This document shows positions 1-64,000 of a stretch of 64,000 nt of DNA, piece by piece; the first letter of the stretch is position 1, and the number at the start of each line of letters is the position of its first letter. The position numbers were made by a program, and so were the translations under genes. This DNA comes from Isoptericola sp. BMS4 (GTDB taxonomy: Bacteria > Actinomycetota > Actinomycetes > Actinomycetales > Cellulomonadaceae), in contig NZ_SIRP01000001.1 in NCBI RefSeq assembly GCF_011634835.1, positions 124,001 through 188,000 on the forward strand, given 5' to 3'. The notes below the pieces were generated by a model. It was not told the DNA's origin and made no database searches. It saw nothing but the letters and a program-made list of their open reading frames with translations.

Positions 1-642
1 CATCGCGGCACGGCGGGACGACGACGTGCGGGTGGCGTAGTCGTCGGTGAACGTCTCCGGCACGGGGATCGGGTCGGTGTACATCCCCGCGTGCTTCTCG
101 TCCGGCTCCCACGACCGGTGCGGCGCCTTGTGCCAGACGAGCAGGCACCACGGCGCGTCGCCGTCCTGCGCGTCGGCCCATCGCAGAGCCAGGTCGGTGA
201 TGACGTCCGTCGCGTACCCGGGCTCCGTCCGCTCGCCGTCGGCCGAGCGGAACGTCGGGTCGAAGTACTCCCCCTGGTCGAGGAGCACGTCCCAGTAGTC
301 GAAGCCCTGCGGGTCGTGGCCCTCGCCGTGGCCCATGTGCCACTTGCCGACGACGGCAGTGCGGTACCCGGCGGCACGCAGCTGCGAGACGAACGTGGGC
401 CGGCTCGCGTCCAGGTGCGTCGAGAGCGTCGTCACGCCGTTGACGTGCGAGTACGTACCCGTGAGGATCGACGCCCGGCTCGGCGTGCACAGCGAGTTGG
501 TCACGTAGCACCGGTCCAGCCGGCGGCCGAGCGCGCCGATCTCGTCGATACGCGGGGTCGTGTTCACGACCGACCCGTAGGCGCCGATCGCGTGCGCGGC
601 GTGGTCGTCGGTGAGGATCAGGACGATGTTCGGGCGTCGCAT
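1..642 (-). CDS. Type I sulfatase, C-terminal part outside window
   Basis: The gene starts at ATG 642 and runs off the left edge, so about 214 N-terminal residues are visible. They open with RPNIVLILTDDH, the metal-binding Asp pair of the alkaline phosphatase/sulfatase fold, and carry CTPSRASILTG at residues 52-62. Cys52 in C-x-P-S-R is the residue that family members convert to formylglycine, so this is a Cys-type sulfatase. VVGKWHMG further on is also typical. No signal peptide is visible, which suggests a cytoplasmic enzyme. Its ATG shares one base with the stop of the upstream ABC ATPase (TGATG), so the two are probably translationally coupled. It may desulfate an imported oligosaccharide (inference). 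Completeness cannot be judged. Confidence 0.93.
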   Translation of the reverse strand, partial: MRRPNIVLILTDDHAAHAIGAYGSVVNTTPRIDEIGALGRRLDRCYVTNSLCTPSRASILTGTYSHVNGVTTLSTHLDASRPTFVSQLRAAGYRTAVVGKWHMGHGEGHDPQGFDYWDVLLDQGEYFDPTFRSADGERTEPGYATDVITDLALRWADAQDGDAPWCLLVWHKAPHRSWEPDEKHAGMYTDPIPVPETFTDDYATRTSSSRRAAM

Positions 643-2570
643 CAGGCGGGGGCTCCCGTCGGGGTGGTCGATTCGGTCGCGGTCGGCCCGGCGGGGACGG
701 CACCGGCGCGCGCGGGGCGGGGGATGGCGTCCAGCAGGGAGCGCGTGTACGGGTGGCGCGCCTCGCGGACCACCTGCGCGGTGGGCCCCTGCTCGACGAT
801 CTCGCCGGAGCGCATCACCATGATGTCGTCGGCGAGCAGCCGGGCGCTGAGCAGGTCATGGGTGATGTACAGCATCGTCACGTCCTGCTCCCGCACCGTG
901 TCGGCCAGGAGCTCGAGGATCTCCGCGCGGATCGACACGTCGAGCATGGAGATGGGCTCGTCGGCCACGAGCAGCCGCGGACGGGGCGCCATGGCCCGCG
1001 CCACGACGACGCGCTGGCGCTGCCCGCCCGAGAGCTGGTGCGGCAGCTTGTCCACGTAGGTCGCGGCGGGCGAGAGCCCCACCGACTCGAGCAGCTCGAG
1101 CACGCGCTGCCAGAGGGCGTCGCCCGTCAGGCCCAGGTAGTTCCGCAGCGGCCGGCCGAGGCTGTCGCCGACGGTCTTGGTGGGGTTGAGCGCCGCGAAC
1201 GGGTCCTGGAACACCATCTGCACCCGGGAGCGGTACTCGCGCAGCGCGGCGCGACGCAGCGAGCCGGGATCGACGCCGTCCACCCGCAGGGTGCCCGACG
1301 TCGCCCGCTCGGTCCGTGTGAGGATCTTCGCGATCGTGGACTTGCCGGACCCGGACTGCCCCACGAGGGCGCGCACCTGGCCGGGCACGAGGGTGAACGA
1401 CACCCCGCGCACCGCCTCGACGCGCTCCTTGCGCAGCCCGCGGCGCCGCTCGTACGTCTTGACCAGGTCCTCCACGACGACGAGGGGCTCGCGCCCCTCG
1501 GCCGAGGACGCGGCGCCGGACCACGCGGTCACCTCGGCGAACCGCGGCGTCTCGGGCACCGTGCCCGCCCCGAGCTCCGCCGCGCCGACGTCGGTGAACA
1601 GGTGGCAGCGCACCAGCGACGGGCCCGGACCGGCGGCCTCGGGGGCGTCGTCGAGCGTGGGCACGACGTCGTCGCACGCGGCCAGGCGGGACGGGCACCG
1701 GGGCGCGAACGGGCACCCCGGCGGCGGCTCCGTCAGCGCGGGTGGCCGGCCCGCGATGTACGCCACCGAGACGTGCTCGGCGCGCGGGTCGTCGAACGAG
1801 CCGAGCAGGCCGTGCGAGTACGGGTGCAGCGGGTTCGTGGCGAGCTCCGCGCTGGGCCGGCTCTCGACGACCTCGCCCGCGTACATCACCATGACGCGGT
1901 CGGCGATCTCCAGCACGGTGCCGAGGTCGTGGCTGATGAACAGCACGGTGAACCCCTGCTCGCGCTGGATGCGGCGCAGCAGCTCGACGATCGACCGCTG
2001 CACCAGCACGTCGAGGCCCGTCGTCGGCTCGTCGAGGAGCACGAACCGGGGACGCAGCAGCAGCGCGAGCGCGAGCACGACCCGCTGGCGCATCCCGCCC
2101 GACAGCTCGTGCGGGTACGACCGCATCACCCGGTCGGCGTCGAGCTCGACGTCGGCCAGCACCTCGCGGATCCGGGCGTGCCGGTCGCCGTCGACCCCCT
2201 CGCGCCAGCCGTGCGCGTCCATCGCGTCGTGGAACTGCTTGGCCACCCGCAGCACCGGGTTCAGCGCGTTCATCGACGACTGGAACACCGTCGCGATCTC
2301 GCGCCACCGCAGCCGGTTCACGTCGCGCTCGCTCAGTGCGTACAGGTCCTGGCCGTCGAACCGTACGCTGCCGCCCGCGTGGTGCGCCGGCCTGTCGAGC
2401 AGGTGCAGCAGCGCGTTCCCGAGCGTCGACTTGCCGCACCCGGACTCCCCCAGCAGGCCGACGAACTCGCCCTCGGCGATGCTGAACGACACGTCCCGCA
2501 CGGCGTGGGACGGCGGCAGGTCGCGGGACCGGTAGTCGACGGACAGGTGCTCCACCTCGACGAGTGCCAT
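642..2570 (-). CDS. Fused oligopeptide/oligosaccharide ABC transporter double ATPase (DppD-DppF type)
   Basis: This 642-residue protein carries two complete ABC ATPase domains. Walker A motifs are GESGCGKST (41-49) and GQSGSGKST (about 404-412), with signatures LSGGMRQR (156-163) and LSGGQRQR in the second half. Between them is the Cys-containing oligopeptide-transporter tail (GCPFAPRCP to RCHLF, about 285-323). Single-chain DppD-DppF fusions are common in Actinobacteria. The ATG at 2570 overlaps the permease stop (TGATG), which fixes the start. It energises the permeases at 2570-4467. In this sugar-enzyme setting the substrate is more likely an oligosaccharide than a peptide (inference). Confidence 0.95.
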   Translation of the reverse strand: MALVEVEHLSVDYRSRDLPPSHAVRDVSFSIAEGEFVGLLGESGCGKSTLGNALLHLLDRPAHHAGGSVRFDGQDLYALSERDVNRLRWREIATVFQSSMNALNPVLRVAKQFHDAMDAHGWREGVDGDRHARIREVLADVELDADRVMRSYPHELSGGMRQRVVLALALLLRPRFVLLDEPTTGLDVLVQRSIVELLRRIQREQGFTVLFISHDLGTVLEIADRVMVMYAGEVVESRPSAELATNPLHPYSHGLLGSFDDPRAEHVSVAYIAGRPPALTEPPPGCPFAPRCPSRLAACDDVVPTLDDAPEAAGPGPSLVRCHLFTDVGAAELGAGTVPETPRFAEVTAWSGAASSAEGREPLVVVEDLVKTYERRRGLRKERVEAVRGVSFTLVPGQVRALVGQSGSGKSTIAKILTRTERATSGTLRVDGVDPGSLRRAALREYRSRVQMVFQDPFAALNPTKTVGDSLGRPLRNYLGLTGDALWQRVLELLESVGLSPAATYVDKLPHQLSGGQRQRVVVARAMAPRPRLLVADEPISMLDVSIRAEILELLADTVREQDVTMLYITHDLLSARLLADDIMVMRSGEIVEQGPTAQVVREARHPYTRSLLDAIPRPARAGAVPAGPTATESTTPTGAPA

Positions 2571-3475
2571 CACTGCTCCCTCAGGTGCGGGTTGCTCAGC
2601 GCGTCGACCCCGAAGTTGATGAAGGTCAGCGCCGTGGTCAGCAGGGCGAGCAGGAGGCCGGGCACGACCAGGCGGGCGAAGCCCCCGGTCAGCAGCGCGC
2701 CGTCCTGGCTGGCCCAGTAGAGCATCGTGCCCCAGGAGATGGTCTCCGGGTCCCCGATGCCGATGAACGCGAGCCCCGCCTCGGCGCCGATCGCGCCGCC
2801 GACGGCCCCGATGAATCCGACGACGATGAGCGACGTCATGTTGGGCGCGATCTCGCGGAAGATGATGCGGAAGATGCCGTCGCCCGCCTGCCGGGCGCCC
2901 TGGATGTACTCCCGGTTGCGCAGGGTGAGGATCTGCGCCCGCTTGTTGCGGGCGCCGCCCGCCCAGCCGGTGATGCCGATGACCACGATGACCATCCACA
3001 CCCCGCCCCCGCCGGGCATGTACGCCGCCAGGGTGACCATCAGCGGCAGGGTCGGCACCACGAGCACGAGGTTCGTGAAGAAGGAGAGCACCTCGTCCGC
3101 GAACCCGCCCAGGTAGCCGGCGGTCATGCCGATCGCCAGGGCGATGAGGGTCGAGATGGTCCCGGCCACCAGACCCACGAGCAGCGACGTCCGGGCGCCC
3201 CAGATCGCCTGCGACGCGACGTCGAACCCGCGGCCCGTGGTGCCGAACCAGTGCTCCGCCGACGGCGGCAGGCCGGGCGCGAACCCGCCGTCGCGCGGGT
3301 CGTACGGCGCCAGCCAGGGCGCGAACGCCGCCATGAGCAGGAACAGCGCCAGCAGCACCATCCCGAACCGGGCCTTCTTGTTGCGCCACAGGATGACGAA
3401 CCACCGCGGCGTGCGCAGCAGCCGGGGGCGGCGGGCGGTGACGGCCGGAGGCCCGTCGAGTGTCACGGCACTCAT
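2570..3475 (-). CDS. ABC transporter permease, DppC/OppC type
   Basis: This 301-residue membrane protein has an N-terminal cytoplasmic stretch, one membrane segment near 30-50 and five more in the BPD_transp_1 domain. The EAA loop (about 190-210) reads GDGIFRIIFREIAPN. The N-terminal OppC pattern (LAPYDPRDGG ... EHWFGTTGRGFDVASQAIWGARTS) identifies the DppC side of the channel. It overlaps the DppB stop by 4 bp and the ATPase start by 1 bp, so it is co-translated in the same operon. Confidence 0.95.
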   Translation of the reverse strand: MSAVTLDGPPAVTARRPRLLRTPRWFVILWRNKKARFGMVLLALFLLMAAFAPWLAPYDPRDGGFAPGLPPSAEHWFGTTGRGFDVASQAIWGARTSLLVGLVAGTISTLIALAIGMTAGYLGGFADEVLSFFTNLVLVVPTLPLMVTLAAYMPGGGGVWMVIVVIGITGWAGGARNKRAQILTLRNREYIQGARQAGDGIFRIIFREIAPNMTSLIVVGFIGAVGGAIGAEAGLAFIGIGDPETISWGTMLYWASQDGALLTGGFARLVVPGLLLALLTTALTFINFGVDALSNPHLREQ

Positions 3476-4467
3476 GCCGTCTCCTTCCGTCGGGCGCGCG
3501 GGTCCAGCAGGCCGTAGAGCATGTCGGCCGCGAGGTTGGCCACCAGGACGCCCACCGTGGAGAACAGGAAGATCGTCTGCATGAGCGGGAAGTCCTTGTT
3601 GCCGACCGCCTCGAGGAGCAGGCGCCCCATGCCCGGGTAGTTGAAGACCTGCTCCACGAGCGCCGTGCCGCCGACCAGGCCGCCGAGCGCGAGCGCGAAG
3701 CCGGTGATGTTCGGCAGGATCGCGACACGGGCGCCGTAGCTCACGGCGAGCACCCGGGCCGGCAGGCCCTTGGCGCGGCCGAACCGCGTGAAGTCCTCAC
3801 CCAGGGACGCCACCATGTTGTTGCGCATGCCGAGCATCCAGCCGATGGGGCCGGTGATCATGATCGCGGCCGCCGGCAGCAGGAAGTGCTGCCACGCGTC
3901 CACGAAGAACTCCGGCGAGGGCCCCGGCTCGACCGCCCCCGAGTAGCCGCCCGACGACGGCAGCCAGCCGAGCGTGATCGCGAAGACGTAGATGAGCAGC
4001 AGCGCGAGCCAGAAGAACGGCAGGGTGCCCAGGAAGCTCGACCCCACCGTGACCACGGCGTCGAAGCCGGTGTTGCGCCGCCACGCCACCCACGCCCCGA
4101 GCAGCGTGCCGATGACGAACGAGAGCACGAGCGTGGTCCCGAGCAGCACGATCGTCCACGGCAGCGCGTCGCCGATGACGTCCGTGACGCTGTAGGGGAA
4201 GTAGGTGTACGAGACGCCGAAGTTCCCGGAGGCGATGTTCCCCAGGTAGTCGACGTACTGCGACCACAGGGACGCGTCTGGCACGCCGAGCATGGCGCGG
4301 ACCGCCTCGAGCTGGGCCGGGTCGACGTAGCCGTCCTTGGCGGCGACCTGCTCGAGGATCGCCTGGGCCGGGTCGCCCGCGGACATCCGCGGGATGAGGA
4401 AATTGAGGGTGACGGCGCCCCACAGGGTCAGGACGAAGAACCCGATGCGCCGCGCGAAGTAGGTCAT
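3472..4467 (-). CDS. ABC transporter permease, DppB/OppB type
   Basis: This 331-residue integral membrane protein starts MTYFARRIGFFVLTLWGAVTLNF, the usual DppB N-terminal helix, and has five further segments. The EAA loop is FTRFGRAKGLPARVLAVSYGAR, and the NYPGMGRLLLEA segment near the C-terminus is diagnostic. It forms the channel with the protein at 2570-3475. The binding-protein gene ends 21 bp upstream. Cello- and gluco-oligosaccharide importers of this family are known in other bacteria, which fits the neighbouring glycosidases. Confidence 0.95.
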   Translation of the reverse strand: MTYFARRIGFFVLTLWGAVTLNFLIPRMSAGDPAQAILEQVAAKDGYVDPAQLEAVRAMLGVPDASLWSQYVDYLGNIASGNFGVSYTYFPYSVTDVIGDALPWTIVLLGTTLVLSFVIGTLLGAWVAWRRNTGFDAVVTVGSSFLGTLPFFWLALLLIYVFAITLGWLPSSGGYSGAVEPGPSPEFFVDAWQHFLLPAAAIMITGPIGWMLGMRNNMVASLGEDFTRFGRAKGLPARVLAVSYGARVAILPNITGFALALGGLVGGTALVEQVFNYPGMGRLLLEAVGNKDFPLMQTIFLFSTVGVLVANLAADMLYGLLDPRARRKETA

Positions 4468-4488
4468 GGTGCTCCCACCGGGTCGGCG

Positions 4489-6174
4489 TCAGTCCTCGGC
4501 CGGGACCAGGGACGTGTAGATGAGGCGGTTGTTGTCCGAGCCCGCGTAGGGGTCCTCGGCGCTCGGCCAGCCGGTCGCGTGCTTCGTGTTGTACTCGAAC
4601 CACTTGCCTCCGTACCAGAGCGGGACGAACGGCACCTGGTCGACCATGATCTGCTGCAGCTCGTGGACGATCGGCTTCTGCGCCTCGACGTCCTCGGTGA
4701 CCTCCAGCTCCTCGAGCAGCGCGTCGGTCCGCGCGTCGCGCCAGCGCACCTCGTTCGTCGACGCCTTCTTCCCGACGGGCGCCGTGTTCTCGGACGCGAG
4801 CGGCTCGGCGAAGCTCTGGTACATCGAGCACAGCCCGCCGCGCACGCCGAACGCCATGTCGAACGTCCCGGTGAGGCGGTTCTGCTCGACGGTCGGATAG
4901 TCCGGGGTGTCGACGTCGACGGCGATGCCGAGCTCCGCGAAGTCGTCCTTGACCGAGTCGGCCGCCGCGGTCCAGTCGGACCATCCTTGGGGCGTGGTGA
5001 AGGTGAACGCCAACGGCTCGCCGTCCTTGCCCAGGCGCTTGCCGTCCGCGTCCAGCTCGTAGCCCGCGGCCGTCAGCGCGTCGGCGGCCGTCTCGGGGTC
5101 GTAGGCCACCATGCCCTCGTCGGGGATGGACGGGTCGAGCCAGTCCTCCTGTCCGGGCAGCACGAGCAGCGTCTGGCTCGCGGGCTCCACGTAGCCGTAG
5201 CCGGCCTCCTCGGTGAGGCGCTCCTTGTCCACCGCCTGGGCGATCGCGCGGCGGAACTCGACGTCGTCGAACGGCGCCTCGGTGAGGTTCATGTACAGGG
5301 AGATCGGCGACCCCGACGCGAACCAGTACTTGTTGTGCTCCGGGTCCTTCGCCACGTACGAGTCCTCGATGTCGGGGACGAACATCGAGTTGTGGTCGTA
5401 CTCGCCGCGGGCGAGCCGGAGCTGGTCCACCTGCCCCTCGGCCGCCTTGGTGAAGCGCAGCTCGTCGACCTTGACCTTGTCCGCCTGCCAGTAGTCGGGG
5501 TTCGCCTCGACGGTGAACTGCTGCGGGTTGAGGGACTTCACCGTGAACATCCCCGTGCCGACGGCTTCCTCGGCGGTGTAGGTGGCGGGGTCGTCGACGC
5601 CTGCCCACACGTGCTCGGGCACGATCGTCGTCTCGATGATCTTGTCCTTGATGGCGTACGCGGGACCGTCGAACGTCAGCACCACCTCGGTGTCCGACGT
5701 CGCCTCGGCGCTCGTCAGCCGCACGCCCACGCCCTTGGTGTCGAGCGCGGGGTTCTTCTTGAGCAGGGTGAACGTGAAGGCGACGTCCTCGGCGGTGAAG
5801 GCCTCGCCGTCGTTCCAGGTGACGCCCTCACGCGTCGTCAGCCGCATCTCCGTGGGGCTCGTCCACTCGTACTCCGTCGCGAGCTGCGGCACCTCGCTGC
5901 AGTCGTACTTGTTCACCTCGAACAGCGGGTCGTAGATCGTCCACAGCGGGCCGATCGCCGTCGTGGAGAACGGGTTGTAGTTCGGCTTGGGGTTGGAGGC
6001 GTTGGAGAAGTTCCCCAGGTTGAGGTACGCGATCCGGCCGTCGTCGGTGGTCCGGCTCTCGCCGGCGCTTCCTCCCTGGTCGGCGGTCGAGCAACCGGTG
6101 AGCAGCAGCGCGGCCGCTCCGGCGCACGCGATGAGCCGGGTGGCCGCACGGCGGCCGGCGGTGGTGTGAATCAT
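4489..6174 (-). CDS. Extracellular solute-binding lipoprotein, family 5 (SBP_bac_5)
   Basis: This 561-residue lipoprotein has signal ATRLIACAGAAALLLTGCS, with the lipobox Cys near residue 28. The SBP_bac_5 features include TSPTEMRLTTREGVTWNDGEAFTAEDV. I chose ATG 6174 because GAGGAAGG lies 6 nt upstream; an in-frame TTG at 6180 would leave no space for a ribosome site. The gene follows the LacI gene by about 37 bp, so the minus-strand unit may begin at the repressor, which would be autoregulated. It captures the substrate imported by DppBC and the double ATPase. Confidence 0.94.
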   Translation of the reverse strand: MIHTTAGRRAATRLIACAGAAALLLTGCSTADQGGSAGESRTTDDGRIAYLNLGNFSNASNPKPNYNPFSTTAIGPLWTIYDPLFEVNKYDCSEVPQLATEYEWTSPTEMRLTTREGVTWNDGEAFTAEDVAFTFTLLKKNPALDTKGVGVRLTSAEATSDTEVVLTFDGPAYAIKDKIIETTIVPEHVWAGVDDPATYTAEEAVGTGMFTVKSLNPQQFTVEANPDYWQADKVKVDELRFTKAAEGQVDQLRLARGEYDHNSMFVPDIEDSYVAKDPEHNKYWFASGSPISLYMNLTEAPFDDVEFRRAIAQAVDKERLTEEAGYGYVEPASQTLLVLPGQEDWLDPSIPDEGMVAYDPETAADALTAAGYELDADGKRLGKDGEPLAFTFTTPQGWSDWTAAADSVKDDFAELGIAVDVDTPDYPTVEQNRLTGTFDMAFGVRGGLCSMYQSFAEPLASENTAPVGKKASTNEVRWRDARTDALLEELEVTEDVEAQKPIVHELQQIMVDQVPFVPLWYGGKWFEYNTKHATGWPSAEDPYAGSDNNRLIYTSLVPAED

Positions 6175-6211
6175 GAACAACCTTCCTCGTCGAAGACTGC
6201 CGCGGCGTGCG

Positions 6212-7228
6212 TCAGACGGCGCAGCCGCAGGACTCGCGGATCACGGTCCGGGTCTCCAGGACCCGGTCGTCGGGGGGCAGCGGGACGGCGGGAGCCGCCC
6301 CGTCGCGGGTCGGCTCCAGCGCGATCCGCGCGGCCGTGGCACCCAGCTCGAAGGTCGGCTGGTGCACGGTGGTGAGGGTGGGGGAGGCGAGGCCGGCGAG
6401 CGAGTTGTCGTCGAAGCCGACGATCGCCATCTCCCCCGGGATGGAGCGGCCGAGGCCGGGCAGCGTCGCCAGGACCCCGAACGCGAGCTCGTCGTTCGCG
6501 CAGACCAGCGCGTCGGGCAGGTCGCCCTCGGCGTCGAGCTCCCGTGCCGCGATGGCCCCGTACTTGGCCTCGAAGCCGAACCGGAGCGGGGCGCCGGCCT
6601 CGGTGAGGCCGTGGTCCTCGAGGGCTGCGCGGAAGCCGTGGTAGCGGGCCGTCGGGTCGGGTGAGCCGTCGGGGGCCCCGAGGAACCGGAGCCGCCGGTG
6701 CCCGTGGACCTCGACGAGATGGGAGGTGACCTCCCGGCTGCCGGCGTGGCCGTCGGTCCGCACGGTCGCAAGGTGGTCGGACGTGCCGGCGACCAGGACC
6801 ACCGGCATCGACTGCGCGATCTCCGCCAGCAGCGCCTGGTCGACGGTGCCGCCCTGCACCACGAGCGCGTCGGTGCGCTGGGCGAGCTGGGTGACGGCCT
6901 GGGCGGCGTCGGGCCGGAAGTGGGTGCCGAGCACGTTGACCGCGATCCCGGCGGCGACCGCGACGGACTCGACGCCCTGGACGAGCTCGGCGAAGTACGG
7001 ACCGCCGAGGCCGGGGAGCACGATCCCGAGCGTGTGGTGGCGCTGGTAGGCCAGGGAGAGACCGAGCGCGGACGGCGTGTAGCCGAGGGCGTCGATGCTC
7101 TGCTGCACCCGCTCGCGCGTGGCGGGCGCCACCTTGGGGTCGTCCCGGGTGACGCGCGAGACGGTGGCGACGGACACGCCGGCGTGCCGGGCGATGTCGC
7201 GGACGGTGGGCCTGCCCGAGCTGGCCAT
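6212..7228 (-). CDS. LacI-family transcriptional repressor
   Basis: This 338-residue protein has an N-terminal HTH (TVRDIARHAGVSVATVSRVTRDD, about 8-30) and the hinge ATRERVQQSIDALGYTPSALGLSL. A periplasmic-binding-like sensor domain runs from about residue 60 to 330 and ends in the FDDNSLAGLASPTLTTVHQP region typical of LacI/GalR proteins. ATG 7228 has GAGGGAG 6 nt upstream. It is divergent from the GH35-like gene, with the palindromic sites at 7258-7275 and 7289-7306 between them. It probably represses both halves of the 1-14 kb locus until a sugar inducer binds. Confidence 0.95.
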   Translation of the reverse strand: MASSGRPTVRDIARHAGVSVATVSRVTRDDPKVAPATRERVQQSIDALGYTPSALGLSLAYQRHHTLGIVLPGLGGPYFAELVQGVESVAVAAGIAVNVLGTHFRPDAAQAVTQLAQRTDALVVQGGTVDQALLAEIAQSMPVVLVAGTSDHLATVRTDGHAGSREVTSHLVEVHGHRRLRFLGAPDGSPDPTARYHGFRAALEDHGLTEAGAPLRFGFEAKYGAIAARELDAEGDLPDALVCANDELAFGVLATLPGLGRSIPGEMAIVGFDDNSLAGLASPTLTTVHQPTFELGATAARIALEPTRDGAAPAVPLPPDDRVLETRTVIRESCGCAV

Positions 7229-7257
7229 GAATCACTCCCTCGTCGTCGAGGCCGGTG

Positions 7258-7275
7258 GATGTAACCGGTTACATC
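7258..7275. promoter_or_regulatory. LacI-type operator O1 (perfect 18-bp palindrome)
   Basis: GATGTAACCGGTTACATC is a perfect 18-bp palindrome with the central CG step usual for LacI/GalR operators. It sits 30 bp upstream of the lacI-type gene and 83 bp upstream of the GH35-like gene. It is the likely main site for the neighbouring repressor. Confidence 0.85.
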
Positions 7276-7288
7276 TGCCACTATGGCG

Positions 7289-7306
7289 CGTGGTACCGGT
7301 TACATG
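7289..7306. promoter_or_regulatory. LacI-type operator O2 (imperfect copy)
   Basis: The right half ACCGGTTACAT matches O1 exactly, while the left half (GGT before ACC) is degenerate. The centre is 31 bp from the O1 centre, about three helical turns, so two repressor dimers could bind on the same face of the DNA. Confidence 0.65.
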
Positions 7307-7357
7307 CAAGCCCCGAGGTGACCTGGACCACGTCCAGACCTACGAAGGAGTAGCGCG

Positions 7358-9595
7358 TTGGCAACCCTCCCGACCCTGCACGACGACCTCGTCCTGTCCG
7401 GCGAGGTCCACTACTTCCGGCTCGACCCCTCCGACTGGGAGGCCCGCCTCGACGCCGCCGTCGCGACGGGCGTCACCACCGTCGCCACGTACATCCCCTG
7501 GCTGGTGCACGAGCTGCCCGACGGCTCGTTCGACCTCACCGGCCGCACCCGGGCCCAGCTCGACCTCGGCCGGTTCCTCGACCTGTGCGCGGACCGCGGG
7601 CTCGCGGTGATCGGCCGTCCTGGCCCGTTCGTCATGGCGGAGCTCAAGCACGAGGGGCTGCCGTCCAGCCTGTTCCGCGACCACCCGGAGGTGGTGCCGC
7701 CCACGTGGGACGGCCGTACCCCGGAGGTCACGGTCGTCGACTACACCCACCCGGCCTACCTCGCGGCGTGCCGACGCTGGTATGAGGCCGTGATCCCGCT
7801 GCTCGCGGACCGCACGCCGAGCCGCGGCGGCACCGTCGTCGGCGTCCAGCTCGACAACGAGATCGGCATGCTGCCCTGGGTCACCAACTCCCCCGACCTG
7901 TCCGACCGCACCGTCGCCGAGCTCGTGGCCTGGCTCGTCGCCGCGGAGGGCGAGCAGGAGGTCAAGGCGCGCTACGGCCTCGACCCGGCCGACGCCGCGG
8001 CGTGGGGCCCGGCGCTGCGGTCCCCCGGCGAGGACGTCGTGCTCGCCCTGCACCGCGACCTCGGCCGCTTCACGCGCGAGAAGTACGCCGCGTACGTGCG
8101 GCACCTGGAGTCCTGGGCGCGCGAGCTCGGCGTCGACGTGCCGTTCCTCGTCAACGTCCACGGCTGCTGGGGCGGCGCGGCGAGCATGTTCCCGCTCGGG
8201 GTCTCCCAGCTCTGGAAGACGTGGGAGGGCCGCACCGACGTGCTGCCCGGCACGGACTACTACATCGGCGACCTCACGCTGGAGAAGCTGCCCGGCCTCT
8301 GGGCGTCGAACGCGTTCGTCGCGGCCACCACGGTGCCGGGCCAGCCCACCGGCAGCATGGAGTTCGAGGTCGGCAGCGGCGACTACGGCGAGTCGCTCGG
8401 CGTGAGCAGCGGCCCCGAGGCCGGCCCGCTCAAGCTGCAGACGTGCCTCGCCCAGGGCAACACCTTCGTCAACTACTACCTCCTCACCGGCGGGCGGAAC
8501 CCGCTGCTGTTCGAGCCGGTCGGGGACGGCAACGACCGCGTCGCGTTCACCGGGGAGCGGCACGGCTTCGCCGCCCCGCTCGGCCCGGAGGGACGCCCGT
8601 CGCCCGGGTACGCCCGGCTCGCGGACGCGACCACCGCCGCGACCGCCCACGCCGGCCTGCTGCGCGCCGCCCGGCCCGAGACCCCGCCCGTCACGCTCGG
8701 CTTCGTCCCGGACCACTACATGACGGAGTACCGCTACCCCGGCTCCGACCGGGACCGGCGGTTCGTGGCCGAGCTCGAGCGGTTCCGCGGCTCCGGCCCG
8801 CGGGAGATCCTCACCCGGGCGCTCGCCGTCGGCGGCTACGCCCCCGACGCGGTGAACCTGCAGGACGACGGCCCGCTGGACCTGGCCCACGACCGCGTGC
8901 TCGCCCTCGCGCCCACGCCGTACCTGGACGACGAGATCCAGGCCCGGGTCGCCGACTGGGTGCGCGACGGCGGCCGGCTGCTGCTGCACGGCCCGGTGCC
9001 GACGCGGGACATGCTGGGCCGCCCCGCCACGCGGCTCGCGGACGCCCTGGGGATCACCGTCGGCGACCGGCGCGACGAGCGGCCCGGCTACTTCCCGTCC
9101 GTGGTCCCGGCCGACGACCGGCTCGCCATGGCCGAGGTGCGCGGCGGCTTCGTGCAGCCGCTCGGCGTCCCCGACGGCGCCGACGTGTTCGCGCGGGTGG
9201 CGGCCGCCGACGGCTCCCCGGCCGCGGGCGAGCCGTGCGTGGTCCAGGTGGCGCACGGCGCCGGCCGGGCGCTCGTCGTCGCCGCCGACCTGCCCTGCCT
9301 GCTGCCGGTGTGGGAGCGCCTGCTCGCCGGGCTGGGTGCGGAGCCGCTGGTCCGCCCGACGTCGTCCGTGCCGGGCGTCGTCGTGGTCCCGACCGCGACG
9401 CCGGACGGCACGCGGGTCGTGCACACCCTCAACGTCTCCCCGTGGGACGCCGAGGTCACGCTGGAGCGCGACGGCCGGGATCTGCTGGCCGAGCCATTGC
9501 GGCTGCGCGCCCGCACCGGCGCCTGGCTGGTGCAGGAGCCCGGGGACGCCCACGCGCGGCTCGGCTGGATCGGCGGGACGGAGTGCGCCCGATGA
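7358..9595 (+). CDS. GH35-like beta-galactosidase with GH42-like Rossmann domain
   Basis: This 745-residue enzyme begins at TTG 7358, with GAAGGAG 7 nt upstream. The first 350 residues follow the GH35 plan: SGEVHYFRLDPSDWEARL, RPGPFVMAEL, GVQLDNEIGM with likely acid/base Glu168, and SMEFEVGSGD with Glu335 or Glu337 as candidate nucleophile. Canonical GH35 has VQVENEYG and TEFW, so this is a divergent branch. The C-terminal half (DDEIQARVADWVRDGGRLLLHGP, a GATase-like fold, then a beta domain) resembles the trimerisation part of GH42. There is no signal peptide, so it acts on imported sugars. It overlaps the GH13 gene by 4 bp. Confidence 0.8.
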   Translation: MATLPTLHDDLVLSGEVHYFRLDPSDWEARLDAAVATGVTTVATYIPWLVHELPDGSFDLTGRTRAQLDLGRFLDLCADRGLAVIGRPGPFVMAELKHEGLPSSLFRDHPEVVPPTWDGRTPEVTVVDYTHPAYLAACRRWYEAVIPLLADRTPSRGGTVVGVQLDNEIGMLPWVTNSPDLSDRTVAELVAWLVAAEGEQEVKARYGLDPADAAAWGPALRSPGEDVVLALHRDLGRFTREKYAAYVRHLESWARELGVDVPFLVNVHGCWGGAASMFPLGVSQLWKTWEGRTDVLPGTDYYIGDLTLEKLPGLWASNAFVAATTVPGQPTGSMEFEVGSGDYGESLGVSSGPEAGPLKLQTCLAQGNTFVNYYLLTGGRNPLLFEPVGDGNDRVAFTGERHGFAAPLGPEGRPSPGYARLADATTAATAHAGLLRAARPETPPVTLGFVPDHYMTEYRYPGSDRDRRFVAELERFRGSGPREILTRALAVGGYAPDAVNLQDDGPLDLAHDRVLALAPTPYLDDEIQARVADWVRDGGRLLLHGPVPTRDMLGRPATRLADALGITVGDRRDERPGYFPSVVPADDRLAMAEVRGGFVQPLGVPDGADVFARVAAADGSPAAGEPCVVQVAHGAGRALVVAADLPCLLPVWERLLAGLGAEPLVRPTSSVPGVVVVPTATPDGTRVVHTLNVSPWDAEVTLERDGRDLLAEPLRLRARTGAWLVQEPGDAHARLGWIGGTECAR

Positions 9596-11232
9596 CGACG
9601 CCGCACTCCCCCACGTCCCCGCACCCCGCGACCGACCTCGCGCCGCGCCTCGGGCGCACGGTGCTCTACCAGATCTACCCGCAGAGCTACGCGGACTCCG
9701 GCCGCGCCGGGGCCGACGGCGCCGGTGCGGGGATCGGCGACCTGCCAGGGATCACCGCCCGCCTCGACTACCTGCGATGGCTCGGCGTCGGCGCGGTGTG
9801 GCTCGACCCGTGCTTCGTCTCCCCGTTCGCCGACGCCGGGTACGACGTCGCCGACTTCCTCACGATCGCCCCGCGGTACGGCACGAACGACGACCTGGCG
9901 GAGCTCACCGAGGAGGCCGGGCGGCGAGGCATCTCGGTGCTGCTCGACCTCGTGGCCGGGCACACGTCCGACCAGCACCCGTGGTTCGTCGCGTCGGCCG
10001 ACGACCCCGACGACCACCGCTACGTGTGGAGCGACGTCCCCGTCGAAGGGTTCGAGCCGGGCCCCGGGAAGCGCGGCGGGTTCTACCGGCCGAACTTCTT
10101 CCCCGTGCAGCCCGCCCTCAACTTCGGCTACGCGCGCACGCACCCGGACGAGCCGTGGCGCCAGCCCGTCGACGCGGAGGGCCCGCGGGCCAACCGGGCC
10201 GCCCTGCGCGAGATCATGACCCACTGGTTCGACCTCGGCGTCGCCGGGTTCCGCGTGGACATGGCGGCCTCCCTCGTCAAGGACGACCCCGGCCTGGTGG
10301 AGACCGGCCGGCTGTGGCGCGAGACGCGCGACTGGCTCGACCGCGCCCACCCGGGCCGGGTGCTCGTCAGCGAGTGGGGCGACCCGCGGGTCTCCGTCCC
10401 GTCCGGGTTCCACGCCGACTTCTTCCTGCAGTTCGGGGGCGACGACGACGGCCTGCCGCTGCGCACGCTGTGGAACAACGGCGCCGGCACGGTCAACCCG
10501 TCGTGGGGCGACGTGCCCGCCTGGGCCGACGCCGAGGCCCGCGGCGACGCCGGCACGTTCGTCCGCGCCTGGGAGGAGGCGACGTCGGCGATCGCCGCGA
10601 CCGGGCGGGGTGGGCTCACCGGCCTGCCGACGTCGAACCACGACTTCACGCGCCTCGTGGCCGGCGAGCGCGACGCCGAGCAGGCCCGCGCCGCCCTCGT
10701 GCTGACGCTCACCTGGCCGTCCATGCCGTCGGTCTACTACGGCGACGAGATCGGCATGCGGTTCGTGCCCGGCACCCCGACGCTGGAGGGCTCGCGGCTC
10801 AGCCCCACCTACGACCGCGCCGGGTCCCGCACCCCCATGCAGTGGGGCGACCTGCCGCCGGGCCGGTTCGGCCCCGACGTCGCGGAGTCCCGGTACCTGC
10901 CGCAGGACCCGGACCCCGGCCGGCCCACCGTCGCCGACCAGCTCGACGACGAGGGCTCGCTGCTGCACCTCGTGCGCCGGCTGGCGCACCTGCGCACCTC
11001 GGACGACCGGCTCGACGCGGCGGCGCCCGTCGAGGTGCTGGCCACGGGCTATCCGTTCGCGTACCTGCGCGGCGGCAGCCTCGCCGTCGTGCTCAACCCG
11101 GGCCGGGCGCCCGTGCGGATCGACGTGCCCGGCGCCGCCCGGGCGCGCGCCGTCGAGGCCCGCGGGCACCGGACCGACGGCGACACCGTGCACCTCGACG
11201 GGCACGGGTACGCCGTCCTCGACCTCGCCTGA
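9592..11232 (+). CDS. GH13 alpha-glucosidase-type hydrolase
   Basis: This 546-residue cytoplasmic enzyme starts at ATG 9592 inside the previous stop (ATGA). GH13 motifs are in order: VLYQIYPQSYADS, DLVAGHTSDQHPWF (region I), GFRVDMAASL with nucleophile Asp223, VSEWGDP with acid/base Glu261, and SNHDFTR with Asp351. The architecture resembles oligo-1,6-glucosidase and related alpha-glucosidases. Here region I ends in GHTSDQHPWF rather than NHTSDQHPWF. Exact specificity cannot be read from sequence. It follows the GH35-like gene and precedes the GH1 gene, as part of an operon that clears mixed-linkage oligosaccharides. Confidence 0.92.
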   Translation: MTTPHSPTSPHPATDLAPRLGRTVLYQIYPQSYADSGRAGADGAGAGIGDLPGITARLDYLRWLGVGAVWLDPCFVSPFADAGYDVADFLTIAPRYGTNDDLAELTEEAGRRGISVLLDLVAGHTSDQHPWFVASADDPDDHRYVWSDVPVEGFEPGPGKRGGFYRPNFFPVQPALNFGYARTHPDEPWRQPVDAEGPRANRAALREIMTHWFDLGVAGFRVDMAASLVKDDPGLVETGRLWRETRDWLDRAHPGRVLVSEWGDPRVSVPSGFHADFFLQFGGDDDGLPLRTLWNNGAGTVNPSWGDVPAWADAEARGDAGTFVRAWEEATSAIAATGRGGLTGLPTSNHDFTRLVAGERDAEQARAALVLTLTWPSMPSVYYGDEIGMRFVPGTPTLEGSRLSPTYDRAGSRTPMQWGDLPPGRFGPDVAESRYLPQDPDPGRPTVADQLDDEGSLLHLVRRLAHLRTSDDRLDAAAPVEVLATGYPFAYLRGGSLAVVLNPGRAPVRIDVPGAARARAVEARGHRTDGDTVHLDGHGYAVLDLA

Positions 11233-11275
11233 ACCACCCCGCACCACCGCGACGACGCATCGGAGGGACCCACCC

Positions 11276-12535
11276 ATGACGCACACCACCGCCGCCCCGG
11301 ACGGCTTCCTGTGGGGCGCCTCGACCGCCGGCCACCAGATCGAGGGCGGCAACACCAACTCCGGCCACTGGCTGCTGGAGCACGCCCCCGACACGCACGT
11401 CGAGGAGCCGTCGGGCGACGCCTGCGACTCCTACCACCGGTACGGCGAGGACATCGGGCTGCTCGCGGGCGCCGGGCTCAACGCCTACCGCTTCTCGCTG
11501 GAGTGGGCCCGCATCGAGCCCGCCAAGGGCGAGGTGTCCCGCGCCCAGCTCGACCACTACCGCCGCATGATCGACACCTGCCGCGACGCCGGCGTCGAGC
11601 CTGTGGTGACGCTGCACCACTTCACCGTGCCGGCCTGGCAGTATCAGGAGGGCGGCTGGTACGCCCCCGACGTCGTCGACCGGTTCCGGTTCTTCACCGA
11701 GACGGCGGCGCGGATCCTCGACGACGTCTCCTGGGTGGTGACCATCAACGAGCCGAACATGATGGTCAACCAGGCCGAGGCGAAGATCGACACCGAGTGG
11801 GGGGTCAACTTCCCCGGCCCGTCGCCGCACGCCGCGCAGGTCATCGCGGCGGCGCACCACGCGTCCACAGGCGTGCTGCGCGGGCTCGGGCACGTGCGGT
11901 CCGGCTGGACCGTGGCCAACCAGGTGTACCAGGCCGTCCCCGGGTACGAGCGCGAGCGTGACGACTGGGGCTACTGGCGCGAGGACTACTTCCTCGAGCA
12001 GTCCCGCGAGGACGACTTCGTCGGGGTCCAGTCGTACCTGCGCACCATCATCGGCCCGGACGGCCCCGTGCCGTTCCCCGACGACGTCGAGCGCACCCTC
12101 ACCGGGTGGGAGTACTACCCGGAGGCGCTGGGCCACGCGCTGCGCCACACCCGCGACGTCACCGGTGGCGTGCCCATGCTCGTCACCGAGAACGGCATGG
12201 CCACCTCCGACGACGCCCGCCGGATCGACTACACCACCGGCGCGCTGAGCGGGCTCGCCGACGCCGTCGACGACGGCTGCGACGTCCGCGGCTACCTGCA
12301 CTGGTCGCTGCTCGACAACTACGAGTGGGGCTCGTTCCGACCCACGTTCGGACTCATCGGCGTGGACCGCGAGACGTTCGCCCGCGCCCCCCGGCCCAGC
12401 CTCGGCTGGCTCGGCGACCTCGCGCGCCGCAACGTGCTGCCGCGCACCGCCGCACGGCCCGAGGCCGACGCCGTCTTCGCCGCGACGGTCGCGGCGCCGG
12501 CCGCCACCCCTGAACCCGACCCCACGAGGAAGTGA
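11276..12535 (+). CDS. GH1 beta-glucosidase/beta-glycosidase
   Basis: This 419-residue enzyme starts PDGFLWGASTAGHQIEGG, the GH1 N-terminal signature. TINEPN holds acid/base Glu159 and LVTENG nucleophile Glu305; near the C-terminus are HWSLLDNYEWGSFRPTFGLIGVD. It is slightly shorter than typical GH1 enzymes (about 450), mostly through loop trimming. There is no signal peptide. It lies 43 bp after the GH13 stop with CGGAGGGA as ribosome site. It should hydrolyse aryl- or oligo-beta-glycosides inside the cell. Confidence 0.95.
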   Translation: MTHTTAAPDGFLWGASTAGHQIEGGNTNSGHWLLEHAPDTHVEEPSGDACDSYHRYGEDIGLLAGAGLNAYRFSLEWARIEPAKGEVSRAQLDHYRRMIDTCRDAGVEPVVTLHHFTVPAWQYQEGGWYAPDVVDRFRFFTETAARILDDVSWVVTINEPNMMVNQAEAKIDTEWGVNFPGPSPHAAQVIAAAHHASTGVLRGLGHVRSGWTVANQVYQAVPGYERERDDWGYWREDYFLEQSREDDFVGVQSYLRTIIGPDGPVPFPDDVERTLTGWEYYPEALGHALRHTRDVTGGVPMLVTENGMATSDDARRIDYTTGALSGLADAVDDGCDVRGYLHWSLLDNYEWGSFRPTFGLIGVDRETFARAPRPSLGWLGDLARRNVLPRTAARPEADAVFAATVAAPAATPEPDPTRK

Positions 12536-12544
12536 GGACGCACG

Positions 12545-14095
12545 ATGAGGACACGCACGACACGACGCACGCTCGTCACCGCCCTGGCCACCACCGGCCT
12601 GGTGCTCGCGACGCTGCCCGGCGGCGCGAGCGCCGACCCCGCTCCCGACCGCGGCGCCGACGGCTCGCAGCGGCTGCTGCGCACCTGGGCCGCGGACACC
12701 TGGCGGTCGTTCGAGGCGCTGGCCGTCGAGGAGACGGGCCTGCCCGACGACAACGTCGGCGGCGACCTCGACCCCGCCACCCGCGGCGGCTACACGTCGC
12801 CCACCAACATCGGCGCCTACCTGTGGAGCACCGTGGTGGCGCGCGACGTCGGCCTCATCGACGCCGGCGAGGCGCACGACCGCATGGCCACCACGCTGGA
12901 CACGGTCGCCGGCATGCAGCGGCACGAGCCCAGCGGCATGTTCTACAACTGGTACGACCCGGCCACCGGGGAGCGACTCGACACGTTCCCCGGCGGCGGC
13001 CCGATCGACCAGTTCCTCTCCAGCGTGGACAACGGGTGGCTCGCCACCGGGCTGCTGCTCGCCGGCCGCGCCGAGCCGTCGCTCGCCGACGAGGCCGACG
13101 CCATCCGCGAGGACATGGACTTCGGCTGCTACTACGACCCGGAGGCGAACCAGATCCGCGGCGGCTTCTGGGACGCCGGGCCCGGCAACGACGCCGCCGT
13201 CACCGGCGACTACTGCGGCACGGGCGTCGACGTCTGGTACACCGGCCACCACTACGGCGCGTTCAACACCGAGCCGCGGATCGCCTCCTACCTCGGCATC
13301 GCCGCGGGCCAGATCCCGGCGAAGCACTACTTCGGCACGACCCGCGCGTACCCGTCGGACAGCTGCGACTGGTCGTGGACGGAGACCGACGCCGACGGCG
13401 AGTGGAAGGAGTACCTGGGCCAGCGGGTGTTCGAGGGCACCCTGCCATATCGCGGCATGCAGGTGGTGCCCACCTGGGGCGGCAGCATGTTCGAGGCGCT
13501 CATGGTGCCGCTGTTCGTGCCCGAGGAGGAGTGGGGCCCGCGGTCGTGGGGCGTCAACCACCCGCTGTACGTCCAGGGCCAGATCGAGCACGGCCTCAAG
13601 GAGGCCGGCTACGGCTACTGGGGCTTCTCGCCGTCGAACGACCCGGCGGGCGGCTACCGCGAGTACGGGGTGGACCAGCTCGGCCTCGACGGCCCCGGGT
13701 ACACCTCCGACCAGGAGCGCACGTCCGTGGACCAGCCGTACGCGGGGTGCCGTGAGGGCTCGCCCGCGCCGACGGAGTACGGCGACGGCGTCGTGACGCC
13801 GCACGCGTCGTTCCTCGCGCTGCGCTACGCGCCCGGGCAGGCCGTCGCAAACCTGCGGCGGATCGCCCGCGACTTCGACGCCTACGGGCCGGGCGGCTTC
13901 TATGACGCCGTCGCCGTGCGCAGCGGGCAGGTCTCGCAGCGGTACCTGGCGCTCGACCAGGGCATGATCATGGCGGCGCTCGGCAACGCGCTCACCGACG
14001 ACGACGTGCGCCGGTACGTGTCGACCGGGGCGCTGGAGGAGCACGTGCGGCCGCTCATGGCGATGGAGGAGTTCGGCTCCTCCGGCCGCGACTGA
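12545..14095 (+). CDS. Secreted glycoamylase-fold glycoside hydrolase (PF10091-like)
   Basis: This 516-residue protein has a Sec-type signal (RRTLVTALATTGLVLATLPGGASA, cleavage near residue 31). It has an (alpha/alpha)6-type pattern: SPTNIGAYLWSTVVARDVGLI, MFYNWYDPATGE, VDNGWLATGLLL, then PHASFLALRYAPGQAVANLRRI and GGFYDAVAVRSGQVSQRYLALDQGMIMAAL. The C-terminal block is characteristic of the glycoamylase-like family that includes GH144 endo-beta-1,2-glucanases. The start codon lies 9 bp after the GH1 stop, in the same operon. As the only exported plus-strand enzyme here, it may generate the oligosaccharide the transporter imports. Beta-1,2-glucan is one candidate substrate, not shown by sequence. 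Confidence 0.8.
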   Translation: MRTRTTRRTLVTALATTGLVLATLPGGASADPAPDRGADGSQRLLRTWAADTWRSFEALAVEETGLPDDNVGGDLDPATRGGYTSPTNIGAYLWSTVVARDVGLIDAGEAHDRMATTLDTVAGMQRHEPSGMFYNWYDPATGERLDTFPGGGPIDQFLSSVDNGWLATGLLLAGRAEPSLADEADAIREDMDFGCYYDPEANQIRGGFWDAGPGNDAAVTGDYCGTGVDVWYTGHHYGAFNTEPRIASYLGIAAGQIPAKHYFGTTRAYPSDSCDWSWTETDADGEWKEYLGQRVFEGTLPYRGMQVVPTWGGSMFEALMVPLFVPEEEWGPRSWGVNHPLYVQGQIEHGLKEAGYGYWGFSPSNDPAGGYREYGVDQLGLDGPGYTSDQERTSVDQPYAGCREGSPAPTEYGDGVVTPHASFLALRYAPGQAVANLRRIARDFDAYGPGGFYDAVAVRSGQVSQRYLALDQGMIMAALGNALTDDDVRRYVSTGALEEHVRPLMAMEEFGSSGRD

Positions 14096-14106
14096 CCCGC
14101 ACCGCG

Positions 14107-14149
14107 GCCTACCCGCCCGGCGCCTCGCGAGGCGTCGCGTGGGTGGGCC
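14107..14149. terminator. Probable terminator of the GH operon
   Basis: CGCCTCGCGAGGCG (14121-14134) is a perfect 14-bp palindrome. It is flanked by imperfectly paired GCCTACCCGC and GCGTGGGTGGGC, giving a longer hairpin that begins 12 nt after the stop at 14095. There is no U tract, as is common in Actinobacteria. Confidence 0.55.
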
Positions 14150-14165
14150 GCGCCATGCTGGTCCC

Positions 14166-14456
14166 ATGGAGCTCGAGGTGCGCGGCGAGGTCTTCCAGTG
14201 GCGCGGCCCGGCGCCCTACTACTACGTCGCCGTGCCGGACGCGGAGGCCGAGGCGATCGCGGCGGTCGCGCCGCTGGTCACCTACGGCTGGGGCGTGATC
14301 CCGGTGACCGGCCGGCTCGGGGCCACGATGTTCACGACGTCGCTCTTCCCGAAGGCCGGCGGCTACCTCGTGCCGCTCAAGGACGCCGTGCGCCGGGCCG
14401 AGGGTGTGGGCGACGGCGACGACGTCACCGTCCTGCTCACCCTCGACAGGATCTGA
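14166..14456 (+). CDS. DUF1905 domain protein
   Basis: This 96-residue protein has the DUF1905 pattern: FQWRGPAPYYYVAVPDAEAEAIA, YGWGVIPVTGRLGATMFTTSLFPKAGGYLVPLKDAVRRAEGVGDGDDVTVLLTL. DUF1905 proteins are small beta-barrel-like proteins of unknown role, often fused or adjacent to YdeI-type domains. ATG 14166 gives the canonical length; an in-frame GTG at 14139 lies inside the terminator region and is less likely. It appears monocistronic and converges on the copper ATPase gene. Confidence 0.85.
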   Translation: MELEVRGEVFQWRGPAPYYYVAVPDAEAEAIAAVAPLVTYGWGVIPVTGRLGATMFTTSLFPKAGGYLVPLKDAVRRAEGVGDGDDVTVLLTLDRI

Positions 14457-14477
14457 CGGCGTCCGACGGGGACGTGG

Positions 14478-16622
14478 TCAGCGGTCCAGCACCGCGCGAG
14501 TGGTGACGTCGGGCCGCAGGTCCAGCCGCCGCAGCAGCTGGGCGTTGAGCGCCACCACCACGGTGGAGGCGGACATGAGGAGCGCACCCACGGACATCGG
14601 CAGCACGAAGCCGACCGGCGCGAGCACGCCCGCCGCGAGCGGCACGGACAGCAGGTTGTACCCCGCGGCCCACCACAGGTTCTGCTTCATCTTGCGGTAG
14701 CTCGCCCGCGACAGCTCGATCACCGACAGCACGGACCGCGGGTCGTCGCTGGCGAGGATGACGCCCGCCGACGCGATGGCGACGTCGGTGCCGGCGCCGA
14801 TCGCGATGCCGACGTCGGCCTGTGCGAGCGCCGGGGCGTCGTTGACGCCGTCCCCGACCATCGCGACCTTGCGGCCCTCGCCCTGCAGCTCGGCGACCTT
14901 GCTCGACTTGTCCTCCGGCCGCACGCCCGCGAAGTACCGGTCGATGCCGAGCTCGTCCGCCACGGACCGGGCCACGGCCTCCGCGTCCCCCGTGATCATC
15001 ACGACCTGCACGCCGCGTCGGTGCAGAGCCGCGACCGCCTGGGCGGACTCCGATCGGACCTCGTCGGCGAGCTTCAGCCCGCCGACGACGGCGCCGTCCC
15101 GCAGCACGTGCAGGATGATCGCGCCCTCCGCGCGCCACGCCTCCGCCTCGGCCGCCTCGTCGGCACCCTGTTCGGTGAGCAGCCGCGGCCCGCCGACCCG
15201 CACCTCGTGCCCGTCGACCGTCGCGACGACGCCGACCGCCGGCGACGACGAGAAGTCGCTCGCGCGCGGCACGTCGAGCCCGCGCTCCTCGGCGGCCCGG
15301 ACGATCGCCCGGGCGAGCGGGTGCTCGCTGTCCGCCTCCGCGGCGGCCGCCAGCGCGAGGACCTCGTCCGAGCCGAGGGTGGACGACGCCACGTCCGCGA
15401 CGGTGGGCTCGCCCTTCGTGAGGGTGCCGGTTTTGTCGAACAGGACGGCGTCGACGGTCCGCATGCTCTCCAGCGCGAGGCGATCCTTGACGAGGACGCC
15501 GCCGCGGGCGGCGCGCTCGGTGGCGATGGAGACCACCAGCGGGATGGCCAGGCCCAGCGCGTGGGGGCAGGCGATGACGAGCACGGTGATCGTGCGCACG
15601 ACCGCGTCGTCCGGCATCCCGAGCGCGACCCAGGCGATCGCAGTGAGGACGGCGGCCCCGAGCGCGAACCAGAACAGCCACCCGGCGGCGCGGTCGGCGA
15701 GCCGCTGGGCGCGGGACGTCGACGACTGGGCCTCGGCGACGAGCCGCTGGATGCCGGCCAGCGCGGTGTCGTCGCCGGTGGCGGTGACCTCGACGCGCAG
15801 CCCCGAGTCGGTGGCGACGGTGCCGGCGGTGACGTCGTCGCCCGTGGCGCGGGCGACGGTGCGGGACTCGCCGGTGACCATCGACTCGTCCATCTCGGCA
15901 CGGCCGTCCACGACGAGGCCGTCGGCCGGGACGCTGCCGCCCGGGCGGACCAGGACGACGTCGCCCACCCGCAGGTCGGACGGCGGCACGGTGACGACTT
16001 GCTCGCCCTCCACCCGCTCGGCCTCGTCCGGCAGCAGCGCCGCCAGGGAGTCGAGGGCCGACGTCGTCTGCGCGAGCGAGCGCATCTCGACCCAGTGGCC
16101 GAGCAGCATGATGACGACCAGCAGCGCCAGCTCCCACCAGAAGTCGAGCTGGTGGTCGAGCAGCCCGAGGCTCGCGCCGAGCGACGCGACGAACGCGACC
16201 GTGATCGCCAGGCCGATGAGCAGCATCATCCCGGGCGTGCGCGCCTTCAGCTCGCTCACCGCGCCCGTGAGGAACGGGCGCCCGCCCCAAGCGAAGATCA
16301 CCGTGCCGAGCACCGGGGAGACCCCGTCGACCCAGGCGGCGCCGGGCAGGTCGTACCCGAACAGCGACGCGAACATCGGCGAGAACGCCACCGTCGGGAC
16401 CGCGAGCACCAGCATGATCCAGAACGGCCGCCGGAACTGCGCGACGTGGTCGCCGTGCCCTCCGTGGCCTTCGTGGCCGCCGTGACCCTCGTGTCCTGCG
16501 TGCTCGCCGTGACCCGCGGGCGCACTGGGACCCGCGGGCGCACCGTGGCCGGAGTGGTCCTCGTGATCCATGCGATCCATCGTCGGCGCTGTGCCGTGAT
16601 CGTGCCCGCGGTCCCCCGTCAT
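14478..16622 (-). CDS. copB: CopB-type (P1B) copper-translocating P-type ATPase
   Basis: This 714-residue protein has a His-rich cytoplasmic N-terminus ([22 protein letters not shown]) in place of a CxxC metal domain. Eight predicted membrane segments carry the CPH motif ([12 protein letters not shown]), typical of the CopB subgroup. Also present are the phosphorylation site [10 protein letters not shown] (Asp396), SEHPLARAI and [15 protein letters not shown] 16622 has GAGGGG 5 nt upstream. An upstream in-frame ATG at 16646 lies inside the putative operator and has no ribosome site at a usable distance, so I prefer 16622. The family exports copper or silver; no chaperone gene is adjacent. Confidence 0.93.
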
Positions 16623-16644
16623 GGCGTCCCCTCGCTCGGCGTTC

Positions 16645-16661
16645 ATACCCCCATGGGGTAT
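16645..16661. promoter_or_regulatory. Copper-type operator, ATACCCC-CAT-GGGGTAT
   Basis: This is a perfect 7-bp inverted repeat around a 3-bp spacer. The ATACCCC/GGGGTAT layout matches known CsoR-family sites (Cu(I)-sensing repressors). It lies 23 bp upstream of the copB start codon chosen here and covers the alternative upstream ATG. No csoR gene is in the window. Confidence 0.8.
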
Positions 16662-16679
16662 ATCTCCTCGCTGAGCAAT

Positions 16680-16696
16680 ATACCCCTGACCGGTAT
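16680..16696. promoter_or_regulatory. Second copper-type operator copy, degenerate right arm
   Basis: ATACCCC-TGA-CCGGTAT repeats the first site, with 5 of 7 right-arm bases conserved. Its centre is 35 bp from the first. It lies between copB and the divergent acetyltransferase gene, so it could affect either promoter. Confidence 0.65.
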
Positions 16697-16786
16697 TCCC
16701 GTCTATGGCGGCACCGGCTCCTGCCGACCGCGGTCGAGGCGGCGTACGATCCTGTGCCGGACCTGCCGCGACGACGAAGGAGCGCC

Positions 16787-17434
16787 GTGCCCCACGTGCC
16801 CGACCCCGACCGCACGCACCCCACGACGCGTGACGACCTCACCAACGTCGTGTTCCTGAAGAACACGGCGACGTCGCCGTTCCTGGAGGTGGGCGACTAC
16901 ACGTACTACGACGACGAGGGCACGCGACCCCCGTTCGAGCAGGCCAACGTGCACTATCTGTTCGGGCCGCAGCGGCTCGTCATCGGCCGGTTCTCGGCGA
17001 TCGGCCCGGGCGCGAGCTTCCTCATGCCGGGCGGCAGCCACCCGATGGCGGGACCGTCGACGTACCCGTTCACGATGTTCGGCGGCGACTGGACGGCGAA
17101 CACCCTCGACACGTTCCTCGCGATCGAGCAGCCGGGCGACACCGTGGTCGGCAACGACGTGTGGATCGGGCGCGAGGCGACGATCCTGCCCGGCGTGACC
17201 ATCGGCGACGGCGCCGTGATCGGCGCGCACAGCGTCGTGACCAAGGACGTGCCGCCGTACGCGGTCGTGGCGGGCAACCCGGCACGCACGATCCGCGTCC
17301 GCTACGACGACGAGGACGTCGCGCGCCTGCTGCGCGTGCGCTGGTGGGACTGGCCCGTCGAGCGCATCACCGAGCACGCCGCGACGATCATGGCCGGCAC
17401 GCCTCAGGACCTGGAGCGCCTCGGGAACCAGTGA
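16787..17434 (+). CDS. Vat-like xenobiotic O-acetyltransferase (hexapeptide fold)
   Basis: This 215-residue protein matches the XAT family: [27 protein letters not shown] with the position of the catalytic His, [12 protein letters not shown], then left-handed beta-helix repeats ([39 protein letters not shown]) and [12 protein letters not shown] 16787 follows GAAGGAG by 4 nt and gives the usual family length; extending to GTG 16754 only adds a low-complexity leader. XAT members acetylate streptogramin A or chloramphenicol, but many chromosomal homologues have unknown acceptors, so resistance is only possible. It is divergent from copB. Confidence 0.9.
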
Positions 17435-17668
17435 GCGCGGCGCCGCCGATCGCGCGATGACGATCACCCTGTGAGACGTCGACAAGCCGTCCGGCGCCGT
17501 CCTCGGTAGCGTTCGCCACAACGACGCCGGCACGGGGACGTGGCGGCGTCCGGCCCACCAGGTCGAGGACGCGAGGAGGCGGAACCGGCACCGTGCCGAG
17601 CGAATGTCCGATGTGTACCGTGTGACGCGATGCACACCCCGCACCGGGGCTGACGCGAGGAGAGACAC

Positions 17669-17893
17669 GTGAACGGCATCCCGAGCATCTCCCAGTGGAT
17701 CCAGGACAACATCATCCCGCTGATCCTGATCCTCATCGCCGCGATCGTCCTGTGGAAGGGCAAGAGCGGTGACATCTCCCGCGTCGTGACCATCGTCGCG
17801 TGCGGCCTCATCGGTCTGATCTGGCTCGGTCTGGCGAACACGGGGGCCGGCGAGGCGATCGGTGAGTGGGTCGCCAACATGCTCCGCGGATGA
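17669..17893 (+). CDS. Small two-helix membrane protein, first gene of T4SS-like cluster
   Basis: This 74-residue protein has an amphipathic start (NGIPSISQWIQDN) followed by two hydrophobic helices (IIPLILILIAAIVLWKG and VVTIVACGLIGLIWLGLAN) joined by a short polar loop. GTG 17669 has GAGGAGAG 6 nt upstream. Size, topology and position next to a PrgI-like protein and a VirB4-like ATPase suggest a VirB2/TrbC pilin-like or channel-accessory subunit, but no residue proves this. The 234 bp before it contain no gene I can support. Confidence 0.75.
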   Translation: MNGIPSISQWIQDNIIPLILILIAAIVLWKGKSGDISRVVTIVACGLIGLIWLGLANTGAGEAIGEWVANMLRG

Positions 17894-17897
17894 CGCC

Positions 17898-18407
17898 GTG
17901 AAGCTGCCCGACGACGACGAGATCTACGACGTCGACCAGACCTATCTCGGCCCGCCGGGACGCTACGTCGGCCGGCTGCGGTACCGGGCGCTGGCCATCG
18001 GCCCGCTGCTCATCATGCTCGGGCTCGCGTTCCTCGTGCGCACCGGCATCGGCTTCTCGCTGCTGTCCGTCGCGCTGACGGTCCTGGTCTCCATCCGCCT
18101 GGCGCAGTGGATCGTCGACAACACGAGCCAGGAGCGACCCGTCTCCGTGCTCGCGGTGACCATGTCCCACGAGCTCACCGCCCGCCGCGTCCCGACCCGG
18201 CGGGTGGCGTCCCGGCGGACGCGGGCCTTCCGGCGGCGCGCCACCCGGATCCAGGCGCCGGACGCCCCGTCGCGACGGGCCGTGCCCCGCGACGCCCGGC
18301 CGGCCGCGACGGTCCCCGGCGGCGCGCTCGACGGCACGGTCCCCCGCCGCCGATGGCGGCACTACGCCCACGCCGCGGCCGCCTCGCGAAAGGGGAGCCC
18401 CGCATGA
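17898..18407 (+). CDS. PrgI/TcpE-like two-helix membrane protein with basic tail
   Basis: This 169-residue protein opens with an acidic segment (LPDDDEIYDVDQTYLGPPGRYVGRLRYRALAIGP). Two adjacent membrane helices span about 35-75. The C-terminal 85 residues are Arg/Ala/Pro-rich, low-complexity and probably cytoplasmic. The plan resembles PrgI/VirB3-type partners that sit before VirB4 in Gram-positive conjugation modules. GTG 17898 is 4 bp after the previous stop. The stop overlaps the next gene by 4 bp, so they are likely translated together. Confidence 0.75.
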   Translation: MKLPDDDEIYDVDQTYLGPPGRYVGRLRYRALAIGPLLIMLGLAFLVRTGIGFSLLSVALTVLVSIRLAQWIVDNTSQERPVSVLAVTMSHELTARRVPTRRVASRRTRAFRRRATRIQAPDAPSRRAVPRDARPAATVPGGALDGTVPRRRWRHYAHAAAASRKGSPA

Positions 18408-21118
18408 GGTTCCGCCTCTTCGGCAAGCCGGCCGACGACGTCGAGGACGACGTCCTCCTCGGCGACGACCCGGTCGAGGGCGACGAGGACGCCTCGGCCT
18501 CGGGCCGCCGCGCGGCGCGCCGGGGGCGCGGTCGCCACCCCGACGTCCCCAAGCCGCTCGGCGCGGAGATGGGATGGGCGCTGTCGCGGGTCGCCAACCA
18601 CGTGACGTTCACCGACAAGCGGATGATCGCCTGGTACGTCCTCGACCCGCAGATGTGGTCCTTCCGCTCCGTCGCGGACGGGGAGCAGCTGATCGTCTCG
18701 CACGCCACGCAGATCGCCGACCTCGTGGGCCGCACGATCTACGGCCGCATCACGACCCGCCCCTACCCCGTGCAGGCGTGGGCCGAGGCCGCGTGGAACA
18801 ACTCGCCCTCCCCGACGGTGGGGTTCGGCAAGATCCTCGAGCGCGACCAGATGCAGCTCCGCGACCGGATGCAGGCCGACAAGCTCGTCTACTACGGCGT
18901 CGACCTCGGCGCCCGCTCCACCGCCGTCGACCTGACGTCACGGGTGCTGCCCGACGTCGCCCGGCGCGAGCTGGCCGCGCTGCAGACCCGGCTCGACGAC
19001 CTCGACGAGACGATGGCCGCGCCCGGGATCGAGGCCGAGCCCGCCCTCGGCAACGACATGGCCTGGCTGCTCGCGCGCTCGTTCGCGCTCGGCTGCCCGG
19101 TGCCGCAGCAGGACGTGGTCGAGGAGACCGTCTGGGAGAAGGAGGACCTGGACGAGTTCGCCGGCGGGGTGCAGTGGAGCGCGGAGCCGCTGGCCCAGTC
19201 CGTCCGCGTGGACTCGACGCTGAGCGACCAGCCGCTCACCCGGCACGTCGTCGTCCTCACGGTCGGACGCATGGGCGACCTCGCGATCCCGGAGGGCGAG
19301 GAGCCCTGGATCGCGAAGACGGACAAGCTGCGCTTCCCCGTCGAGTGGAGCTTCCGCGTCGACGTGCGCGACCCCGAGGAGACGGCCAAGGAGATGCGGC
19401 GGCTCTCCGACCGCGTGCTGGCCCAGCACGACCACTACGTGATCGACCACGGCAAGGAGCCGCCGCGCCAGCTCAAGCGCCAGGCGGCCCGCGCGGCGGA
19501 CGTCGAGGACGAGATGCGCTCGGGCTTCGACGGGCTCTCCACCCGGGTGCGGGGCTGGTTCCGTATCGCCGTCTCCGGCCCCACCGAGGAGGACGCGCTC
19601 AAGCGGGCGAAGGCCGTGCAGAACCTCTACAAGCCCGGCATCAAGATCGAGCGGGAGTTCGACCAGTACCGCCTCGCCCGCGAGTTCGTCCCCGGCGAGC
19701 CCCTGGCCAACTCGGGGCACACCCGGCGCATGCCCATCCTCAAGTTCGCCGCCGGTGTCCCGGCGGCCACCGCGGAGGTCGGGGACAAGCGGGGCGTCCT
19801 CATCGGCTACACCTCGGGCTTCGCCGAGCGCGCCGTGACGTGGGACCCCTGGTACGGGCCCGAGGTCGTCGAGGGGTCCGGGCTCGTGCCCATCGTCGGA
19901 GGGCTCGGCGCCGGCAAGACCTGGCTCGCCGGCGGCGTCATCTACAAGACCTGCGCGCAGGGCGTGCCGTGGACGGTGCTGGACCCCTCCGGCCTCCTCG
20001 GCCCCCTCGCCGACCTGCCCGAGTTCCGCGGGGTCGCACGCGCCGTCAACCTGCTCGAGTCGGAGCCCGGCGCCCTCAACCCGTACGCCCTGGTGCCCGA
20101 CCCGCGGCGCGACTGGTACCTCGACGAGGACGACCCCGAGGAGAAGTTCGTCCTCGCCAGGACGGCGGCTGCGGCGCAGCGGCGGGACCTCACGTTCGAC
20201 ACGCTGCTGTGGTGCCTGCCGCCCGAGGAGACGGACTACACCAGCGACCGCGGCAAGGCGGTCCGCTCGACGCTCCGCGACGCGGTGAACGCCGCGGAGG
20301 CGCTCTCCTACTCCACCGTCGAGGGCGTGCTCAAGGCGCTGCACAACATCGAGGGCGACGAGGCGCGCACCATCGTGCGGCGGCTGCGCGAGGCCTCCGA
20401 GCGAGAGCTCTCCCGGCTGTTCTTCGCCAGCCCCTACCACGGCAACCACGGCGAGAACCTCGCCGACGAGCGCCTCACGATCCTCAGCCTCAAGGGGCTG
20501 GCCACCATCGACGAGGCGAAGTCCCGCGCCGAGTGGACGAACGAGGAGCTGCTCAGCCGGCCGATCCTCACGCTCGCCGCGTGGTCCGCGCTACGCAGCG
20601 TCTACCGGGTGGACCGGCACGAGCGCAAGGGCCTGTTCCTCGACGAGCTGCACGAGATCACGAAGGTCTCGACCGGCGCGACGCTGGTCCAGAAGACGTC
20701 GACCGACTCGCGCAAGCACAACATCGCCGGCCTCGTGTCCACGCAGAACGCCTCCAACGTCATCGGCCAGGACATCAACAACTTCGTCGGCGCCGCCTTC
20801 GTCGGCAAGACGACCGACGCCGCGGCCCAGGAGGCCAACTGCCGGCTGCTGAAGCTGCCCACCGGCATGGGCTACGAGTCCGTGTTCGGCGGCCTGTCCA
20901 AGCGCCGGCGCCGCTCGGCGGAGCGCGGCACCCCGCGCGAGTTCATCTTCCGCGACGGCATGGGCGGCGACGACGGCCGCGGAGGCATCGAGAAGATCCG
21001 CATCGACTACACCAACCACGAGCTCCTGTCGGCCGCGCTCGACAGCACCGCCGACCCGGCGCGACGCCGTGCGGCCCGGTCGCTCGACCAGGCAACGGCG
21101 GAGGAGGTCATGACATGA
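18404..21118 (+). CDS. VirB4/ConE-like T4SS ATPase
   Basis: This 904-residue cytoplasmic ATPase has an acidic/basic leader (about 1-45) and a long N-terminal domain containing GKEPPRQLKRQAARAADVEDEM. The motor domain has Walker A GGLGAGKTW (about 499) and Walker B GLFLDELHEI (about 745), followed by STQNASNVIGQDINNFVGAAFVGKT. The Walker B residue pair is DE. ATG 18404 has AAGGGGAG 5 nt upstream. VirB4 proteins power pilus or channel assembly and are the most conserved part of type IV secretion systems. It overlaps both neighbouring genes by 4 bp. Confidence 0.9.
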   Translation: MRFRLFGKPADDVEDDVLLGDDPVEGDEDASASGRRAARRGRGRHPDVPKPLGAEMGWALSRVANHVTFTDKRMIAWYVLDPQMWSFRSVADGEQLIVSHATQIADLVGRTIYGRITTRPYPVQAWAEAAWNNSPSPTVGFGKILERDQMQLRDRMQADKLVYYGVDLGARSTAVDLTSRVLPDVARRELAALQTRLDDLDETMAAPGIEAEPALGNDMAWLLARSFALGCPVPQQDVVEETVWEKEDLDEFAGGVQWSAEPLAQSVRVDSTLSDQPLTRHVVVLTVGRMGDLAIPEGEEPWIAKTDKLRFPVEWSFRVDVRDPEETAKEMRRLSDRVLAQHDHYVIDHGKEPPRQLKRQAARAADVEDEMRSGFDGLSTRVRGWFRIAVSGPTEEDALKRAKAVQNLYKPGIKIEREFDQYRLAREFVPGEPLANSGHTRRMPILKFAAGVPAATAEVGDKRGVLIGYTSGFAERAVTWDPWYGPEVVEGSGLVPIVGGLGAGKTWLAGGVIYKTCAQGVPWTVLDPSGLLGPLADLPEFRGVARAVNLLESEPGALNPYALVPDPRRDWYLDEDDPEEKFVLARTAAAAQRRDLTFDTLLWCLPPEETDYTSDRGKAVRSTLRDAVNAAEALSYSTVEGVLKALHNIEGDEARTIVRRLREASERELSRLFFASPYHGNHGENLADERLTILSLKGLATIDEAKSRAEWTNEELLSRPILTLAAWSALRSVYRVDRHERKGLFLDELHEITKVSTGATLVQKTSTDSRKHNIAGLVSTQNASNVIGQDINNFVGAAFVGKTTDAAAQEANCRLLKLPTGMGYESVFGGLSKRRRRSAERGTPREFIFRDGMGGDDGRGGIEKIRIDYTNHELLSAALDSTADPARRRAARSLDQATAEEVMT

Positions 21119-23409
21119 CCTCCGGCCCGGGCGTGCTCCGCCGCCTCCTCGGCGTCCTGCTGCTGACGGTCGGCCTCGTCGCGGCCCCGGCCGTCGCGGC
21201 GACGGCGTCCGCGAGCACGACCGCGGCCCCCGCGAGCACGACCGCGGCCACCGCCGTCCGGGCGGCCGGCCCGGTGGCGGCGAAGGCCTGCGCCGACGCC
21301 CCCGAGCCGACCCGCCCCACCGCGGGGCTGGCCGGGAAGTTCTTCCCGCGCCCGGACACGGCCACCGACGCCGACCCTTTCGACGACCTGGGCGTGCCTC
21401 TGAGCGACGTCTACGGCTACTCGTACACGTGGGTCAACTACGACACCGGCTGCCGCCCCGGCTCGGGCGTCGGCCCCGACTTCGGCACGACCGCGGGCAA
21501 CATCGGCCTCGGCGGGTCGACCGCCGTGGTCGCCTTCACCCACGGCCTGCTCGACCTGGTGGTCGTGCCGGACTGGCTGTCGCCGCTCGACGGCGTGCTC
21601 ACCGCCGCGACCCAGACCGTGAAGTCGGGGATCTGGTCGCCGTGGTTCGTCGTGGCGGCGCTCGTCGTGGCGGTCTCCCTCCTCTGGGCGGCCGGCCGCG
21701 CGGACGTCTCGCACGTCGTCACCAGCGTGGGATGGGCGATGGTGGCCCTCGTCGCCACCACCTACGTCATGAGCTACCCCGTGTCCTCCGCGCAGGCCGT
21801 GGACGGGCTGATCGAGACGACCGTGACCGCGTCCGCGAGCGCCGTCGGCGCCCCGACGGCGGGCACGGGCGAGGTGCTGGGGCCGGCGGTCCCGGGCGAC
21901 CCGGGCGGTACCGCGACGTCCGCCGACCCGGCCTCGGAGGCGCTGAGCCACCTGTTCGACGGGATCAACCGGCAGATGCTGTACGACAGCTGGCTGGAAG
22001 GGACGCTCGGGTCGACGACGAGCCACGTCGCGACGGCCTACGGGCCGGACCTGTTCCGCGCCTCGCACCTGACCTGGGACGAGGCCCGGACGGTGGAGGA
22101 CGACCCCGAGGCGGGTGCCGCGATCATCGACGCGAAGAAGGAGCTGTGGGTCCGGACGGCGGCCGCCGTCGAGCGCGCCGACGGCGCCGCGTACCAGCAG
22201 CTCACGGGGAACAACGGCCGGTGGGACGCGGCGGCCGCCGCGATCGTCGGCACCGGCTTCACGATGCCGTTCCTCGCGGTGGCGGCCGTCTTCATCGTGC
22301 TGTCGTACGCCGTGGTCCGCGTCTTCGTGCCGGTGGCGCCGGCCGTGGGACTCGTCGCGCTGCTGTACACCGCGCAGGGGTGGGTCGTCACCGTCCTGAA
22401 GAACGTGGGGCGGTTCGTGATCCTCGGCCCGCTGTTCTGGGTCGCGGCCCTGGTGAACCTGCTGATCGACAGCGCGATCCTGTCCTCGCAGCTCGCGTGG
22501 CTCCTGAAGATCACGCTGTGCCTGGTCGTGATGATCGTGCTGTTCAAGATCCTGCGGCCGGGCCGCACCATCCCGGGGATGGCCCGCCTGCGCCGGATGG
22601 CCGGCGCGGGGGCGCGCGCCGCGGTCACGCGCCGGGCCGTGCGGCGGGGGGTCGACGACGCGACGGACGACGACGAGGAGGAGGCGCTGTCCGACGCGCG
22701 CCGCCGGCGGTCCGCGCGGGCTCGCGGGGGCCGCCACGACGACAGCCCGGTGGCGGACACGGGCCCGGTGCCCCAGACCGCGGCGGGCACGACCTGGGCG
22801 CGGGCCGACCGGGCCGGGCCCCAGCACACGAGCCGGCCGGCGGGACGCCAGGCACGGTCCTCGTCGCCACCGCTGCGTCCCGCGGGAGCGCCGGGCGGGA
22901 CGGCGGTCGCCGCCGCGACGGGCGCCGCGGTGGGCACGGCCGCGGCGGCGGGCACCGAGGTGGGCGGGCCGCGCCGTCGCCAGTCGGACGTCTCCCCCAC
23001 GTTCGTGCCTCCCGCCCGGACCCGGCCCGCCCCGTCCCCGGAACCGAGCTCCCGGGGGGTCGGGACGGCGGACCGCCGCCCCGACGCGACGCCGTCCGAG
23101 GGCGACGCCGCGAGGACGCCCGCGGCCGCGACGAGGCCCACCACCGCACCGACCCGGCGCGCCCGCCGGGCGGCCGAGGCCGCGGGCGCCGCAGGGGTCG
23201 CCGACGGGATCGCGGCGGCGGCCGCCGAGGAGAACCTGGCGAAGCCGTCGTCCAAGACGAGCCCTCCCCCGACGGTCATGCAGCGCTCCGACTCCCTGCC
23301 GTCCGGGATCACCGACACGAACACCCGCACGGTCGACGGCGCGCAGGTCTTCGAGCTCTGGCGGCCGCCGGCGGCGGCCGCGGCGGACAACGACGAGGAG
23401 TACCGCTGA
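21115..23409 (+). CDS. VirB6/TrbL-like polytopic membrane protein
   Basis: This 764-residue protein has a signal peptide (RRLLGVLLLTVGLVAAPAVAATA). An extracellular Cys-containing stretch (AKACADAPEP, DTGCRPGSG) follows, then about seven membrane segments including WSPWFVVAALVVAVSLLWAAG, FLAVAAVFIVLSYAVVRVFV and ITLCLVVMIVLFKIL. From about residue 490 the chain is Arg/Ala/Pro-rich and probably disordered cytoplasmic tail. This matches TrbL/VirB6-type inner-membrane channel components of Gram-positive systems. ATG 21115 follows GGAGGAGG by 8 nt and overlaps the VirB4 stop (ATGA). Confidence 0.82.
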   Translation: MTSGPGVLRRLLGVLLLTVGLVAAPAVAATASASTTAAPASTTAATAVRAAGPVAAKACADAPEPTRPTAGLAGKFFPRPDTATDADPFDDLGVPLSDVYGYSYTWVNYDTGCRPGSGVGPDFGTTAGNIGLGGSTAVVAFTHGLLDLVVVPDWLSPLDGVLTAATQTVKSGIWSPWFVVAALVVAVSLLWAAGRADVSHVVTSVGWAMVALVATTYVMSYPVSSAQAVDGLIETTVTASASAVGAPTAGTGEVLGPAVPGDPGGTATSADPASEALSHLFDGINRQMLYDSWLEGTLGSTTSHVATAYGPDLFRASHLTWDEARTVEDDPEAGAAIIDAKKELWVRTAAAVERADGAAYQQLTGNNGRWDAAAAAIVGTGFTMPFLAVAAVFIVLSYAVVRVFVPVAPAVGLVALLYTAQGWVVTVLKNVGRFVILGPLFWVAALVNLLIDSAILSSQLAWLLKITLCLVVMIVLFKILRPGRTIPGMARLRRMAGAGARAAVTRRAVRRGVDDATDDDEEEALSDARRRRSARARGGRHDDSPVADTGPVPQTAAGTTWARADRAGPQHTSRPAGRQARSSSPPLRPAGAPGGTAVAAATGAAVGTAAAAGTEVGGPRRRQSDVSPTFVPPARTRPAPSPEPSSRGVGTADRRPDATPSEGDAARTPAAATRPTTAPTRRARRAAEAAGAAGVADGIAAAAAEENLAKPSSKTSPPPTVMQRSDSLPSGITDTNTRTVDGAQVFELWRPPAAAAADNDEEYR

Positions 23410-24053
23410 TGTGGCAGCTCATCGCGCCCGTGGTCCGGTGGCCGCTGTACTCGCCCACCAGGCTGGTGTCCGTGGTCGTCGCGGTGCTCGTCGTGACGTT
23501 CGTGGCCGGCGAGCTCAACGGCGACGACGTCACGCCGTCGGCGGAGGTGCCGACCGCCACGGCCTCGGCGCCCGCGGCAACCGCGACGCCCGGGGCCGCG
23601 CCCTCCGGGGAGACCGCGCCGGCGGCGACGCCGGTCGACCCCGAGCTCACGGCGAGCACGCCGGCCACGGCGGGCACGGGGACCGAGGAGGCAGGCGGTG
23701 CGACCGACGCGCTCAGCGACGACCCGGCCGCGGACAATCCCTCGGCCGCGGCGGCGGACGCGGCCGCGGCGTTCGTCGCCGCCTGGGCGCGCCCGGACCT
23801 CGGCGCCGCGGCGTGGGGACGGCAGGTGCGTCCCCTGGTCACCGTCGAGATGTGGGACGGCGGCCTCGCCGAGACCGACCCTGCCCGCACCCCCGACACC
23901 GCCGTGGCGGGCGAGCCGGTGCAGGTCGCGATCAACGCGGAGGAGGGCATCTTCGACGTCCCGACGACCAGCGGGGCGTGGATCCGCGTGACCGTCGCCC
24001 GCGACGGCGAGGGTGAGCCGTGGCTCGCGTCGCGCGTCGAGACGGCCGCGTGA
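23409..24053 (+). CDS. Bitopic VirB8/TcpC-like protein
   Basis: This 214-residue protein has a short cytoplasmic N-terminus and one membrane helix (LVSVVVAVLVVTFVAGEL, about 18-35). An 80-residue Ala/Thr/Pro linker follows, then a C-terminal 100-residue domain (AAAFVAAWARPDLGAAAWGRQVRPLVTVEMWDGGL...WIRVTVARDG). This layout fits the NTF2-like extracytoplasmic domains of VirB8/TcpC. The fold is inferred from layout, not confirmed. The start shares a base with the upstream stop (TGATG). Confidence 0.7.
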   Translation: MWQLIAPVVRWPLYSPTRLVSVVVAVLVVTFVAGELNGDDVTPSAEVPTATASAPAATATPGAAPSGETAPAATPVDPELTASTPATAGTGTEEAGGATDALSDDPAADNPSAAAADAAAAFVAAWARPDLGAAAWGRQVRPLVTVEMWDGGLAETDPARTPDTAVAGEPVQVAINAEEGIFDVPTTSGAWIRVTVARDGEGEPWLASRVETAA

Positions 24054-24069
24054 CGGCGGGGGGACGCCG

Positions 24070-25377
24070 GTGGAAGCCGCTCTCGCCCTCGCGTCGGCCT
24101 GGTTCCGGACCGCGGTCGTCGGCTGGTTCGCGCGCCGCTGGCCGGTGCTCGTGGCCGCGGCGGGCGTGCTCCTCCTGGGGTGCGCCGTGATGCTGGGGGG
24201 TGCGGCGATGATGCTGGCGGGCGCGGAGGAGGAGGCCGAGTCCGCGACGGCCTGCACCGCGCTGGGCTACCAGGTGGACCAGGCGGCCTACGCGCCGCCC
24301 CCGGTCGACCGGCAGCCCGCGATCCCGAGCGGCGGGCCGGTGGCGGGGTTCGGCCCGGGCTCCGAGGACCAGGTCGCGAACGCCCGGGCGATCATCGCGG
24401 CCGGCAAGGCGGCCGGCGTCGGCGAGCGGGGGCTGGTCGTCGCGATCGCCACCGCCATCCAGGAGTCCGGGCTGCGGAACGTCGCGTACGGCGACCGGGA
24501 CTCCCTCGGGCTGTTCCAGCAGCGCCCGTCGCAGGGGTGGGGCACCGACGCGCAGGTGCGGACGCCGTCGTTCGCCGCCCGGGCGTTCTTCGGCGGCCCC
24601 CGCTCGCCGCACTACGACGAGCGGACCGGCACGGCGTCGCCGGGCGGTCTGCTCGAGGTGGCGGGCTGGCAGGACCTGCCGGTCACCGTCGCCGCGCAGA
24701 AGGTCCAGCGCTCCGCCTTCCCCGACGCCTACGCCAAGCACGAGGAGCGTGCCCGGGTCGTCGTCGAGGCCCTCGCGGGCAGCACGCCGGCGGACACGTC
24801 GCCCCGCGACGAAGCACCCGCGGCGACGGTCGACGACGCGGCCGCCGTCGTGGCGGACTACCGCGACGCCGGGTACGACGTCCAGGCGTACTGCGAGGAG
24901 AGCTTCGAGCTCGCCTCGGCGGCGGGCGGCGGCGGGCTGTCCACGGGCCCGGACCTCGGCGCCGGAGCCTGGACGGCGCCGATCGAGGCGGCGGTCACCT
25001 CGCACTTCGGCCGGCGGCTGCACCCCGTGTTCGGCGAGTGGCGGCTGCACGCGGGCACCGACTTCCACGCCGCCGTCGGGACGCCGGTGGTCGCGCCGCA
25101 CGCCGGGGTCGTCGAGGAGGTCACCTGGACGTCCGGCGGCGGCCTGGTCGTCCAGGTGTCCCACGGCGGCGGGATCGCGACCCGCCACCTCCACCTCTCG
25201 GAGGTGCTGGTCCGGCCGGGGCAGCGGGTCGAGGCCGGGGAACGCATCGCGCTGACCGGCGACACGGGCGTCGGCACCGGCGCCCACTACCACTTCGAGG
25301 TGCACGTGGACGGCGACCCGGTGGACCCGGAGACGTTCATGCCGGCCCACGGCGTCGAGCTGGGGGCGTCCGCATGA
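24070..25377 (+). CDS. Membrane-anchored bifunctional wall hydrolase (lysozyme-like plus M23)
   Basis: This 435-residue protein is anchored by one helix (LVAAAGVLLLGCAVMLGGAAMML, about 26-48). Residues 95-200 form a transglycosylase-like unit with VAIATAIQESGLRNVAYGDRDSLGLFQQRPSQGWG, where Glu in QESGL is the probable catalytic acid. The C-terminus is an M23 metallopeptidase: HPVFGEWRLHAGTDFH and GTGAHYHFEVH supply Zn ligands. Such VirB1/Tgl-type enzymes open peptidoglycan for conjugation channels. GTG 24070 follows a G-rich ribosome site by 5 nt. Confidence 0.9.
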   Translation: MEAALALASAWFRTAVVGWFARRWPVLVAAAGVLLLGCAVMLGGAAMMLAGAEEEAESATACTALGYQVDQAAYAPPPVDRQPAIPSGGPVAGFGPGSEDQVANARAIIAAGKAAGVGERGLVVAIATAIQESGLRNVAYGDRDSLGLFQQRPSQGWGTDAQVRTPSFAARAFFGGPRSPHYDERTGTASPGGLLEVAGWQDLPVTVAAQKVQRSAFPDAYAKHEERARVVVEALAGSTPADTSPRDEAPAATVDDAAAVVADYRDAGYDVQAYCEESFELASAAGGGGLSTGPDLGAGAWTAPIEAAVTSHFGRRLHPVFGEWRLHAGTDFHAAVGTPVVAPHAGVVEEVTWTSGGGLVVQVSHGGGIATRHLHLSEVLVRPGQRVEAGERIALTGDTGVGTGAHYHFEVHVDGDPVDPETFMPAHGVELGASA

Positions 25378-26051
25378 GGGACGACGGCGCCGAGGTCTTC
25401 GCCTACACGGACATCACCTGGCAGGTGGCACCGCCGCCGGTCCGGTACCCGGTCCCCGCCCGGCACGTCCCCGGCCTGGAGGTGGGCGACGAGCTGACCA
25501 TCGGCCTGCCCGGCCGCTACTACATCGACGGCCAGGTGCTCGCCCGCGGCGACCGGGAGACCATCACCCTGCCCCGCGAGACCGAGCCCCGGGAGTCCCT
25601 CCACGTGACGTCGCCCCTGCTGTGGTGGCTGCACAAGGGCTACCCCGAGCGGGGCCTGACCATGCAGCAGTGGCCGGTCGACTACACGTGGGTCTACCGC
25701 GACGCCGCGGGCCAGGACGAGGGGGCCCCGGAGGCCGACGCCGAGGACCGGCCGGCCGGCGACGGGTCGTGGCTCACGAAGGTCCAGCGCACCCTCGACG
25801 AGCCGCCCGCGCGGCGGCCCCGGCCCGCGCGGGAGGTGACGGGCCTGACCGGCCGACGCGTCCGGCTCCAGCACGCCCCCAGCGAGTGGTCGTGGTGGTA
25901 CGCCGTGAGCGAGCCCGTCGATGTCGCCGGGGACATCAGCGTCAACCTGCTCCCGCCGGCGATCTGGTGGATCACCCAGTTCACGTACCACGGCGAGACG
26001 CAGGACACCATCGAGACCCTGCCGATCCACCGCCTCTTCGTCTACGACTGA
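25374..26051 (+). CDS. Unrecognised soluble protein of the T4SS-like cluster
   Basis: This 225-residue protein has no signal or membrane helix. It is rich in Trp and Pro, with SPLLWWLHKGYPERGLTMQQWPVDYTWVYRD in the middle and SEWSWWYAVSEPVDVAGDISVNLLPPAIWWITQFTYHGETQDTIETLPIHRLFVYD at the C-terminus. I do not recognise a family. The 4-bp overlap with the hydrolase gene makes it part of the same operon. It may be a cytoplasmic assembly factor or an effector-like partner (inference). Confidence 0.7.
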   Translation: MRDDGAEVFAYTDITWQVAPPPVRYPVPARHVPGLEVGDELTIGLPGRYYIDGQVLARGDRETITLPRETEPRESLHVTSPLLWWLHKGYPERGLTMQQWPVDYTWVYRDAAGQDEGAPEADAEDRPAGDGSWLTKVQRTLDEPPARRPRPAREVTGLTGRRVRLQHAPSEWSWWYAVSEPVDVAGDISVNLLPPAIWWITQFTYHGETQDTIETLPIHRLFVYD

Positions 26052-26108
26052 GGCTCGCCACCGTACGGCGCACCGACCGACGCACCGACCGATCCGGGAT
26101 GAGGAGAC

Positions 26109-26420
26109 ATGGCCTCCCACGAGAACGACAAGGACCTCACGGAGATCGTCTACGTCCTCCTGGCCCTCGGCGGCCTGTATCTCCTCAAGCAGACCTGGAC
26201 GGCCCAGGTCCGCCCCTGGATCGAGTCCACGTGGGGCGAGCTCCAGGCCGGCCACGCCGTCACGCTCCCCCTCGTGGGTTCCGTCGACCGCGTGGACCTC
26301 CTCGGCGTCGGGGTGCTCGCCGTCCCGTTCGTGCTGATCCTGCTGTTCGCCGCGGGAGCACGCCGGCGGCGCCGTCGCGAGCGGTCCAGGGCCACCGCCG
26401 CGCGGACCACCGGCCGCTGA
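26109..26420 (+). CDS. Small two-helix membrane protein closing the T4SS-like cluster
   Basis: This 103-residue protein has two hydrophobic segments (IVYVLLALGGLYLLKQTW and LLGVGVLAVPFVLILLFAAG), separated by about 45 residues, and a very basic C-terminus. ATG 26109 has GAGGAGA 3-4 nt upstream. It lies 57 bp after the previous stop. The function is not recognised. The following 245 bp to the next gene hold nothing I can support. Confidence 0.7.
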   Translation: MASHENDKDLTEIVYVLLALGGLYLLKQTWTAQVRPWIESTWGELQAGHAVTLPLVGSVDRVDLLGVGVLAVPFVLILLFAAGARRRRRRERSRATAARTTGR

Positions 26421-26665
26421 CGCAGGCACCATGCCCACGAGTCGCGACCGCGTGACGGGCAGCGCCGGGCACGCGGAGGTCATGCCGAGCCCATGACAGG
26501 GTCAGGCTCAGGCCGGCTCCACTCGGCCGCACGAGAACGGCGCAGGCCGACCCCGACCCGGCGGCCACCTCGCCACCGGGTATCACGACCGCGCGGCGAG
26601 ACGACGGGGCCGGACCACCGTGCCGTGCGGCAGGGCAGCTGTCCCCCGACGTCTTGCGCGAAACC

Positions 26666-26833
26666 TCAGCTCGCCAGGTTCGAGAAGAACTCGCCGAAGC
26701 CGCGGAAGGCTCCGATGATGAACTCCCAAATTCCCGTGACGATGTTCGAGGCTGCATCCGGGCTGGTCACGACCGCGTAGATCAGGAAGATCACGACGAG
26801 CCAAATCAACAATGTCTTGGCCTTGGGAGGCAT
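26666..26833 (-). CDS. 55-residue single-pass membrane protein
   Basis: MPPKAKTLLIWLVVIFLIYAV starts the protein: a basic N-terminus, one membrane helix, then SPDAASN and a second amphipathic stretch (WEFIIGAFRGFGEFFSNLAS). Very similar 50-60-residue proteins of unknown role are common in actinobacterial chromosomes. ATG 26833 has GAGAGGG about 10 nt upstream. An in-frame GTG at 26842 is too close to that site. Its codon use is more AT-rich than its neighbours (TTG TTG ATT, GGA ATT TGG), and it is transcribed against the T4SS-like cluster. Confidence 0.8.
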   Translation of the reverse strand: MPPKAKTLLIWLVVIFLIYAVVTSPDAASNIVTGIWEFIIGAFRGFGEFFSNLAS

Positions 26834-27079
26834 GGTGCTCACGCCCTCTCGGTCAACGAACTATGTTGCCCTGTCTCCATTGACGATACTGAACCCGCGG
26901 CAATTCGACCCGGCGAAGCCATACCGGTCTCATTCCGTGGACGGGCCCGGCGAGCCGGTCGGGAAGCCGCGCGCCGGCCTCGGCCGCTCGCGCCGCCAGG
27001 GTCATGCCGAACCCACAGGTCCCGACAGGGCAGGCAACAGGCGCGTGTGCCACCTCGACCGACGTCGACATCCCGGACG

Positions 27080-27307
27080 TCACCGCACCTCGCCGGACCC
27101 CAGCTCGCGGCTCAGCGCCGCCGGGACGCCGGACGGGTGGTCCTGGACGTCCACCCGGCGCGTCTCGCACCCTGCGCACCGCACGTAGAGCACCCACCCG
27201 GCCGACGTCGCGTGCCGCGACTCCACCTGCCAGGCGTGCTCGTGCGTCGCGGTGGGCACCGGGAGGCGGTCGTCATGGGTTCGCAGGTTGCGCATGCCCA
27301 CGACCAT
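27080..27307 (-). CDS. Small conserved protein with Cys pair
   Basis: This 75-residue protein contains ATHEHAWQVESRHATSAGWVLYVRCAGCETRRVDV, a pattern common in short actinobacterial proteins of unknown function. The C-A-G-C pair with His residues suggests metal binding. Starts at ATG 27307 or ATG 27295 are both possible and neither has a clear ribosome site, so leaderless translation is likely. Its start codon is only 14 bp from that of the divergent CGNR gene, with an inverted repeat over the gap. Confidence 0.72.
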   Translation of the reverse strand: MVVGMRNLRTHDDRLPVPTATHEHAWQVESRHATSAGWVLYVRCAGCETRRVDVQDHPSGVPAALSRELGSGEVR

Positions 27308-27319
27308 GGTGTCATGGTC
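27302..27319. promoter_or_regulatory. Inverted repeat GACCAT-N6-ATGGTC between divergent starts
   Basis: Six-base arms (27302-27307 and 27314-27319) are separated by 6 bp. The left arm contains the start codon of the minus-strand gene and the right arm ends 3 bp before GTG of the plus-strand gene. Bound protein would block both starts at once. It is a candidate autoregulatory site for the CGNR-type protein; this is unproven. Confidence 0.5.
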
Positions 27320-27321
27320 TT

Positions 27322-27855
27322 GTGCATCTCAACCCTTACGGCGAGTACGCGGTGCTCCTCGCCGCGTCCCTGGCCGACGACTGGCCGGCGGACCGGCACG
27401 GGATCGAGGCCCGGACGCGCGAGTTCGGCATGACGATGGCGTTCGCGGAACGCCCCGACGACCACGCGAGCACCCGCCGCGTCATCGACGACTGGCTGAC
27501 GGTGGTGGACGCCCCCACCGCGCCCGAGCGGGCCCGGCTCCTCAACGCCCAGATGGCAGCCGCGGCCGCCTACCCGCGGCTGACCGACCACGACGACGAG
27601 GGCTGGCACCTGCACTACCGCGACGAGGACCAGTCGCTGGCGCACGTGCTGCACGCCGTCATCAGCGTCGGCACGGCGCTGCACCTCACGACGCGCGGCA
27701 TGCACCGCCTCGGACGGTGCGAGGCCGGGCTGCTCATGCCGGGCGAGTGCACCGCCGTCGTCGTCGACGTCACCCGCAACGGCCGCCGGCGCTACTGCTC
27801 CGTGCGCTGCGCGAACCGGGCGGCGGTCCGCCGGCACCGCGCACGAGCCCGATGA
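27322..27855 (+). CDS. CGNR zinc-finger (ABATE-type) putative regulator
   Basis: This 177-residue protein starts MHLNPYGEYAVLLAASL, the common start of this family, which supports GTG 27322 over upstream codons. The N-terminal domain contains ERARLLNAQMAAAAAYPRLTDHDDEGWHLHY. The C-terminal finger reads GRCEAGLLMPGECTAVVVDVTRNGRRRYCSVRCANRAAVRRHRA, with a CANR variant of the CGNR motif and an extra loop before the second Cys. Family members are presumed DNA-binding regulators. With no ribosome site, it is probably leaderless. Confidence 0.85.
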   Translation: MHLNPYGEYAVLLAASLADDWPADRHGIEARTREFGMTMAFAERPDDHASTRRVIDDWLTVVDAPTAPERARLLNAQMAAAAAYPRLTDHDDEGWHLHYRDEDQSLAHVLHAVISVGTALHLTTRGMHRLGRCEAGLLMPGECTAVVVDVTRNGRRRYCSVRCANRAAVRRHRARAR

Positions 27856-27871
27856 CGCTCCCGGGCTCGTG
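27842..27871 (+). terminator. Terminator hairpin after CGNR gene
   Basis: CACGAGCCCG (27842-27851) and CGGGCTCGTG (27862-27871) pair perfectly over 10 bp with a 10-nt loop. The stop codon of the CGNR gene (27853-27855) lies in the loop. Confidence 0.7.
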
Positions 27872-27945
27872 AGACACCCGGCTGCTCGGCCCGCTCTCAC
27901 GGTAGCCTCAGGCCGGTTCGACCTGTACCGATAAAGGAGCCTCCC

Positions 27946-29472
27946 GTGACCGACCGTGCCCCCGTGCTCGACGCCGTCGTCGACCTGGACGTCCCCGGTC
28001 CCACGATCAGCCGCCACGTGTACGGGCACTTCGCCGAGCACCTCGGGCGCTGCGTCTACGAGGGCTTCTGGGTGGGCGAGGACTCCGACATCCCGAACGT
28101 CGGCGGCATCCGCACCGACGTCGTCGAGGCCCTGCGCGAGCTGAGCATCCCCAACCTGCGCTGGCCCGGCGGCTGCTTCGCCGACACCTACCACTGGCGC
28201 GACGGCGTCGGTCCGCGCGACGAGCGGCCCCGCATCGCCAACACCCACTGGGGCGACGTCGTCGAGGACAACTCCTTCGGCACCCACGAGTTCATGGCGC
28301 TGTGCGAGCTGCTCGGCACCGCCCCGTACGTGTCCGCGAACGTCGGCTCCGGATCGGTGCAGGAGACCGCCGACTGGGTGGAGTACCTGACCCGCGGCGA
28401 CGACGCCCCCATGGCGCGCCTGCGCCGCGAGCACGGCCGGGAGGAGCCCTGGAGCATCGCCCTGTTCGGCATCGGCAACGAGCCGTGGGGCTGCGGCGGC
28501 AACCTGCGCGCCGACCAGTTCGCGTCGCTCGCCCGGCAGCACGCCACCTACGCGCGCGACCACGGCGACAACCGGCTGGTGCGCATCGCCGCCGGCGCGT
28601 CGGACGACGACTACGCCTGGACCGAGACGCTCATGCAGCAGATCGCGAGCCTCGGCGACGCGAACCCCCGCGACCTGTTCCAGATGATCTCGTTCCACTT
28701 CTACACGTTCGCCGGCACGTGGGGCGACAAGGGCTCCGCGACCGAGTTCACGCGCGACGAGTACTGGGCCACGATGCGCAAGGCCCTCGACGTGCGGCGC
28801 ATCCTCGCCGGGCACTCCGCCGTCATGGACGCCTACGACCCGCAGGCGAAGCTCGGGCTCGCCCTCGACGAGTGGGGCACCTGGTGGAACGTCGAGCCCG
28901 GCACGAACCCGGGGTTCCTGTACCAGCAGAACGCGCTGCGCGACGCCCTCGTGGCCTCCGTCCACTTCGACGCCTTCCACGACCACGCCCGGCGCCTGCG
29001 CCTGGCGAACATCGCCCAGACCGTCAACGTGCTGCAGTCCATGCTGCTCACCGACGGCGCGCGCATGATCCGGACCCCCACGTTCCACGCCTTCGCGATG
29101 AGCGCCGGCCACCACGACGCCACCGCCCTGCCCGTGCGTGACGTCGCCGACCGCGCCCGCCACGACGTCGGCGGCACCGCGGTCCCCTCGGTCTCGGCGT
29201 CCGCGTCCACGAAGGACGGCGCGGTCCTGGTCTCGCTGACCAACCTCGACCCCGACGGCCCGGCGACCGTGCGCATCGACCTGCGGGGGCGCGCCGTCGG
29301 CTCGCCCGTCGCGACCGTCCTCACCGCCGACGACCCCGCCGCCCACAACACGTTCGACGAGCCGGACGCCGTCGCGCCCCGCCCGCTGGACGGCGTCCGC
29401 GTCGACGACGGCGTGCTCACGGCCGAGCTGCCGCCCGCCGCCTTCGCGACCGTCCGCCTCCCCCTGGCCTGA
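27946..29472 (+). CDS. abfA: GH51 alpha-L-arabinofuranosidase
   Basis: This 508-residue cytoplasmic enzyme starts DRAPVLDAVVDLDVPGPTISRHVYGHFAEHLGRCVYEGFWVGEDS, typical of GH51. FGIGNEPWGCGGNL holds acid/base Glu179 and LALDEWGTWW nucleophile Glu309. An all-beta C-terminal domain (about 390-508) follows. GTG 27946 follows AAAGGAG by 7 nt. It is monocistronic, bounded by hairpins on both sides. It removes terminal arabinofuranose from arabinan, arabinoxylan or arabinogalactan oligosaccharides, which complements the galactan enzymes at 34-40 kb. Confidence 0.96.
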   Translation: MTDRAPVLDAVVDLDVPGPTISRHVYGHFAEHLGRCVYEGFWVGEDSDIPNVGGIRTDVVEALRELSIPNLRWPGGCFADTYHWRDGVGPRDERPRIANTHWGDVVEDNSFGTHEFMALCELLGTAPYVSANVGSGSVQETADWVEYLTRGDDAPMARLRREHGREEPWSIALFGIGNEPWGCGGNLRADQFASLARQHATYARDHGDNRLVRIAAGASDDDYAWTETLMQQIASLGDANPRDLFQMISFHFYTFAGTWGDKGSATEFTRDEYWATMRKALDVRRILAGHSAVMDAYDPQAKLGLALDEWGTWWNVEPGTNPGFLYQQNALRDALVASVHFDAFHDHARRLRLANIAQTVNVLQSMLLTDGARMIRTPTFHAFAMSAGHHDATALPVRDVADRARHDVGGTAVPSVSASASTKDGAVLVSLTNLDPDGPATVRIDLRGRAVGSPVATVLTADDPAAHNTFDEPDAVAPRPLDGVRVDDGVLTAELPPAAFATVRLPLA

Positions 29473-29486
29473 CCGCCGAGCCCGGT

Positions 29487-29547
29487 ATCGAGCGTCTCTG
29501 TTCGTCAGGTTTCGCGCCCGGATTCCGGACGAGCAGAGACGCTCGAT
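29487..29547. terminator. Long hairpin A (shared-stem family), bidirectional
   Basis: A 61-bp hairpin whose outer arms read ATCGAGCGTCTCTG and CAGAGACGCTCGAT, with further paired bases inward (TCGTC/GACGA). It starts 14 nt after the GH51 stop. It also contains the stop codon and last 13 sense codons of the convergent PepSY gene. The same stem occurs at 34365-34421 and 39640-39698. Confidence 0.8.
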
Positions 29548-30989
29548 CGGCCGCTCTGGGAGGCGGCGACGGCGCCCAGGACGACGTCGAGCACGACGAA
29601 CCCGGCGAGGGTCCACCCGACGAGCGGCAGCGCCCAGCCGACGAGGCAGGCGACGGCGAGCACGGCGGCGATGCCCCACCACGGGGCGCCGCGCAGGACG
29701 CCGCGGCGCGGCGGGCTCCCCGCGAGCGTGCGCGGGGACCGGGTCGGGCGCCGTCGCCACCACATCAGGTAGCCGAGCACCACCATGGTGGCGATCGTCC
29801 CGGCCACGAGGAACAGCACGACCTGGTTCGCCAGGCCGAACAGGGATCCCATGTGCAGGTCGATGCCCCAGCGGGTCAGCTTCGCGGGCATCGGGAACTC
29901 GTCGAAGTCGGTCCGGTCCACGACCTGCATGGTCGTGCCGTCGATCGCGACGGCGTCCACCTCGGTGGGGTAGCTGCGCTGGATCTCCTGCACCACCCAG
30001 GCGGTCCCCGGCTCGGCCGGGGGCCTGATCTCGACCAGGCCCGTGTCGACGTTGTACCGCTGCCCGATCGCCAGCACGGCGTCGAAGGTGGCCGGGTTCG
30101 CCGCACCGGGGGGTTCCGCGGCCGTCCCGCCGTGGCCGGCGTGCTCGCCCGACGGCGCCGCGCCGCCGTCGCCGAGGCTCGTGCTCACCGCCGGCGTCTC
30201 CCACGACAGGGCCGACCGCAGGTCGCCGACCCGCCCGCCGGCGAGCTGGGACCAGGTGATCCCCGTGGCGGAGAGGAACAGCGCGCCGAGCAGCACCCAT
30301 ACCCCCAGGGATGTGTGCCACGAGAACAGCCGCCGGTACCCCCTGGCACGCAGGGAGGGGCGCACCATCTCGGCCTTGCGGCGGGTCCGCCGCACCCGGA
30401 CGATCCACAGGCCGAGACCCGCGAGCGCGACGACGCCGAGCCACGACGCCGCGAGCTCGCTGTAGAACCGTCCGACGTCACCGAGGTGCAGCGACCGGTG
30501 CAGTTGGTCGACCCAGGTGCGCAGCGGCAGGGCGCCGCTGGTGCCGTAGACGGTGAGGTCGCCGCGGACCTCGCCGGTCCCCGGGTCGACGAAGACCGCT
30601 CGCGACTCGCTGGACCCCAGCCCCTCCTCGGCGAACATCACACGGGTCGTGTCGCCCGGCTCGGGGGCCGGGCGCACGGCCGACAGCGTCACGTCGTCGC
30701 CGCCGACGGACGCCTCGGCGATGTCGATCTGCTCGGCGAGGCTCAGGGTCGTCGAGGTGGCCGGGACGTGCAGCTCGTGGTCGTAGACCACCTGCTCGAC
30801 GGCCGGGGTGATCGCGTAGAGCGCGCCGCTGGTCGCGGCCACGAGGATGAACGGGCCGACGAGGACGCCGGCGTAGAAGTGCAGCCGCAGCAGCAGGGCG
30901 CCGAACCACCCGCGGGTGCGGCGCGGCGCGGGCGGTGGCGCGTGCTCCGTGGGCGGGCGGATGTCGGGCGTGGTGGACGTCGTCGTCAT
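29505..30989 (-). CDS. PepSY-associated TM protein (PiuB-like)
   Basis: This 494-residue protein has an N-terminal helix (LLLRLHFYAGVLVGPFILVAATSGALYAI) and a first extracytoplasmic PepSY region. Further helices include VVALAGLGLWIVRV and LGVWVLLGALFLSATGITW. A second PepSY region contains VDTGLVEIRPPAEPGTAWVVQEIQRSYPTEVDAVAIDG, followed by three C-terminal helices. PiuB-type proteins are linked to iron uptake or ferric reduction. It ends the copper/DyP operon, 10 bp after the peroxidase stop. Its last 13 sense codons lie inside hairpin A, which may explain a variable C-terminus. Confidence 0.9.
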   Translation of the reverse strand: MTTTSTTPDIRPPTEHAPPPAPRRTRGWFGALLLRLHFYAGVLVGPFILVAATSGALYAITPAVEQVVYDHELHVPATSTTLSLAEQIDIAEASVGGDDVTLSAVRPAPEPGDTTRVMFAEEGLGSSESRAVFVDPGTGEVRGDLTVYGTSGALPLRTWVDQLHRSLHLGDVGRFYSELAASWLGVVALAGLGLWIVRVRRTRRKAEMVRPSLRARGYRRLFSWHTSLGVWVLLGALFLSATGITWSQLAGGRVGDLRSALSWETPAVSTSLGDGGAAPSGEHAGHGGTAAEPPGAANPATFDAVLAIGQRYNVDTGLVEIRPPAEPGTAWVVQEIQRSYPTEVDAVAIDGTTMQVVDRTDFDEFPMPAKLTRWGIDLHMGSLFGLANQVVLFLVAGTIATMVVLGYLMWWRRRPTRSPRTLAGSPPRRGVLRGAPWWGIAAVLAVACLVGWALPLVGWTLAGFVVLDVVLGAVAASQSGRSSVSARPESGRET

Positions 30990-30999
30990 GATCTCGCCT

Positions 31000-32226
31000 T
31001 CAGGTCAGGAGGGTCTCGCCGATGAAGCCGTCCTCGTCGCACCCGGGTGGGACGGCGAAGACGGCGGAGCCGATCGGGACCGTCCACCGGTTGAGGAGGT
31101 CCAGCTCGTCGAGCCGCCGCTGGATGGGCACGAACTGCCGCTCGACGTCGGCCTGGTAGGACACGAAGATCAGGCCGGCGTCGGAGACCTGCGTCCCGGA
31201 CCCGCCGTCGTCGTAGTTGTAGGCGCGCCGGAAGATCCGCTCGTCGGGGTTCTCGCTGCGGGCGCGCCGCAGGTGCGAGAACTCGGGGATGACCGGGAAC
31301 CCGATCTCCGTCGTGGCCTCGAAGTCCGGCTCGTCGTGCTCGTCGGTGCCGGTGAGCGGCGCGCCGTCGGACAGGTACCGGCCCACGGACTGCTCCCGCC
31401 CGCTGCGGTCGAGCTCGTCCCAGGTGTCGAGGGTCATGCGGATGCGACGCACGACGACGCCCGTGCCGCCGGCGAGCCACCCGTCACCGGCCCACACGAG
31501 CCGGTCGAAGTCCGCCGTCCCCGGGACCGGGTTGGCGGTGCCGTCGACCTGCCCGAAGAGGTTGCGCATCGTGGTACCGGGCCGCACGGTGCCGTGCGCG
31601 CGCCGGAACCCCTGCTGGGTCCACCGCACGGTGGCGAAGCTGCGGGCGTCCTTGAGGAGCATCCGCGAGGCGTGCGCGACGGTCAGCGGGTCGTCGGCGG
31701 CCACCTGCAGCAGCAGGTCGCCGTCGGACAGCTCCGGCACGAGCCGGTCCACCGTGAACGACGGCAGCGCCTTCAACCACCCCGGGGCCTCGCCCCGGGC
31801 CCGGGCGACGAACCGGGGTCCGACGCCGAACGTCACGGTGAGGCGCGACGGCGCGACGGCGAGCTCGGGCTCGGAGTCGGCCAGCGCGGGCTCACCGCGG
31901 GTGAGCCGCGCGGCGTCGTCGGTGAGGATGCGCATCATGCGGCGCAGCGCCTCGCGGTCGGTGCCGTCGCGCAGGTCGAGGGCCACGAAGAGGCCGTGCG
32001 CCTGCGCGTCGGTGTCGATGCCGGCCTGGTGGGCGCCGTGGAACGGCACGGTCTGGGCGCCGTGCAGGGGCGCCGCGTCGACCGCGGGGGCGTCGGTGCT
32101 GGTGAGGGCCTGGTCCGCGCCGACCGCGGCGGCCGCGCCGACGCCGGCGACAGCTCCCCCGAGGAGGAACTGCCGCCGGGTCGACCCGGTGCGGTCGGTG
32201 CGGGCGCCCTTGCCGGGCGCGGGCAT
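31000..32226 (-). CDS. Tat-exported DyP-type heme peroxidase
   Basis: This 408-residue protein has a Tat signal (GSTRRQFLLGGAVAGVGAAAAVGA; SRRxFL-like). DyP features: DLRDGTDREALRRMM, VTFGVGPRFVARA, MRNLFGQVDGTANP containing the catalytic Asp of the GxxDG motif (here GQVDG), and VVVRRIRMTLDTWD. The proximal His lies in GFPVIPEFSHLRRA. The ATG shares a base with the PCuAC stop (TGATG). EfeB and DtpA belong to this family. In Streptomyces, DtpA acts with a PCuAC-type protein in copper-dependent maturation of a cuproenzyme, and the adjacency here suggests similar work. Confidence 0.95.
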   Translation of the reverse strand: MPAPGKGARTDRTGSTRRQFLLGGAVAGVGAAAAVGADQALTSTDAPAVDAAPLHGAQTVPFHGAHQAGIDTDAQAHGLFVALDLRDGTDREALRRMMRILTDDAARLTRGEPALADSEPELAVAPSRLTVTFGVGPRFVARARGEAPGWLKALPSFTVDRLVPELSDGDLLLQVAADDPLTVAHASRMLLKDARSFATVRWTQQGFRRAHGTVRPGTTMRNLFGQVDGTANPVPGTADFDRLVWAGDGWLAGGTGVVVRRIRMTLDTWDELDRSGREQSVGRYLSDGAPLTGTDEHDEPDFEATTEIGFPVIPEFSHLRRARSENPDERIFRRAYNYDDGGSGTQVSDAGLIFVSYQADVERQFVPIQRRLDELDLLNRWTVPIGSAVFAVPPGCDEDGFIGETLLT

Positions 32227-32816
32227 CAGCCCTCCATGTCCATGTCGTCCGAGTCCCCCGTGCCGTCGGCGTCCTCGTGGTCGTGGTCGGAGCCACCGCC
32301 GTAGCTCTCGTTCGCGCCGGAGTAGTCCTTGACCGGTGCGGTGAGGTCCGCGGTGGAACCGTCCGCGTACGTGAGGGTGACGGTCACCTCCTCGCCGGCC
32401 TCGATCGGGCCGGTGAGGTCCATCAGCATGAGGTGGTTGCCGCCCGGCTCGAGCACGAGCGTCCCGCCGGCCGGGACGACGAGGCCGCCCTCGACCTCGC
32501 GCATGGTCATCTCGCCGGTCTCGTTCTCGACCGTCTCGTGCTGCTCGACCATCGCCGCGGCCTCGGTGCTCACGGACGTGATCGTGACGTCCTCGGCCCC
32601 GGTGTTGGTGAGCTCGCCGAACGCGGCCGACATGCCGGAGTCGGCCGCCTTGACCCAGGCGTCGGAGACGGTCACCTCCTCGGCGGCGGGGGCGTCCGTG
32701 TCGTCGGCTGCCGCGCCGTCCGAGGCGCACCCGGCGAGGCCGAGCGCGGCGGCGGCGAGGACGACGCCGAGGCGTGAGGTCGTCCGAGCGGTGGAGTGGG
32801 TGGTGCGGTGGGTCAC
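32226..32816 (-). CDS. PCu(A)C copper chaperone lipoprotein
   Basis: This 196-residue protein has lipobox LGLAGCAS. Its PCuAC domain holds the Cu(I) ligands of the H/M-x10-M-x21-H-x-M type: MVEQHETVENETGEMTMREV ... GGNHLMLMDL. An unusual His/Asp/Met tail (DHDHEDADGTGDSDDMDMEG) may add copper sites. I place the start at GTG 32816 because GAAAGG lies 7 nt upstream. An in-frame GTG at 32831 overlaps the CopC-like stop but lacks a ribosome site. It delivers copper to extracytoplasmic targets. Confidence 0.93.
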   Translation of the reverse strand: MTHRTTHSTARTTSRLGVVLAAAALGLAGCASDGAAADDTDAPAAEEVTVSDAWVKAADSGMSAAFGELTNTGAEDVTITSVSTEAAAMVEQHETVENETGEMTMREVEGGLVVPAGGTLVLEPGGNHLMLMDLTGPIEAGEEVTVTLTYADGSTADLTAPVKDYSGANESYGGGSDHDHEDADGTGDSDDMDMEG

Positions 32817-32827
32817 GGAGGTGCCTT

Positions 32828-33493
32828 TCACGGTGTTCCCGACGTGCCCGAGCCGTGCTCGGTGTCGTCGGCGCCGGCCGCGTTCCTGCGGCGGCGGAGG
32901 ATCTGGACGAGTGCGAGCAGGCCGAGCGCCACGACGGCGCCCCCTGCTGCGACGAGGACGACCCGCAGGGTCCCCCCGTCCTCGGTCGCGGTCCGGCTCC
33001 GTGCGCTGTCCGTGGCCGACGTCTCGGCGTCCGCCCCCGCGGTCTCCTGGCCGGGATCCTCAGCGGGGTCCTCGTCGGCAGCCGCCTCGCCGGCGTCCGC
33101 GGGAGTGTCGCCTGCTCCGTCGTCCCCGCCCTCGACGGAGAACGGCACGACGCCCGAGATCGGGTGGCCGTCGGACGACACCACGCGCCAGCGCACCTCG
33201 TAGGAGCCGCCGGGCAGCTCCTGCAGGGGCACCGTCACGACGGGACCGTCGATCGACACCTCGCCCTCGGACCGGTCAGTGCCGGACTCGTCGGCGACGA
33301 CGACAGCCGCGCCCATGTCGAGGATGTCGTCGGAGAACTCCATCGACACCTCCGACGGGGGCGCGGCCAGGACGGCGTCGTGAGCCGGGTCGCTCGAGAT
33401 CAGCTGGTCGTGGGCGGACGCCGGCGGCGCCGTCGCGAGGATCGCGACGACGGCCGTCAGCAGTCCCGCCACGAGGGGACGGGAACGAGACAT
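32828..33493 (-). CDS. CopC-domain copper-binding protein with C-terminal TM helix
   Basis: This 221-residue protein has signal SRSRPLVAGLLTAVVAILATAPPASA, directly followed by HDQLISSDPAHDAVLAAPP, placing the amino-terminal His used by CopC for copper. WRVVSSDGHPISGVVPFSV is the second conserved block. A 60-residue acidic linker leads to a C-terminal helix (VVLVAAGGAVVALGLLALVQIL) and a basic tail. ATG 33493 has AGGAGAGG upstream. An open frame extends to 33712 but lacks CopC features. It lacks the CopD membrane domain found in YcnJ/CopCD fusions. Confidence 0.92.
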   Translation of the reverse strand: MSRSRPLVAGLLTAVVAILATAPPASAHDQLISSDPAHDAVLAAPPSEVSMEFSDDILDMGAAVVVADESGTDRSEGEVSIDGPVVTVPLQELPGGSYEVRWRVVSSDGHPISGVVPFSVEGGDDGAGDTPADAGEAAADEDPAEDPGQETAGADAETSATDSARSRTATEDGGTLRVVLVAAGGAVVALGLLALVQILRRRRNAAGADDTEHGSGTSGTP

Positions 33494-33626
33494 AGGGGGA
33501 CCTCTCCTGGGACGCCGCGGAAGGGCGTCGGAGCATGCGTCGACGGGACGCACGTGCGGCGTCCCGCTCGCCCGCGGAGCGCGGGCACGGATCAGCGCGC
33601 GGGCACGGCGGCCCGCGGCACGGAGC

Positions 33627-34259
33627 TCAGACTGCGTGCGGCGCGGGAGGTCCTCGGCGCCACAGGGGCGCGAGCTGAGGGCCGGGCGGCGGCGGGCGGA
33701 AGTCCGCGGCACGCACGCCCGGGAGCCGGGGGACGACGAACGTCGGGACCCGGTCCGCGACCTGCCACCGGCGCACGAGCCACGCGGCAGCGCGCCGGCC
33801 GAGCTCGCGCAGCCGCGCCAGCATCGTCTCGCCGCGGTGCAGCAGGACGACGGTGATCACCGCGGCGACGCCGTGCCAGGCCCACATCGTCGGGTCCGTG
33901 TGCATGGCGTGGGCGGGGGCCTGGGCAGCGGGCAGCGTCACCGGCGCGTGCAGGCCGTGGCCGTGCGGGCCGCCGGAGGCGGGCGCCGCGCCCGACGGCG
34001 TCCCGAGGACGAACAGGGTGTGGAAGAAGAGTTGGCTCACGACGACGGAGACCGACAGCCGCGGCACCGAGAGCCGCCGTCCGGCCAGGGCCGTGCAGGC
34101 CGGCAGCGAGAGCGCCAGCGGGACGACGATCCCGAGCATGCCGGGCACCTGACCACCGCCGGCGACGTGGGACAGCAGCGCGACGGCCGTCGACGCCATC
34201 GCCGCGAGCGCACCGCGCACGAACCGGGCGGGCCCGGCCCGCTCGTCGCGTGCGGTCAT
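33627..34259 (-). CDS. Four-helix membrane protein of copper operon
   Basis: This 210-residue protein has helices at about 12-30, 38-58, 68-88 and 128-142. A His-rich extracytoplasmic loop (GGPHGHGLHAPVTLPAAQAPAHAMHTDP) sits between the third and fourth and could bind copper. The Arg-rich C-terminus is cytoplasmic. The gene lies 133 bp upstream of the CopC-like gene and is probably the first gene of the operon. Similar proteins of unknown function recur beside CopC/PCuAC genes in Actinobacteria; this recollection is not checked here. Confidence 0.78.
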   Translation of the reverse strand: MTARDERAGPARFVRGALAAMASTAVALLSHVAGGGQVPGMLGIVVPLALSLPACTALAGRRLSVPRLSVSVVVSQLFFHTLFVLGTPSGAAPASGGPHGHGLHAPVTLPAAQAPAHAMHTDPTMWAWHGVAAVITVVLLHRGETMLARLRELGRRAAAWLVRRWQVADRVPTFVVPRLPGVRAADFRPPPPGPQLAPLWRRGPPAPHAV

Positions 34260-34364
34260 GGTGCGGCTCTCCGGAGGTCGCTGGGGCCGGCGTCGGGACC
34301 GGCCACCGTGTCCCGGCCGAGCCTAGTGCGTGGCACGAGACGACCGGAACGTACGCGCCCGGAT

Positions 34365-34421
34365 CGAGCGTCTCCGGTCGTCAGGATCCAGGCGCCGGAT
34401 CCTGACGACCAGAGACGCTCG
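34365..34421. terminator. Long hairpin B (shared-stem family)
   Basis: Two 25-bp arms (34365-34389 and 34397-34421) pair with a single mismatch around the loop AGGCGCC. The outer stem begins CGAGCGTCTC and the inner stem ends GTCAGGATCC. It lies 12 nt after the stop of the GH30 gene. Confidence 0.85.
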
Positions 34422-34433
34422 TCCAGGCGGTGG

Positions 34434-37400
34434 TCAGCCCTCGAGAGGCTGCCAGGGGCCGTGTTCGACGCCCGGCTCCTGGTTCCGGGTCCACCACTGC
34501 GCCTCGTAGCGCTCCCCGTCGTGGACGACGACGTCGCCCGCGGTGAAGATGCGCGACGGTGTCCACACGTCCGTCCCGTCGACGTCGCGGACCAGCTCCT
34601 GCCAGGGGCCGTGCACGGACGCGCCGGGCGCCTGCTTCCGGGACGTCCACGACGCCCGGAAGTGACCGCCGTCGTGGTAGGCCTCGTCGCCCTTGCGGTA
34701 CCGGGTGGCGGCGTCCCACACCGGCGACGGCTCGCCGGGCACCTTTGCCAGCACCTCGATCTCGCTGACCACCAGATGGGTGTCCGGGTGCGCCGTCATC
34801 ACGACGCGGACGGCATCGGCCCGCACCTCCGCGGGCACGCGGGCCACGAGGGTCTCGCCGTCGGTCTCCGCCTCGCCGACGGTCTGCCACGCGCCGTCCA
34901 CCCGCGCCTCGACGGCGACGCCGGTCGCCCAGCTGCGGTGCGACCCGTCGCGCCAGAAGTGCGTGACGACGCCGGTCACGTCACGCTCGGTGGGCAGGGT
35001 CACGGTGAGCGTGTCCTGCGGGTTCTTGTCGCCGGAGCGCCAGTTGGACCAGCCCTTGTCGCCGGTGTCGCCGTTGATCACCCGCTCGGCCGGGTAGCCG
35101 GGCTCGGTGTACGTCGCGGCGGCGGTGGTGCCGTCCGCGAGCGCCGCGTTCGCCTCCCCGGGCGGCGTGACGAGCACCCGCGCGGTGGCGGGCAGCGTGC
35201 CGCCCGCGCCGTCGTCCGCGGCCCCGGCCACCTGGACGACGCCGAGGTCGTCGAAGGCGCCCGCCGGGGCGTCGTCCCAGGTCACCGGGCGCTCGACCTC
35301 GGCCCCGCCGGCGGCGACGGCGGTCACCGTGGCGGGCAGCTCGGGCACGCCGCCGGCGTACGCCTCGGCACGCGCGGGCAGGGTCGCGGTGAGGGTGTCG
35401 ACGACGACGGTCGCGGTCGCCTCGACGGCACCGCCGCCGGGGACGGCGACCGTGCCGGTCACCTCGACCGTGCCCGCGTCGGCCCACGCGTCGTCTGCGG
35501 GCACGACCCAGGTGACGGGCAGCTCGCCGCGCGGCCCGTCGGGGTAGACGGGCGTGACCGTCGTGGGCAGCTCGGGCGTGGTGCCGGGGACGGCGAAGAC
35601 GTCGACGGGCTCGGTGGCGAGCACCGTCTCGTCGACGATCGCCCACCGCTGGTTGGCGCCGGAGGTCGCCCGGTACGTGCCGACCGGGGAGCCGTCGGCC
35701 CACGCCTCGCCGCCGACCTCCAGCAGCGTCCGCGACGACGCGTTGACCAGGGTGTACGTGCCGTCGCCGGTGGTGGACAGGATCCACCGCGCCTCCGGCG
35801 GGGCGTCGCCGTCCGCGGCCACCAGCACGGCGGAGGTGTCCGCGGTGACGGCGAGCCGCTCCCCCGTGCCCACGTTGGTCACGGCGTAGCGGGTGCGGTG
35901 CGTCCCGGAGCCCTCGGGGGCGCCCAGGTCGGTGAGCGTCCACAGCTGGTCGGCCGCGGCGGGGTCGTCGGTCTCGATGCGCACGCCCCCGTCGCCGTCG
36001 GGCGCCAGCGAGCGGTCGGACTGCACGCCGTCCAGGCGGAACACGTGGCCGTCCTGCGCCAGCGGGGCGTCCTCGGCGACGCCGGAGACGCCGTCGACGA
36101 CGAAGGTGGTCACCGACTCGGCGGGCACGGTGAGGGTGGCGGAGGCACCGGAGACGGCGACCGGGTCGCCCTCGACGAGGTAGCCGTCGGCGCTGGTCAC
36201 GACGGGCGTGACGGTGGCGCCGGCCGTGTCGGCGAAGCCGGACAGGTCGAGGGTGACGTCGCGCGAGGCGGTGTCGTCGTTGACGTGCACGACGGCGGCC
36301 CCGTCGCCCGCCGCGGACACGGCGGCGGTGCTGCTCGCGTCGTCGACCCCGATCAGCCGGTCGCCGGGCGCGATGTAGTGCGTGAAGTTCTGGGTGATCC
36401 AGTACTTCGTGTTGGTGTAGATGGGGCAGGTCTCCAGCGTGTCCTGCGCGGTGCAGGAGAACGGGATCTGGATCTCGCCCCAGTTGCCGCCCTCGGGGCT
36501 CTCGCCGCCGGGCGCCATGTTGTCGTAGTCCTCGACGGGCTGCCAGAACACCCAGGCGGAGGGCTCGAGCTCGCGCAGGTCGTCGACGATGTGCTGCGCG
36601 CTGCCGAGGCCCGACTCCATGGACTCGAAGTCCTGCCCGGTGCTGGACCAGGAGCCGCCGACCTCGCTCATCCACAGGGGCTTGTCCTCGCCCTTGGCGA
36701 TGTCGCGCACGGTGGTGCGCTGGCCGGTGCCGTAGGTGTGCACGTTGAGCTGGGACACCAGGTCGCGCACCCCGTCGGAGTACGCGTTCCAGTTGGTGGC
36801 GAACCGGCCCGGGTTGGTCTCGTCCATCGCGGAGACGACGGCGTCCGTCGTCGAGCCGGCGAGCTCGGCCGCGAGCGCGGGGATCACCTGCTGCTGCAGC
36901 TCCGGGCCGATGTGGGCGCCCTCCTGGCGGCCGCCGGTCGGGTTGCCTTCGTCCCCGAGCTGGGTGCCCCAGTAGTCGGTGTTGGGCTCGTTGAACGGGT
37001 CGATCGTGTCCACGTCGATGCCGTGCGCGTCCTCGAGGCGCTCGGTGACACCGACCATGTAGCGGGCGAAGTCTTGGACGCTCTCGGCCTTGAGCTGGTC
37101 GGTGCCTGCGTCGAAGTTGCCCGAGACGTAGCCGGACTCCGTCATGAACCAGGGCGGGGAGTTGCTGAACGTCTCCCAGTGGGTGATGTCGTCCTTGATG
37201 CGGTCGACCCACCAGCGCTGGGTGGCGTCCGCGTCGTCGTCCCAGTGGTCGGGGTTCGCCGGGTCCCACCAGTCCACGTCGTCGCGGGTGGTGCCCTCGG
37301 GGGCTTTCCACCAGCCGTCGACGGCGCCCCCGGCGCGCAGGTAGTCCGGCACGTCGGGGGCGTTGCCGCCGCCGACGTTGTAGCGGGCGATGTTGAGGTT

Positions 37401-37700
37401 CAGGCCCTCGTCGCCGAACACCATGTCCGCCAGGCGGTTCCGGATCTCGTCCGGGTAGTCGCCGGTGGCGTTGGCGAACCAGACGAGGCTGGTCCCCCAG
37501 CCCTCGAACGGCTCGCCCGCGTACGACGGGTCCGGGCGGACGGTGACGGTCCCGCCGTCGTCCGCCTCCGCGGCGACCGCCTGGGGGGACGCCGTCGCCG
37601 GGACCAGACCGACGGCGAGCAGCGCCGCCGCCGTGCCGGTGACGACGCCGGCGCGTCGTCGTGCGTTCCTTCGTCGTGCGTTCTCGTCGGTCGGGCTCAT
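34434..37700 (-). CDS. Secreted multidomain GH30 galactanase-type enzyme
   Basis: This 1088-residue protein has a signal peptide to about residue 44. The GH30 domain (about 50-480) starts PFEGWGTSLVWFANATGDYPDEIRNRLADMVF and resembles the GH30 endo-beta-1,6-galactanase branch. Glu238 (PFNEPN) is acid/base and Glu346 (MSEVGG) nucleophile. Then follow a ricin-type beta-trefoil (about 545-685, ends NQRWAIV), two bacterial Ig-like modules (about 700-860), an F5/8C-like domain (about 870-1000) and two C-terminal CBM5/12-type modules, the second with YEAQWWTRNQEPG and GPWQ. Two hairpins separate it from its neighbours. It should cut galactan side chains of arabinogalactan. Confidence 0.9.
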   Translation of the reverse strand: MSPTDENARRRNARRRAGVVTGTAAALLAVGLVPATASPQAVAAEADDGGTVTVRPDPSYAGEPFEGWGTSLVWFANATGDYPDEIRNRLADMVFGDEGLNLNIARYNVGGGNAPDVPDYLRAGGAVDGWWKAPEGTTRDDVDWWDPANPDHWDDDADATQRWWVDRIKDDITHWETFSNSPPWFMTESGYVSGNFDAGTDQLKAESVQDFARYMVGVTERLEDAHGIDVDTIDPFNEPNTDYWGTQLGDEGNPTGGRQEGAHIGPELQQQVIPALAAELAGSTTDAVVSAMDETNPGRFATNWNAYSDGVRDLVSQLNVHTYGTGQRTTVRDIAKGEDKPLWMSEVGGSWSSTGQDFESMESGLGSAQHIVDDLRELEPSAWVFWQPVEDYDNMAPGGESPEGGNWGEIQIPFSCTAQDTLETCPIYTNTKYWITQNFTHYIAPGDRLIGVDDASSTAAVSAAGDGAAVVHVNDDTASRDVTLDLSGFADTAGATVTPVVTSADGYLVEGDPVAVSGASATLTVPAESVTTFVVDGVSGVAEDAPLAQDGHVFRLDGVQSDRSLAPDGDGGVRIETDDPAAADQLWTLTDLGAPEGSGTHRTRYAVTNVGTGERLAVTADTSAVLVAADGDAPPEARWILSTTGDGTYTLVNASSRTLLEVGGEAWADGSPVGTYRATSGANQRWAIVDETVLATEPVDVFAVPGTTPELPTTVTPVYPDGPRGELPVTWVVPADDAWADAGTVEVTGTVAVPGGGAVEATATVVVDTLTATLPARAEAYAGGVPELPATVTAVAAGGAEVERPVTWDDAPAGAFDDLGVVQVAGAADDGAGGTLPATARVLVTPPGEANAALADGTTAAATYTEPGYPAERVINGDTGDKGWSNWRSGDKNPQDTLTVTLPTERDVTGVVTHFWRDGSHRSWATGVAVEARVDGAWQTVGEAETDGETLVARVPAEVRADAVRVVMTAHPDTHLVVSEIEVLAKVPGEPSPVWDAATRYRKGDEAYHDGGHFRASWTSRKQAPGASVHGPWQELVRDVDGTDVWTPSRIFTAGDVVVHDGERYEAQWWTRNQEPGVEHGPWQPLEG

Positions 37701-37744
37701 CGGTGAGCACTCCTCTCGCGTCGGTGCGATGGATCGGGGACCGC

Positions 37745-37802
37745 TGTGGGTACGGAGATGGCGAAGCTCCGGCGCCGGAACCTCGCCATCTCCGTACCCA
37801 CA
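37745..37802. terminator. Long hairpin D (different stem, same architecture)
   Basis: The arms TGTGGGTACGGAGATGGCGA (37745-37764) and its exact complement (37783-37802) enclose an 18-nt apex that is itself partly palindromic (CTCCGGCGCCGGAA). It lies 10 nt after the GH35 stop. The stem is unrelated to hairpins A-C. Confidence 0.85.
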
Positions 37803-37812
37803 ACGCTCGGGG

Positions 37813-39591
37813 TCAGGGCTCGGTGGGTCCGAGGTCGGGGGTGGCGACGAACCGGGCGCGGGCGGACGCGGCGCCCCGCAGCTCGAGCAGCACGAGGTCG
37901 TTCGCGCCGTCGCGCAGCAGCGGGCCGGGCACGTAGAGGGTCGCCGTCGGGCCCTCGCTGGAGTAGCGGCCGAGCAGCTCGCCGTTGACCCACGCGAGCC
38001 CCCGGGTCCAGCCGTCCAGGCGCAGGAACCGGTCGGTCCCCGCGGCGGCGTCGAACGTGCCGTGGTGGAACGACGGCCCGGCGAGGGGCGCGTCCGGGGC
38101 GGTCACCGGCCGCAGGGCGCCGTCGAGCAGCGCGGGCGCCTCGGCGACGCGCAGCGGCAGCGCCTCCCAGCCGGTGAGCTCGCGCCGCGCGGTGCGCACC
38201 GGGCCGAGCAGGCCCTTCGGCTCGCCGATGCGCGGGCCGTAGTTGACCCGGCCGCGGTCCTCGACGAGCAGCGTCAGCTCGCCCGCGCGGGGCGGCAGCG
38301 GCAACGCCGCGACGTGGCCCGTGCGGTCGAGCACGCCGACGGGCTCGCCGTCGAGGAACACGTGCGCCCGGTCGCGGACCTCGGCGACCTGCAGCACGGC
38401 GTCGTCGTCCTCCACCCGGGTGCGGTACAGCGCGAACCCGGACCACTGGCCGAGGGCGTCCATCGTCGGCGGCCGCTGCGCCGTCCGCCCGGCACCGGCC
38501 AGGGCGTCGACGACGTCGGCCAGCGCCACACGCCGGCCGAGGACGACGTCGCCCTCGGGCGCGAGCCCGGGCTCGGCGGGCAGCTCGTCGGGCACGGGGG
38601 CGTGCTTGGCGATCACCGCCCGCAGGGCGTGGAACTTTGCGGTGGGGGCGCCGTGCTCGGACAGGGGCGCGTCGTAGTCGTACGACGTGGTGATGGGCAG
38701 GTAGGTGCCCTTGTCGTTGGCGCCGCTGGTCAGCCCCGGGTTGGTGCCGCCGTGGAACATGTACAGGTTGACCGAGGCGCCGGCCGCGAGCAGCTCGTCG
38801 AGCTCGGCGGCCGTGTCCTCGGGCGCGGTGACGTGGTGGATCTGTCCCCAGGAGTCGAACCAGCCGTTCCAGAACTCGGTGCACATCAGCGGGCCGGTGG
38901 GCTGGTGACGCCGCAGGATCGAGAGACGCTCGGTGGTGCGGGAGCCGAAGTTCGCCGTCTTGTGGAGCTCCGGCAGGCCGCCGCGGCCGAGGTGCTCGTC
39001 GTCGGCCTGGTCGCTCGTGAACAGCGGCACGTCGATGCCGTGGGACCGGGTCAGACGCACGAGCTCGCGCAGGTAGCGGACCCGCTCGTCGTCGGGCACG
39101 CCCGGGTAGGCGCCGTACTCGTTCTCCACCTGCACCATGAGGACCGGGCCGCCGCGCGTGGTCTGCCGCGGCGCGACGACGGGCAGCAGGTGGGCGTAGT
39201 AGTCGCCGATGGCCCGCAGGAAGGCGGGATCGTGGCGCCGCACCCCCGCGCTCCCGTCCGCGAACAGCCAGGCCGGCAGCCCGCCGCCGTCCCACTCCGC
39301 GCAGATGTACGGACCGGGCCGCACGATCGCGTGCAGGCCCTCCGCGGCGACCAGGTCGAGGAAGCGGCCCAGGTCGCGGCGGCCCGTGAGGTCGAACTCG
39401 TCCGGGGTGGGCGCGTGGAAGTTCCACGCCACGTACGTCTCGATCGTGTTCAGGCCCATGAGGCGGGCGGCGCGGATCCGGTCGGCCCACTGGTCGGGGT
39501 GGACGCGGAAGTAGTGCAGCGCACCGCTGATCACCTGGAACGGGCGGCCGTCGAGCAGGAAGTCCCGCTCGCCGATCTCGAACGTGGGCAT
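37813..39591 (-). CDS. GH35 beta-galactosidase
   Basis: This 592-residue enzyme is a canonical GH35: ISGALHYFRVHPDQWADRIRAARLMGLNTIETYVAWNFHAP, RPGPYICAEW, VQVENEYGAY with acid/base Glu158, and CTEFWNGWFDSWG with nucleophile Glu239. The C-terminal third has the two jelly-roll domains usual for bacterial GH35. No signal peptide, so it works on imported galacto-oligosaccharides. It lies between hairpins C and D, downstream of the sugar importer. It probably removes terminal beta-galactose from fragments made by the secreted GH30. Confidence 0.96.
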   Translation of the reverse strand: MPTFEIGERDFLLDGRPFQVISGALHYFRVHPDQWADRIRAARLMGLNTIETYVAWNFHAPTPDEFDLTGRRDLGRFLDLVAAEGLHAIVRPGPYICAEWDGGGLPAWLFADGSAGVRRHDPAFLRAIGDYYAHLLPVVAPRQTTRGGPVLMVQVENEYGAYPGVPDDERVRYLRELVRLTRSHGIDVPLFTSDQADDEHLGRGGLPELHKTANFGSRTTERLSILRRHQPTGPLMCTEFWNGWFDSWGQIHHVTAPEDTAAELDELLAAGASVNLYMFHGGTNPGLTSGANDKGTYLPITTSYDYDAPLSEHGAPTAKFHALRAVIAKHAPVPDELPAEPGLAPEGDVVLGRRVALADVVDALAGAGRTAQRPPTMDALGQWSGFALYRTRVEDDDAVLQVAEVRDRAHVFLDGEPVGVLDRTGHVAALPLPPRAGELTLLVEDRGRVNYGPRIGEPKGLLGPVRTARRELTGWEALPLRVAEAPALLDGALRPVTAPDAPLAGPSFHHGTFDAAAGTDRFLRLDGWTRGLAWVNGELLGRYSSEGPTATLYVPGPLLRDGANDLVLLELRGAASARARFVATPDLGPTEP

Positions 39592-39639
39592 GAGTCGTGG
39601 AGCCTCTCGGGGAAGGGTGGTGCGGACGAGCCGGACCCG

Positions 39640-39698
39640 CCGAGCGTCTCTGTTCGTCAGGCTTCACGCGCGGAAACCCGACGAACAGAGACGCTCGG
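39640..39698. terminator. Long hairpin C (shared-stem family)
   Basis: CCGAGCGTCTCTGTTCGTC (39640-39658) pairs with GACGAACAGAGACGCTCGG (39680-39698) without mismatch. It lies 9 nt after the binding-protein stop and 48 bp before the GH35 start, inside what would otherwise be one operon. Confidence 0.85.
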
Positions 39699-39707
39699 TC
39701 GGTGGGG

Positions 39708-41051
39708 CTACTGGTTGACGGCGAAGCCCTGGTCGTTGCCGAACGTCGCGGACTGCTCCTGCCACGCGGCGAGGCCGTCCGTCAGCGTCGTGCCGGAGAC
39801 GTACGCCTGCCCGACCGTGTCGTTGAAGATGGAGTTCGCGTACACCTGGAAGGGCAGGTACTGCCAGCCCTCCGCGACCTGGGACGCCGAGTCGGCGAGC
39901 ACCTCGTTGACCTTCTGCCCGCCGAAGTACTCGAACTCCTGCTCGCGGAACTCCGGGTCCTCGAGCTCGGCCGTCGTCGCGGGGAACGCGCCCTCGTCGA
40001 CGCGGGTCGCGATGCCGTCGCCGACGGTCGCGTACTCCAGGAAGGCCCACGCCAGGTCGGCGTTCTCGCTGGCCGCGGGGACGGCGAGGGAGCTGCCGCC
40101 GTTCTCGGCGGTCGCCTGGCCGCCGTCCTCCCACTGCGGCATCGGGGCGACGGCCCAGTCGCCGGACGCGTCGGGGACCGAGGACTCCAGGTTGCCGCGC
40201 ATCCACGCGCCGATGACGAGCGAGGCGATCGACCCGTCGGACAGCCCCTGGTACCACTCGTCGCTCCACGACCCGACGGGGGCCACGAGCTCGTCGTCGA
40301 TCATGGTCTGCCACGTGTCGGCGAACTGCTGGGACCCGGCGTCGGTGAAGTCGATCGTCACGTCCGTGCCGTCCACCTGGTACGGGCGCCCGCCGGCCTG
40401 CCAGATGAGGCTCGTCGTGAAGCCGGCGTCGCCGACGTCGTTGGTGAGGTACGCCTTCGGGTCGGCCTCGTGGAGCTTGCGCGCCGCCTCGACGTACTCG
40501 TCCCACGTGGTGGGGACCTCGATGTCGTACTTGTCGAAGACCCGCTTGTTGTAGAAGAGGGCCATCGGGCCCGAGTCGGTGGGCAGCGCGTGGACGCCGC
40601 CACCCTGGGTGACGGCGCCCCAGGGGCCGGGCGTGAAGGTGCCGTCGAGCTGGTCGGCGCCGTAGGCGGTGAGGTCGGTGAGGGCGTCGGACAGCGCGAA
40701 CTGCGGCAGGGCGTAGAACTCGATCTGCGCGACGTCGGGCACCCCGTCGCCGGCGGCGATCGCGTTCTGCAGGGCGGTGTACTGGTCGTTGCCCGTCCCG
40801 ACGTTCTCGAGGTTGACGGTGACGTTCGGGTGCTCGGCCTCGAAGTCCTTCGCGACGGACTCGAGCGTCGGGTCCCACGCCCAGACGGTGATCTCGCCGC
40901 CCTCCTCGAGCGCGGACGCGGCGTCGGCGGTGGCCTCGCCGGAGTCGGCGGGGGCGTCGGCGCCGCCGCTGCAGGCGGCGAGCGGGACGGCGAGAGCGCC
41001 GGCCGTGAGCGTCGCGGTGAGCGCGCGGCGCCAGGGGGTGGAGCGTGCCAT
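39708..41051 (-). CDS. CUT1 sugar ABC transporter binding lipoprotein (SBP_bac_1)
   Basis: This 447-residue protein has signal RALTATLTAGALAVPLAACSGG, with the lipobox Cys near residue 28. Family-1 features are ITVWAWDPTLESVAKDFEAEHPNVTV, YTALQNAIAAGDGVPDVAQIEFYALPQFA and PTDSGPMALFYNKRVFDKY. ATG 41051 has GAGAGGA 7 nt upstream; a GTG at 41066 is part of that site. It captures a mono- or oligosaccharide for the two permeases upstream, probably galactose- or arabinose-containing given the enzymes in the locus. Confidence 0.95.
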   Translation of the reverse strand: MARSTPWRRALTATLTAGALAVPLAACSGGADAPADSGEATADAASALEEGGEITVWAWDPTLESVAKDFEAEHPNVTVNLENVGTGNDQYTALQNAIAAGDGVPDVAQIEFYALPQFALSDALTDLTAYGADQLDGTFTPGPWGAVTQGGGVHALPTDSGPMALFYNKRVFDKYDIEVPTTWDEYVEAARKLHEADPKAYLTNDVGDAGFTTSLIWQAGGRPYQVDGTDVTIDFTDAGSQQFADTWQTMIDDELVAPVGSWSDEWYQGLSDGSIASLVIGAWMRGNLESSVPDASGDWAVAPMPQWEDGGQATAENGGSSLAVPAASENADLAWAFLEYATVGDGIATRVDEGAFPATTAELEDPEFREQEFEYFGGQKVNEVLADSASQVAEGWQYLPFQVYANSIFNDTVGQAYVSGTTLTDGLAAWQEQSATFGNDQGFAVNQ

Positions 41052-41106
41052 GAGGGGTCCTCTCACTTCTTCGTCAGACGGATGGGGTCGAGCGGACGGG
41101 GTGGGG

Positions 41107-42030
41107 TCATTCCTTGACGCTCCCGGCGGCCAGGCCGGACTGCCAGAAGCGCTGCAGCAGCAGGAAGGCGACGACGAGCGGCACGATCGTGAGCAGCGAC
41201 CCGGTGATGACGAGGTTGAAGATCGCCTCGCCGCCGGCGGTGGCGGCCTGCGCGTTCCAGGCGTTGAGCCCGAGCGTCAGGGGGTACCAGGACGAGTCGC
41301 GCAGCATGATCAGCGGCAGGAAGTAGTTGTTCCAGGTGGCGACCATCGTGAACAGCAGCACGGTGACGATCCCGGGGGCGAGCAGCGGCAGGCTGACGCG
41401 GAAGAAGGTGCGGAACTCCCCGGCGCCGTCGATGCGGGCGGCCTCGAGCAGCTCGGTGGGGATCGCCTCGGCCGCGAACGTCCACATGAGGTAGAGCCCG
41501 AACGGGGAGATCAGCGACGGGATGATCACGGCCCACGGGGTGTTCGTGAGCCCCATCTGGCTGAACATGAGGAACGTCGGCACGGCGAGCGCCGTGCCGG
41601 GCACCGCGACCGCACCGATGACGACGGCGAACACGCCGCGCTTGCCGGGGAAGTCGAACTTCGCGAGGGCGTAGCCGCCGAGGATCGCGAGGAACGTGGC
41701 GCCGCCCGCGCCGACCACCACGTACAGGACGGTGTTGGCGAGCCAGCGCACGAAGACGCCGTCGTCGTACGTGAGCGTGGTGGCGACGTTGTCCCACAGG
41801 GCGAAGGAGTCGCCGAACCAGAGGCCGAAGGAGCTGAACAGGTCGCCCTGCGTCTTGGTGGCGTTGATCAGCAGCCACACCAGCGGGATCAGCGAGTAGA
41901 CCAGCACGATCGCGGTGAGCACCGTGAGCAGGGTGCTGCGGCGCGGTCGGGCGGACGGGACGCGAGGCGTGCGCAGGCGGGGCGCCGGACGCCGGGCGGC
42001 GGCGGGAGCGGCGGGGGTCGCGGTGGTCAC
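41107..42030 (-). CDS. CUT1 sugar ABC permease (MalG type)
   Basis: This 307-residue protein has a Pro/Arg-rich N-terminus and six membrane helices, starting STLLTVLTAIVLVYSLIPLVWLL. The EAA loop reads EAARIDGAGEFRTFFRVSLPLLAPG. GTG 42030 has AAGGAGG 10 nt upstream, within the end of the preceding permease gene. The pair resembles MalF/MalG-type importers. No ATPase gene is present in the locus, so a shared MsiK-type ATPase encoded elsewhere is expected. Confidence 0.95.
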   Translation of the reverse strand: MTTATPAAPAAARRPAPRLRTPRVPSARPRRSTLLTVLTAIVLVYSLIPLVWLLINATKTQGDLFSSFGLWFGDSFALWDNVATTLTYDDGVFVRWLANTVLYVVVGAGGATFLAILGGYALAKFDFPGKRGVFAVVIGAVAVPGTALAVPTFLMFSQMGLTNTPWAVIIPSLISPFGLYLMWTFAAEAIPTELLEAARIDGAGEFRTFFRVSLPLLAPGIVTVLLFTMVATWNNYFLPLIMLRDSSWYPLTLGLNAWNAQAATAGGEAIFNLVITGSLLTIVPLVVAFLLLQRFWQSGLAAGSVKE

Positions 42031-42035
42031 GGCGC

Positions 42036-42956
42036 TCAGGCCTCCTTGCGCATGCCGCGCAGCTGCACCACGTAGGCGATCACCATGGTGATCAGGCCCA
42101 TGATGATGGCGACGGTCGCGGAGTAGTTGTACTGCTGGCCGGAGAACGACAGCGAGTAGGCGTACAGGTTCGGGGTGAACGCCGTGGTGATCGCGTTCGG
42201 CGCCAGCGACTGCAGGATGCTGGGCTCGTTGAAGAGCTGGAAGCTGCCGATGATCGAGAAGATCGTGGCGATGACGAGCGCACCGCGGATGGCGGGCAGC
42301 TTGATCGCGCCGATGACGCGCCACTGCCCGGCGCCGTCGATCTCCGCCGCCTCGTACAGCGAATGCGGGACGACCCGCAGCGCGGCGTAGAAGATCAGCA
42401 TGTTGTAGCCGACGAACTCCCAGGTCACGATGTTGCCGATCGACGCCAGCACGAGCCCGGGCGACAGCGGGTCCGGCAGGCTGATCCCGAGGGCCTCGTT
42501 GAGGTTGCCGACCAGGCCGAACCGGGTGCCGTACATGAAGCCCCACATCAGCGACGCGACGACGGCGGGCACCGCGTAGGGCATGAAGATCGAGATGCGG
42601 AAGAAGCTCTTGCCGTACAGCCGGCCGGAGTCGATCGCGAGCGCCACGAGCAGGGCGATGCCGAGCATGATCGGCACCTGCACGACCAGGAACAGCGAGA
42701 CCCGGCCGAGCCCCTCCCAGAACTGCGGGTCGCTCATGGCGCGGGCGTAGTTGTCCAGGCCCACGAACGTGGTGCCGCCGACCATCTGGGTGCGGAACAC
42801 CGACAGGTACAGCGAGTAGACGATCGGCGCCAGGAAGACGAGCGCGAAGACCGCCATGAAGGGGCCCACGAACATCCACCCCGTCCAGCGCCGGCGGCTG
42901 CGGCGGTGGACGACGGTGGGCGTGCTCGCCGTCGTCGGCGGGGACGTCGTCGTCAT
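42036..42956 (-). CDS. CUT1 sugar ABC permease (MalF type)
   Basis: This 306-residue protein begins WTGWMFVGPFMAVFALVFLAPIVYSLYLSVFRTQM, the usual MalF/UgpA first helix, and has five more helices. The EAA loop is YEAAEIDGAGQWRVIGAIKLPAIRG. It is the first gene of the minus-strand unit; its start lies 23 bp from the LacI-type operator at 42980-42997. The next permease gene starts 6 bp after its stop. Confidence 0.95.
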   Translation of the reverse strand: MTTTSPPTTASTPTVVHRRSRRRWTGWMFVGPFMAVFALVFLAPIVYSLYLSVFRTQMVGGTTFVGLDNYARAMSDPQFWEGLGRVSLFLVVQVPIMLGIALLVALAIDSGRLYGKSFFRISIFMPYAVPAVVASLMWGFMYGTRFGLVGNLNEALGISLPDPLSPGLVLASIGNIVTWEFVGYNMLIFYAALRVVPHSLYEAAEIDGAGQWRVIGAIKLPAIRGALVIATIFSIIGSFQLFNEPSILQSLAPNAITTAFTPNLYAYSLSFSGQQYNYSATVAIIMGLITMVIAYVVQLRGMRKEA

Positions 42957-42979
42957 GACACTTCCTCGATCTCCCTCAG

Positions 42980-42997
42980 GATGTTGACGTCAACATC
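42980..42997. promoter_or_regulatory. LacI-type operator (perfect 18-bp palindrome)
   Basis: GATGTTGACGTCAACATC is a perfect palindrome with central CG. It lies 23 bp upstream of the permease start and 147 bp upstream of the divergent LacI gene start. It is the likely site for repression of the importer. Confidence 0.85.
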
Positions 42998-43013
42998 GCG
43001 CGTCGCGGTGATC

Positions 43014-43031
43014 GATGTTGACGTAAACATG
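43014..43031. promoter_or_regulatory. Second LacI-type operator copy
   Basis: GATGTTGACGTAAACATG repeats the first site with two changes in the right half. The centres are 34 bp apart. It is closer to the LacI gene and may mediate autoregulation. Confidence 0.75.
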
Positions 43032-43144
43032 GACTAGGGTGATCGTGCACCGTGGCCGAGCGGACGTCAACCCCGAGCACCCGCCGGTGCCGGATCGAGA
43101 CCGCACCGAGACCACGGCCGAGGCAAACCGTGCAGGAGGACAGC

Positions 43145-44299
43145 GTGGCCGAACCGACACCGACCGTCGAGGACCGGCCCGACGCGCCCCGCGGCGGGCA
43201 GCGAGGACCGGCACGGCGCGTGTCCATGGCCGACGTCGCGCGGCGCGCCGGGGTCTCGACGCAGACGGTCTCGCGCGTGTCGAACGGACAGCCGAACGTC
43301 GTGGAGTCCACCCGCCGCCAGGTGCTCGACGCCATGCGCGAGCTGGGCTACCGCCCCAACAGCGCCGCCCGCGCGCTGCGGTCCGGGCGCTTCCGCACCA
43401 TCGGCGTCATCCTGTTCACGCTGTCCACCACCGGGAACATGCGCACCCTCGACGCCGTCGCCACGTCGGCCGCCGCCGAAGGGTACGCCATCACCGTCAT
43501 CCCCCTCGAGGCGCCCACGCAGGACGGCGTCAACGGCGCGTTCACCCGCCTGGGCGAGCTCGCCGTCGACGCCGTCATCCTGCTCATGGAGGTGCACCTG
43601 CTGGACGCCGCGAGCGTCTCGCTGCCCACCGACGTGCCGGTCGTCGTGGCCGACTCCGACGCGGGCGACCGCTACCCCGTCGTCGACACCGACCAGGCCG
43701 CCGGGTCGCGCGCCGCGGTGCGGCACCTGCTCGGCCTCGGGCACGAGACCGTGCTGCACCTCGCGGGGCCGTCCGACTCGTTCGCCAGCCAGCGCCGCGA
43801 GGACGCCTGGCGACGCACTCTCGTCGACGCGGGCCGCCCGGTGCCCGACGTCGTGCACCGCGGCGACTGGTCGGCGTCGTCGGGGTACGAGGCCGGGCGC
43901 GCCATCGCCCGCACGGACGCCACCGCCGTCTTCGCCGCCAACGACCAGATGGCCCTCGGGCTGCTGCGAGCCCTGGCCGAGGCGGGCAGGCGGGTGCCGC
44001 AGGACGTCAGCGTCGTCGGCTTCGACGACGTGCCCGACGCCGTCGCGTATCCCCCGCCGCTGACCACCGTGCACCAGGACTTCGCCGAGGTCGGACGCCG
44101 GTGCGTCGCCGGCGTGCTGCACCAGATGGCCGAGCACGACGCCCCCCGGGGCACCACGCTCGTGCCCACCCGGCTCGTCGAGCGGGCGAGCACCGCCCCG
44201 CCGCCCGCTCCGGGAGCGGGTGCGTCCCGGCCGACCGCCGAGGCCGGCTTCCTCGACGACCGCGACCAGGGTGTCGCCGAGGAGCGCGAGCCGCTGTAG
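43145..44299 (+). CDS. LacI-family repressor of the galactan locus
   Basis: This 384-residue protein has an N-terminal extension of about 25 residues, then HTH MADVARRAGVSTQTVSRVSNGQPNVVESTRRQVLDAMRELGYRPNSAARAL. The sensor domain follows, with FAANDQMALGLLRALAEAGRRVPQDVSVVGFDDVPDAVAYPPPLTTVHQDF. GTG 43145 has AGGAGGA 4 nt upstream, while upstream in-frame codons lack a site. It is divergent from the sugar importer and separated from GH20 by 37 bp, so GH20 is probably co-transcribed with its regulator. Confidence 0.95.
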   Translation: MAEPTPTVEDRPDAPRGGQRGPARRVSMADVARRAGVSTQTVSRVSNGQPNVVESTRRQVLDAMRELGYRPNSAARALRSGRFRTIGVILFTLSTTGNMRTLDAVATSAAAEGYAITVIPLEAPTQDGVNGAFTRLGELAVDAVILLMEVHLLDAASVSLPTDVPVVVADSDAGDRYPVVDTDQAAGSRAAVRHLLGLGHETVLHLAGPSDSFASQRREDAWRRTLVDAGRPVPDVVHRGDWSASSGYEAGRAIARTDATAVFAANDQMALGLLRALAEAGRRVPQDVSVVGFDDVPDAVAYPPPLTTVHQDFAEVGRRCVAGVLHQMAEHDAPRGTTLVPTRLVERASTAPPPAPGAGASRPTAEAGFLDDRDQGVAEEREPL

Positions 44300-44336
44300 C
44301 AGCACGCGGCGCAGGTCGAGACCGAGGGAGCTCTTG

Positions 44337-46613
44337 ATGACCACGACGCACGCCACGACGACGGTGCGGGCAGCCGCCACCGCCGTCCTCGCACTGGCGC
44401 TGGCCCTGCCGGCCGCCACCTCTCCGCCGTCGGCACGGGCGGAGACCACGCCCGACGCCCCGTCCGCCGCCGACCCCCTGACCACCGTCGTCCCGAAGCC
44501 GCAGTCCTGGACCCCGGGCGAGGGCGAGCTGCGTCTCGACCCGTCCGTCCGGTTCGTCGTCGACAAGGACACGGCCGACGACTGGACCGCCGTGCCGGGG
44601 ATGACGGCGGAGTCCGACCCGCAGGTCGGCACCCGCACCCTGCGCCAGGTGGCCCGGGACGCGGCACCCGACGTCGAGGCCGTCACCGGCCTGCGGGTTC
44701 CCGTGACGGTCGCGGACAGCGAGGACGCCCGAGGCATCCGGGTCGCGCTGGACCCCGACGCCGCGGCGGAACCCGAGGGGTACCGGCTGGAGATCGGCCG
44801 GGAGGTCCGCATCACGGCGCCCACGGCGGCCGGTGTGTACTACGGCACCCGCAGCCTGCTGCAGCTGCTGCGGGCGAGCACGGACCAGCGGACGCTGCCG
44901 GCCGGTGTGGTCGAGGACGCGCCGGACACCGGGATCCGTATGAACACGGTGGACGTGTCGCGCGAGTACTGGGAGCCGCGCGAGGTCGAGGACGTCATCC
45001 GGCAGATGGGGTACCTCAAGCAGAACTTCCTGGTGCTGCACCTCGACGACGCCGAGGGGTTCCGGCTCGACAGCCCGAAGTACCCGGGCCTCGCCGAACC
45101 GGACTACAGCTATGACAGGAAGACGATCGAGCGGCTCGACCGTCTCGCGAAGGCTCACCAGGTCCAGCTCGTGCCCGGCTTCGAGTTCCCGGCGCACGTG
45201 TCGCCGAAGTCCGCGTACTTCCACGTCGGGATGGCGGACGGCCCGCTGGACGCCGAGCCCGGGTTCGGCGAGCGCGACACCGGCGCCACCCCGGAGAACT
45301 CCTGCGCCGGGTACTCCTATGACCACCTCACCGACGACTTCACGTTCAACGTGATGAACCCGAGGGCGCTGCGCGTCTCCCAGGAGATGCTGGACGAGTT
45401 CATGCCGTGGTTCTCCTCGCCGTGGGTGCACCTCGGGGGCGACGAGATCCCGCCGAACCTCGCCGAGTGCCCGGCGCTGCAGGCGTTCATCGACAGGTCG
45501 CCGGAGCACTCCACGATCGGCGACGTCGCCGTCGACTTCCTCAACACGCTCAACGAGCAGGTCACGGCGGCCGGCCGCAGGTCGATCATCTACGACGGCT
45601 CGGAGGACGACACCGTGCAGGTGCCGCTGGACCGCGACGTCGTCGTCATGGACTGGACCGGCGACGGCACCGCGCCGCACCTGGACGGGTACGACAAGAT
45701 CGTCGCGAGCGGCCACCCCTTCTACCTCGTGCCCGCCCGCGACTGGTTGCCCGAGGAGGAGCGCATCGCCCGCACGTGGGAGCCGCCGACAGACCCCACC
45801 GTCCTCGGCTGGGGCATGCACGTGTGGGGCGACGACCTCGGCTGGGCCCAGGGACAGTGGATCGAGAGCCTGGCGCTGCGCCCGCGCGCCGTCGTCGCCG
45901 ACCGGCAGTGGAACACCGCGCAGCGCAGCGAGGCCGAGTTCGCGGCGTTCGGCGACCGGCTCGACGCCGTGGGCACCGCGCCCGGGTACGTGGGGGTCGT
46001 CCTGCCGGAGCACACGACGGACGGCCGGCCGATCCACCAGTACGTCATGGGCCCGAAGTTCCCGCCCGGCACCTACGACGCCCACACCGAGGCGAGCCGC
46101 CGCGGCATCCAGGACGTGTGCGGGCTGAGCGGGATGACGCCGCTGTTCGTCGACACGACGACCGTCGAGGTGCCCGGCGAAGGCTGGACGAAGCAGGTGG
46201 ACTCCGACGGCTACTGGTTCGGCGCGCCGGACCTGCCCGGCTCGTGGAGCCTGACCACCCGGTTGCGCCTGGCCGACTCGCCCATGGTCCTGTCGAACCT
46301 CGACGGCTCGGCCCGGGTCGCCCTAGGCCCCGACGGAGCCGCCGTCACCGGCGGCGGCACGAGCCGGACCATCGCCGCCGACGTCCCGCGGGACACCTGG
46401 GTGGACCTGGCCCTGGTGAGCGACGGCCACACGGTCACCCTGTTCGTCGACGGCGCCGAGGCCGGCTCGGTGGAGAGCACCGCTCCCCTGCCGCGCACCC
46501 GGCTGCAGGGCCCGGTCGGGCTCGCCGAGCTCGACCTGTACGCCCAGGCGCTCGACGCCGAGCAGGTCGCCGCGGCGCGCGACGCCCGGCCCGAGGCGGG
46601 CTGCCAGGCCTGA
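44337..46613 (+). CDS. Secreted GH20 beta-N-acetylhexosaminidase-type enzyme
   Basis: This 758-residue protein has signal VRAAATAVLALALALPAATSPPSARA. A GH20b-like N-domain (about 45-195, ending ITAPTAAGVYYGTRSLLQLL) precedes the catalytic barrel: DVSREYWEPREVEDVIRQMGYLKQNFLVLHLDDAEGFRL and HLGGDEIPP, whose Asp-Glu pair (about 371-372) is the substrate-assisted catalytic dyad. The C-terminal 150 residues (WSLTTRLRLADSPMVLSN...VTLFVDGAEAGS) form a concanavalin-like module. It may be a hexosaminidase or lacto-N-biosidase; sequence alone does not decide. ATG 44337 has GAGGGAG about 6 nt upstream. Confidence 0.93.
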   Translation: MTTTHATTTVRAAATAVLALALALPAATSPPSARAETTPDAPSAADPLTTVVPKPQSWTPGEGELRLDPSVRFVVDKDTADDWTAVPGMTAESDPQVGTRTLRQVARDAAPDVEAVTGLRVPVTVADSEDARGIRVALDPDAAAEPEGYRLEIGREVRITAPTAAGVYYGTRSLLQLLRASTDQRTLPAGVVEDAPDTGIRMNTVDVSREYWEPREVEDVIRQMGYLKQNFLVLHLDDAEGFRLDSPKYPGLAEPDYSYDRKTIERLDRLAKAHQVQLVPGFEFPAHVSPKSAYFHVGMADGPLDAEPGFGERDTGATPENSCAGYSYDHLTDDFTFNVMNPRALRVSQEMLDEFMPWFSSPWVHLGGDEIPPNLAECPALQAFIDRSPEHSTIGDVAVDFLNTLNEQVTAAGRRSIIYDGSEDDTVQVPLDRDVVVMDWTGDGTAPHLDGYDKIVASGHPFYLVPARDWLPEEERIARTWEPPTDPTVLGWGMHVWGDDLGWAQGQWIESLALRPRAVVADRQWNTAQRSEAEFAAFGDRLDAVGTAPGYVGVVLPEHTTDGRPIHQYVMGPKFPPGTYDAHTEASRRGIQDVCGLSGMTPLFVDTTTVEVPGEGWTKQVDSDGYWFGAPDLPGSWSLTTRLRLADSPMVLSNLDGSARVALGPDGAAVTGGGTSRTIAADVPRDTWVDLALVSDGHTVTLFVDGAEAGSVESTAPLPRTRLQGPVGLAELDLYAQALDAEQVAAARDARPEAGCQA

Positions 46614-46670
46614 GCCCGGTGCGACAGGCGGTGGCGCGCTGCGCTCGGCGCGTCGCCGCCCGCCGTCGGG

Positions 46671-46698
46671 TCGGCTCGCCGGTGCACCGGCGAGCCGA
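46671..46698. terminator. Perfect 28-bp palindrome after GH20
   Basis: TCGGCTCGCCGGTG (46671-46684) is followed at once by its exact complement to 46698. It lies 57 nt after the GH20 stop, before the DUF218 remnant, and could terminate transcription from both sides. The 423 bp between GH20 and the HD gene hold only this and the remnant. Confidence 0.7.
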
Positions 46699-46718
46699 GG
46701 ACCTGGGAACGCCGCCTC

Positions 46719-46965
46719 CTACGCCACCAGCCGGCTCGTGAACCCGGCGTCGACGAGGCGGTCGTACGCATCATGCACGGCGGCAGGGACCTCCACAGGA
46801 ACGGCGAACCCCTTCTCGGCGTACACCCACAGCCGCTGCATGCTCGGCGACACCGATGTCGTGGCCACCGAGCGCGGCCCCGACGTCAGTAGGACGTCCG
46901 TCGTCCGGGACCTGATGGAATTCCCAGAGGACCTGCGCATCCCGCCTCACCGTTCGCGTGACCAT
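46719..46965 (-). pseudogene. DUF218 gene remnant with internal deletion
   Basis: The first 40 or so codons from ATG 46965 (RDAQVLWEFHQVPDDGRPTDVGAALGGHDIGVAEHA) and the last 40 (QRLWVYAEKGFAVPVEVPAAVHDAYDRLVDAGFTSRLVA) match the intact gene at 49007-49654, but in different frames. The middle 401 bp are missing. The junction is at GCTG (46835-46838), a tetranucleotide present at both break points in the intact copy (49123-49126 and 49524-49527), which suggests a microhomology deletion. The frame shift means no full product. Confidence 0.88.
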
Positions 46966-47036
46966 GGCCGCCAGCCTGGCAGGCGACGGCGCACCCGCGT
47001 GGACGCCGTGGCACCCTCACGGGCTACTTTGGGGGC

Positions 47037-47609
47037 ATGGCGCCAGGACCGGTTCCTCTTCACCACGAGGCCGTCGACATGCTGCACGACATACTCACAC
47101 CGGGCTCGGACCGGCTGGCTCATGCGCTCGCCGTGGGTCGCCGGGCGCAGGGCGTCGTCGCTGCTCACCAGTTCCCGCACCCGGACCTGGTCGTCGCCGC
47201 CGCGTACCTGCACGACGTCGGCTACGCGGCGGCGGCCACCGACACCGGCATGCACCAGCTCGACGGCGCTCGCTACCTGCGTGGGCTCGGATACGAGGTC
47301 GACCTGTGCCGACTCGTCGCGCATCACACGTTCGCGCTGGTGGAAGCACGGAACAAGGGCCTCGACGGGGCGCTCGAGGCGGAGTTCCCGCGCCCATCCA
47401 CCCCCGACCTGGACGCCGCGCTCGACGTCGTGTCGTTCTGCGACCTCACGACGTCGCACACCGGCGAACCGGTGACCGTCGACGAACGGTTCGCGGGCAT
47501 CTACGACCGTTACCCCGCGGACCATGTCGTGACGCGCACGATGCGGGAGGTCGAGCCGCTCGCGCGCCGGGCGGTCGAACGCGTCCGGGTGAGGGCTTCC
47601 CTCAGCTGA
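47037..47609 (+). CDS. HD-domain phosphohydrolase-like protein
   Basis: This 190-residue soluble protein contains the HD pattern: AHALAVGRRAQ (first His), VVAAAYLHDVGYAAAATDTGMHQLDGARYL (the HD pair) and LVAHHTFALVEARN, with a later Asp in DVVSFCDLTTSHTGEPV. This set binds a divalent metal in the superfamily. The substrate is not predictable; small HD proteins act on nucleotides. It lies between the DUF218 remnant and the frameshifted regulator, on the opposite strand to both DUF218 copies. Confidence 0.88.
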   Translation: MAPGPVPLHHEAVDMLHDILTPGSDRLAHALAVGRRAQGVVAAHQFPHPDLVVAAAYLHDVGYAAAATDTGMHQLDGARYLRGLGYEVDLCRLVAHHTFALVEARNKGLDGALEAEFPRPSTPDLDAALDVVSFCDLTTSHTGEPVTVDERFAGIYDRYPADHVVTRTMREVEPLARRAVERVRVRASLS

Positions 47610-47708
47610 GCCACGGTGCACGCCGGTGCTCGTCTCCGAGCGGAATGTCGGACGTCGCTACCCTGGACGGCGGAGGCACGGAGCGACCCGCCGACGAGAG
47701 GGGAACGC

Positions 47709-48985
47709 GTGGTCGACCGGAACGAGCACCTGCGCCGGAGGCGGGAGGCCGTCCCGTCACCGTCGGGCAACGGGTGGCCGATGACGCGCGCCGAGCTCGC
47801 CGAGGCCGTCAACCGGTACCTGTGGCGCACGACCGGTCAGCAGGCCTGCCTCGACGCCGCCACTCTCGCACGCTATGAGCGCGGGCAGATCCGGTGGCCT
47901 AATGCGAAGGACTGCGAGCCGTGCTCGGGGCCGGATCGGACGCCGAACTCGGATTCCGACCGACCCCCCGTGGCCGCACCTCGGCCCCCATCTCCGACCC
48001 GGCCTCCTGGGCCTCGGCGCCCCAGCAGGCCGAGACCGCGGTCGAGTGCCCAGACGGCACCATCGGCGCACTGCGCCGAGCCCTGTTGACAGGAATTCCC
48101 GGCCCTCGCCGACCGTATGACACCGGTGATGGCACGGCACAGAAACAGCACGTCGCCGCGGCCTTCACTGCCTTCCAGGACGGGCACTACGAGCGGGCGG
48201 TCGCGCACGCGACCGAAGCCATGTACGGCCTGAGCCCCGGATCGGAACCGCATGTCAGGGCGCTCGCACACCAGATCGCGGCGATCATGCTGACCAAGGC
48301 CTCTCACGCAGACATCGCCTGGGTCGCCGCCGAGCGCGGCATTCTGGCCGCCGAGGCCGCTGACGACGCCCGTCTCCGACTCTCGCTCCTGCGCACCGCC
48401 GCCTTCGCAATGGCCGTGGCGGGCCACCATGGCGACGCCCTCACCAGCATCGCCGCCGCCATCGACTCCTTCCGGTCCGGGATGGCACGTAGCTCGGCAT
48501 CCGCGTCCGTCTACGGCACCATCCTCCTGACCGGTGCCGTTCTCGCAGCCGGCCACGGCGAACCGCGACTCGCCGCGACCTACCTCGACGAGTCTCAACA
48601 TGCTGCCGATGCCGTCGGGACCGATCGCAACGACCTGTGGACCGCGTTCGGACCGACCAACGTGGCCATCCACTGTGCGAACGTCGCCGCCGCGCTCGGC
48701 GACATGGATACGGTTCTGTCCGTCGGAGGAGGGCTCGACGTCGGTCATCTCCCGGTCGAGCGCCAGGTTCGGCTACATCTGGACGTCGCCCGAGCCAGCC
48801 TGGCCGTCGGGAAACCCGAGGACGCGCTCGCGACGCTGGTTCGGGCGGAGACGACCGCACCGTCGCAAGTCCGCAACCACCGCATCACGAAGGACGTCGT
48901 GAACCGATTGGTCGCCACCGCCCCGCGGCGGCCCGGTGCCGCGCTCACCCGGCTCGGGCACCTTCTCGGTGTGCCGGTGAGCTGA
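47709..48985 (+). pseudogene. HTH-TPR regulator disrupted by frameshift
   Basis: The first frame from GTG 47709 encodes RNEHLRRRREAVPSPSGNGWPMTRAELAEAVNRYLW, then LDAATLARYERGQIRWPNA, an XRE-type HTH unit. Around 47900-47908 the frame must change. The other frame continues GLRAVLGAGSDAELGFRPTPRG and then a 300-residue helical TPR-like region (YERAVAHATEAMYGL...ASLAVGKPEDALATLVRAE) to 48985. In related regulators several residues separate WPN and LRAVLG, so a few bases appear deleted, or this is an assembly error. In the first frame the product would be a short HTH fragment of about 127 residues. Confidence 0.85.
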
Positions 48986-49006
48986 GGACCTGACGCACGC
49001 AGGCCT

Positions 49007-49654
49007 CTACGCGACCAGCCGGCTCGTGAACCCGGCGTCGACCAGGCGGTCGTACGCATCACGGACGAGGGCAGGAACCTCCACTGGAACGGCGAACCCC
49101 TTCTCGGCGTATACCCACAGCCGCTGGGTGTCCCCGACCAGCATCGTCAGAACCCGATGCTCATCCCCGATGTGCTCGATGTAGTCGTGCAGCGACAGCC
49201 ATCTGGCCGAGCACACGAGTTCGAGCTCCGGCCAGACCTTCCTCGCCGTCGCCCACGCCCGTCGCTGCTGGTACGGGCGACTGATGATCGTCGCGGACTC
49301 CGGTTCGACGCCGTCGCGAAGAAGCCGCTCCTGCGTCAACGTGACGTTCTCACTGGTGTTCGTCGCCCTCGGCTCGATGATCATCGCGTCCGTGGGGACC
49401 CCGAGCTCCTGCGCACGCTCGGAGAAGTGAACCGCCTCCCCGCGCGGGAATCGTTCCACCGTCGTGGGCGCGTTCGCCCCAGTGAAGACCACGACCGGAA
49501 AACGCTCCTGGCGATACAGCTCTGCTGCATGCTCAGCCACGCCGATGTCGTGGCCACCGAGCGCGATCCCGACGTCGGTAGGACGTCGGTCGTCCGGAAT
49601 CTGATGGAAGTCCCAGAGGACCTGCGCATCCTGCATCACCGTTCGCGCAGCCAT
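49007..49654 (-). CDS. YdcF-like DUF218 protein (intact copy)
   Basis: This 215-residue soluble protein follows the DUF218 plan: DVGIALGGHDIGVAEHAAELYRQERFPVVVFTGANAPTT, GEAVHFSERAQELGVPTDAMIIEPRATNTSENVTLTQERLL, then TIISRPYQQRRAWATARKVWP. ATG 49654 is the last plausible start before the conserved block; an open frame extends to 49714 without a ribosome site. The family is Rossmann-like and some members bind S-adenosylmethionine; the role is unknown. Its stop lies 22 bp from that of the HTH-TPR pseudogene, convergently. Confidence 0.9.
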   Translation of the reverse strand: MAARTVMQDAQVLWDFHQIPDDRRPTDVGIALGGHDIGVAEHAAELYRQERFPVVVFTGANAPTTVERFPRGEAVHFSERAQELGVPTDAMIIEPRATNTSENVTLTQERLLRDGVEPESATIISRPYQQRRAWATARKVWPELELVCSARWLSLHDYIEHIGDEHRVLTMLVGDTQRLWVYAEKGFAVPVEVPALVRDAYDRLVDAGFTSRLVA

Positions 49655-49848
49655 GGCCGCCAGTCTGGCACGCGACCATGGACCCGCGGTCCTTCGAGGA
49701 GAGGACCGGCCCATGCCGGCGCAGATTGCCCTGCCGCGGCTCTCTGAATGCCCTCCACGCAGGAGTGATCGAACAGGACAGTGGTGCGTGGACGGATCAC
49801 GGCGTGACGGCGCGCACGGAGCGCCCGCCGCACGAGGAGGAGAACCCG

Positions 49849-50145
49849 ATGAGACTCAGGAAGAAGGACTGCGAGCCGCTGGCCCGGGCGCTCGACGTCG
49901 TCGTCGAGACGCTCACGACGGTCGGCTCCGAGCGGATCGCGCAGGTCACTCTGACGCGCGGACGCATCTGCCTGCAGCCGGCCGACCTGTCCGAGGGCGA
50001 GCGGATCGCCACGACACTCGGCTGCGACGTCCCGCTGGACCACCGGATGATCGCCCCCGGGTTCACCGACTGGTCCGGGGAGCGTGACGGGCTCGAGCTC
50101 CATGTGCGCGGCGCGCTGCGGGACCCGGTCGGGGCGCCGGCATGA
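49849..50145 (+). CDS. Unrecognised 98-residue protein
   Basis: MRLRKKDCEPLARALDVVVETL starts a small alpha/beta-looking protein with RGRICLQPADLSEGERIATTLGCDVPLDHRMIAPGFTDWSGERDGLELHVRG. I do not recognise a family. ATG 49849 has GAGGAGGAG 6-8 nt upstream. It overlaps the next gene by 4 bp (ATGA), so the two form a coupled pair. Confidence 0.75.
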   Translation: MRLRKKDCEPLARALDVVVETLTTVGSERIAQVTLTRGRICLQPADLSEGERIATTLGCDVPLDHRMIAPGFTDWSGERDGLELHVRGALRDPVGAPA

Positions 50146-50474
50146 CCGGCACCGGTGCGACCGCCGGAGCGCTCGTGGCGCGGATCCGCGCCCTGGCCGA
50201 CGAGATCCACCCCCGCACCTATCCGGTGGCCGTCCGCGTCCGTCTTCGCGGGACCGGCCCGGAGCTGGCGTCGTGCGAGATCTGGACCGGGGACGCCGAC
50301 GCCCTGTGGGTCCGCCGGGCCGACCTTTCCGCCGCCGTCGGGCGCACCCTGCTCGACCTGGAGCGCGCCCTCGCGGCCGCGGGCTTCGCCTACGGCCGCA
50401 CCGAGGACGGCCGCGCGAGGTACCGCTACGACGAGGGCACCTACACGCTCGATCTCGCCCGGCCGGGTCGCTGA
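50142..50474 (+). CDS. Unrecognised 110-residue protein, partner of preceding gene
   Basis: This 110-residue protein has an N-terminal helix (AGALVARIRALADEIHPRTYPVAVRVRLRG), a central segment WTGDADALWVRRADLSAAVGRTLLDLERALAAAGFAYGR, and a charged C-terminus. No signal, membrane helix or known motif. The coupled pair is followed by hairpin E. The function is unknown. Confidence 0.75.
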   Translation: MTGTGATAGALVARIRALADEIHPRTYPVAVRVRLRGTGPELASCEIWTGDADALWVRRADLSAAVGRTLLDLERALAAAGFAYGRTEDGRARYRYDEGTYTLDLARPGR

Positions 50475-50503
50475 TCCGTCGCCACGCTCCGGCCGGAACC
50501 GCC

Positions 50504-50570
50504 GAGGTCGTACCGCCGGTCGTCCGGTCGTACTCCGCGCGTACGACCGGACGACCTGCGGTACGACCTC
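50504..50570. terminator. Long hairpin E between convergent genes
   Basis: Two 30-bp arms (50504-50533 and 50541-50570) pair with one mismatch around a 7-nt loop TCCGCGC. The outer arm begins GAGGTCGTACCGC. It starts 30 nt after the small-gene stop and overlaps the stop codon of the ROK repressor gene, so it can end transcription from both sides. Confidence 0.87.
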
Positions 50571-51687
50571 ACGACCGGCCGGCGCGGGAGCGGTGCGCCT
50601 CGGCGACGGCGAGGCGGCCGACCCCGACGACGCCGGCGTCGGCGCCGTTGACGGCGGCCTCGATGGTGAGGCGGCCGGTGGCGATGGGGTGCGAGCCGTC
50701 GTAGACGCGGCTGCGGACGGCGGCGATGAACGGCTCCACGGCGGACAGCGCGCCGCCGAGGTAGACGGCGCCGGGGTTGACGAAGTTGACGATGGTGCAC
50801 AGCACGGCGCCGAGGTAGCCGCCGGCGGCGCGGACGAGGGTGGTGACCTCGGGGTCGCCGTCGTTCGCCAGGTCGACGACCTCGGCGGTGGTGGTCACGT
50901 CCGAGCCCCGGGCCTGCAGGAGGCGCACGATCCCGGCGCCGGAGGCGACGGTCTCCAGGCAGCCGCGGTTGCCGCAGGAGCAGGGCGTGGCGTCGGCGGC
51001 GTCGACGCGGGTGTGGGTGATGTTCCCCGCGCCCGCCGACCACCCGTGGTAGACGTGCCCGCCGACCACGAGGCCGCTGCCGATCGCGGTGCCGGCCTTG
51101 ATCGTGACGGAGTCGAAGTCGTGCTCGGCCCGGGCGTAGTGCTCGCCGAGGGCGATGGCGTTGGCGTCGTTCTCGACGACGGCGGGCACGCCGGCCTCCT
51201 GCTCCAGCAGGTCGCCCACGGGCACGTCGTTCCAGCCGGGCATGCGGGACGCCTGCACGATGGAGCGCCGGTGGTGGTCGACCGGGCCGGGCAGGGCGAG
51301 CCCCACCCCGGCGATCGAGCGTCCCCGCGCCATCACGGCCCACTGCTCCCGGATGCGCGCGAGCGTCTCGACCGGGCCCTGCGCGACGTCGACCTCGATC
51401 TCGACGACGTCGACGAGGTCGCCGGACAGGTCCAGCAGGGCGGTGCGCGCGTGGTGGCCGCCGACGTCGGCGACGGCGACGCACTCGCCGTCGTCGCGCA
51501 CCCGCAGCGCGCGTCCCGGGCGCCCGCCCCGCGAGGGGGCGAGCTCGCCCTCGAGCAGCACGCCCGCCTCGACGAGCTGCCCCACCCGCAGGGACACGGT
51601 CGAGGGGGCCCACCCCAGGAGCCGCGCGAGGTCGGCGCGGGTCGCGGCCTGCCCTGTCGCCACCAGCTCGATGATCTCCGCTGACAC
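50569..51687 (-). CDS. ROK-family transcriptional repressor (NagC/XylR-like)
   Basis: This 372-residue protein has an N-terminal winged HTH (IIELVATGQAATRADLARLLGWAPSTVSLRVGQLVEAGVL). The ROK domain follows with VGLALPGPVD, VENDANAIALGEHYA and the zinc motif CSCGNRGCLET. GTG 51687 has AAGAAGGG about 7 nt upstream; longer in-frame starts add only a low-complexity leader. It is divergent from the binding-protein gene by 151 bp, so it probably controls the importer at 51.8-57.2 kb. The inducer would be a sugar or its phosphate. Confidence 0.93.
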   Translation of the reverse strand: MSAEIIELVATGQAATRADLARLLGWAPSTVSLRVGQLVEAGVLLEGELAPSRGGRPGRALRVRDDGECVAVADVGGHHARTALLDLSGDLVDVVEIEVDVAQGPVETLARIREQWAVMARGRSIAGVGLALPGPVDHHRRSIVQASRMPGWNDVPVGDLLEQEAGVPAVVENDANAIALGEHYARAEHDFDSVTIKAGTAIGSGLVVGGHVYHGWSAGAGNITHTRVDAADATPCSCGNRGCLETVASGAGIVRLLQARGSDVTTTAEVVDLANDGDPEVTTLVRAAGGYLGAVLCTIVNFVNPGAVYLGGALSAVEPFIAAVRSRVYDGSHPIATGRLTIEAAVNGADAGVVGVGRLAVAEAHRSRAGRS

Positions 51688-51838
51688 TCGGCCCTTCTTT
51701 CGTACGCGAACGAAGTGGTGGTGAGCATATGCGCTCCGGTTCCGCCGCAACAGCCAGGTAACCCCACCGATACTTTGCACTACAACCAGAGTCTAGTGTT
51801 CAATGCCGTCGAAACGTCCGTCAGCATTGGAGCTAGGC

Positions 51839-53659
51839 ATGTCCCGTTTCTCCTCCGCGGTCCGACGCACGGTGTGCGCGACCGCCGCCACCACGGTGGC
51901 GCTCTCCCTGGCCGCCTGCGGTGGCGGCTCCACCGGCGACACCACCTCCTCGACCGGCGGCGAGTCGGTCGTCAACTACGCGCTGCCGCCGAACGCCACG
52001 CCCAACTGGATCCTGCCGATCGGCACCCCGGGCACGCTCGCGACCCACAACGTCTCCATCCAGAACACGCTCTGGCCGCGGCTCGTCGAGTTCAACGGCA
52101 GCCGCGGCGACGACGTCACGCTCGACGAGCAGGCGTCCGTGGCCGAGTCGATCGAGTACTCCGACGACGGCACGCAGGTGACGGTCACCCTCAAGGACAT
52201 GCACTGGAACGACGGCGAGCCCGTCACGTCCCGCGACGTGGAGTTCTGGTTCAACCTGGTCAAGGCCAACAAGGACCAGTGGGCGTCGTACTCCGAGGGC
52301 CGGATGCCGGACGACGTCACCGCCGTGGAGACTCCGGACGAGAAGACCGTCGTCCTCACCCTCGACCAGGCCTACAACCAGGACTGGTTCACCTCCACGC
52401 AGCTCACGCTCATCACCCCGCTGCCGCAGCACGCGTGGGCGAAGACCTCCGACGACGCCGAGCCCGGCGACGGCGACCGGGACCCGAAGGAGGCCCGGAA
52501 GATCTTCGAGTACCTCACCGGCGCCGCCGAGGACGTGTCCTCCTACGCGTCGAACCCGCTGTGGCAGGTCGTCTCCGGCCCGTTCGAGCTGTCCGGGTTC
52601 GCCACCAACGGCGAGGTCGAGCTCACCCGCAACGACGCCTACGACGGCGACGACGCGGCGCAGTCCGAGCAGGTCAACCTGCTGCCGTTCACCAGCGGCG
52701 ACGCCGAGGTGAACGCCGTGCGCGCCGGCTCGGTGGACTACGGCTACATCCCGACGTCGGCGCTGGCCGAGAAGGACCAGTACACGTCGCTCGGCTATGA
52801 GGTCGTGCCGTGGAACGGCTGGTCCGTGACGTACATGCCGTACAACTTCCACAACCCCGACATGGGCGCCGTGTTCTCGCAGCTGTACGTGCGCCAGGCG
52901 CTGCAGCACGCCGTCGACCAGGAGAGCATCTCCGAGGCCGTCTGGCGCGGCGGTGCCGAGCCCGGCTACGGGCCCGTGCCGCAGAACCCCGCCACGGACT
53001 ACCTGTCCGACGTGCAGGCGGACAACCCCTACCCGTTCGACCTGGACGCCGCGAAGACGCTGTTCGCCGAGCACGGCTGGACGCCCGGCGACGACGGCGT
53101 GCTCACCTGCACCTCCCCCGGCACCGGCGACGACCGGTGCGGCGAGGGCGTCGACGAGGGCACCCGCATGGAGGTGTCGTTCCTCGTCCAGAGCGGCTCG
53201 CAGGAGACCGACAACCAGTTCGCCGAGATCCAGTCCGCCCTCGAGCAGGTCGGGGTGCAGGTCCGGCTCGACAAGGCACCGCTCAACCAGGTGCTGTCGC
53301 GCACGGTGCCCTGCGAGCCGGGCGACGACGAGTGCTCGTGGCAGCTCAGCTTCTTCGGCACGGCCGGCAGCTGGTACTTCGGCGCCTACCCGACCGGCGA
53401 GCGCATCTTCGGCACCGGCGGCACCGCGAACTTCGGCAGCTACTCCAACCCGGAGGCCGACCGGCTCCTGGAGGACGCCGTGCTGTCCAACGAGACCGGC
53501 ACGATGGCGGACTACTCGGCGCTGCTCGCGAAGGACCTGCCCGTCATGTGGCTGCCGAACCCCGTGTACCAGGTGTCCGTGATCGCCGACGGGCTGACCG
53601 GCACCACCCAGGACCCGGGGGCGAACTTCTACCCCCAGCGCTGGGCCTGGGCGGACTGA
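51839..53659 (+). CDS. Extracellular solute-binding lipoprotein, family 5 (second)
   Basis: This 606-residue lipoprotein has signal VCATAATTVALSLAACGGG, with the lipobox Cys near residue 27. SBP_bac_5 features are TVTLKDMHWNDGEPVTSRDVEFWFNLV and YVRQALQHAVDQESISEAVW. Four Cys in CTSPGTGDDRCGEG and CEPGDDECSW may form disulfides. ATG 51839 has GGAG about 7 nt upstream. It is the first gene of the plus-strand unit at 51.8-59.8 kb. Paired with a ROK kinase and repressor, the ligand may carry a sugar. Confidence 0.94.
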   Translation: MSRFSSAVRRTVCATAATTVALSLAACGGGSTGDTTSSTGGESVVNYALPPNATPNWILPIGTPGTLATHNVSIQNTLWPRLVEFNGSRGDDVTLDEQASVAESIEYSDDGTQVTVTLKDMHWNDGEPVTSRDVEFWFNLVKANKDQWASYSEGRMPDDVTAVETPDEKTVVLTLDQAYNQDWFTSTQLTLITPLPQHAWAKTSDDAEPGDGDRDPKEARKIFEYLTGAAEDVSSYASNPLWQVVSGPFELSGFATNGEVELTRNDAYDGDDAAQSEQVNLLPFTSGDAEVNAVRAGSVDYGYIPTSALAEKDQYTSLGYEVVPWNGWSVTYMPYNFHNPDMGAVFSQLYVRQALQHAVDQESISEAVWRGGAEPGYGPVPQNPATDYLSDVQADNPYPFDLDAAKTLFAEHGWTPGDDGVLTCTSPGTGDDRCGEGVDEGTRMEVSFLVQSGSQETDNQFAEIQSALEQVGVQVRLDKAPLNQVLSRTVPCEPGDDECSWQLSFFGTAGSWYFGAYPTGERIFGTGGTANFGSYSNPEADRLLEDAVLSNETGTMADYSALLAKDLPVMWLPNPVYQVSVIADGLTGTTQDPGANFYPQRWAWAD

Positions 53660-53672
53660 GGAGACAGACCCG

Positions 53673-54662
53673 ATGACCACGACCACGCGCGGATGGGCGC
53701 GCTCGCCCCTGCTCCACTACGTCCTGCGCCGCACCGGCCAGGCCCTGCTCGTCGTCCTGCTCGTGACCGTGGTGGTCTTCCTCCTCCTGCAGGCGCTGCC
53801 CGGGGGCCCCGCGCGCGGGGTCCTCGGGCAGACGGCGACGCCCGAGCAGATCGCGGCGTTCAACGCCGCGAACGGCTTCGACGACCCCCTGCCTCAGCAG
53901 TACCTGGCGTTCCTCGACCGGCTGCTGCACGGCGACCTCGGCACGTCCTACGTGATGAACATGCCGGTGGCCGACGCCATCGGCGAGCGCCTGCCGAAGA
54001 CGCTGCTGCTCACGGTGCTGTCCCTCGTCGTGGCCGTCGCGGTCGCCCTGCCGCTCGGGGTGCGGCAGGCGGCCCGGCGCAACTCGGCGTTCGACTACTC
54101 GACGACGACGCTCGCCGTCGTCCTCTACTCCACCCCGAGCTTCTTCCTCGGGCTGCTGCTCGTCATCGTGTTCTCGCAGTGGCTCGGCGTTCTGCCGGCG
54201 CTCGCGCCGCAGGGGCAGACGGTCGCCGAGGTGCTGGCCGAGCCGAAGGCCCTGGTGCTGCCGGTGCTCACCGGCTCGCTCGTCGCGGTGGCGACGTTCA
54301 GCCGGTACGCGCGCTCGTCGACGATCGACAACCTCGCCGAGGACTACGTGCGCACGGCACGGGCCAAGGGCACGAGCGAGCGCGCCGTGCTGCGCCGCCA
54401 CGTGGTGCGCAACTCCCTGACCCCGGTCATCGCGATGCTCGGCTACCAGGTCCCGGTCGTGTTCGGCGGCGCGCTCGTCGTCGAGCAGCTCTTCAACTAC
54501 CCCGGCATGGGGCTGCTCTTCTGGAGCTCCGCGCAGGCCAGCGACTTCCCGGTGCTGCTGGGCTGCGTGCTGGTCATCGCGGTCGCGACCGTGGCCGGCT
54601 CGCTCCTGGCGGACCTCACCCAGGCCGCCGTCGACCCGCGCACCCGAGGAGGGCTGCGATGA
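53673..54662 (+). CDS. ABC transporter permease, DppB type (second)
   Basis: This 329-residue protein starts LLHYVLRRTGQALLVVLLVTVVVFLLLQALPGGPARG, the DppB N-terminal helix and following loop. It has five further helices, the EAA loop DYVRTARAKGTSERAVLRRHVVRNSL, and EQLFNYPGMGLLFW. It starts 13 bp after the binding-protein stop, with GAGGAGA upstream. It overlaps the DppC-type gene by 4 bp. Confidence 0.95.
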   Translation: MTTTTRGWARSPLLHYVLRRTGQALLVVLLVTVVVFLLLQALPGGPARGVLGQTATPEQIAAFNAANGFDDPLPQQYLAFLDRLLHGDLGTSYVMNMPVADAIGERLPKTLLLTVLSLVVAVAVALPLGVRQAARRNSAFDYSTTTLAVVLYSTPSFFLGLLLVIVFSQWLGVLPALAPQGQTVAEVLAEPKALVLPVLTGSLVAVATFSRYARSSTIDNLAEDYVRTARAKGTSERAVLRRHVVRNSLTPVIAMLGYQVPVVFGGALVVEQLFNYPGMGLLFWSSAQASDFPVLLGCVLVIAVATVAGSLLADLTQAAVDPRTRGGLR

Positions 54663-55561
54663 CGACCACCCCCGCGACCACCGGCACGACCGACATCGTG
54701 CCCGGACCGCCCACCGCCGCGCCGCGCGGCCGCGGGCTGCGCCGTTTCCTCGCCAACCGGATGGCGGTCGTCGGCCTGGCGATCCTGGTGCTGCTGGTGC
54801 TGTTCAGCGTCCTCGGCCCGCTGGTGTACCCGACCGACCAGGTGCACACCGACCTGGCGAACGCGAACCTCCCGCCGGGCGCCGGGCATCCGCTCGGCAC
54901 CGACGCCGTCGGCTACGACGTGCTCGGCCGGCTGATGATCGCCGGGCGGGTGTCGCTCGTCGTGGGCCTCGCCGCCGGCATCCTCGCCACCCTCGTCGGC
55001 ACCCTGTGGGGCGCCGTCGCCGGGTACGTCGGCGGCTGGGTGGACGCCGCGATGATGCGCGTGGTCGACGCCGGCATCGCGATCCCGGCGATCTTCCTGC
55101 TGCTGGTGGTCTCCGCGATCACCCGCCCCTCGGTGCCGCTGCTCGTCGTCGTCATCGGCCTGGTCTCGTGGCTGGTCCCGGCCCGGCTGGTGCGCGCCGA
55201 GGCCGTCTCCCTCAAGACCCGCGAGTACGTGCTCGCGGTGCGGGCCGGCGGCGGCACCCACGGGCGCGCCGTCCTGCGCCACATCGTGCCCAACACCGTG
55301 GGCACGGTGGTGGTCAACGCGACGTTCCAGGTGGCCGACGCCATCCTGCTCGTGGCGTACCTGAGCTACCTCGGCATGGGCGTGCAGCCGCCGTCGACCG
55401 ACTGGGGCGCCATGCTCAGCTCCGGCATCTCGCTGGTCTACTCCGGGGCGTGGTGGCTGATCCTGCCCGCCGGCCTCGCCATCGTCGCCGTCGTGTGCGC
55501 CTTCAACTTCATCGGCGACGGCCTGCGCGACATGCTCGACGTGAAGGGACGACGCTCGTGA
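54659..55561 (+). CDS. ABC transporter permease, DppC type (second)
   Basis: This 300-residue protein has a 40-residue cytoplasmic leader and helix MAVVGLAILVLLVLFSVLGPLV. The OppC pattern HPLGTDAVGYDVLGRLMIAGRVSL is followed by five more helices; the EAA loop contains YVLAVRAGGGTHGRAVLRHIVPN. ATG 54659 lies inside the DppB stop. The ATPase GTG overlaps its own stop, so all four transporter genes are tightly linked. Confidence 0.95.
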   Translation: MTTTPATTGTTDIVPGPPTAAPRGRGLRRFLANRMAVVGLAILVLLVLFSVLGPLVYPTDQVHTDLANANLPPGAGHPLGTDAVGYDVLGRLMIAGRVSLVVGLAAGILATLVGTLWGAVAGYVGGWVDAAMMRVVDAGIAIPAIFLLLVVSAITRPSVPLLVVVIGLVSWLVPARLVRAEAVSLKTREYVLAVRAGGGTHGRAVLRHIVPNTVGTVVVNATFQVADAILLVAYLSYLGMGVQPPSTDWGAMLSSGISLVYSGAWWLILPAGLAIVAVVCAFNFIGDGLRDMLDVKGRRS

Positions 55562-57249
55562 CCACCGCACCCCCGAACTCTCCGGCCACCCTGCGCATCC
55601 GCGACCTGCGGGTCGACTTCGCCTCGGAGGGCGGCACCGTCGAGGCCGTCCGCGGCGTGACGCTGGACGTCGCCCCCGGGCGGGTGCTCGCGCTCGTCGG
55701 CGAGTCCGGCTCCGGCAAGAGCGTCACCGCGATGTCGGTGCTGCGGCTGCTGCCGCGCACCGCGCGCACCACCGGCACGATCGGCGTCGGCGACCAGGAT
55801 CCTCTCGCCCTGGACGCGGCGGGCCTGCGGACGCTGCGCGGCGGGCGCGTGGGCATGGTCTTCCAGGAGCCGATGACGGCGCTCAACCCGAGCATGCCGG
55901 TCGGCGCGCAGGTGGCCGAGGCTCTGCGCAACCACGGCGTCGCCGCCGCCGCGGCCGACGAGCGCGCCGTGGAGCTGCTGGAGGAGGTCGGCATCCCGGA
56001 CGCGCGGGCGCGGTCCCGCCGGTACCCGCACGAGTTCTCCGGCGGGCAGCGCCAGCGGGTCGTCATCGCGATCGCGATCGCGTGCGAGCCGGAGCTCATC
56101 ATCGCCGACGAGCCGACCACCGCCCTCGACGTCACGGTGCAGGCCGAGATCCTCGACCTGCTGCGCCGCCTCGTCGTCGGCCGCGGTGCCGCGCTGTTGC
56201 TCATCACGCACAACATGGGCGTCGTCGCCGACATCGCGGACGAGGTGTGCGTGATGCACCACGGTCTCGTGGTGGAGCACGGGCCGATCGCCCGGGTGCT
56301 CGCCGAGCCCGAGCACCCGTACACGCGGCGGCTGCTCGCCGCGGTGCCCGTGCTGCCGGAGCCCGCGCTCGACGCGGTGACGGAGGCGGACGAGGTCGTC
56401 GAGGCCGCCGCGCCCGGGGAGGACGCGGCCCCCGACGCCCTGCGGCTGCGCGGCGCGTGCGTCGACTACGGCCGGGGCGTGCGCCGCTTCCGCGCCGTGC
56501 ACGGCGTCGACCTCACCGTCGGGCCGCGGGAGATCGTCGGCGTCGTCGGCGAGTCCGGCTCCGGCAAGTCCACGCTGGCCCGCGCCGCCGTCGGCCTCAT
56601 GCCCCTCAGCGAGGGCGAGGCCGTGGTGCTCGGCGAGCACCTGCGCGGGCACGGCCGCCGGGTGCGGGCGCTGCGGGCCCGGGTCGGCATCGTGTTCCAG
56701 GACCCCGCCGGGTCCCTGGACCCCCGCATGACCGTCGGGCAGTCGGTGGCCGAGCCCTTCCGCATGCACCCCGCCGTCGCGGGCCGCCCCGGCCCGGCGG
56801 AGCGGCGGCGGCGCGTCGCCGAGCTGCTCGACGCCGTCCGGCTGCCCGCCGGCACGATCGACCGGTTTCCCCACGAGCTGTCCGGCGGGCAGCGGCAGCG
56901 GGTCGCGCTCGCCCGGGCGCTCACGCTGCGCCCCGGCCTGCTCATCGCCGACGAGCCCACCTCCGCGCTCGACGTGTCCGTGCAGCAGCAGGTGCTCGAC
57001 GTGCTGCGCGACGTGCACGCCGAGTTCGGGTTCGGGTGCCTGTTCATCAGCCACGACCTGGCCGTCGTGCACGCCATCGCCGACCGGGTGGCGGTGATGC
57101 GCTCCGGCGAGATCGTCGAGCAGGGCCCCGCCACGCAGGTGCTCGTCTCGCCGCGGCACGAGTACGCCCGCCGCCTCGTGACCGCCGTCCCCTCCCCCGA
57201 CCCGGCCGAGCAGCGCCGCCGCCGCGAGCTGCGGCTCGCCGCGTCCTGA
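55558..57249 (+). CDS. Fused ABC transporter double ATPase (second)
   Basis: This 563-residue protein carries two ABC domains. Both Walker A motifs read GESGSGKS, the signatures are FSGGQRQR and LSGGQRQR, and Walker B motifs are IIADEP and LIADEP. Unlike the ATPase at 642-2570, the linker lacks the Cys cluster of the oligopeptide tail and is short and acidic, which makes the protein about 80 residues shorter. GTG 55558 overlaps the DppC stop (GTGA). Confidence 0.95.
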   Translation: MTTAPPNSPATLRIRDLRVDFASEGGTVEAVRGVTLDVAPGRVLALVGESGSGKSVTAMSVLRLLPRTARTTGTIGVGDQDPLALDAAGLRTLRGGRVGMVFQEPMTALNPSMPVGAQVAEALRNHGVAAAAADERAVELLEEVGIPDARARSRRYPHEFSGGQRQRVVIAIAIACEPELIIADEPTTALDVTVQAEILDLLRRLVVGRGAALLLITHNMGVVADIADEVCVMHHGLVVEHGPIARVLAEPEHPYTRRLLAAVPVLPEPALDAVTEADEVVEAAAPGEDAAPDALRLRGACVDYGRGVRRFRAVHGVDLTVGPREIVGVVGESGSGKSTLARAAVGLMPLSEGEAVVLGEHLRGHGRRVRALRARVGIVFQDPAGSLDPRMTVGQSVAEPFRMHPAVAGRPGPAERRRRVAELLDAVRLPAGTIDRFPHELSGGQRQRVALARALTLRPGLLIADEPTSALDVSVQQQVLDVLRDVHAEFGFGCLFISHDLAVVHAIADRVAVMRSGEIVEQGPATQVLVSPRHEYARRLVTAVPSPDPAEQRRRRELRLAAS

Positions 57250-57292
57250 CCCCCGCTCCCCGCCCCACCAGCACCGAGACCCAGGAGCTCCC

Positions 57293-58816
57293 GTGAGCAC
57301 CCGACCCCGCATCGCGATCGCCGGCACGGCGATCGAGTCCTCCGCGTACGCCGCGCACCGCGCCGGGCACCGCGACTTCCGCACCCTGTCCGGGGACGAC
57401 CTGCTGGCGCGCTACCCGTTCCTCGCACCCGGCGAGCCGCTGCGCGAGGCCGCCGAGTGGCTGCCCGTGTTCGACGCCCGCTCCATCCCGGGCGGCGCCG
57501 TGCTGCCCGAGGTGTACGCCGAGTTCCGCGACCGCATCGTCTCCGGGCTGCGGGCGCTGCACGAGGACGCGCCGCTGGACGCCGTCTACCTCGACCTGCA
57601 CGGCGCGATGTCGGTGGTGGGCATGGACGACGCCGAGGGGGACCTCGTCGCCGCGATCCGCGACGTCGTCGGCCCCGAGCCGCTGATCGGCGCCACCATG
57701 GACCTGCACGGCAACGTCTCGCCCCGGTTCTTCGAGCAGGTGGAGCTGCCCACCTGCTACCGGCTCGCCCCGCACGAGGACGCGTGGGAGACCCGCGAGC
57801 GCGCCGCCCGCAACCTCGTGGACCAGTGGCGCACGGGCACGCGGCCCGTGCGCGCGTGGGTGCCGGTGCCCATCCTGCTGCCCGGCGAGAAGACGTCCAC
57901 GCGCGTGGAGCCCGCGCGCAGCCTGTACGCGTCGATCGCGGACGTGGAGGCCCGCGACGGCGTGCTCGACGCCTCCCTGTGGATCGGGTACGCCTGGGCC
58001 GACGAGCCGCGCTGCCACGCGAGCGTCGTCGTCACCGGGTCCGCGCCCGACGTCGTCGCCGCCGAGGCGGAGGCCCTCGCCCGCCGCATGTGGGACGTGC
58101 GCGACGACTTCGCGTTCGTCGGCCCGCCCGGCAGCCTCGACGACGGCGTCCGCGAGGCGCTGGCGAGCACCGAGCGTCCGTACTTCATCAGCGACTCCGG
58201 GGACAACCCGGGCGCGGGCGGCACCGGCGACGTCACCTGGACGCTGACGCGCCTGCTGGCCATGCCCGAGCTCACCGGGCCGGGCGCCCCGCTGACGTAC
58301 GTCGCGTCGATCTTCGACGCCGCCGCGGTCGAGGCGCTCGCCGCGCACGCGCCCGGCGACGCCGTCGACGTGACCGCCGGAGCCCGCGTGGACGACCGGG
58401 TGTCCGGGCCCGTGCGGATCACCGGCACGCTCGTGAGCCTCACCGACGGCGACCCGGACGCCGGCCGCATCGCCGTGATCGCCGTCGGCGGCCTGCGGGT
58501 GATCGTCACCGAGCACCGCAAGGCGTTCCACGACGTGGCGGACTTCGCCGCGATCGGGCTGCCCGTCGCCGACGCCGACGTCGTCGTGACGAAGATCGGC
58601 TACCTCGAGCCCACCCTCTACGACGCCGCCCGCGGCTGGACGCTCGCGCTCACGCCGGGGCCGGTCGACCAGGACCTGGTGCGCCTCGGCCACCGCCGCA
58701 TCCAGCGGCCGATGTTCCCCTACGACGCGTTCGACACCGACCCGGACCTCACCGCCCGCGTGATCGCGCCCCACGACGGGGCGCCGCGGCGGACGCGGGA
58801 CGAGGCCACCGCGTGA
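57293..58816 (+). CDS. M81-family metallopeptidase (MlrC-like)
   Basis: This 507-residue cytoplasmic protein starts RPRIAIAGTAIESSAYAAHRAGHRDF. The family blocks are AVYLDLHGAMSVVGMDDAEGDLVAAIRDVVG, TMDLHGNVSPRF, LAPHEDAWETRERAARNLV and FISDSGDNPGAGGTGDVTW. M81 includes MlrC, a Zn peptidase that opens linear microcystin, and many uncharacterised homologues encoded next to peptide transporters. GTG 57293 is 43 bp after the ATPase stop. It overlaps the ROK kinase gene by 4 bp, which links peptide-bond hydrolysis and sugar phosphorylation in one unit. Confidence 0.92.
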   Translation: MSTRPRIAIAGTAIESSAYAAHRAGHRDFRTLSGDDLLARYPFLAPGEPLREAAEWLPVFDARSIPGGAVLPEVYAEFRDRIVSGLRALHEDAPLDAVYLDLHGAMSVVGMDDAEGDLVAAIRDVVGPEPLIGATMDLHGNVSPRFFEQVELPTCYRLAPHEDAWETRERAARNLVDQWRTGTRPVRAWVPVPILLPGEKTSTRVEPARSLYASIADVEARDGVLDASLWIGYAWADEPRCHASVVVTGSAPDVVAAEAEALARRMWDVRDDFAFVGPPGSLDDGVREALASTERPYFISDSGDNPGAGGTGDVTWTLTRLLAMPELTGPGAPLTYVASIFDAAAVEALAAHAPGDAVDVTAGARVDDRVSGPVRITGTLVSLTDGDPDAGRIAVIAVGGLRVIVTEHRKAFHDVADFAAIGLPVADADVVVTKIGYLEPTLYDAARGWTLALTPGPVDQDLVRLGHRRIQRPMFPYDAFDTDPDLTARVIAPHDGAPRRTRDEATA

Positions 58817-59775
58817 CCGAGCCACGACTCCTGCTCGGGATCGACCTCGGCGGCACCTCGACCAAGCTGCTGCTGGAGACGGACGACGGCACCACGGTCG
58901 ACCGCGCCCAGGTCGCGACGCCCCGGGGCCCGGCGCTGGCGGACGACCTGGTCGCCGCAGTGGTGGGCTTCCTCGGCGGGCGGGCCGTCGCGGGCGCGGG
59001 CCTGACGGTGCCGGGCCTCGTCGACCCGGACGGCACCGTGCTGGCCTGCGTCAACCTGCCGTGGATCGAGGGCCACGACCTGGGCGCGCGGCTCGCGGGC
59101 GTCATCGGCGCCCCGGTGCGCACCCTGAACGACGGCGAGGCCTCCGCCGGCGCCGAGGCCCTGCGGGGCGCCGGCCGCGGCCACGACGACGTCTACGTCG
59201 TCGCGCTCGGCACCGGGATCGCCGGCAAGCACGTCGTCGGCGGCACCGTGCAGCGCGGCGCGCACCTCGCGGCCGGGGAGATCGGCCACCTCAGCCTCGA
59301 CCCGCACGGGGCGCCGTGCTCGTGCGGGCAGCGCGGCTGCCTCGAGACGTTCATCGGCGGGCCGCACCTGGTGCGGCGGTGGCACCAGGCGGGCCAGGGC
59401 CGGGCCCGGGACGCGGTCGCCGCCGGGACGGACCCGGACCCCGGCGCGCAGGCCGTCGTCGACGCCGCGCGGCAGGGCGACGCCGCGGCCCGGGACGTCG
59501 CCGCGACCGCCGTCGACGCCCTCGCCGCCGTCCTGCTCGGCGTGGTCGCGACGCTCGACCCCGGCCTGATCGTGATCGGCGGCGGGCTCGCGCAGGCGGA
59601 GGACGTCATCGTGGCGCCCGCCCGCGACGCCGTGCGCCGACGGGCGACGTTCCACCACGTGCCGCCCGTCGTCACGGCCGAGCTCGGCCCCTGGGCCGGG
59701 GCCGCCGGCGCGGCCCTCGCCGCCCGCGCCGTCGTGGACGACGAACCGGCCGGGGTGCTCACGCCGTCGACGTGA
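58813..59775 (+). CDS. ROK-family sugar kinase
   Basis: This 320-residue protein has the ATP phosphate loop LLGIDLGGTSTKLLL, catalytic Asp in RTLNDGEAS, VALGTGIAGKHVVGG, and the zinc motif GEIGHLSLDPHGAPCSCGQRGCLET with GVVATLDPGLIVIGGG. It has no HTH, so it is an enzyme rather than a repressor. ROK kinases phosphorylate glucose, N-acetylglucosamine or N-acetylmannosamine; specificity cannot be read here. GTG 58813 overlaps the M81 stop. Its 3' end overlaps the convergent MFS gene by 17 bp. Confidence 0.92.
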   Translation: MTEPRLLLGIDLGGTSTKLLLETDDGTTVDRAQVATPRGPALADDLVAAVVGFLGGRAVAGAGLTVPGLVDPDGTVLACVNLPWIEGHDLGARLAGVIGAPVRTLNDGEASAGAEALRGAGRGHDDVYVVALGTGIAGKHVVGGTVQRGAHLAAGEIGHLSLDPHGAPCSCGQRGCLETFIGGPHLVRRWHQAGQGRARDAVAAGTDPDPGAQAVVDAARQGDAAARDVAATAVDALAAVLLGVVATLDPGLIVIGGGLAQAEDVIVAPARDAVRRRATFHHVPPVVTAELGPWAGAAGAALAARAVVDDEPAGVLTPST

Positions 59776-61036
59776 CGCGACCAGGCTCCGACACCCGCCG
59801 GCCGGCCGCCCACCGGGCCAGCGCCGCCGCCCCGGCGCCCGCGGCGACGAAGATCGCGCCCAGCGCCAGCCAGCCGGGGGTGCCGAACCGGATCGGCAGC
59901 GCCGTGACGACGATCGGCGCCGCCATGGCCGCGAGGGCGTACCCCGTCTGCGAGAGCCCCTGGTAGGACCCGGCGCGCCGGGTGTCGGCGAGCTCGAAGG
60001 CCATGCCCCACCCGCCGGCCTCGGACAGCACCTCGCCGAGGGAGTGCGCGGCGGCGGCGAGGACGAGGAGGACGGTCGCCGCCACGAGGCTCCCGTGGCC
60101 CGCCGCCGCGTACAGCACGCACGCCACCGCGAGCAGGAGGGCCCCGCGACGGACCGCCCGCCCGGCGCGCGCGACGTCGTCCGTCCCCCGCGACGCCCGG
60201 ACCTGCAGCAGCGCGACCATCACCGTGTTGACGACGAGCAGGCCGGAGACGACGGCGGTAGGCGCGTCGGTGGTGGCGACCCACAGCGGCACGCCGACCG
60301 TCATGACGCCGAACTGCATCGCGACGACCGCGTTGAGCACCACCGACGCCACGTAGGTGCCGTCGCGCCACACGGGACGTCGCGGCTCGTCGGTGCGCTC
60401 CCCCGTCGTCGCGCCGCGGGGCGCGTCGGCGAGCAGCCGGGCGGCGAGGTCCGGCACCCGGCGCGGCAGCCGGACCAGCGGCACGACCGCGCCGAGCAGC
60501 AGCACCGCCGTCACGACCATCGCCGTGCGGTAGGCGGCCGCCGTGCCGAGCACGAGCGCGAGCGCCGCGGCCAGCGTGCCCAGCCCGATGAACACGTTCA
60601 TCACGACGCGCAGCCGGGCCCGCACCGCGACCCGCTCGGGTCCGGTGAACCAGCGGGCCAGCAGCGCCTGGCGGGCCGTGGAGTGCACGCCGCGGGCGCC
60701 CACCGCGACGACGGCGACGAGGGTGAACGCCGGCGCCTGGTCGGTGAAGGTGTAGGCGGCGAGCGCGAGCGCCTGGACGGCCACGCCCCACACCTGCACG
60801 CGGTGCGCGCCCCACCGGTCCGACCAGCGGCCGGCGAGGAACGCCCCGACGACGCCCGCCCCGCCGGCGATCCCCAGCCCCAGGCCGACCGTGCCCGCGG
60901 AGAGTCCCACGACGCGCGTGAAGTACAGCGCGGACACGGCGTAGAAGATGCCGTTCGACGCCGCGAGCGCCATCGTCGAGAAGGTCAGGGCCCGGGCCAC
61001 GGGGTCGCGCGGGAGCAGGGTGTCGATCACGGGCAC
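59759..61036 (-). CDS. MFS transporter
   Basis: This 425-residue protein has twelve predicted helices. The first pair is joined by GRWSDRWGAHRVQVWGVAV, the MFS loop 2-3 motif (D-R-x-G). It resembles actinobacterial efflux MFS proteins found beside DUF5937/ArsR-type regulators. GTG 61036 and GTG 61030 are both possible starts; neither has a clear ribosome site. It is divergent from the regulator, with the palindrome at 61069-61089 in the gap, so export of a small molecule sensed by that regulator is likely. Confidence 0.92.
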   Translation of the reverse strand: MPVIDTLLPRDPVARALTFSTMALAASNGIFYAVSALYFTRVVGLSAGTVGLGLGIAGGAGVVGAFLAGRWSDRWGAHRVQVWGVAVQALALAAYTFTDQAPAFTLVAVVAVGARGVHSTARQALLARWFTGPERVAVRARLRVVMNVFIGLGTLAAALALVLGTAAAYRTAMVVTAVLLLGAVVPLVRLPRRVPDLAARLLADAPRGATTGERTDEPRRPVWRDGTYVASVVLNAVVAMQFGVMTVGVPLWVATTDAPTAVVSGLLVVNTVMVALLQVRASRGTDDVARAGRAVRRGALLLAVACVLYAAAGHGSLVAATVLLVLAAAAHSLGEVLSEAGGWGMAFELADTRRAGSYQGLSQTGYALAAMAAPIVVTALPIRFGTPGWLALGAIFVAAGAGAAALARWAAGRRVSEPGRVTSTA

Positions 61037-61068
61037 CAGTACGCCCCGGCTGCCCGCGGAGGCGAACT

Positions 61069-61089
61069 GATGAAGGAATATCCTTCATC
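61069..61089. promoter_or_regulatory. Operator-like palindrome GATGAAGGA-N3-TCCTTCATC
   Basis: Nine-base perfect arms surround ATA. It sits between the MFS start (33 bp away) and the regulator start (12 bp away), the only palindrome in the 64-bp divergent gap. It is the likely binding site of the adjacent ArsR-type protein. Confidence 0.78.
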
Positions 61090-61100
61090 GGGTGGGGTGG

Positions 61101-62078
61101 ATGCACTACGAGCTCGCGGGCATGGACCTGGCCGACGTGCGCTTCGCGGTGTCGCCGCTGAACGAGCTCACGCTCTCGCTGCGCACGTGGCGAGACCCGG
61201 GCCGCTTCCCGGTGCACCTGCCGTGGCTGCGCCGTACGCAGGAGGCGCGCGACCGGCTCGACGTCGAGGTCCTCACAGCCCTGACGAACGACCTCATGTG
61301 GACGCCCGACTTCCTCAGCCAGCGCCCGCGCGGCCCGCTGACCCGGCTGGACGACGAGCTGGCCCTGGTCGAGGCGGTCCCGGACGACGTGGTCGCGGCC
61401 GGCCTCGCCACCGTCCACCCGCAGGGCCTCCCGGCACCGCTGCGCGGCCCCGTCCCCCAGGTCCGCCGGCGGATCATGACGGCGCTCGCGGACTACTGGG
61501 ACGCCTGTTTCGCACCGTCCTGGCCCAGGATGCGCGCCGTGCTGCAGGCCGACGTCGTGCACCGCGGGACCGTCCTGTCCGCGGGCGGCGCGGGGGCGAT
61601 GTTCGGCTCCCTGGCGGAGCGGGTGTCCTTCGCCGACGGGGTGGTGAGCGTGCGGCTGACGACCCACCGGCTCGACCTGCACCGCGCCACGTCGGGGGTA
61701 GGGCTCACGCTGGTGCCCACCCTGTTCACGCGGGCCGCGTCATGCCCCATCTCGCCCCACGAACCGCCGATGATCATGTACGGCAGCCGCGGCACCGGGA
61801 CGCTCTGGCAGCCGGACCGGCAGGCGCTCCAGGACGCGGCCGGCGGCGCCGTCGCGGCGGTCCTGGGCCGCGTGCGGGCCGGGCTGCTCACGGCGCTGGA
61901 GCACCCGGCGTCGTCCACCGAGCTGGCCGGCCGCCTCGGCGTGAGCACCAGCGCGGTGAACCAGCACCTGCGGGTGCTGCGGGACGCCGGGCTGCTCACG
62001 TCCGCCCGCGCCGGGCGCTCGGTGCTGTACCTGCGCTCGGAGGTGGGCGATGCCCTCGTCGGCGGGGCGCGGCGCTGA
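61101..62078 (+). CDS. DUF5937/ArsR-type transcriptional regulator
   Basis: This 325-residue protein has a long N-terminal domain (DLADVRFAVSPLNELTLSLRTWRDPGRFPVHLPWL, LWQPDRQALQDA) typical of DUF5937. The C-terminal winged HTH reads LLTALEHPASSTELAGRLGVSTSAVNQHLRVLRDAGLLTSARAGRSVLYLRS. ATG 61101 has GGGTGGGG close upstream; GTG 61092 would abut the palindrome. It probably represses itself and the MFS gene. Confidence 0.9.
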   Translation: MHYELAGMDLADVRFAVSPLNELTLSLRTWRDPGRFPVHLPWLRRTQEARDRLDVEVLTALTNDLMWTPDFLSQRPRGPLTRLDDELALVEAVPDDVVAAGLATVHPQGLPAPLRGPVPQVRRRIMTALADYWDACFAPSWPRMRAVLQADVVHRGTVLSAGGAGAMFGSLAERVSFADGVVSVRLTTHRLDLHRATSGVGLTLVPTLFTRAASCPISPHEPPMIMYGSRGTGTLWQPDRQALQDAAGGAVAAVLGRVRAGLLTALEHPASSTELAGRLGVSTSAVNQHLRVLRDAGLLTSARAGRSVLYLRSEVGDALVGGARR

Positions 62079-62100
62079 CCGGGCACGCCGTGCCGGTCAG
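62075..62100. terminator. Bidirectional hairpin between convergent regulators
   Basis: CTGACCGGGCACG (62075-62087) pairs with CGTGCCGGTCAG (62089-62100) with one bulged G. It contains the stop codons of both the DUF5937 gene (62076-62078) and the TetR gene (62097-62099). Confidence 0.7.
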
Positions 62101-62672
62101 GACTGGCGGTCGGAGCGTCTGCCGAGGTGAGCGTCCAGCACCTCGCGCGCCCAGGACGCGTCGGCGTCGGGGTCCTGCCGCACGACGTGCAGCGCGAGGC
62201 CGTCGACGAGGGCGTGCACCTCGCTGACGGTGGCGGGGTCGGACGGCGCGCCGGTGAGCGCGGCGAGGGCGCGAGCGCAGACGTCGCGCACGGCGTCCTG
62301 CGCGGCGCGGTGCGCCTGGCGCAGCGTGGGGTCGGTCATCGCGGCGGTGCCGAGGGCGAGGTAGACCTCCATCTCGGTGCGGCGCTCGGCGTCGAGCGGG
62401 AGCAGCTCGGCGAGCACGCCCCGCGCCCACTCCTCCCCCGTGCCGGGGACGGCGTCGACGCGCTCGCGCAGCCGCTCGAGGACGAGGGCGACGGCCCGCT
62501 CGCGCACGCTCGCCACGGTGGGGAACGTGTAGCGCAGCGAGCTCTGCGGCAGGCCGGCCTCGGCGGCCACGTTGCGCACGGACAGGGCACCGAGACCGTC
62601 GCGGACGAGCACCCGCCACGCCGCCTCCGACACCTGGCGCCGGCGTTCGTCACGGTCGAGTCGTTGCGGCAC
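62097..62672 (-). CDS. TetR-family repressor of SMR exporter
   Basis: This 191-residue protein has N-terminal HTH RRRQVSEAAWRVLVRDGLGALSVRNVAAEAGLPQSSLRYTFPTVASVRERAVALVLERL, and a helical ligand-binding domain with a TetR_C-like region (LAALTGAPSDPATVSEVHALVDGLALHVVRQ). GTG 62672 gives the canonical start (PQRLDRDERRRQ). Two palindromes with TTCGCAC arms lie between it and the divergent SMR genes. Confidence 0.92.
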   Translation of the reverse strand: MPQRLDRDERRRQVSEAAWRVLVRDGLGALSVRNVAAEAGLPQSSLRYTFPTVASVRERAVALVLERLRERVDAVPGTGEEWARGVLAELLPLDAERRTEMEVYLALGTAAMTDPTLRQAHRAAQDAVRDVCARALAALTGAPSDPATVSEVHALVDGLALHVVRQDPDADASWAREVLDAHLGRRSDRQS

Positions 62673-62681
62673 GAGCCCATG

Positions 62682-62699
62682 TTCGCACAGTCGTGCGAA
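62682..62699. promoter_or_regulatory. TetR operator O1 (imperfect)
   Basis: TTCGCACAGTCGTGCGAA matches the stronger site at 62714-62735 except for the two central bases (AG for GA). It lies 9 bp from the TetR start codon and suggests autoregulation. Confidence 0.75.
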
Positions 62700-62713
62700 G
62701 TGTGCTAGAACTA

Positions 62714-62735
62714 TATTCGCACGATCGTGCGAATA
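62714..62735. promoter_or_regulatory. TetR operator O2 (perfect 22-bp palindrome)
   Basis: The 20-bp core ATTCGCACGATCGTGCGAAT (62715-62734) extends by one T/A pair on each side to 22 bp. Its centre is 34 bp from O1 and it lies 22 bp before the first SMR gene, where binding would block transcription. Confidence 0.85.
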
Positions 62736-62757
62736 AGACTCGAGAGGAGCGTGCGCC

Positions 62758-63072
62758 GTGGACTGGGTGATCCTGATCGCGGCCGGCGTCATGGAGGCCG
62801 GATGGGCGACCGCCCTCAGCGCCTCCCGCGGCTTCAAGAGACTCTGGCCGACGGTGATCTTCGTCGTCACGCTCGCGCTGAGCATGTGGGGGCTGGCGCA
62901 CGCCATGCTCACCATCCCGGTCGGCACCGCCTACGCGGTGTGGGTCGGGATCGGCGCGGTGCTCACCGTGGTCGTGTCGATCCTCCGGGGCGAGGAGAAG
63001 CTTTCCACCGCCCGGCTCCTGCTCCTGCTGGGGCTCGTCGGGTGCGTCGTCGGGCTCAAGGTGGTGGGTTGA
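62758..63072 (+). CDS. SMR-family exporter subunit (SugE/Gdx-like), first of pair
   Basis: This 104-residue protein has four helices: VILIAAGVMEAGWATALSAS with the membrane Glu (about 13) used for proton/cation exchange, LWPTVIFVVTLALSMWGLAHAML, VGTAYAVWVGIGAVLTVVVSIL and LLLLLGLVGCVVGLKVVG. The WATALSAS and GTAYAVWVGIGA patterns fit the SugE/Gdx branch, whose members export guanidinium or quaternary ammonium compounds. GTG 62758 has GAGAGGAG 8 nt upstream. It is the TetR-controlled gene. Confidence 0.93.
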   Translation: MDWVILIAAGVMEAGWATALSASRGFKRLWPTVIFVVTLALSMWGLAHAMLTIPVGTAYAVWVGIGAVLTVVVSILRGEEKLSTARLLLLLGLVGCVVGLKVVG

Positions 63073-63073
63073 G

Positions 63074-63508
63074 ATGAGCACGCGGAGCAACGGGCTCGCC
63101 TGGGGCGTCCTGCTGGCCAGCGCGGTGCTGGAGGCCGTCTGGGCGACCGCGCTGGACGCGAGCCACGGGTTCACCGTGCTCGCCGACACGGTCGTGTTCC
63201 TGGTCGCGCTGACCCTGAGCATGCTGGGCCTCGGCTATGCGGCCAAGCACATCCCGATCGGCACGGCCTACGCGATCTGGACCGGCATCGGCGCGGCCCT
63301 CACCGTCGCGTGGTCGATGACCACCGGCACCGAGACGGTCAGCGCGCTCAAGGTCCTGTTCCTCGCCGGCATCGTCGGGTGCGCCGTCGGCCTCAAGCTG
63401 GTCGGCCACGACGACGCGGGGCACGACGACGGGCACGACGGCCCGGACGAGGAGCCCGCGGTCAGCGCCGGTGCACGACCTGCGCCGCGACCTGGTCGCG
63501 GGGCATGA
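63074..63508 (+). CDS. SMR-family exporter subunit with His/Asp-rich tail, second of pair
   Basis: This 144-residue protein has the same four-helix plan: LAWGVLLASAVLEAVWATALDAS with the membrane Glu, VVFLVALTLSMLGLGYAAKHI, IGTAYAIWTGIGAALTVAWSM and VLFLAGIVGCAVGLKLVG. It is followed by a 38-residue tail (HDDAGHDDGHDGPDEEP...), which SMR proteins normally lack. It starts 1 bp after the first subunit's stop, so a heterodimer is likely. The tail-coding region overlaps the convergent SDR gene by 47 bp. Confidence 0.92.
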   Translation: MSTRSNGLAWGVLLASAVLEAVWATALDASHGFTVLADTVVFLVALTLSMLGLGYAAKHIPIGTAYAIWTGIGAALTVAWSMTTGTETVSALKVLFLAGIVGCAVGLKLVGHDDAGHDDGHDGPDEEPAVSAGARPAPRPGRGA

Positions 63509-64000
63509 GCAGGATCTGGTCGACGTTCACGTGCGCCGGGCGGGTGGCGACCCACGCCACGGTCTCGGCGACGTCCTCGGCCGTGAGCGGCTCGGCCCCG
63601 GCATAGACGGCGTCCGCCCGCTCCTGGTCGCCCTTGAAGCGCACCAGGGAGAAGTCGGTGTGCACCATGCCCGGGTCGATCTCGCTGACGCGCACCGGCT
63701 GGCCGAGCAGCTCCAGGCGCAGCACACGGGTGAGCGCCGCCTCGGCGTGCTTGGCGGCGTTGTAGCCGGCGCCGCCCTTGTAGGGCTCGCGGCCAGCGAT
63801 GGACCCGATGGTGATGACCTGGCCGTCGCCGGACGCGACCAGCCTCGGCAGCAGCGCCTTGGTGACGCGCACCGTGCCGAGCACGTTGATGTCGTACATG
63901 CGCTGCCAGTCGGCCAGGTCGGCCTCCGCCACCGGGTCCGCCCCCAGCGCGCCGCCGGCGTTGTTGACGAGCAGGTCGCAACGCCCGAACCGCTCGTCGA
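63462..64000 (-). CDS. Short-chain dehydrogenase/reductase, N-terminus outside window
   Basis: About 178 C-terminal residues are visible. They include LLVNNAGGALG, WQRMYDINVLGTVRVTKALLPRLV, VITIGSIAGREPYKGGAGYNAAK (catalytic Ser, Tyr and Lys of the SDR family) and VSEIDPGMVHTDFSLVRF. The Rossmann TGxxxGIG motif lies beyond the right edge. NADP-dependent SDRs of this type act on small alcohols or 3-hydroxy acids. The gene converges on the SMR pair with a 47-bp overlap. Confidence 0.93.
   Translation of the reverse strand, partial: DERFGRCDLLVNNAGGALGADPVAEADLADWQRMYDINVLGTVRVTKALLPRLVASGDGQVITIGSIAGREPYKGGAGYNAAKHAEAALTRVLRLELLGQPVRVSEIDPGMVHTDFSLVRFKGDQERADAVYAGAEPLTAEDVAETVAWVATRPAHVNVDQILLMPRDQVAAQVVHRR

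Follow-up and report, generated by a model that had tools for sequence, protein, structure and literature searches.

Palindromic repeat families at gene ends in Isoptericola and a winged-helix, nuclease-like gene that they bracket

Three intergenic hairpins in a 64,000-nt stretch of the Isoptericola sp. BMS4 genome (contig NZ_SIRP01000001.1, positions 124,001 to 188,000; hereafter the window) belong to one of several palindromic repeat families located at gene ends in Isoptericola. The families are dispersed, keep the pairing of their arms, are biased towards 3' ends and occupy sites common to several species, and their association with a gene for an AbiEi_4/REase-like protein, which they bracket, is well supported. 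The hairpins are probably (roughly 60%) dispersed, REP-like palindromes that would make up a two-part system together with the bracketed winged-helix/nuclease-like protein. REP-type repeats for which no enzyme is known have long been a puzzle.

Results

A first-pass annotation of the window had pointed to three hairpins with nearly one stem, 9-14 nt after the stop codons of unrelated genes. Re-reading the coordinates bears this out: the outer stem is near-identical and the inner stem and loop differ (Table 1). The measured distances are 14, 12 and 9 nt, so the earlier range is exact, and the upstream genes have three different Pfam identities (alpha-L-arabinofuranosidase, a GH30-type glycosidase with lectin and F5/8 domains, and an extracellular solute-binding protein). 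Each hairpin is predicted to fold into a single long stem, with energies of -43.1, -55.0 and -50.4 kcal/mol and z scores of -7.8, -11.8 and -9.9 in window order, and for each of them 0 of 200 shuffled sequences folded equally well. The sequence GAGCGTCTC has 11 copies in the window, against 2.1 expected from shuffling, and the six arms of the three hairpins account for six of the 11. The first hairpin overlaps the 3' end and stop of a convergent PepSY_TM gene (29505-30989, - strand; Pfam). Two more hairpins in the window share the architecture and have other stems; the TGTGGGTACGGAGATGGCG hairpin has two similar stems in a 464-kb sample (L068:1399 and L080:12853), and its stem pattern, as written, occurs once in the BMS4 genome. 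An Rfam scan of window positions 26000-52000 gave only sub-threshold matches, mostly to miRNA and snoRNA models.

Table 1 Hairpins of the same architecture, with positions in the window
Hairpin	Position	Stem	Score	Gene context
Family D, hairpin 1	29487..29547	20-bp continuous outer stem, imperfect inner stem	77.1 bits, model R1	14 nt past stop of + strand gene ending 29472
Family D, hairpin 2	34365..34421	25-bp stem, one mismatch	77.5 bits	12 nt past stop of - strand gene 34434-37700
Family D, hairpin 3	39640..39698	26-bp stem, two mismatches	80.3 bits	9 nt past stop of - strand gene 39708-41066
Other stem, TGTGGGTACGGAGATGGCG...	37745..37802			10 nt past stop of - strand gene 37813-39591
Other stem, GAGGTCGTACCGCCGG...	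50504..50570			between convergent genes ending 50474 and 50569

The three hairpins are members of family D, a 57-nt palindrome for which a covariance model, built from nine of the ten, finds ten strong copies in the 4.3-Mb BMS4 genome. A pattern search of the same genome recovered nine D hairpins through 15 matches, one of which lies outside these nine, and none in the control. Matches to family D are present in all 16 genomes of the genus that this search covered and in at least 31 of the 150 genomes of the GTDB family, so the suggestion of a REP-like dispersed family holds. Further analysis drew on 83 D copies, a selection among the matches listed by a BMS4-trained model that favours the BMS4 outer block. 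In a position tally covering 15 relatives, 65 of the 83 adjoin convergent or co-directional genes, and for 57 of these 65 the nearest stop is -2 to 28 nt away; the median distance to a stop codon is 12 nt. Nearly half of the copies (40/83) fall into 14 clusters in which both flanks match between species.

Two further families, A and B, were found in the BMS4 genome, A with 33+32 arm matches at about 37 places and B with 14+15 at about 16 places (reversed-pattern control 0 in both cases). Two A hairpins lie beside a conserved gene, L064:979-3030, which encodes NAD synthase (Pfam). At four syntenic gene ends A or B hairpins stand in BMS4 and are mostly absent in congeners, absence in the 17 congeners being judged with a pattern that includes the inner block. 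One relative, G145, has hairpins with the outer block of A and another inner block around its own nuclease-like gene (L326).

The bracketed gene, which lies outside the window, encodes a protein of ~330 aa with an N-terminal AbiEi_4 winged helix and a weak C-terminal REase_MTES_1575/Vsr-like match. A pair of D hairpins brackets it in five congeners (G021, G058, G110, G116 and G042), a D-like pair does so in G009, which belongs to another genus, and in BMS4 an A pair and a B pair bracket different paralogues, the upstream A copy being decayed. The best explanation is that one genome holds several gene/palindrome pairs with differing stem sequences. Among the 34 loci listed within the genus (of 39, after dropping three on truncated contigs and two duplicate pieces), 16 nuclease-like genes have hairpins on both sides, compared with 7 of 282 control genes; 28 have one on at least one side, compared with 58 of 282, and six have no nearby hairpin. 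With the six search-seed genes removed, both-side hairpins remain at 11 of 28 genes (Fisher p = 9e-9). The association extends to other genera (16/25 genes with both-side hairpins, arm similarity >= 0.79 in 12/16) and across the class (7/29, arm similarity >= 0.875 in 6/7, with no nearby hairpin at 10/29), in both sets with loosened distance or size limits and, as in the genus, for listed loci only (88 in all). Outside the genus, near hairpins were counted against far ones, giving 43 versus 6 in other genera and 26 versus 8 class-wide. Over 66 loci protein identity correlates with arm similarity (r = 0.467, reached in 0 of 2,000 permutations), a correlation that could come from shared descent alone.

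Not every copy or gene has its counterpart nearby. D copies occur in G094, in which no protein matched at E <= 1e-10, and in BMS4, in which no D-bracketed gene was found, so gene loss must be assumed. For the bracket hairpins of BMS4 genes 292927 and 1419636 the 464-kb sample contained no hairpin like them, and the same was true of the G058 D bracket in a 220-kb sample of G058. Local spread from the bracketed gene was considered and rejected: closeness of copies to it is not significant for A or B and mixed for D. Neighbours of the D locus include a DAHP synthase (Pfam) and a sigma-70 family protein.

AbiEi_4 matches all six seed proteins at E <= 0.1, as does the PADLOC AbiEi model (6/6), with scores that fall below the Pfam cut-off in some members (for example 19.2 against 25). 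The nuclease domain is assigned from sub-threshold Pfam scores (best MTES_1575 score 34.4, cut-off 38.2), and DUF559 exceeds its cut-off only for the B-linked protein. A three-sequence AlphaFold model was poor (pLDDT 52.6); the PDB entry that it matched best, 3hrl, a putative endonuclease, falls short of significance (E 0.36), and a PDB search by sequence gave no match at E <= 1. AbiEi/DUF559-like proteins occur in 49 of 197 Actinomycete genomes, and a search of plasmids and phages with one such protein gave no match at the limits used. Among the papers listed in searches of open-access literature, no title or abstract beginning ties AbiEi, DUF559 or MTES_1575 proteins to dispersed palindromes.

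Across 59 D copies from five genomes, the two arms of a copy carry an identical departure at 54 stem positions, whereas 300 shuffles of the right arms averaged 20.4 such positions and never exceeded 34; a further 97 departures affect a single arm, and 17 are unlike in the two arms. This supports selection for, or mechanical maintenance of, pairing in D stems. A scan of the genome and its relatives, as the first-pass annotation had advised, finds D copies mostly just past stops and with matched arm changes. The further proposal of that annotation, that pairing rather than sequence alone is selected, stands in part: pairing is kept, but the outer block is also alike across species, and at orthologous sites it is constant. 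In 31 of 33 comparisons the inner stem resembles paralogues in its own genome more than it does the ortholog, and the loop does so in just 16 of the 33 (paralogues were available for 33 of the 37 ortholog pairs; the comparison leaves out two of the 83 copies, whose centre is even, and the cluster member G149 at L223). Since the inner stem tracks the host genome and the loop does not, D stems evolve in concert at sites common to several species, as if they followed a trans-acting factor, which is likely to be the ~330-aa AbiEi_4/REase-like protein. Whole-element gene conversion or recent transposition is unlikely to be the sole cause of the likeness within a genome, because the loops are not homogenised.

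Concerted change of stems and not loops would also be expected if the palindromes were operators, the regulon of an AbiEi-like repressor or of a nucleoid protein, with sites that co-evolve with its specificity and nothing mobile. The AbiEi of S. agalactiae offers a precedent for recognition, under this reading as under the two-part system: the palindrome that it binds in its own promoter has a perfect outer repeat of 11 bp (spacer 27) and extends to 23-bp arms around N3, a geometry nearly that of these hairpins (PMC3985639). That type IV toxin-antitoxin protein shares the N-terminal AbiEi-type winged helix, whereas the C-terminus of the Isoptericola protein resembles REase/DUF559 domains. Some D copies are also found in several species between one and the same pair of divergent genes. 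Divergent pairs were called around 12 of the 83 copies, with gene calls from a home-made GC-position score that is error-prone; 17 of 20 proteins had a match at E <= 1e-4 in a Pfam check of divergent neighbours, and the 22 strongest hairpins include a single 'head-head' case, L071:7642, where a + strand ORF ends 17 nt before the hairpin. Even so, the operator reading is unlikely. Most copies sit beside convergent or co-directional genes, largely at 3' ends, a poor place for an operator, and the palindromes flank the gene on either side and recur at many other places. The A and B hairpins of BMS4 are mostly missing from congeners at the four syntenic gene ends, and the two arms of a copy change in step, something that a dimer site by itself would not call for.

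It is quite unlikely that the hairpins are primarily transcription terminators, or stabilisers of mRNA 3' ends, of a high-GC genome that became homogenised incidentally. They are GC-rich stem-loops shortly past stops, as intrinsic terminators are, they would be very stable as RNA, and long hairpins are enriched between convergent genes (20/43 in unbiased stretches versus 108/587 gene gaps). No U-tract was found after the stem in D copies, a result that is weak against a terminator because ordinary short hairpins in G058 and G110 show no T enrichment either and the missing tract therefore does not exclude one. On the sense strand of 58 co-directional hairpins, G-U and A-C mismatches are about equally frequent (26 versus 23, p = 0.78). 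Together with the copies called divergent, these results leave the 'spreading terminator' of the first-pass annotation without support as the main identity, and a terminator would leave the bracketing of one gene family unexplained; a terminator side effect at 3' ends is possible. The RNIE paper is reported to describe the TRIT terminators of M. tuberculosis, another actinobacterium, as hairpins of conserved sequence that recur at the 3' ends of genes. They are set apart by being terminators, and no bracketed gene is known for them.

We know of no transposition activity in the AbiEi/REase-like protein family, and a single mobilising enzyme could serve all the stem families of a genome that has several. 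Another transposase might thus move the repeats, with the AbiEi/REase genes as frequent neighbours or passengers, but this is very unlikely given that different stem families bracket different paralogues. The usual REP enzyme, the RAYT/Y1 tyrosine transposase (PF01797), was not found in the BMS4 genome (0/1; positive in 5 of 14 genomes as a control). The GAGCGTCTCTG arm was never seen unpaired (11/11 paired in sampled stretches), which argues against the ends of a larger transposon or a MITE of an IS; no full-length element with such ends and a transposase was found, and a single match of the pattern search falls outside the nine D hairpins. Local duplication or chance likeness, which the position of the three hairpins within about 10 kb might suggest, is refuted by the ten strong copies spread over 4.3 Mb in differing gene surroundings, the empty pattern control, the genus-wide matches and the sites common to several species.

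Discussion

We favour a two-part system. Its first part would be the AbiEi-type winged-helix protein with a Vsr/DUF559-like C-terminus, encoded by a gene bracketed by 'its' palindrome, and its second the other copies of the palindrome across that genome, at about 10 to 37 places per family for the three that were counted, mostly just past stops. Protein dimers may recognise the two arms, with the outer 12 bp as the constant contact, and the nuclease domain may nick or cut the palindrome, perhaps extruded as a cruciform. Repair copying would then spread the palindromes and keep the stems of one genome alike, copies would last at 3' ends, where they cause little damage, and the RNA hairpin there may also mark or stop transcripts. 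We infer from the bracketing and the concerted stems that the protein acts on, cuts, mobilises or homogenises the hairpins, and any terminator role is likewise a matter of inference; the analysis defined neither a clean insertion footprint nor a target duplication.

The arrangement resembles the REP/RAYT 'REPtron' without the RAYT transposase. REP/REPIN-RAYT systems likewise have short extragenic palindromes in species-specific families, several per genome, mostly near 3' ends between convergent or co-directional genes; there too, copies flank a dedicated gene, changes are compensatory and a family goes with its own gene (PMC2817692, PMC3733652, PMC3116915). A REP is a 20-40 bp palindrome with an unpaired GTAG or CGTC tag (PMC3733652), usually in more than 100 copies per genome (PMC2817692), whereas the Isoptericola hairpins are near-perfect stem-loops of 57-65 nt, paired to the outer end, with no unpaired GTAG/CGTC tag and no GTAG at the ends, and in BMS4 they occupy about 10 places for family D, 16 for B and 37 for A. 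Their bracketed gene, found in Actinomycetes, codes for an unrelated protein with winged-helix and REase-like parts. CGTC-tagged REPs are also dispersed palindromes apparently without a dedicated transposase, but they are short, carry an unpaired CGTC tag and occur mainly in Alphaproteobacteria (PMC3733652, in whose main text 'actinobacter' does not occur). REase_MTES_1575 is a Vsr-type REase domain of actinobacterial proteins with a predicted part in genomic conflicts; as described in PMC3710099 it lies within giant HEPN/helicase proteins, with no link to dispersed palindromes.

More broadly, and at slightly worse than even odds, we propose that these are a new selfish or domesticated class of mobile palindromes across Actinomycetes ('REPtrons' without RAYT). 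In such a class, winged-helix/REase-fold proteins would recognise and cut hairpin or cruciform DNA, and nuclease-triggered copying would both spread palindromes and rewrite the stems of older copies at conserved places, so that every site in a genome would follow one enzyme as its specificity changes.

Concerted evolution of stems, and not of loops, at sites common to species is an unusual signal, which needs either an enzyme that cuts and copies or a binding protein in strict co-evolution with its sites. The bracketing ties enzyme-less REP-type repeats to AbiEi/DUF559-like proteins without a known job, and both puzzles are testable through one purified protein and one synthetic palindrome.

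Results

The three hairpins of the window (see table) lie where the first-pass annotation had placed them, as reading the sequences confirmed, 14, 12 and 9 nt after the stop codons of genes for an arabinofuranosidase, a GH30-type glycosidase and a solute-binding protein, and their folds have z-scores between -7.8 and -11.8. The window contains GAGCGTCTC 11 times where 2.1 occurrences are expected, and the hairpin arms hold six of the 11. The 3' end of a convergent PepSY_TM gene falls within the first hairpin, and copies of the same repeat in four other sequence stretches (L024, L200, L224 and L225) likewise cover about 30-45 nt of the neighbour's called 3' end, as though a new stop had come with the repeat.

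These hairpins belong to a dispersed repeat family, here called D, and this conclusion is well supported. Searching Isoptericola sp. BMS4 (G000) for GAGCGTCTCNGNTCGTC with at most one mismatch gave 15 matches (reversed control, 0), 14 of which lie in nine hairpins. A covariance model built from these nine recovered them and one more, so that the earlier possibility of only three copies gives way to ten strong ones (63-80 bits); a second tier at 45 bits or less includes hairpins of another palindrome family, A. The relatives also carry the repeat: 31 of the 150 genomes of the GTDB family (own included) match at E <= 0.01, all 16 same-genus genomes in that search have a match, and an exact two-arm pattern found 32 stretches of 55 nt each in the named genome collection, all from Isoptericola. 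In G000, G058, G110 and G116 the copies cluster in one chromosome part around a conserved NAD-synthase gene taken as reference, at median distances of 138, 207, 466 and 401 kb with about 0.9-1.1 Mb expected (p < 0.0001 to 0.026 for uniform copies; weaker, 0.01-0.17, against random reference places).

Among the matches listed are 83 D copies, of which 15 relatives supply 73. By our own gene caller, 36 copies lie between convergent genes, 29 between co-directional and 12 between divergent ones, and 6 fall within ORFs; among the 65 in the first two groups, 57 have their nearest stop -2 to 28 nt away (median 12). Across 59 copies, from the five genomes that hold five or more, departures from the genome consensus match in both arms at 54 stem positions, whereas 300 shuffles gave 20.4 on average and 34 at most; a further 97 departures are one-sided and 17 differ between arms. 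Pairing is thus kept within D copies, imperfectly, and this well-supported result agrees with the selection for pairing proposed earlier or with its mechanical maintenance. No U-tract was found after the hairpins; T enrichment at short hairpins, the ordinary terminator candidates, is absent in G058 and G110 and mild in G000. Sense-strand mismatches in 58 co-directional long hairpins comprise 26 G-U versus 23 A-C (p = 0.78 in a low-power test), so nothing indicates sense RNA as the selected form.

Both flanks match between species for 40 of the 83 copies, in 14 clusters, one spanning genera and one consisting of two neighbouring sites; several shared sites sit between the same pair of divergent genes, and 17 of 20 neighbour proteins have Pfam hits. 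On average, identity of the outer 12 bp is 0.96 both between orthologs and between copies within a genome; for the inner 11 bp the mean is 0.56 among orthologs and 0.80 for copies that share a genome. In 31 of 33 matched comparisons the inner block resembles its paralogues more than its ortholog. The within-genome effect is absent from the nine-base loop (paralogues closer in 16 of 33), so the stems of old copies change jointly in each genome and the loops drift separately. This points to a trans-acting factor on the stems, or to copying of stems only.

Other palindromes share these gene ends. Screening 464 kb of G000 (the window and 20 sampled stretches) yielded 22 hairpins whose net stem score is at least 22 (11 co-directional, 9 convergent, 1 in an ORF and 1 called divergent, doubtfully), and the stems common to many of them belong to families other than D. 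For family A (CGAACATGTGGTTGGTCCGGGA), arm matches number 33+32 in G000 and one in 17 congeners; for family B (TGTGGGCGCGAGTTTGGCGCTAT), the figures are 14+15 and none. Both patterns include the inner block and so leave relatives with a different inner block uncounted. Many A and B copies in the match listings have an identical variant in both arms. G000 has an A or B hairpin at four syntenic gene ends (that of an NAD synthase gene is the first), where the congeners mostly have none, or a hairpin of other sequence. Outside CGAACATG, at a distance of about 20 nt, many A copies have a further and weaker repeat, CGACCATG, and the element may be longer than its hairpin. A separate element of about 98 nt, with an outer stem that varies and an inner part (about CCCGAAGTGGAGGGCGCGCAGCGCCCGTGAACGCGAC) that is strongly conserved, occurs at gene ends in several species; for the one copy compared, Rfam gave nothing above the gathering score. 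Stems of several other families hold two copies of an 8-10 bp motif at a spacing of about 20-22 bp, hence four per palindrome, which is suggestive of binding sites separated by two helical turns.

Coordinates of hairpins, elements and genes (L, sequence stretches examined; C1, contig of G000, on which the window is C1:124001-188000)
Feature	Position	Remark
D hairpin 1	window 29487-29547	
D hairpin 2	window 34365-34421	
D hairpin 3	window 39640-39698	
PepSY_TM gene	window 29505-30989 (-)	29505-29547 within hairpin 1
98-nt element	L072:8245-8349	own genome
98-nt element	L170:13958	
98-nt element	L171:15198	
98-nt element	L177:13924	
98-nt element	L183:11384	
98-nt element	L184:7575	
98-nt element	L159:10536	
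98-nt element	L156:17160	
98-nt element	L166:1070	
98-nt element	L153:1179	
98-nt element	L296:1340	
Doubled stem motif	L170:17415	
Doubled stem motif	L169:536	
Doubled stem motif	L148:3991	
Doubled stem motif	L160:3858	
Doubled stem motif	L153:15057	
Homologue of bracketed gene	C1:3939637	A hairpin on each side, upstream one decayed
Distant homologue	C1:3850969	two B hairpins around it
Split AbiEi/REase-like gene	C1:71441-72392 (L297-L299)	three frames, two GACGTAGCG hairpins still bracketing

At one of the shared sites, a pair of D copies separated by about 1.1 kb brackets just one gene, encoding about 330 aa, in five congeners (G021, G058, G110, G116 and G042); the locus lies between a DAHP synthase gene and a sigma-70 family gene. 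The encoded protein combines an AbiEi_4 winged helix with a weak REase_MTES_1575 match, below the Pfam cut-off. The distant homologue in G000 matches MTES_1575 (E 2e-8) and DUF559 (E 4e-6), and other paralogues have different hairpins again, on both sides. At the D-bracketed locus of the five congeners, G149 (L223) has one D copy and lacks the gene, as recombination between two D copies would leave it.

Of the 34 such genes examined in the genus, 16 have a hairpin within 260 nt on each side and 28 on one side or more; among 282 other genes from sampled stretches, 700-1300 nt long, the numbers are 7 and 58. Without the six search-seed genes the counts are 11 of 28 (p = 9e-9) and 22 of 28 (p = 1e-9), and the bracketing association is well supported. 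The two brackets have an arm similarity of at least 0.79 in 14 of the 16 genes (random arm pairs: mean 0.48, 95% point 0.75). Other genera of the family have both sides in 16 of 25 and at least one in 22; other families of the class have 7 of 29 (six with matching arms) and 19. Protein similarity rises with arm similarity (r = 0.467, 0/2000 permutations), in part, perhaps, through common descent. Hairpins similar to the brackets occur elsewhere in same-genome samples for A (7), B (4), the G110 D bracket (3) and G110 gene 1013985 (1), and weakly for three further G000 genes (1-2 each at 0.72-0.79 in the sample). These samples held none for G000 genes 292927 and 1419636 or for the D bracket of G058, whose other D copies lie beyond its sampled stretches.

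Discussion

The layout matches that of a REPtron, in which copies of a palindrome flank a dedicated gene and are also dispersed at 3' ends, each family having its own gene (PMC2817692, PMC3733652, PMC3116915). The protein here is different, and no member of the Y1 transposase family turned up in G000. An AbiEi studied earlier binds a palindrome in its own promoter whose geometry is almost that of the palindromes here (PMC3985639), so recognition of its palindrome by the bracketed protein is plausible. A Vsr-type domain could then nick or cut the palindrome, and repair from another copy would yield both spread and stem homogenisation, the role that we infer for this protein. Against this explanation, D copies are present in G094 with no protein match detected and in G000 with no D-bracketed gene found, and the predicted structure is a poor model whose match is not significant. 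The main rival is a co-evolving repressor with binding sites scattered through the genome. Among known kinds, the system is best placed with REP-like repeats that have a dedicated gene, and there is a fair chance that it forms a class of its own.
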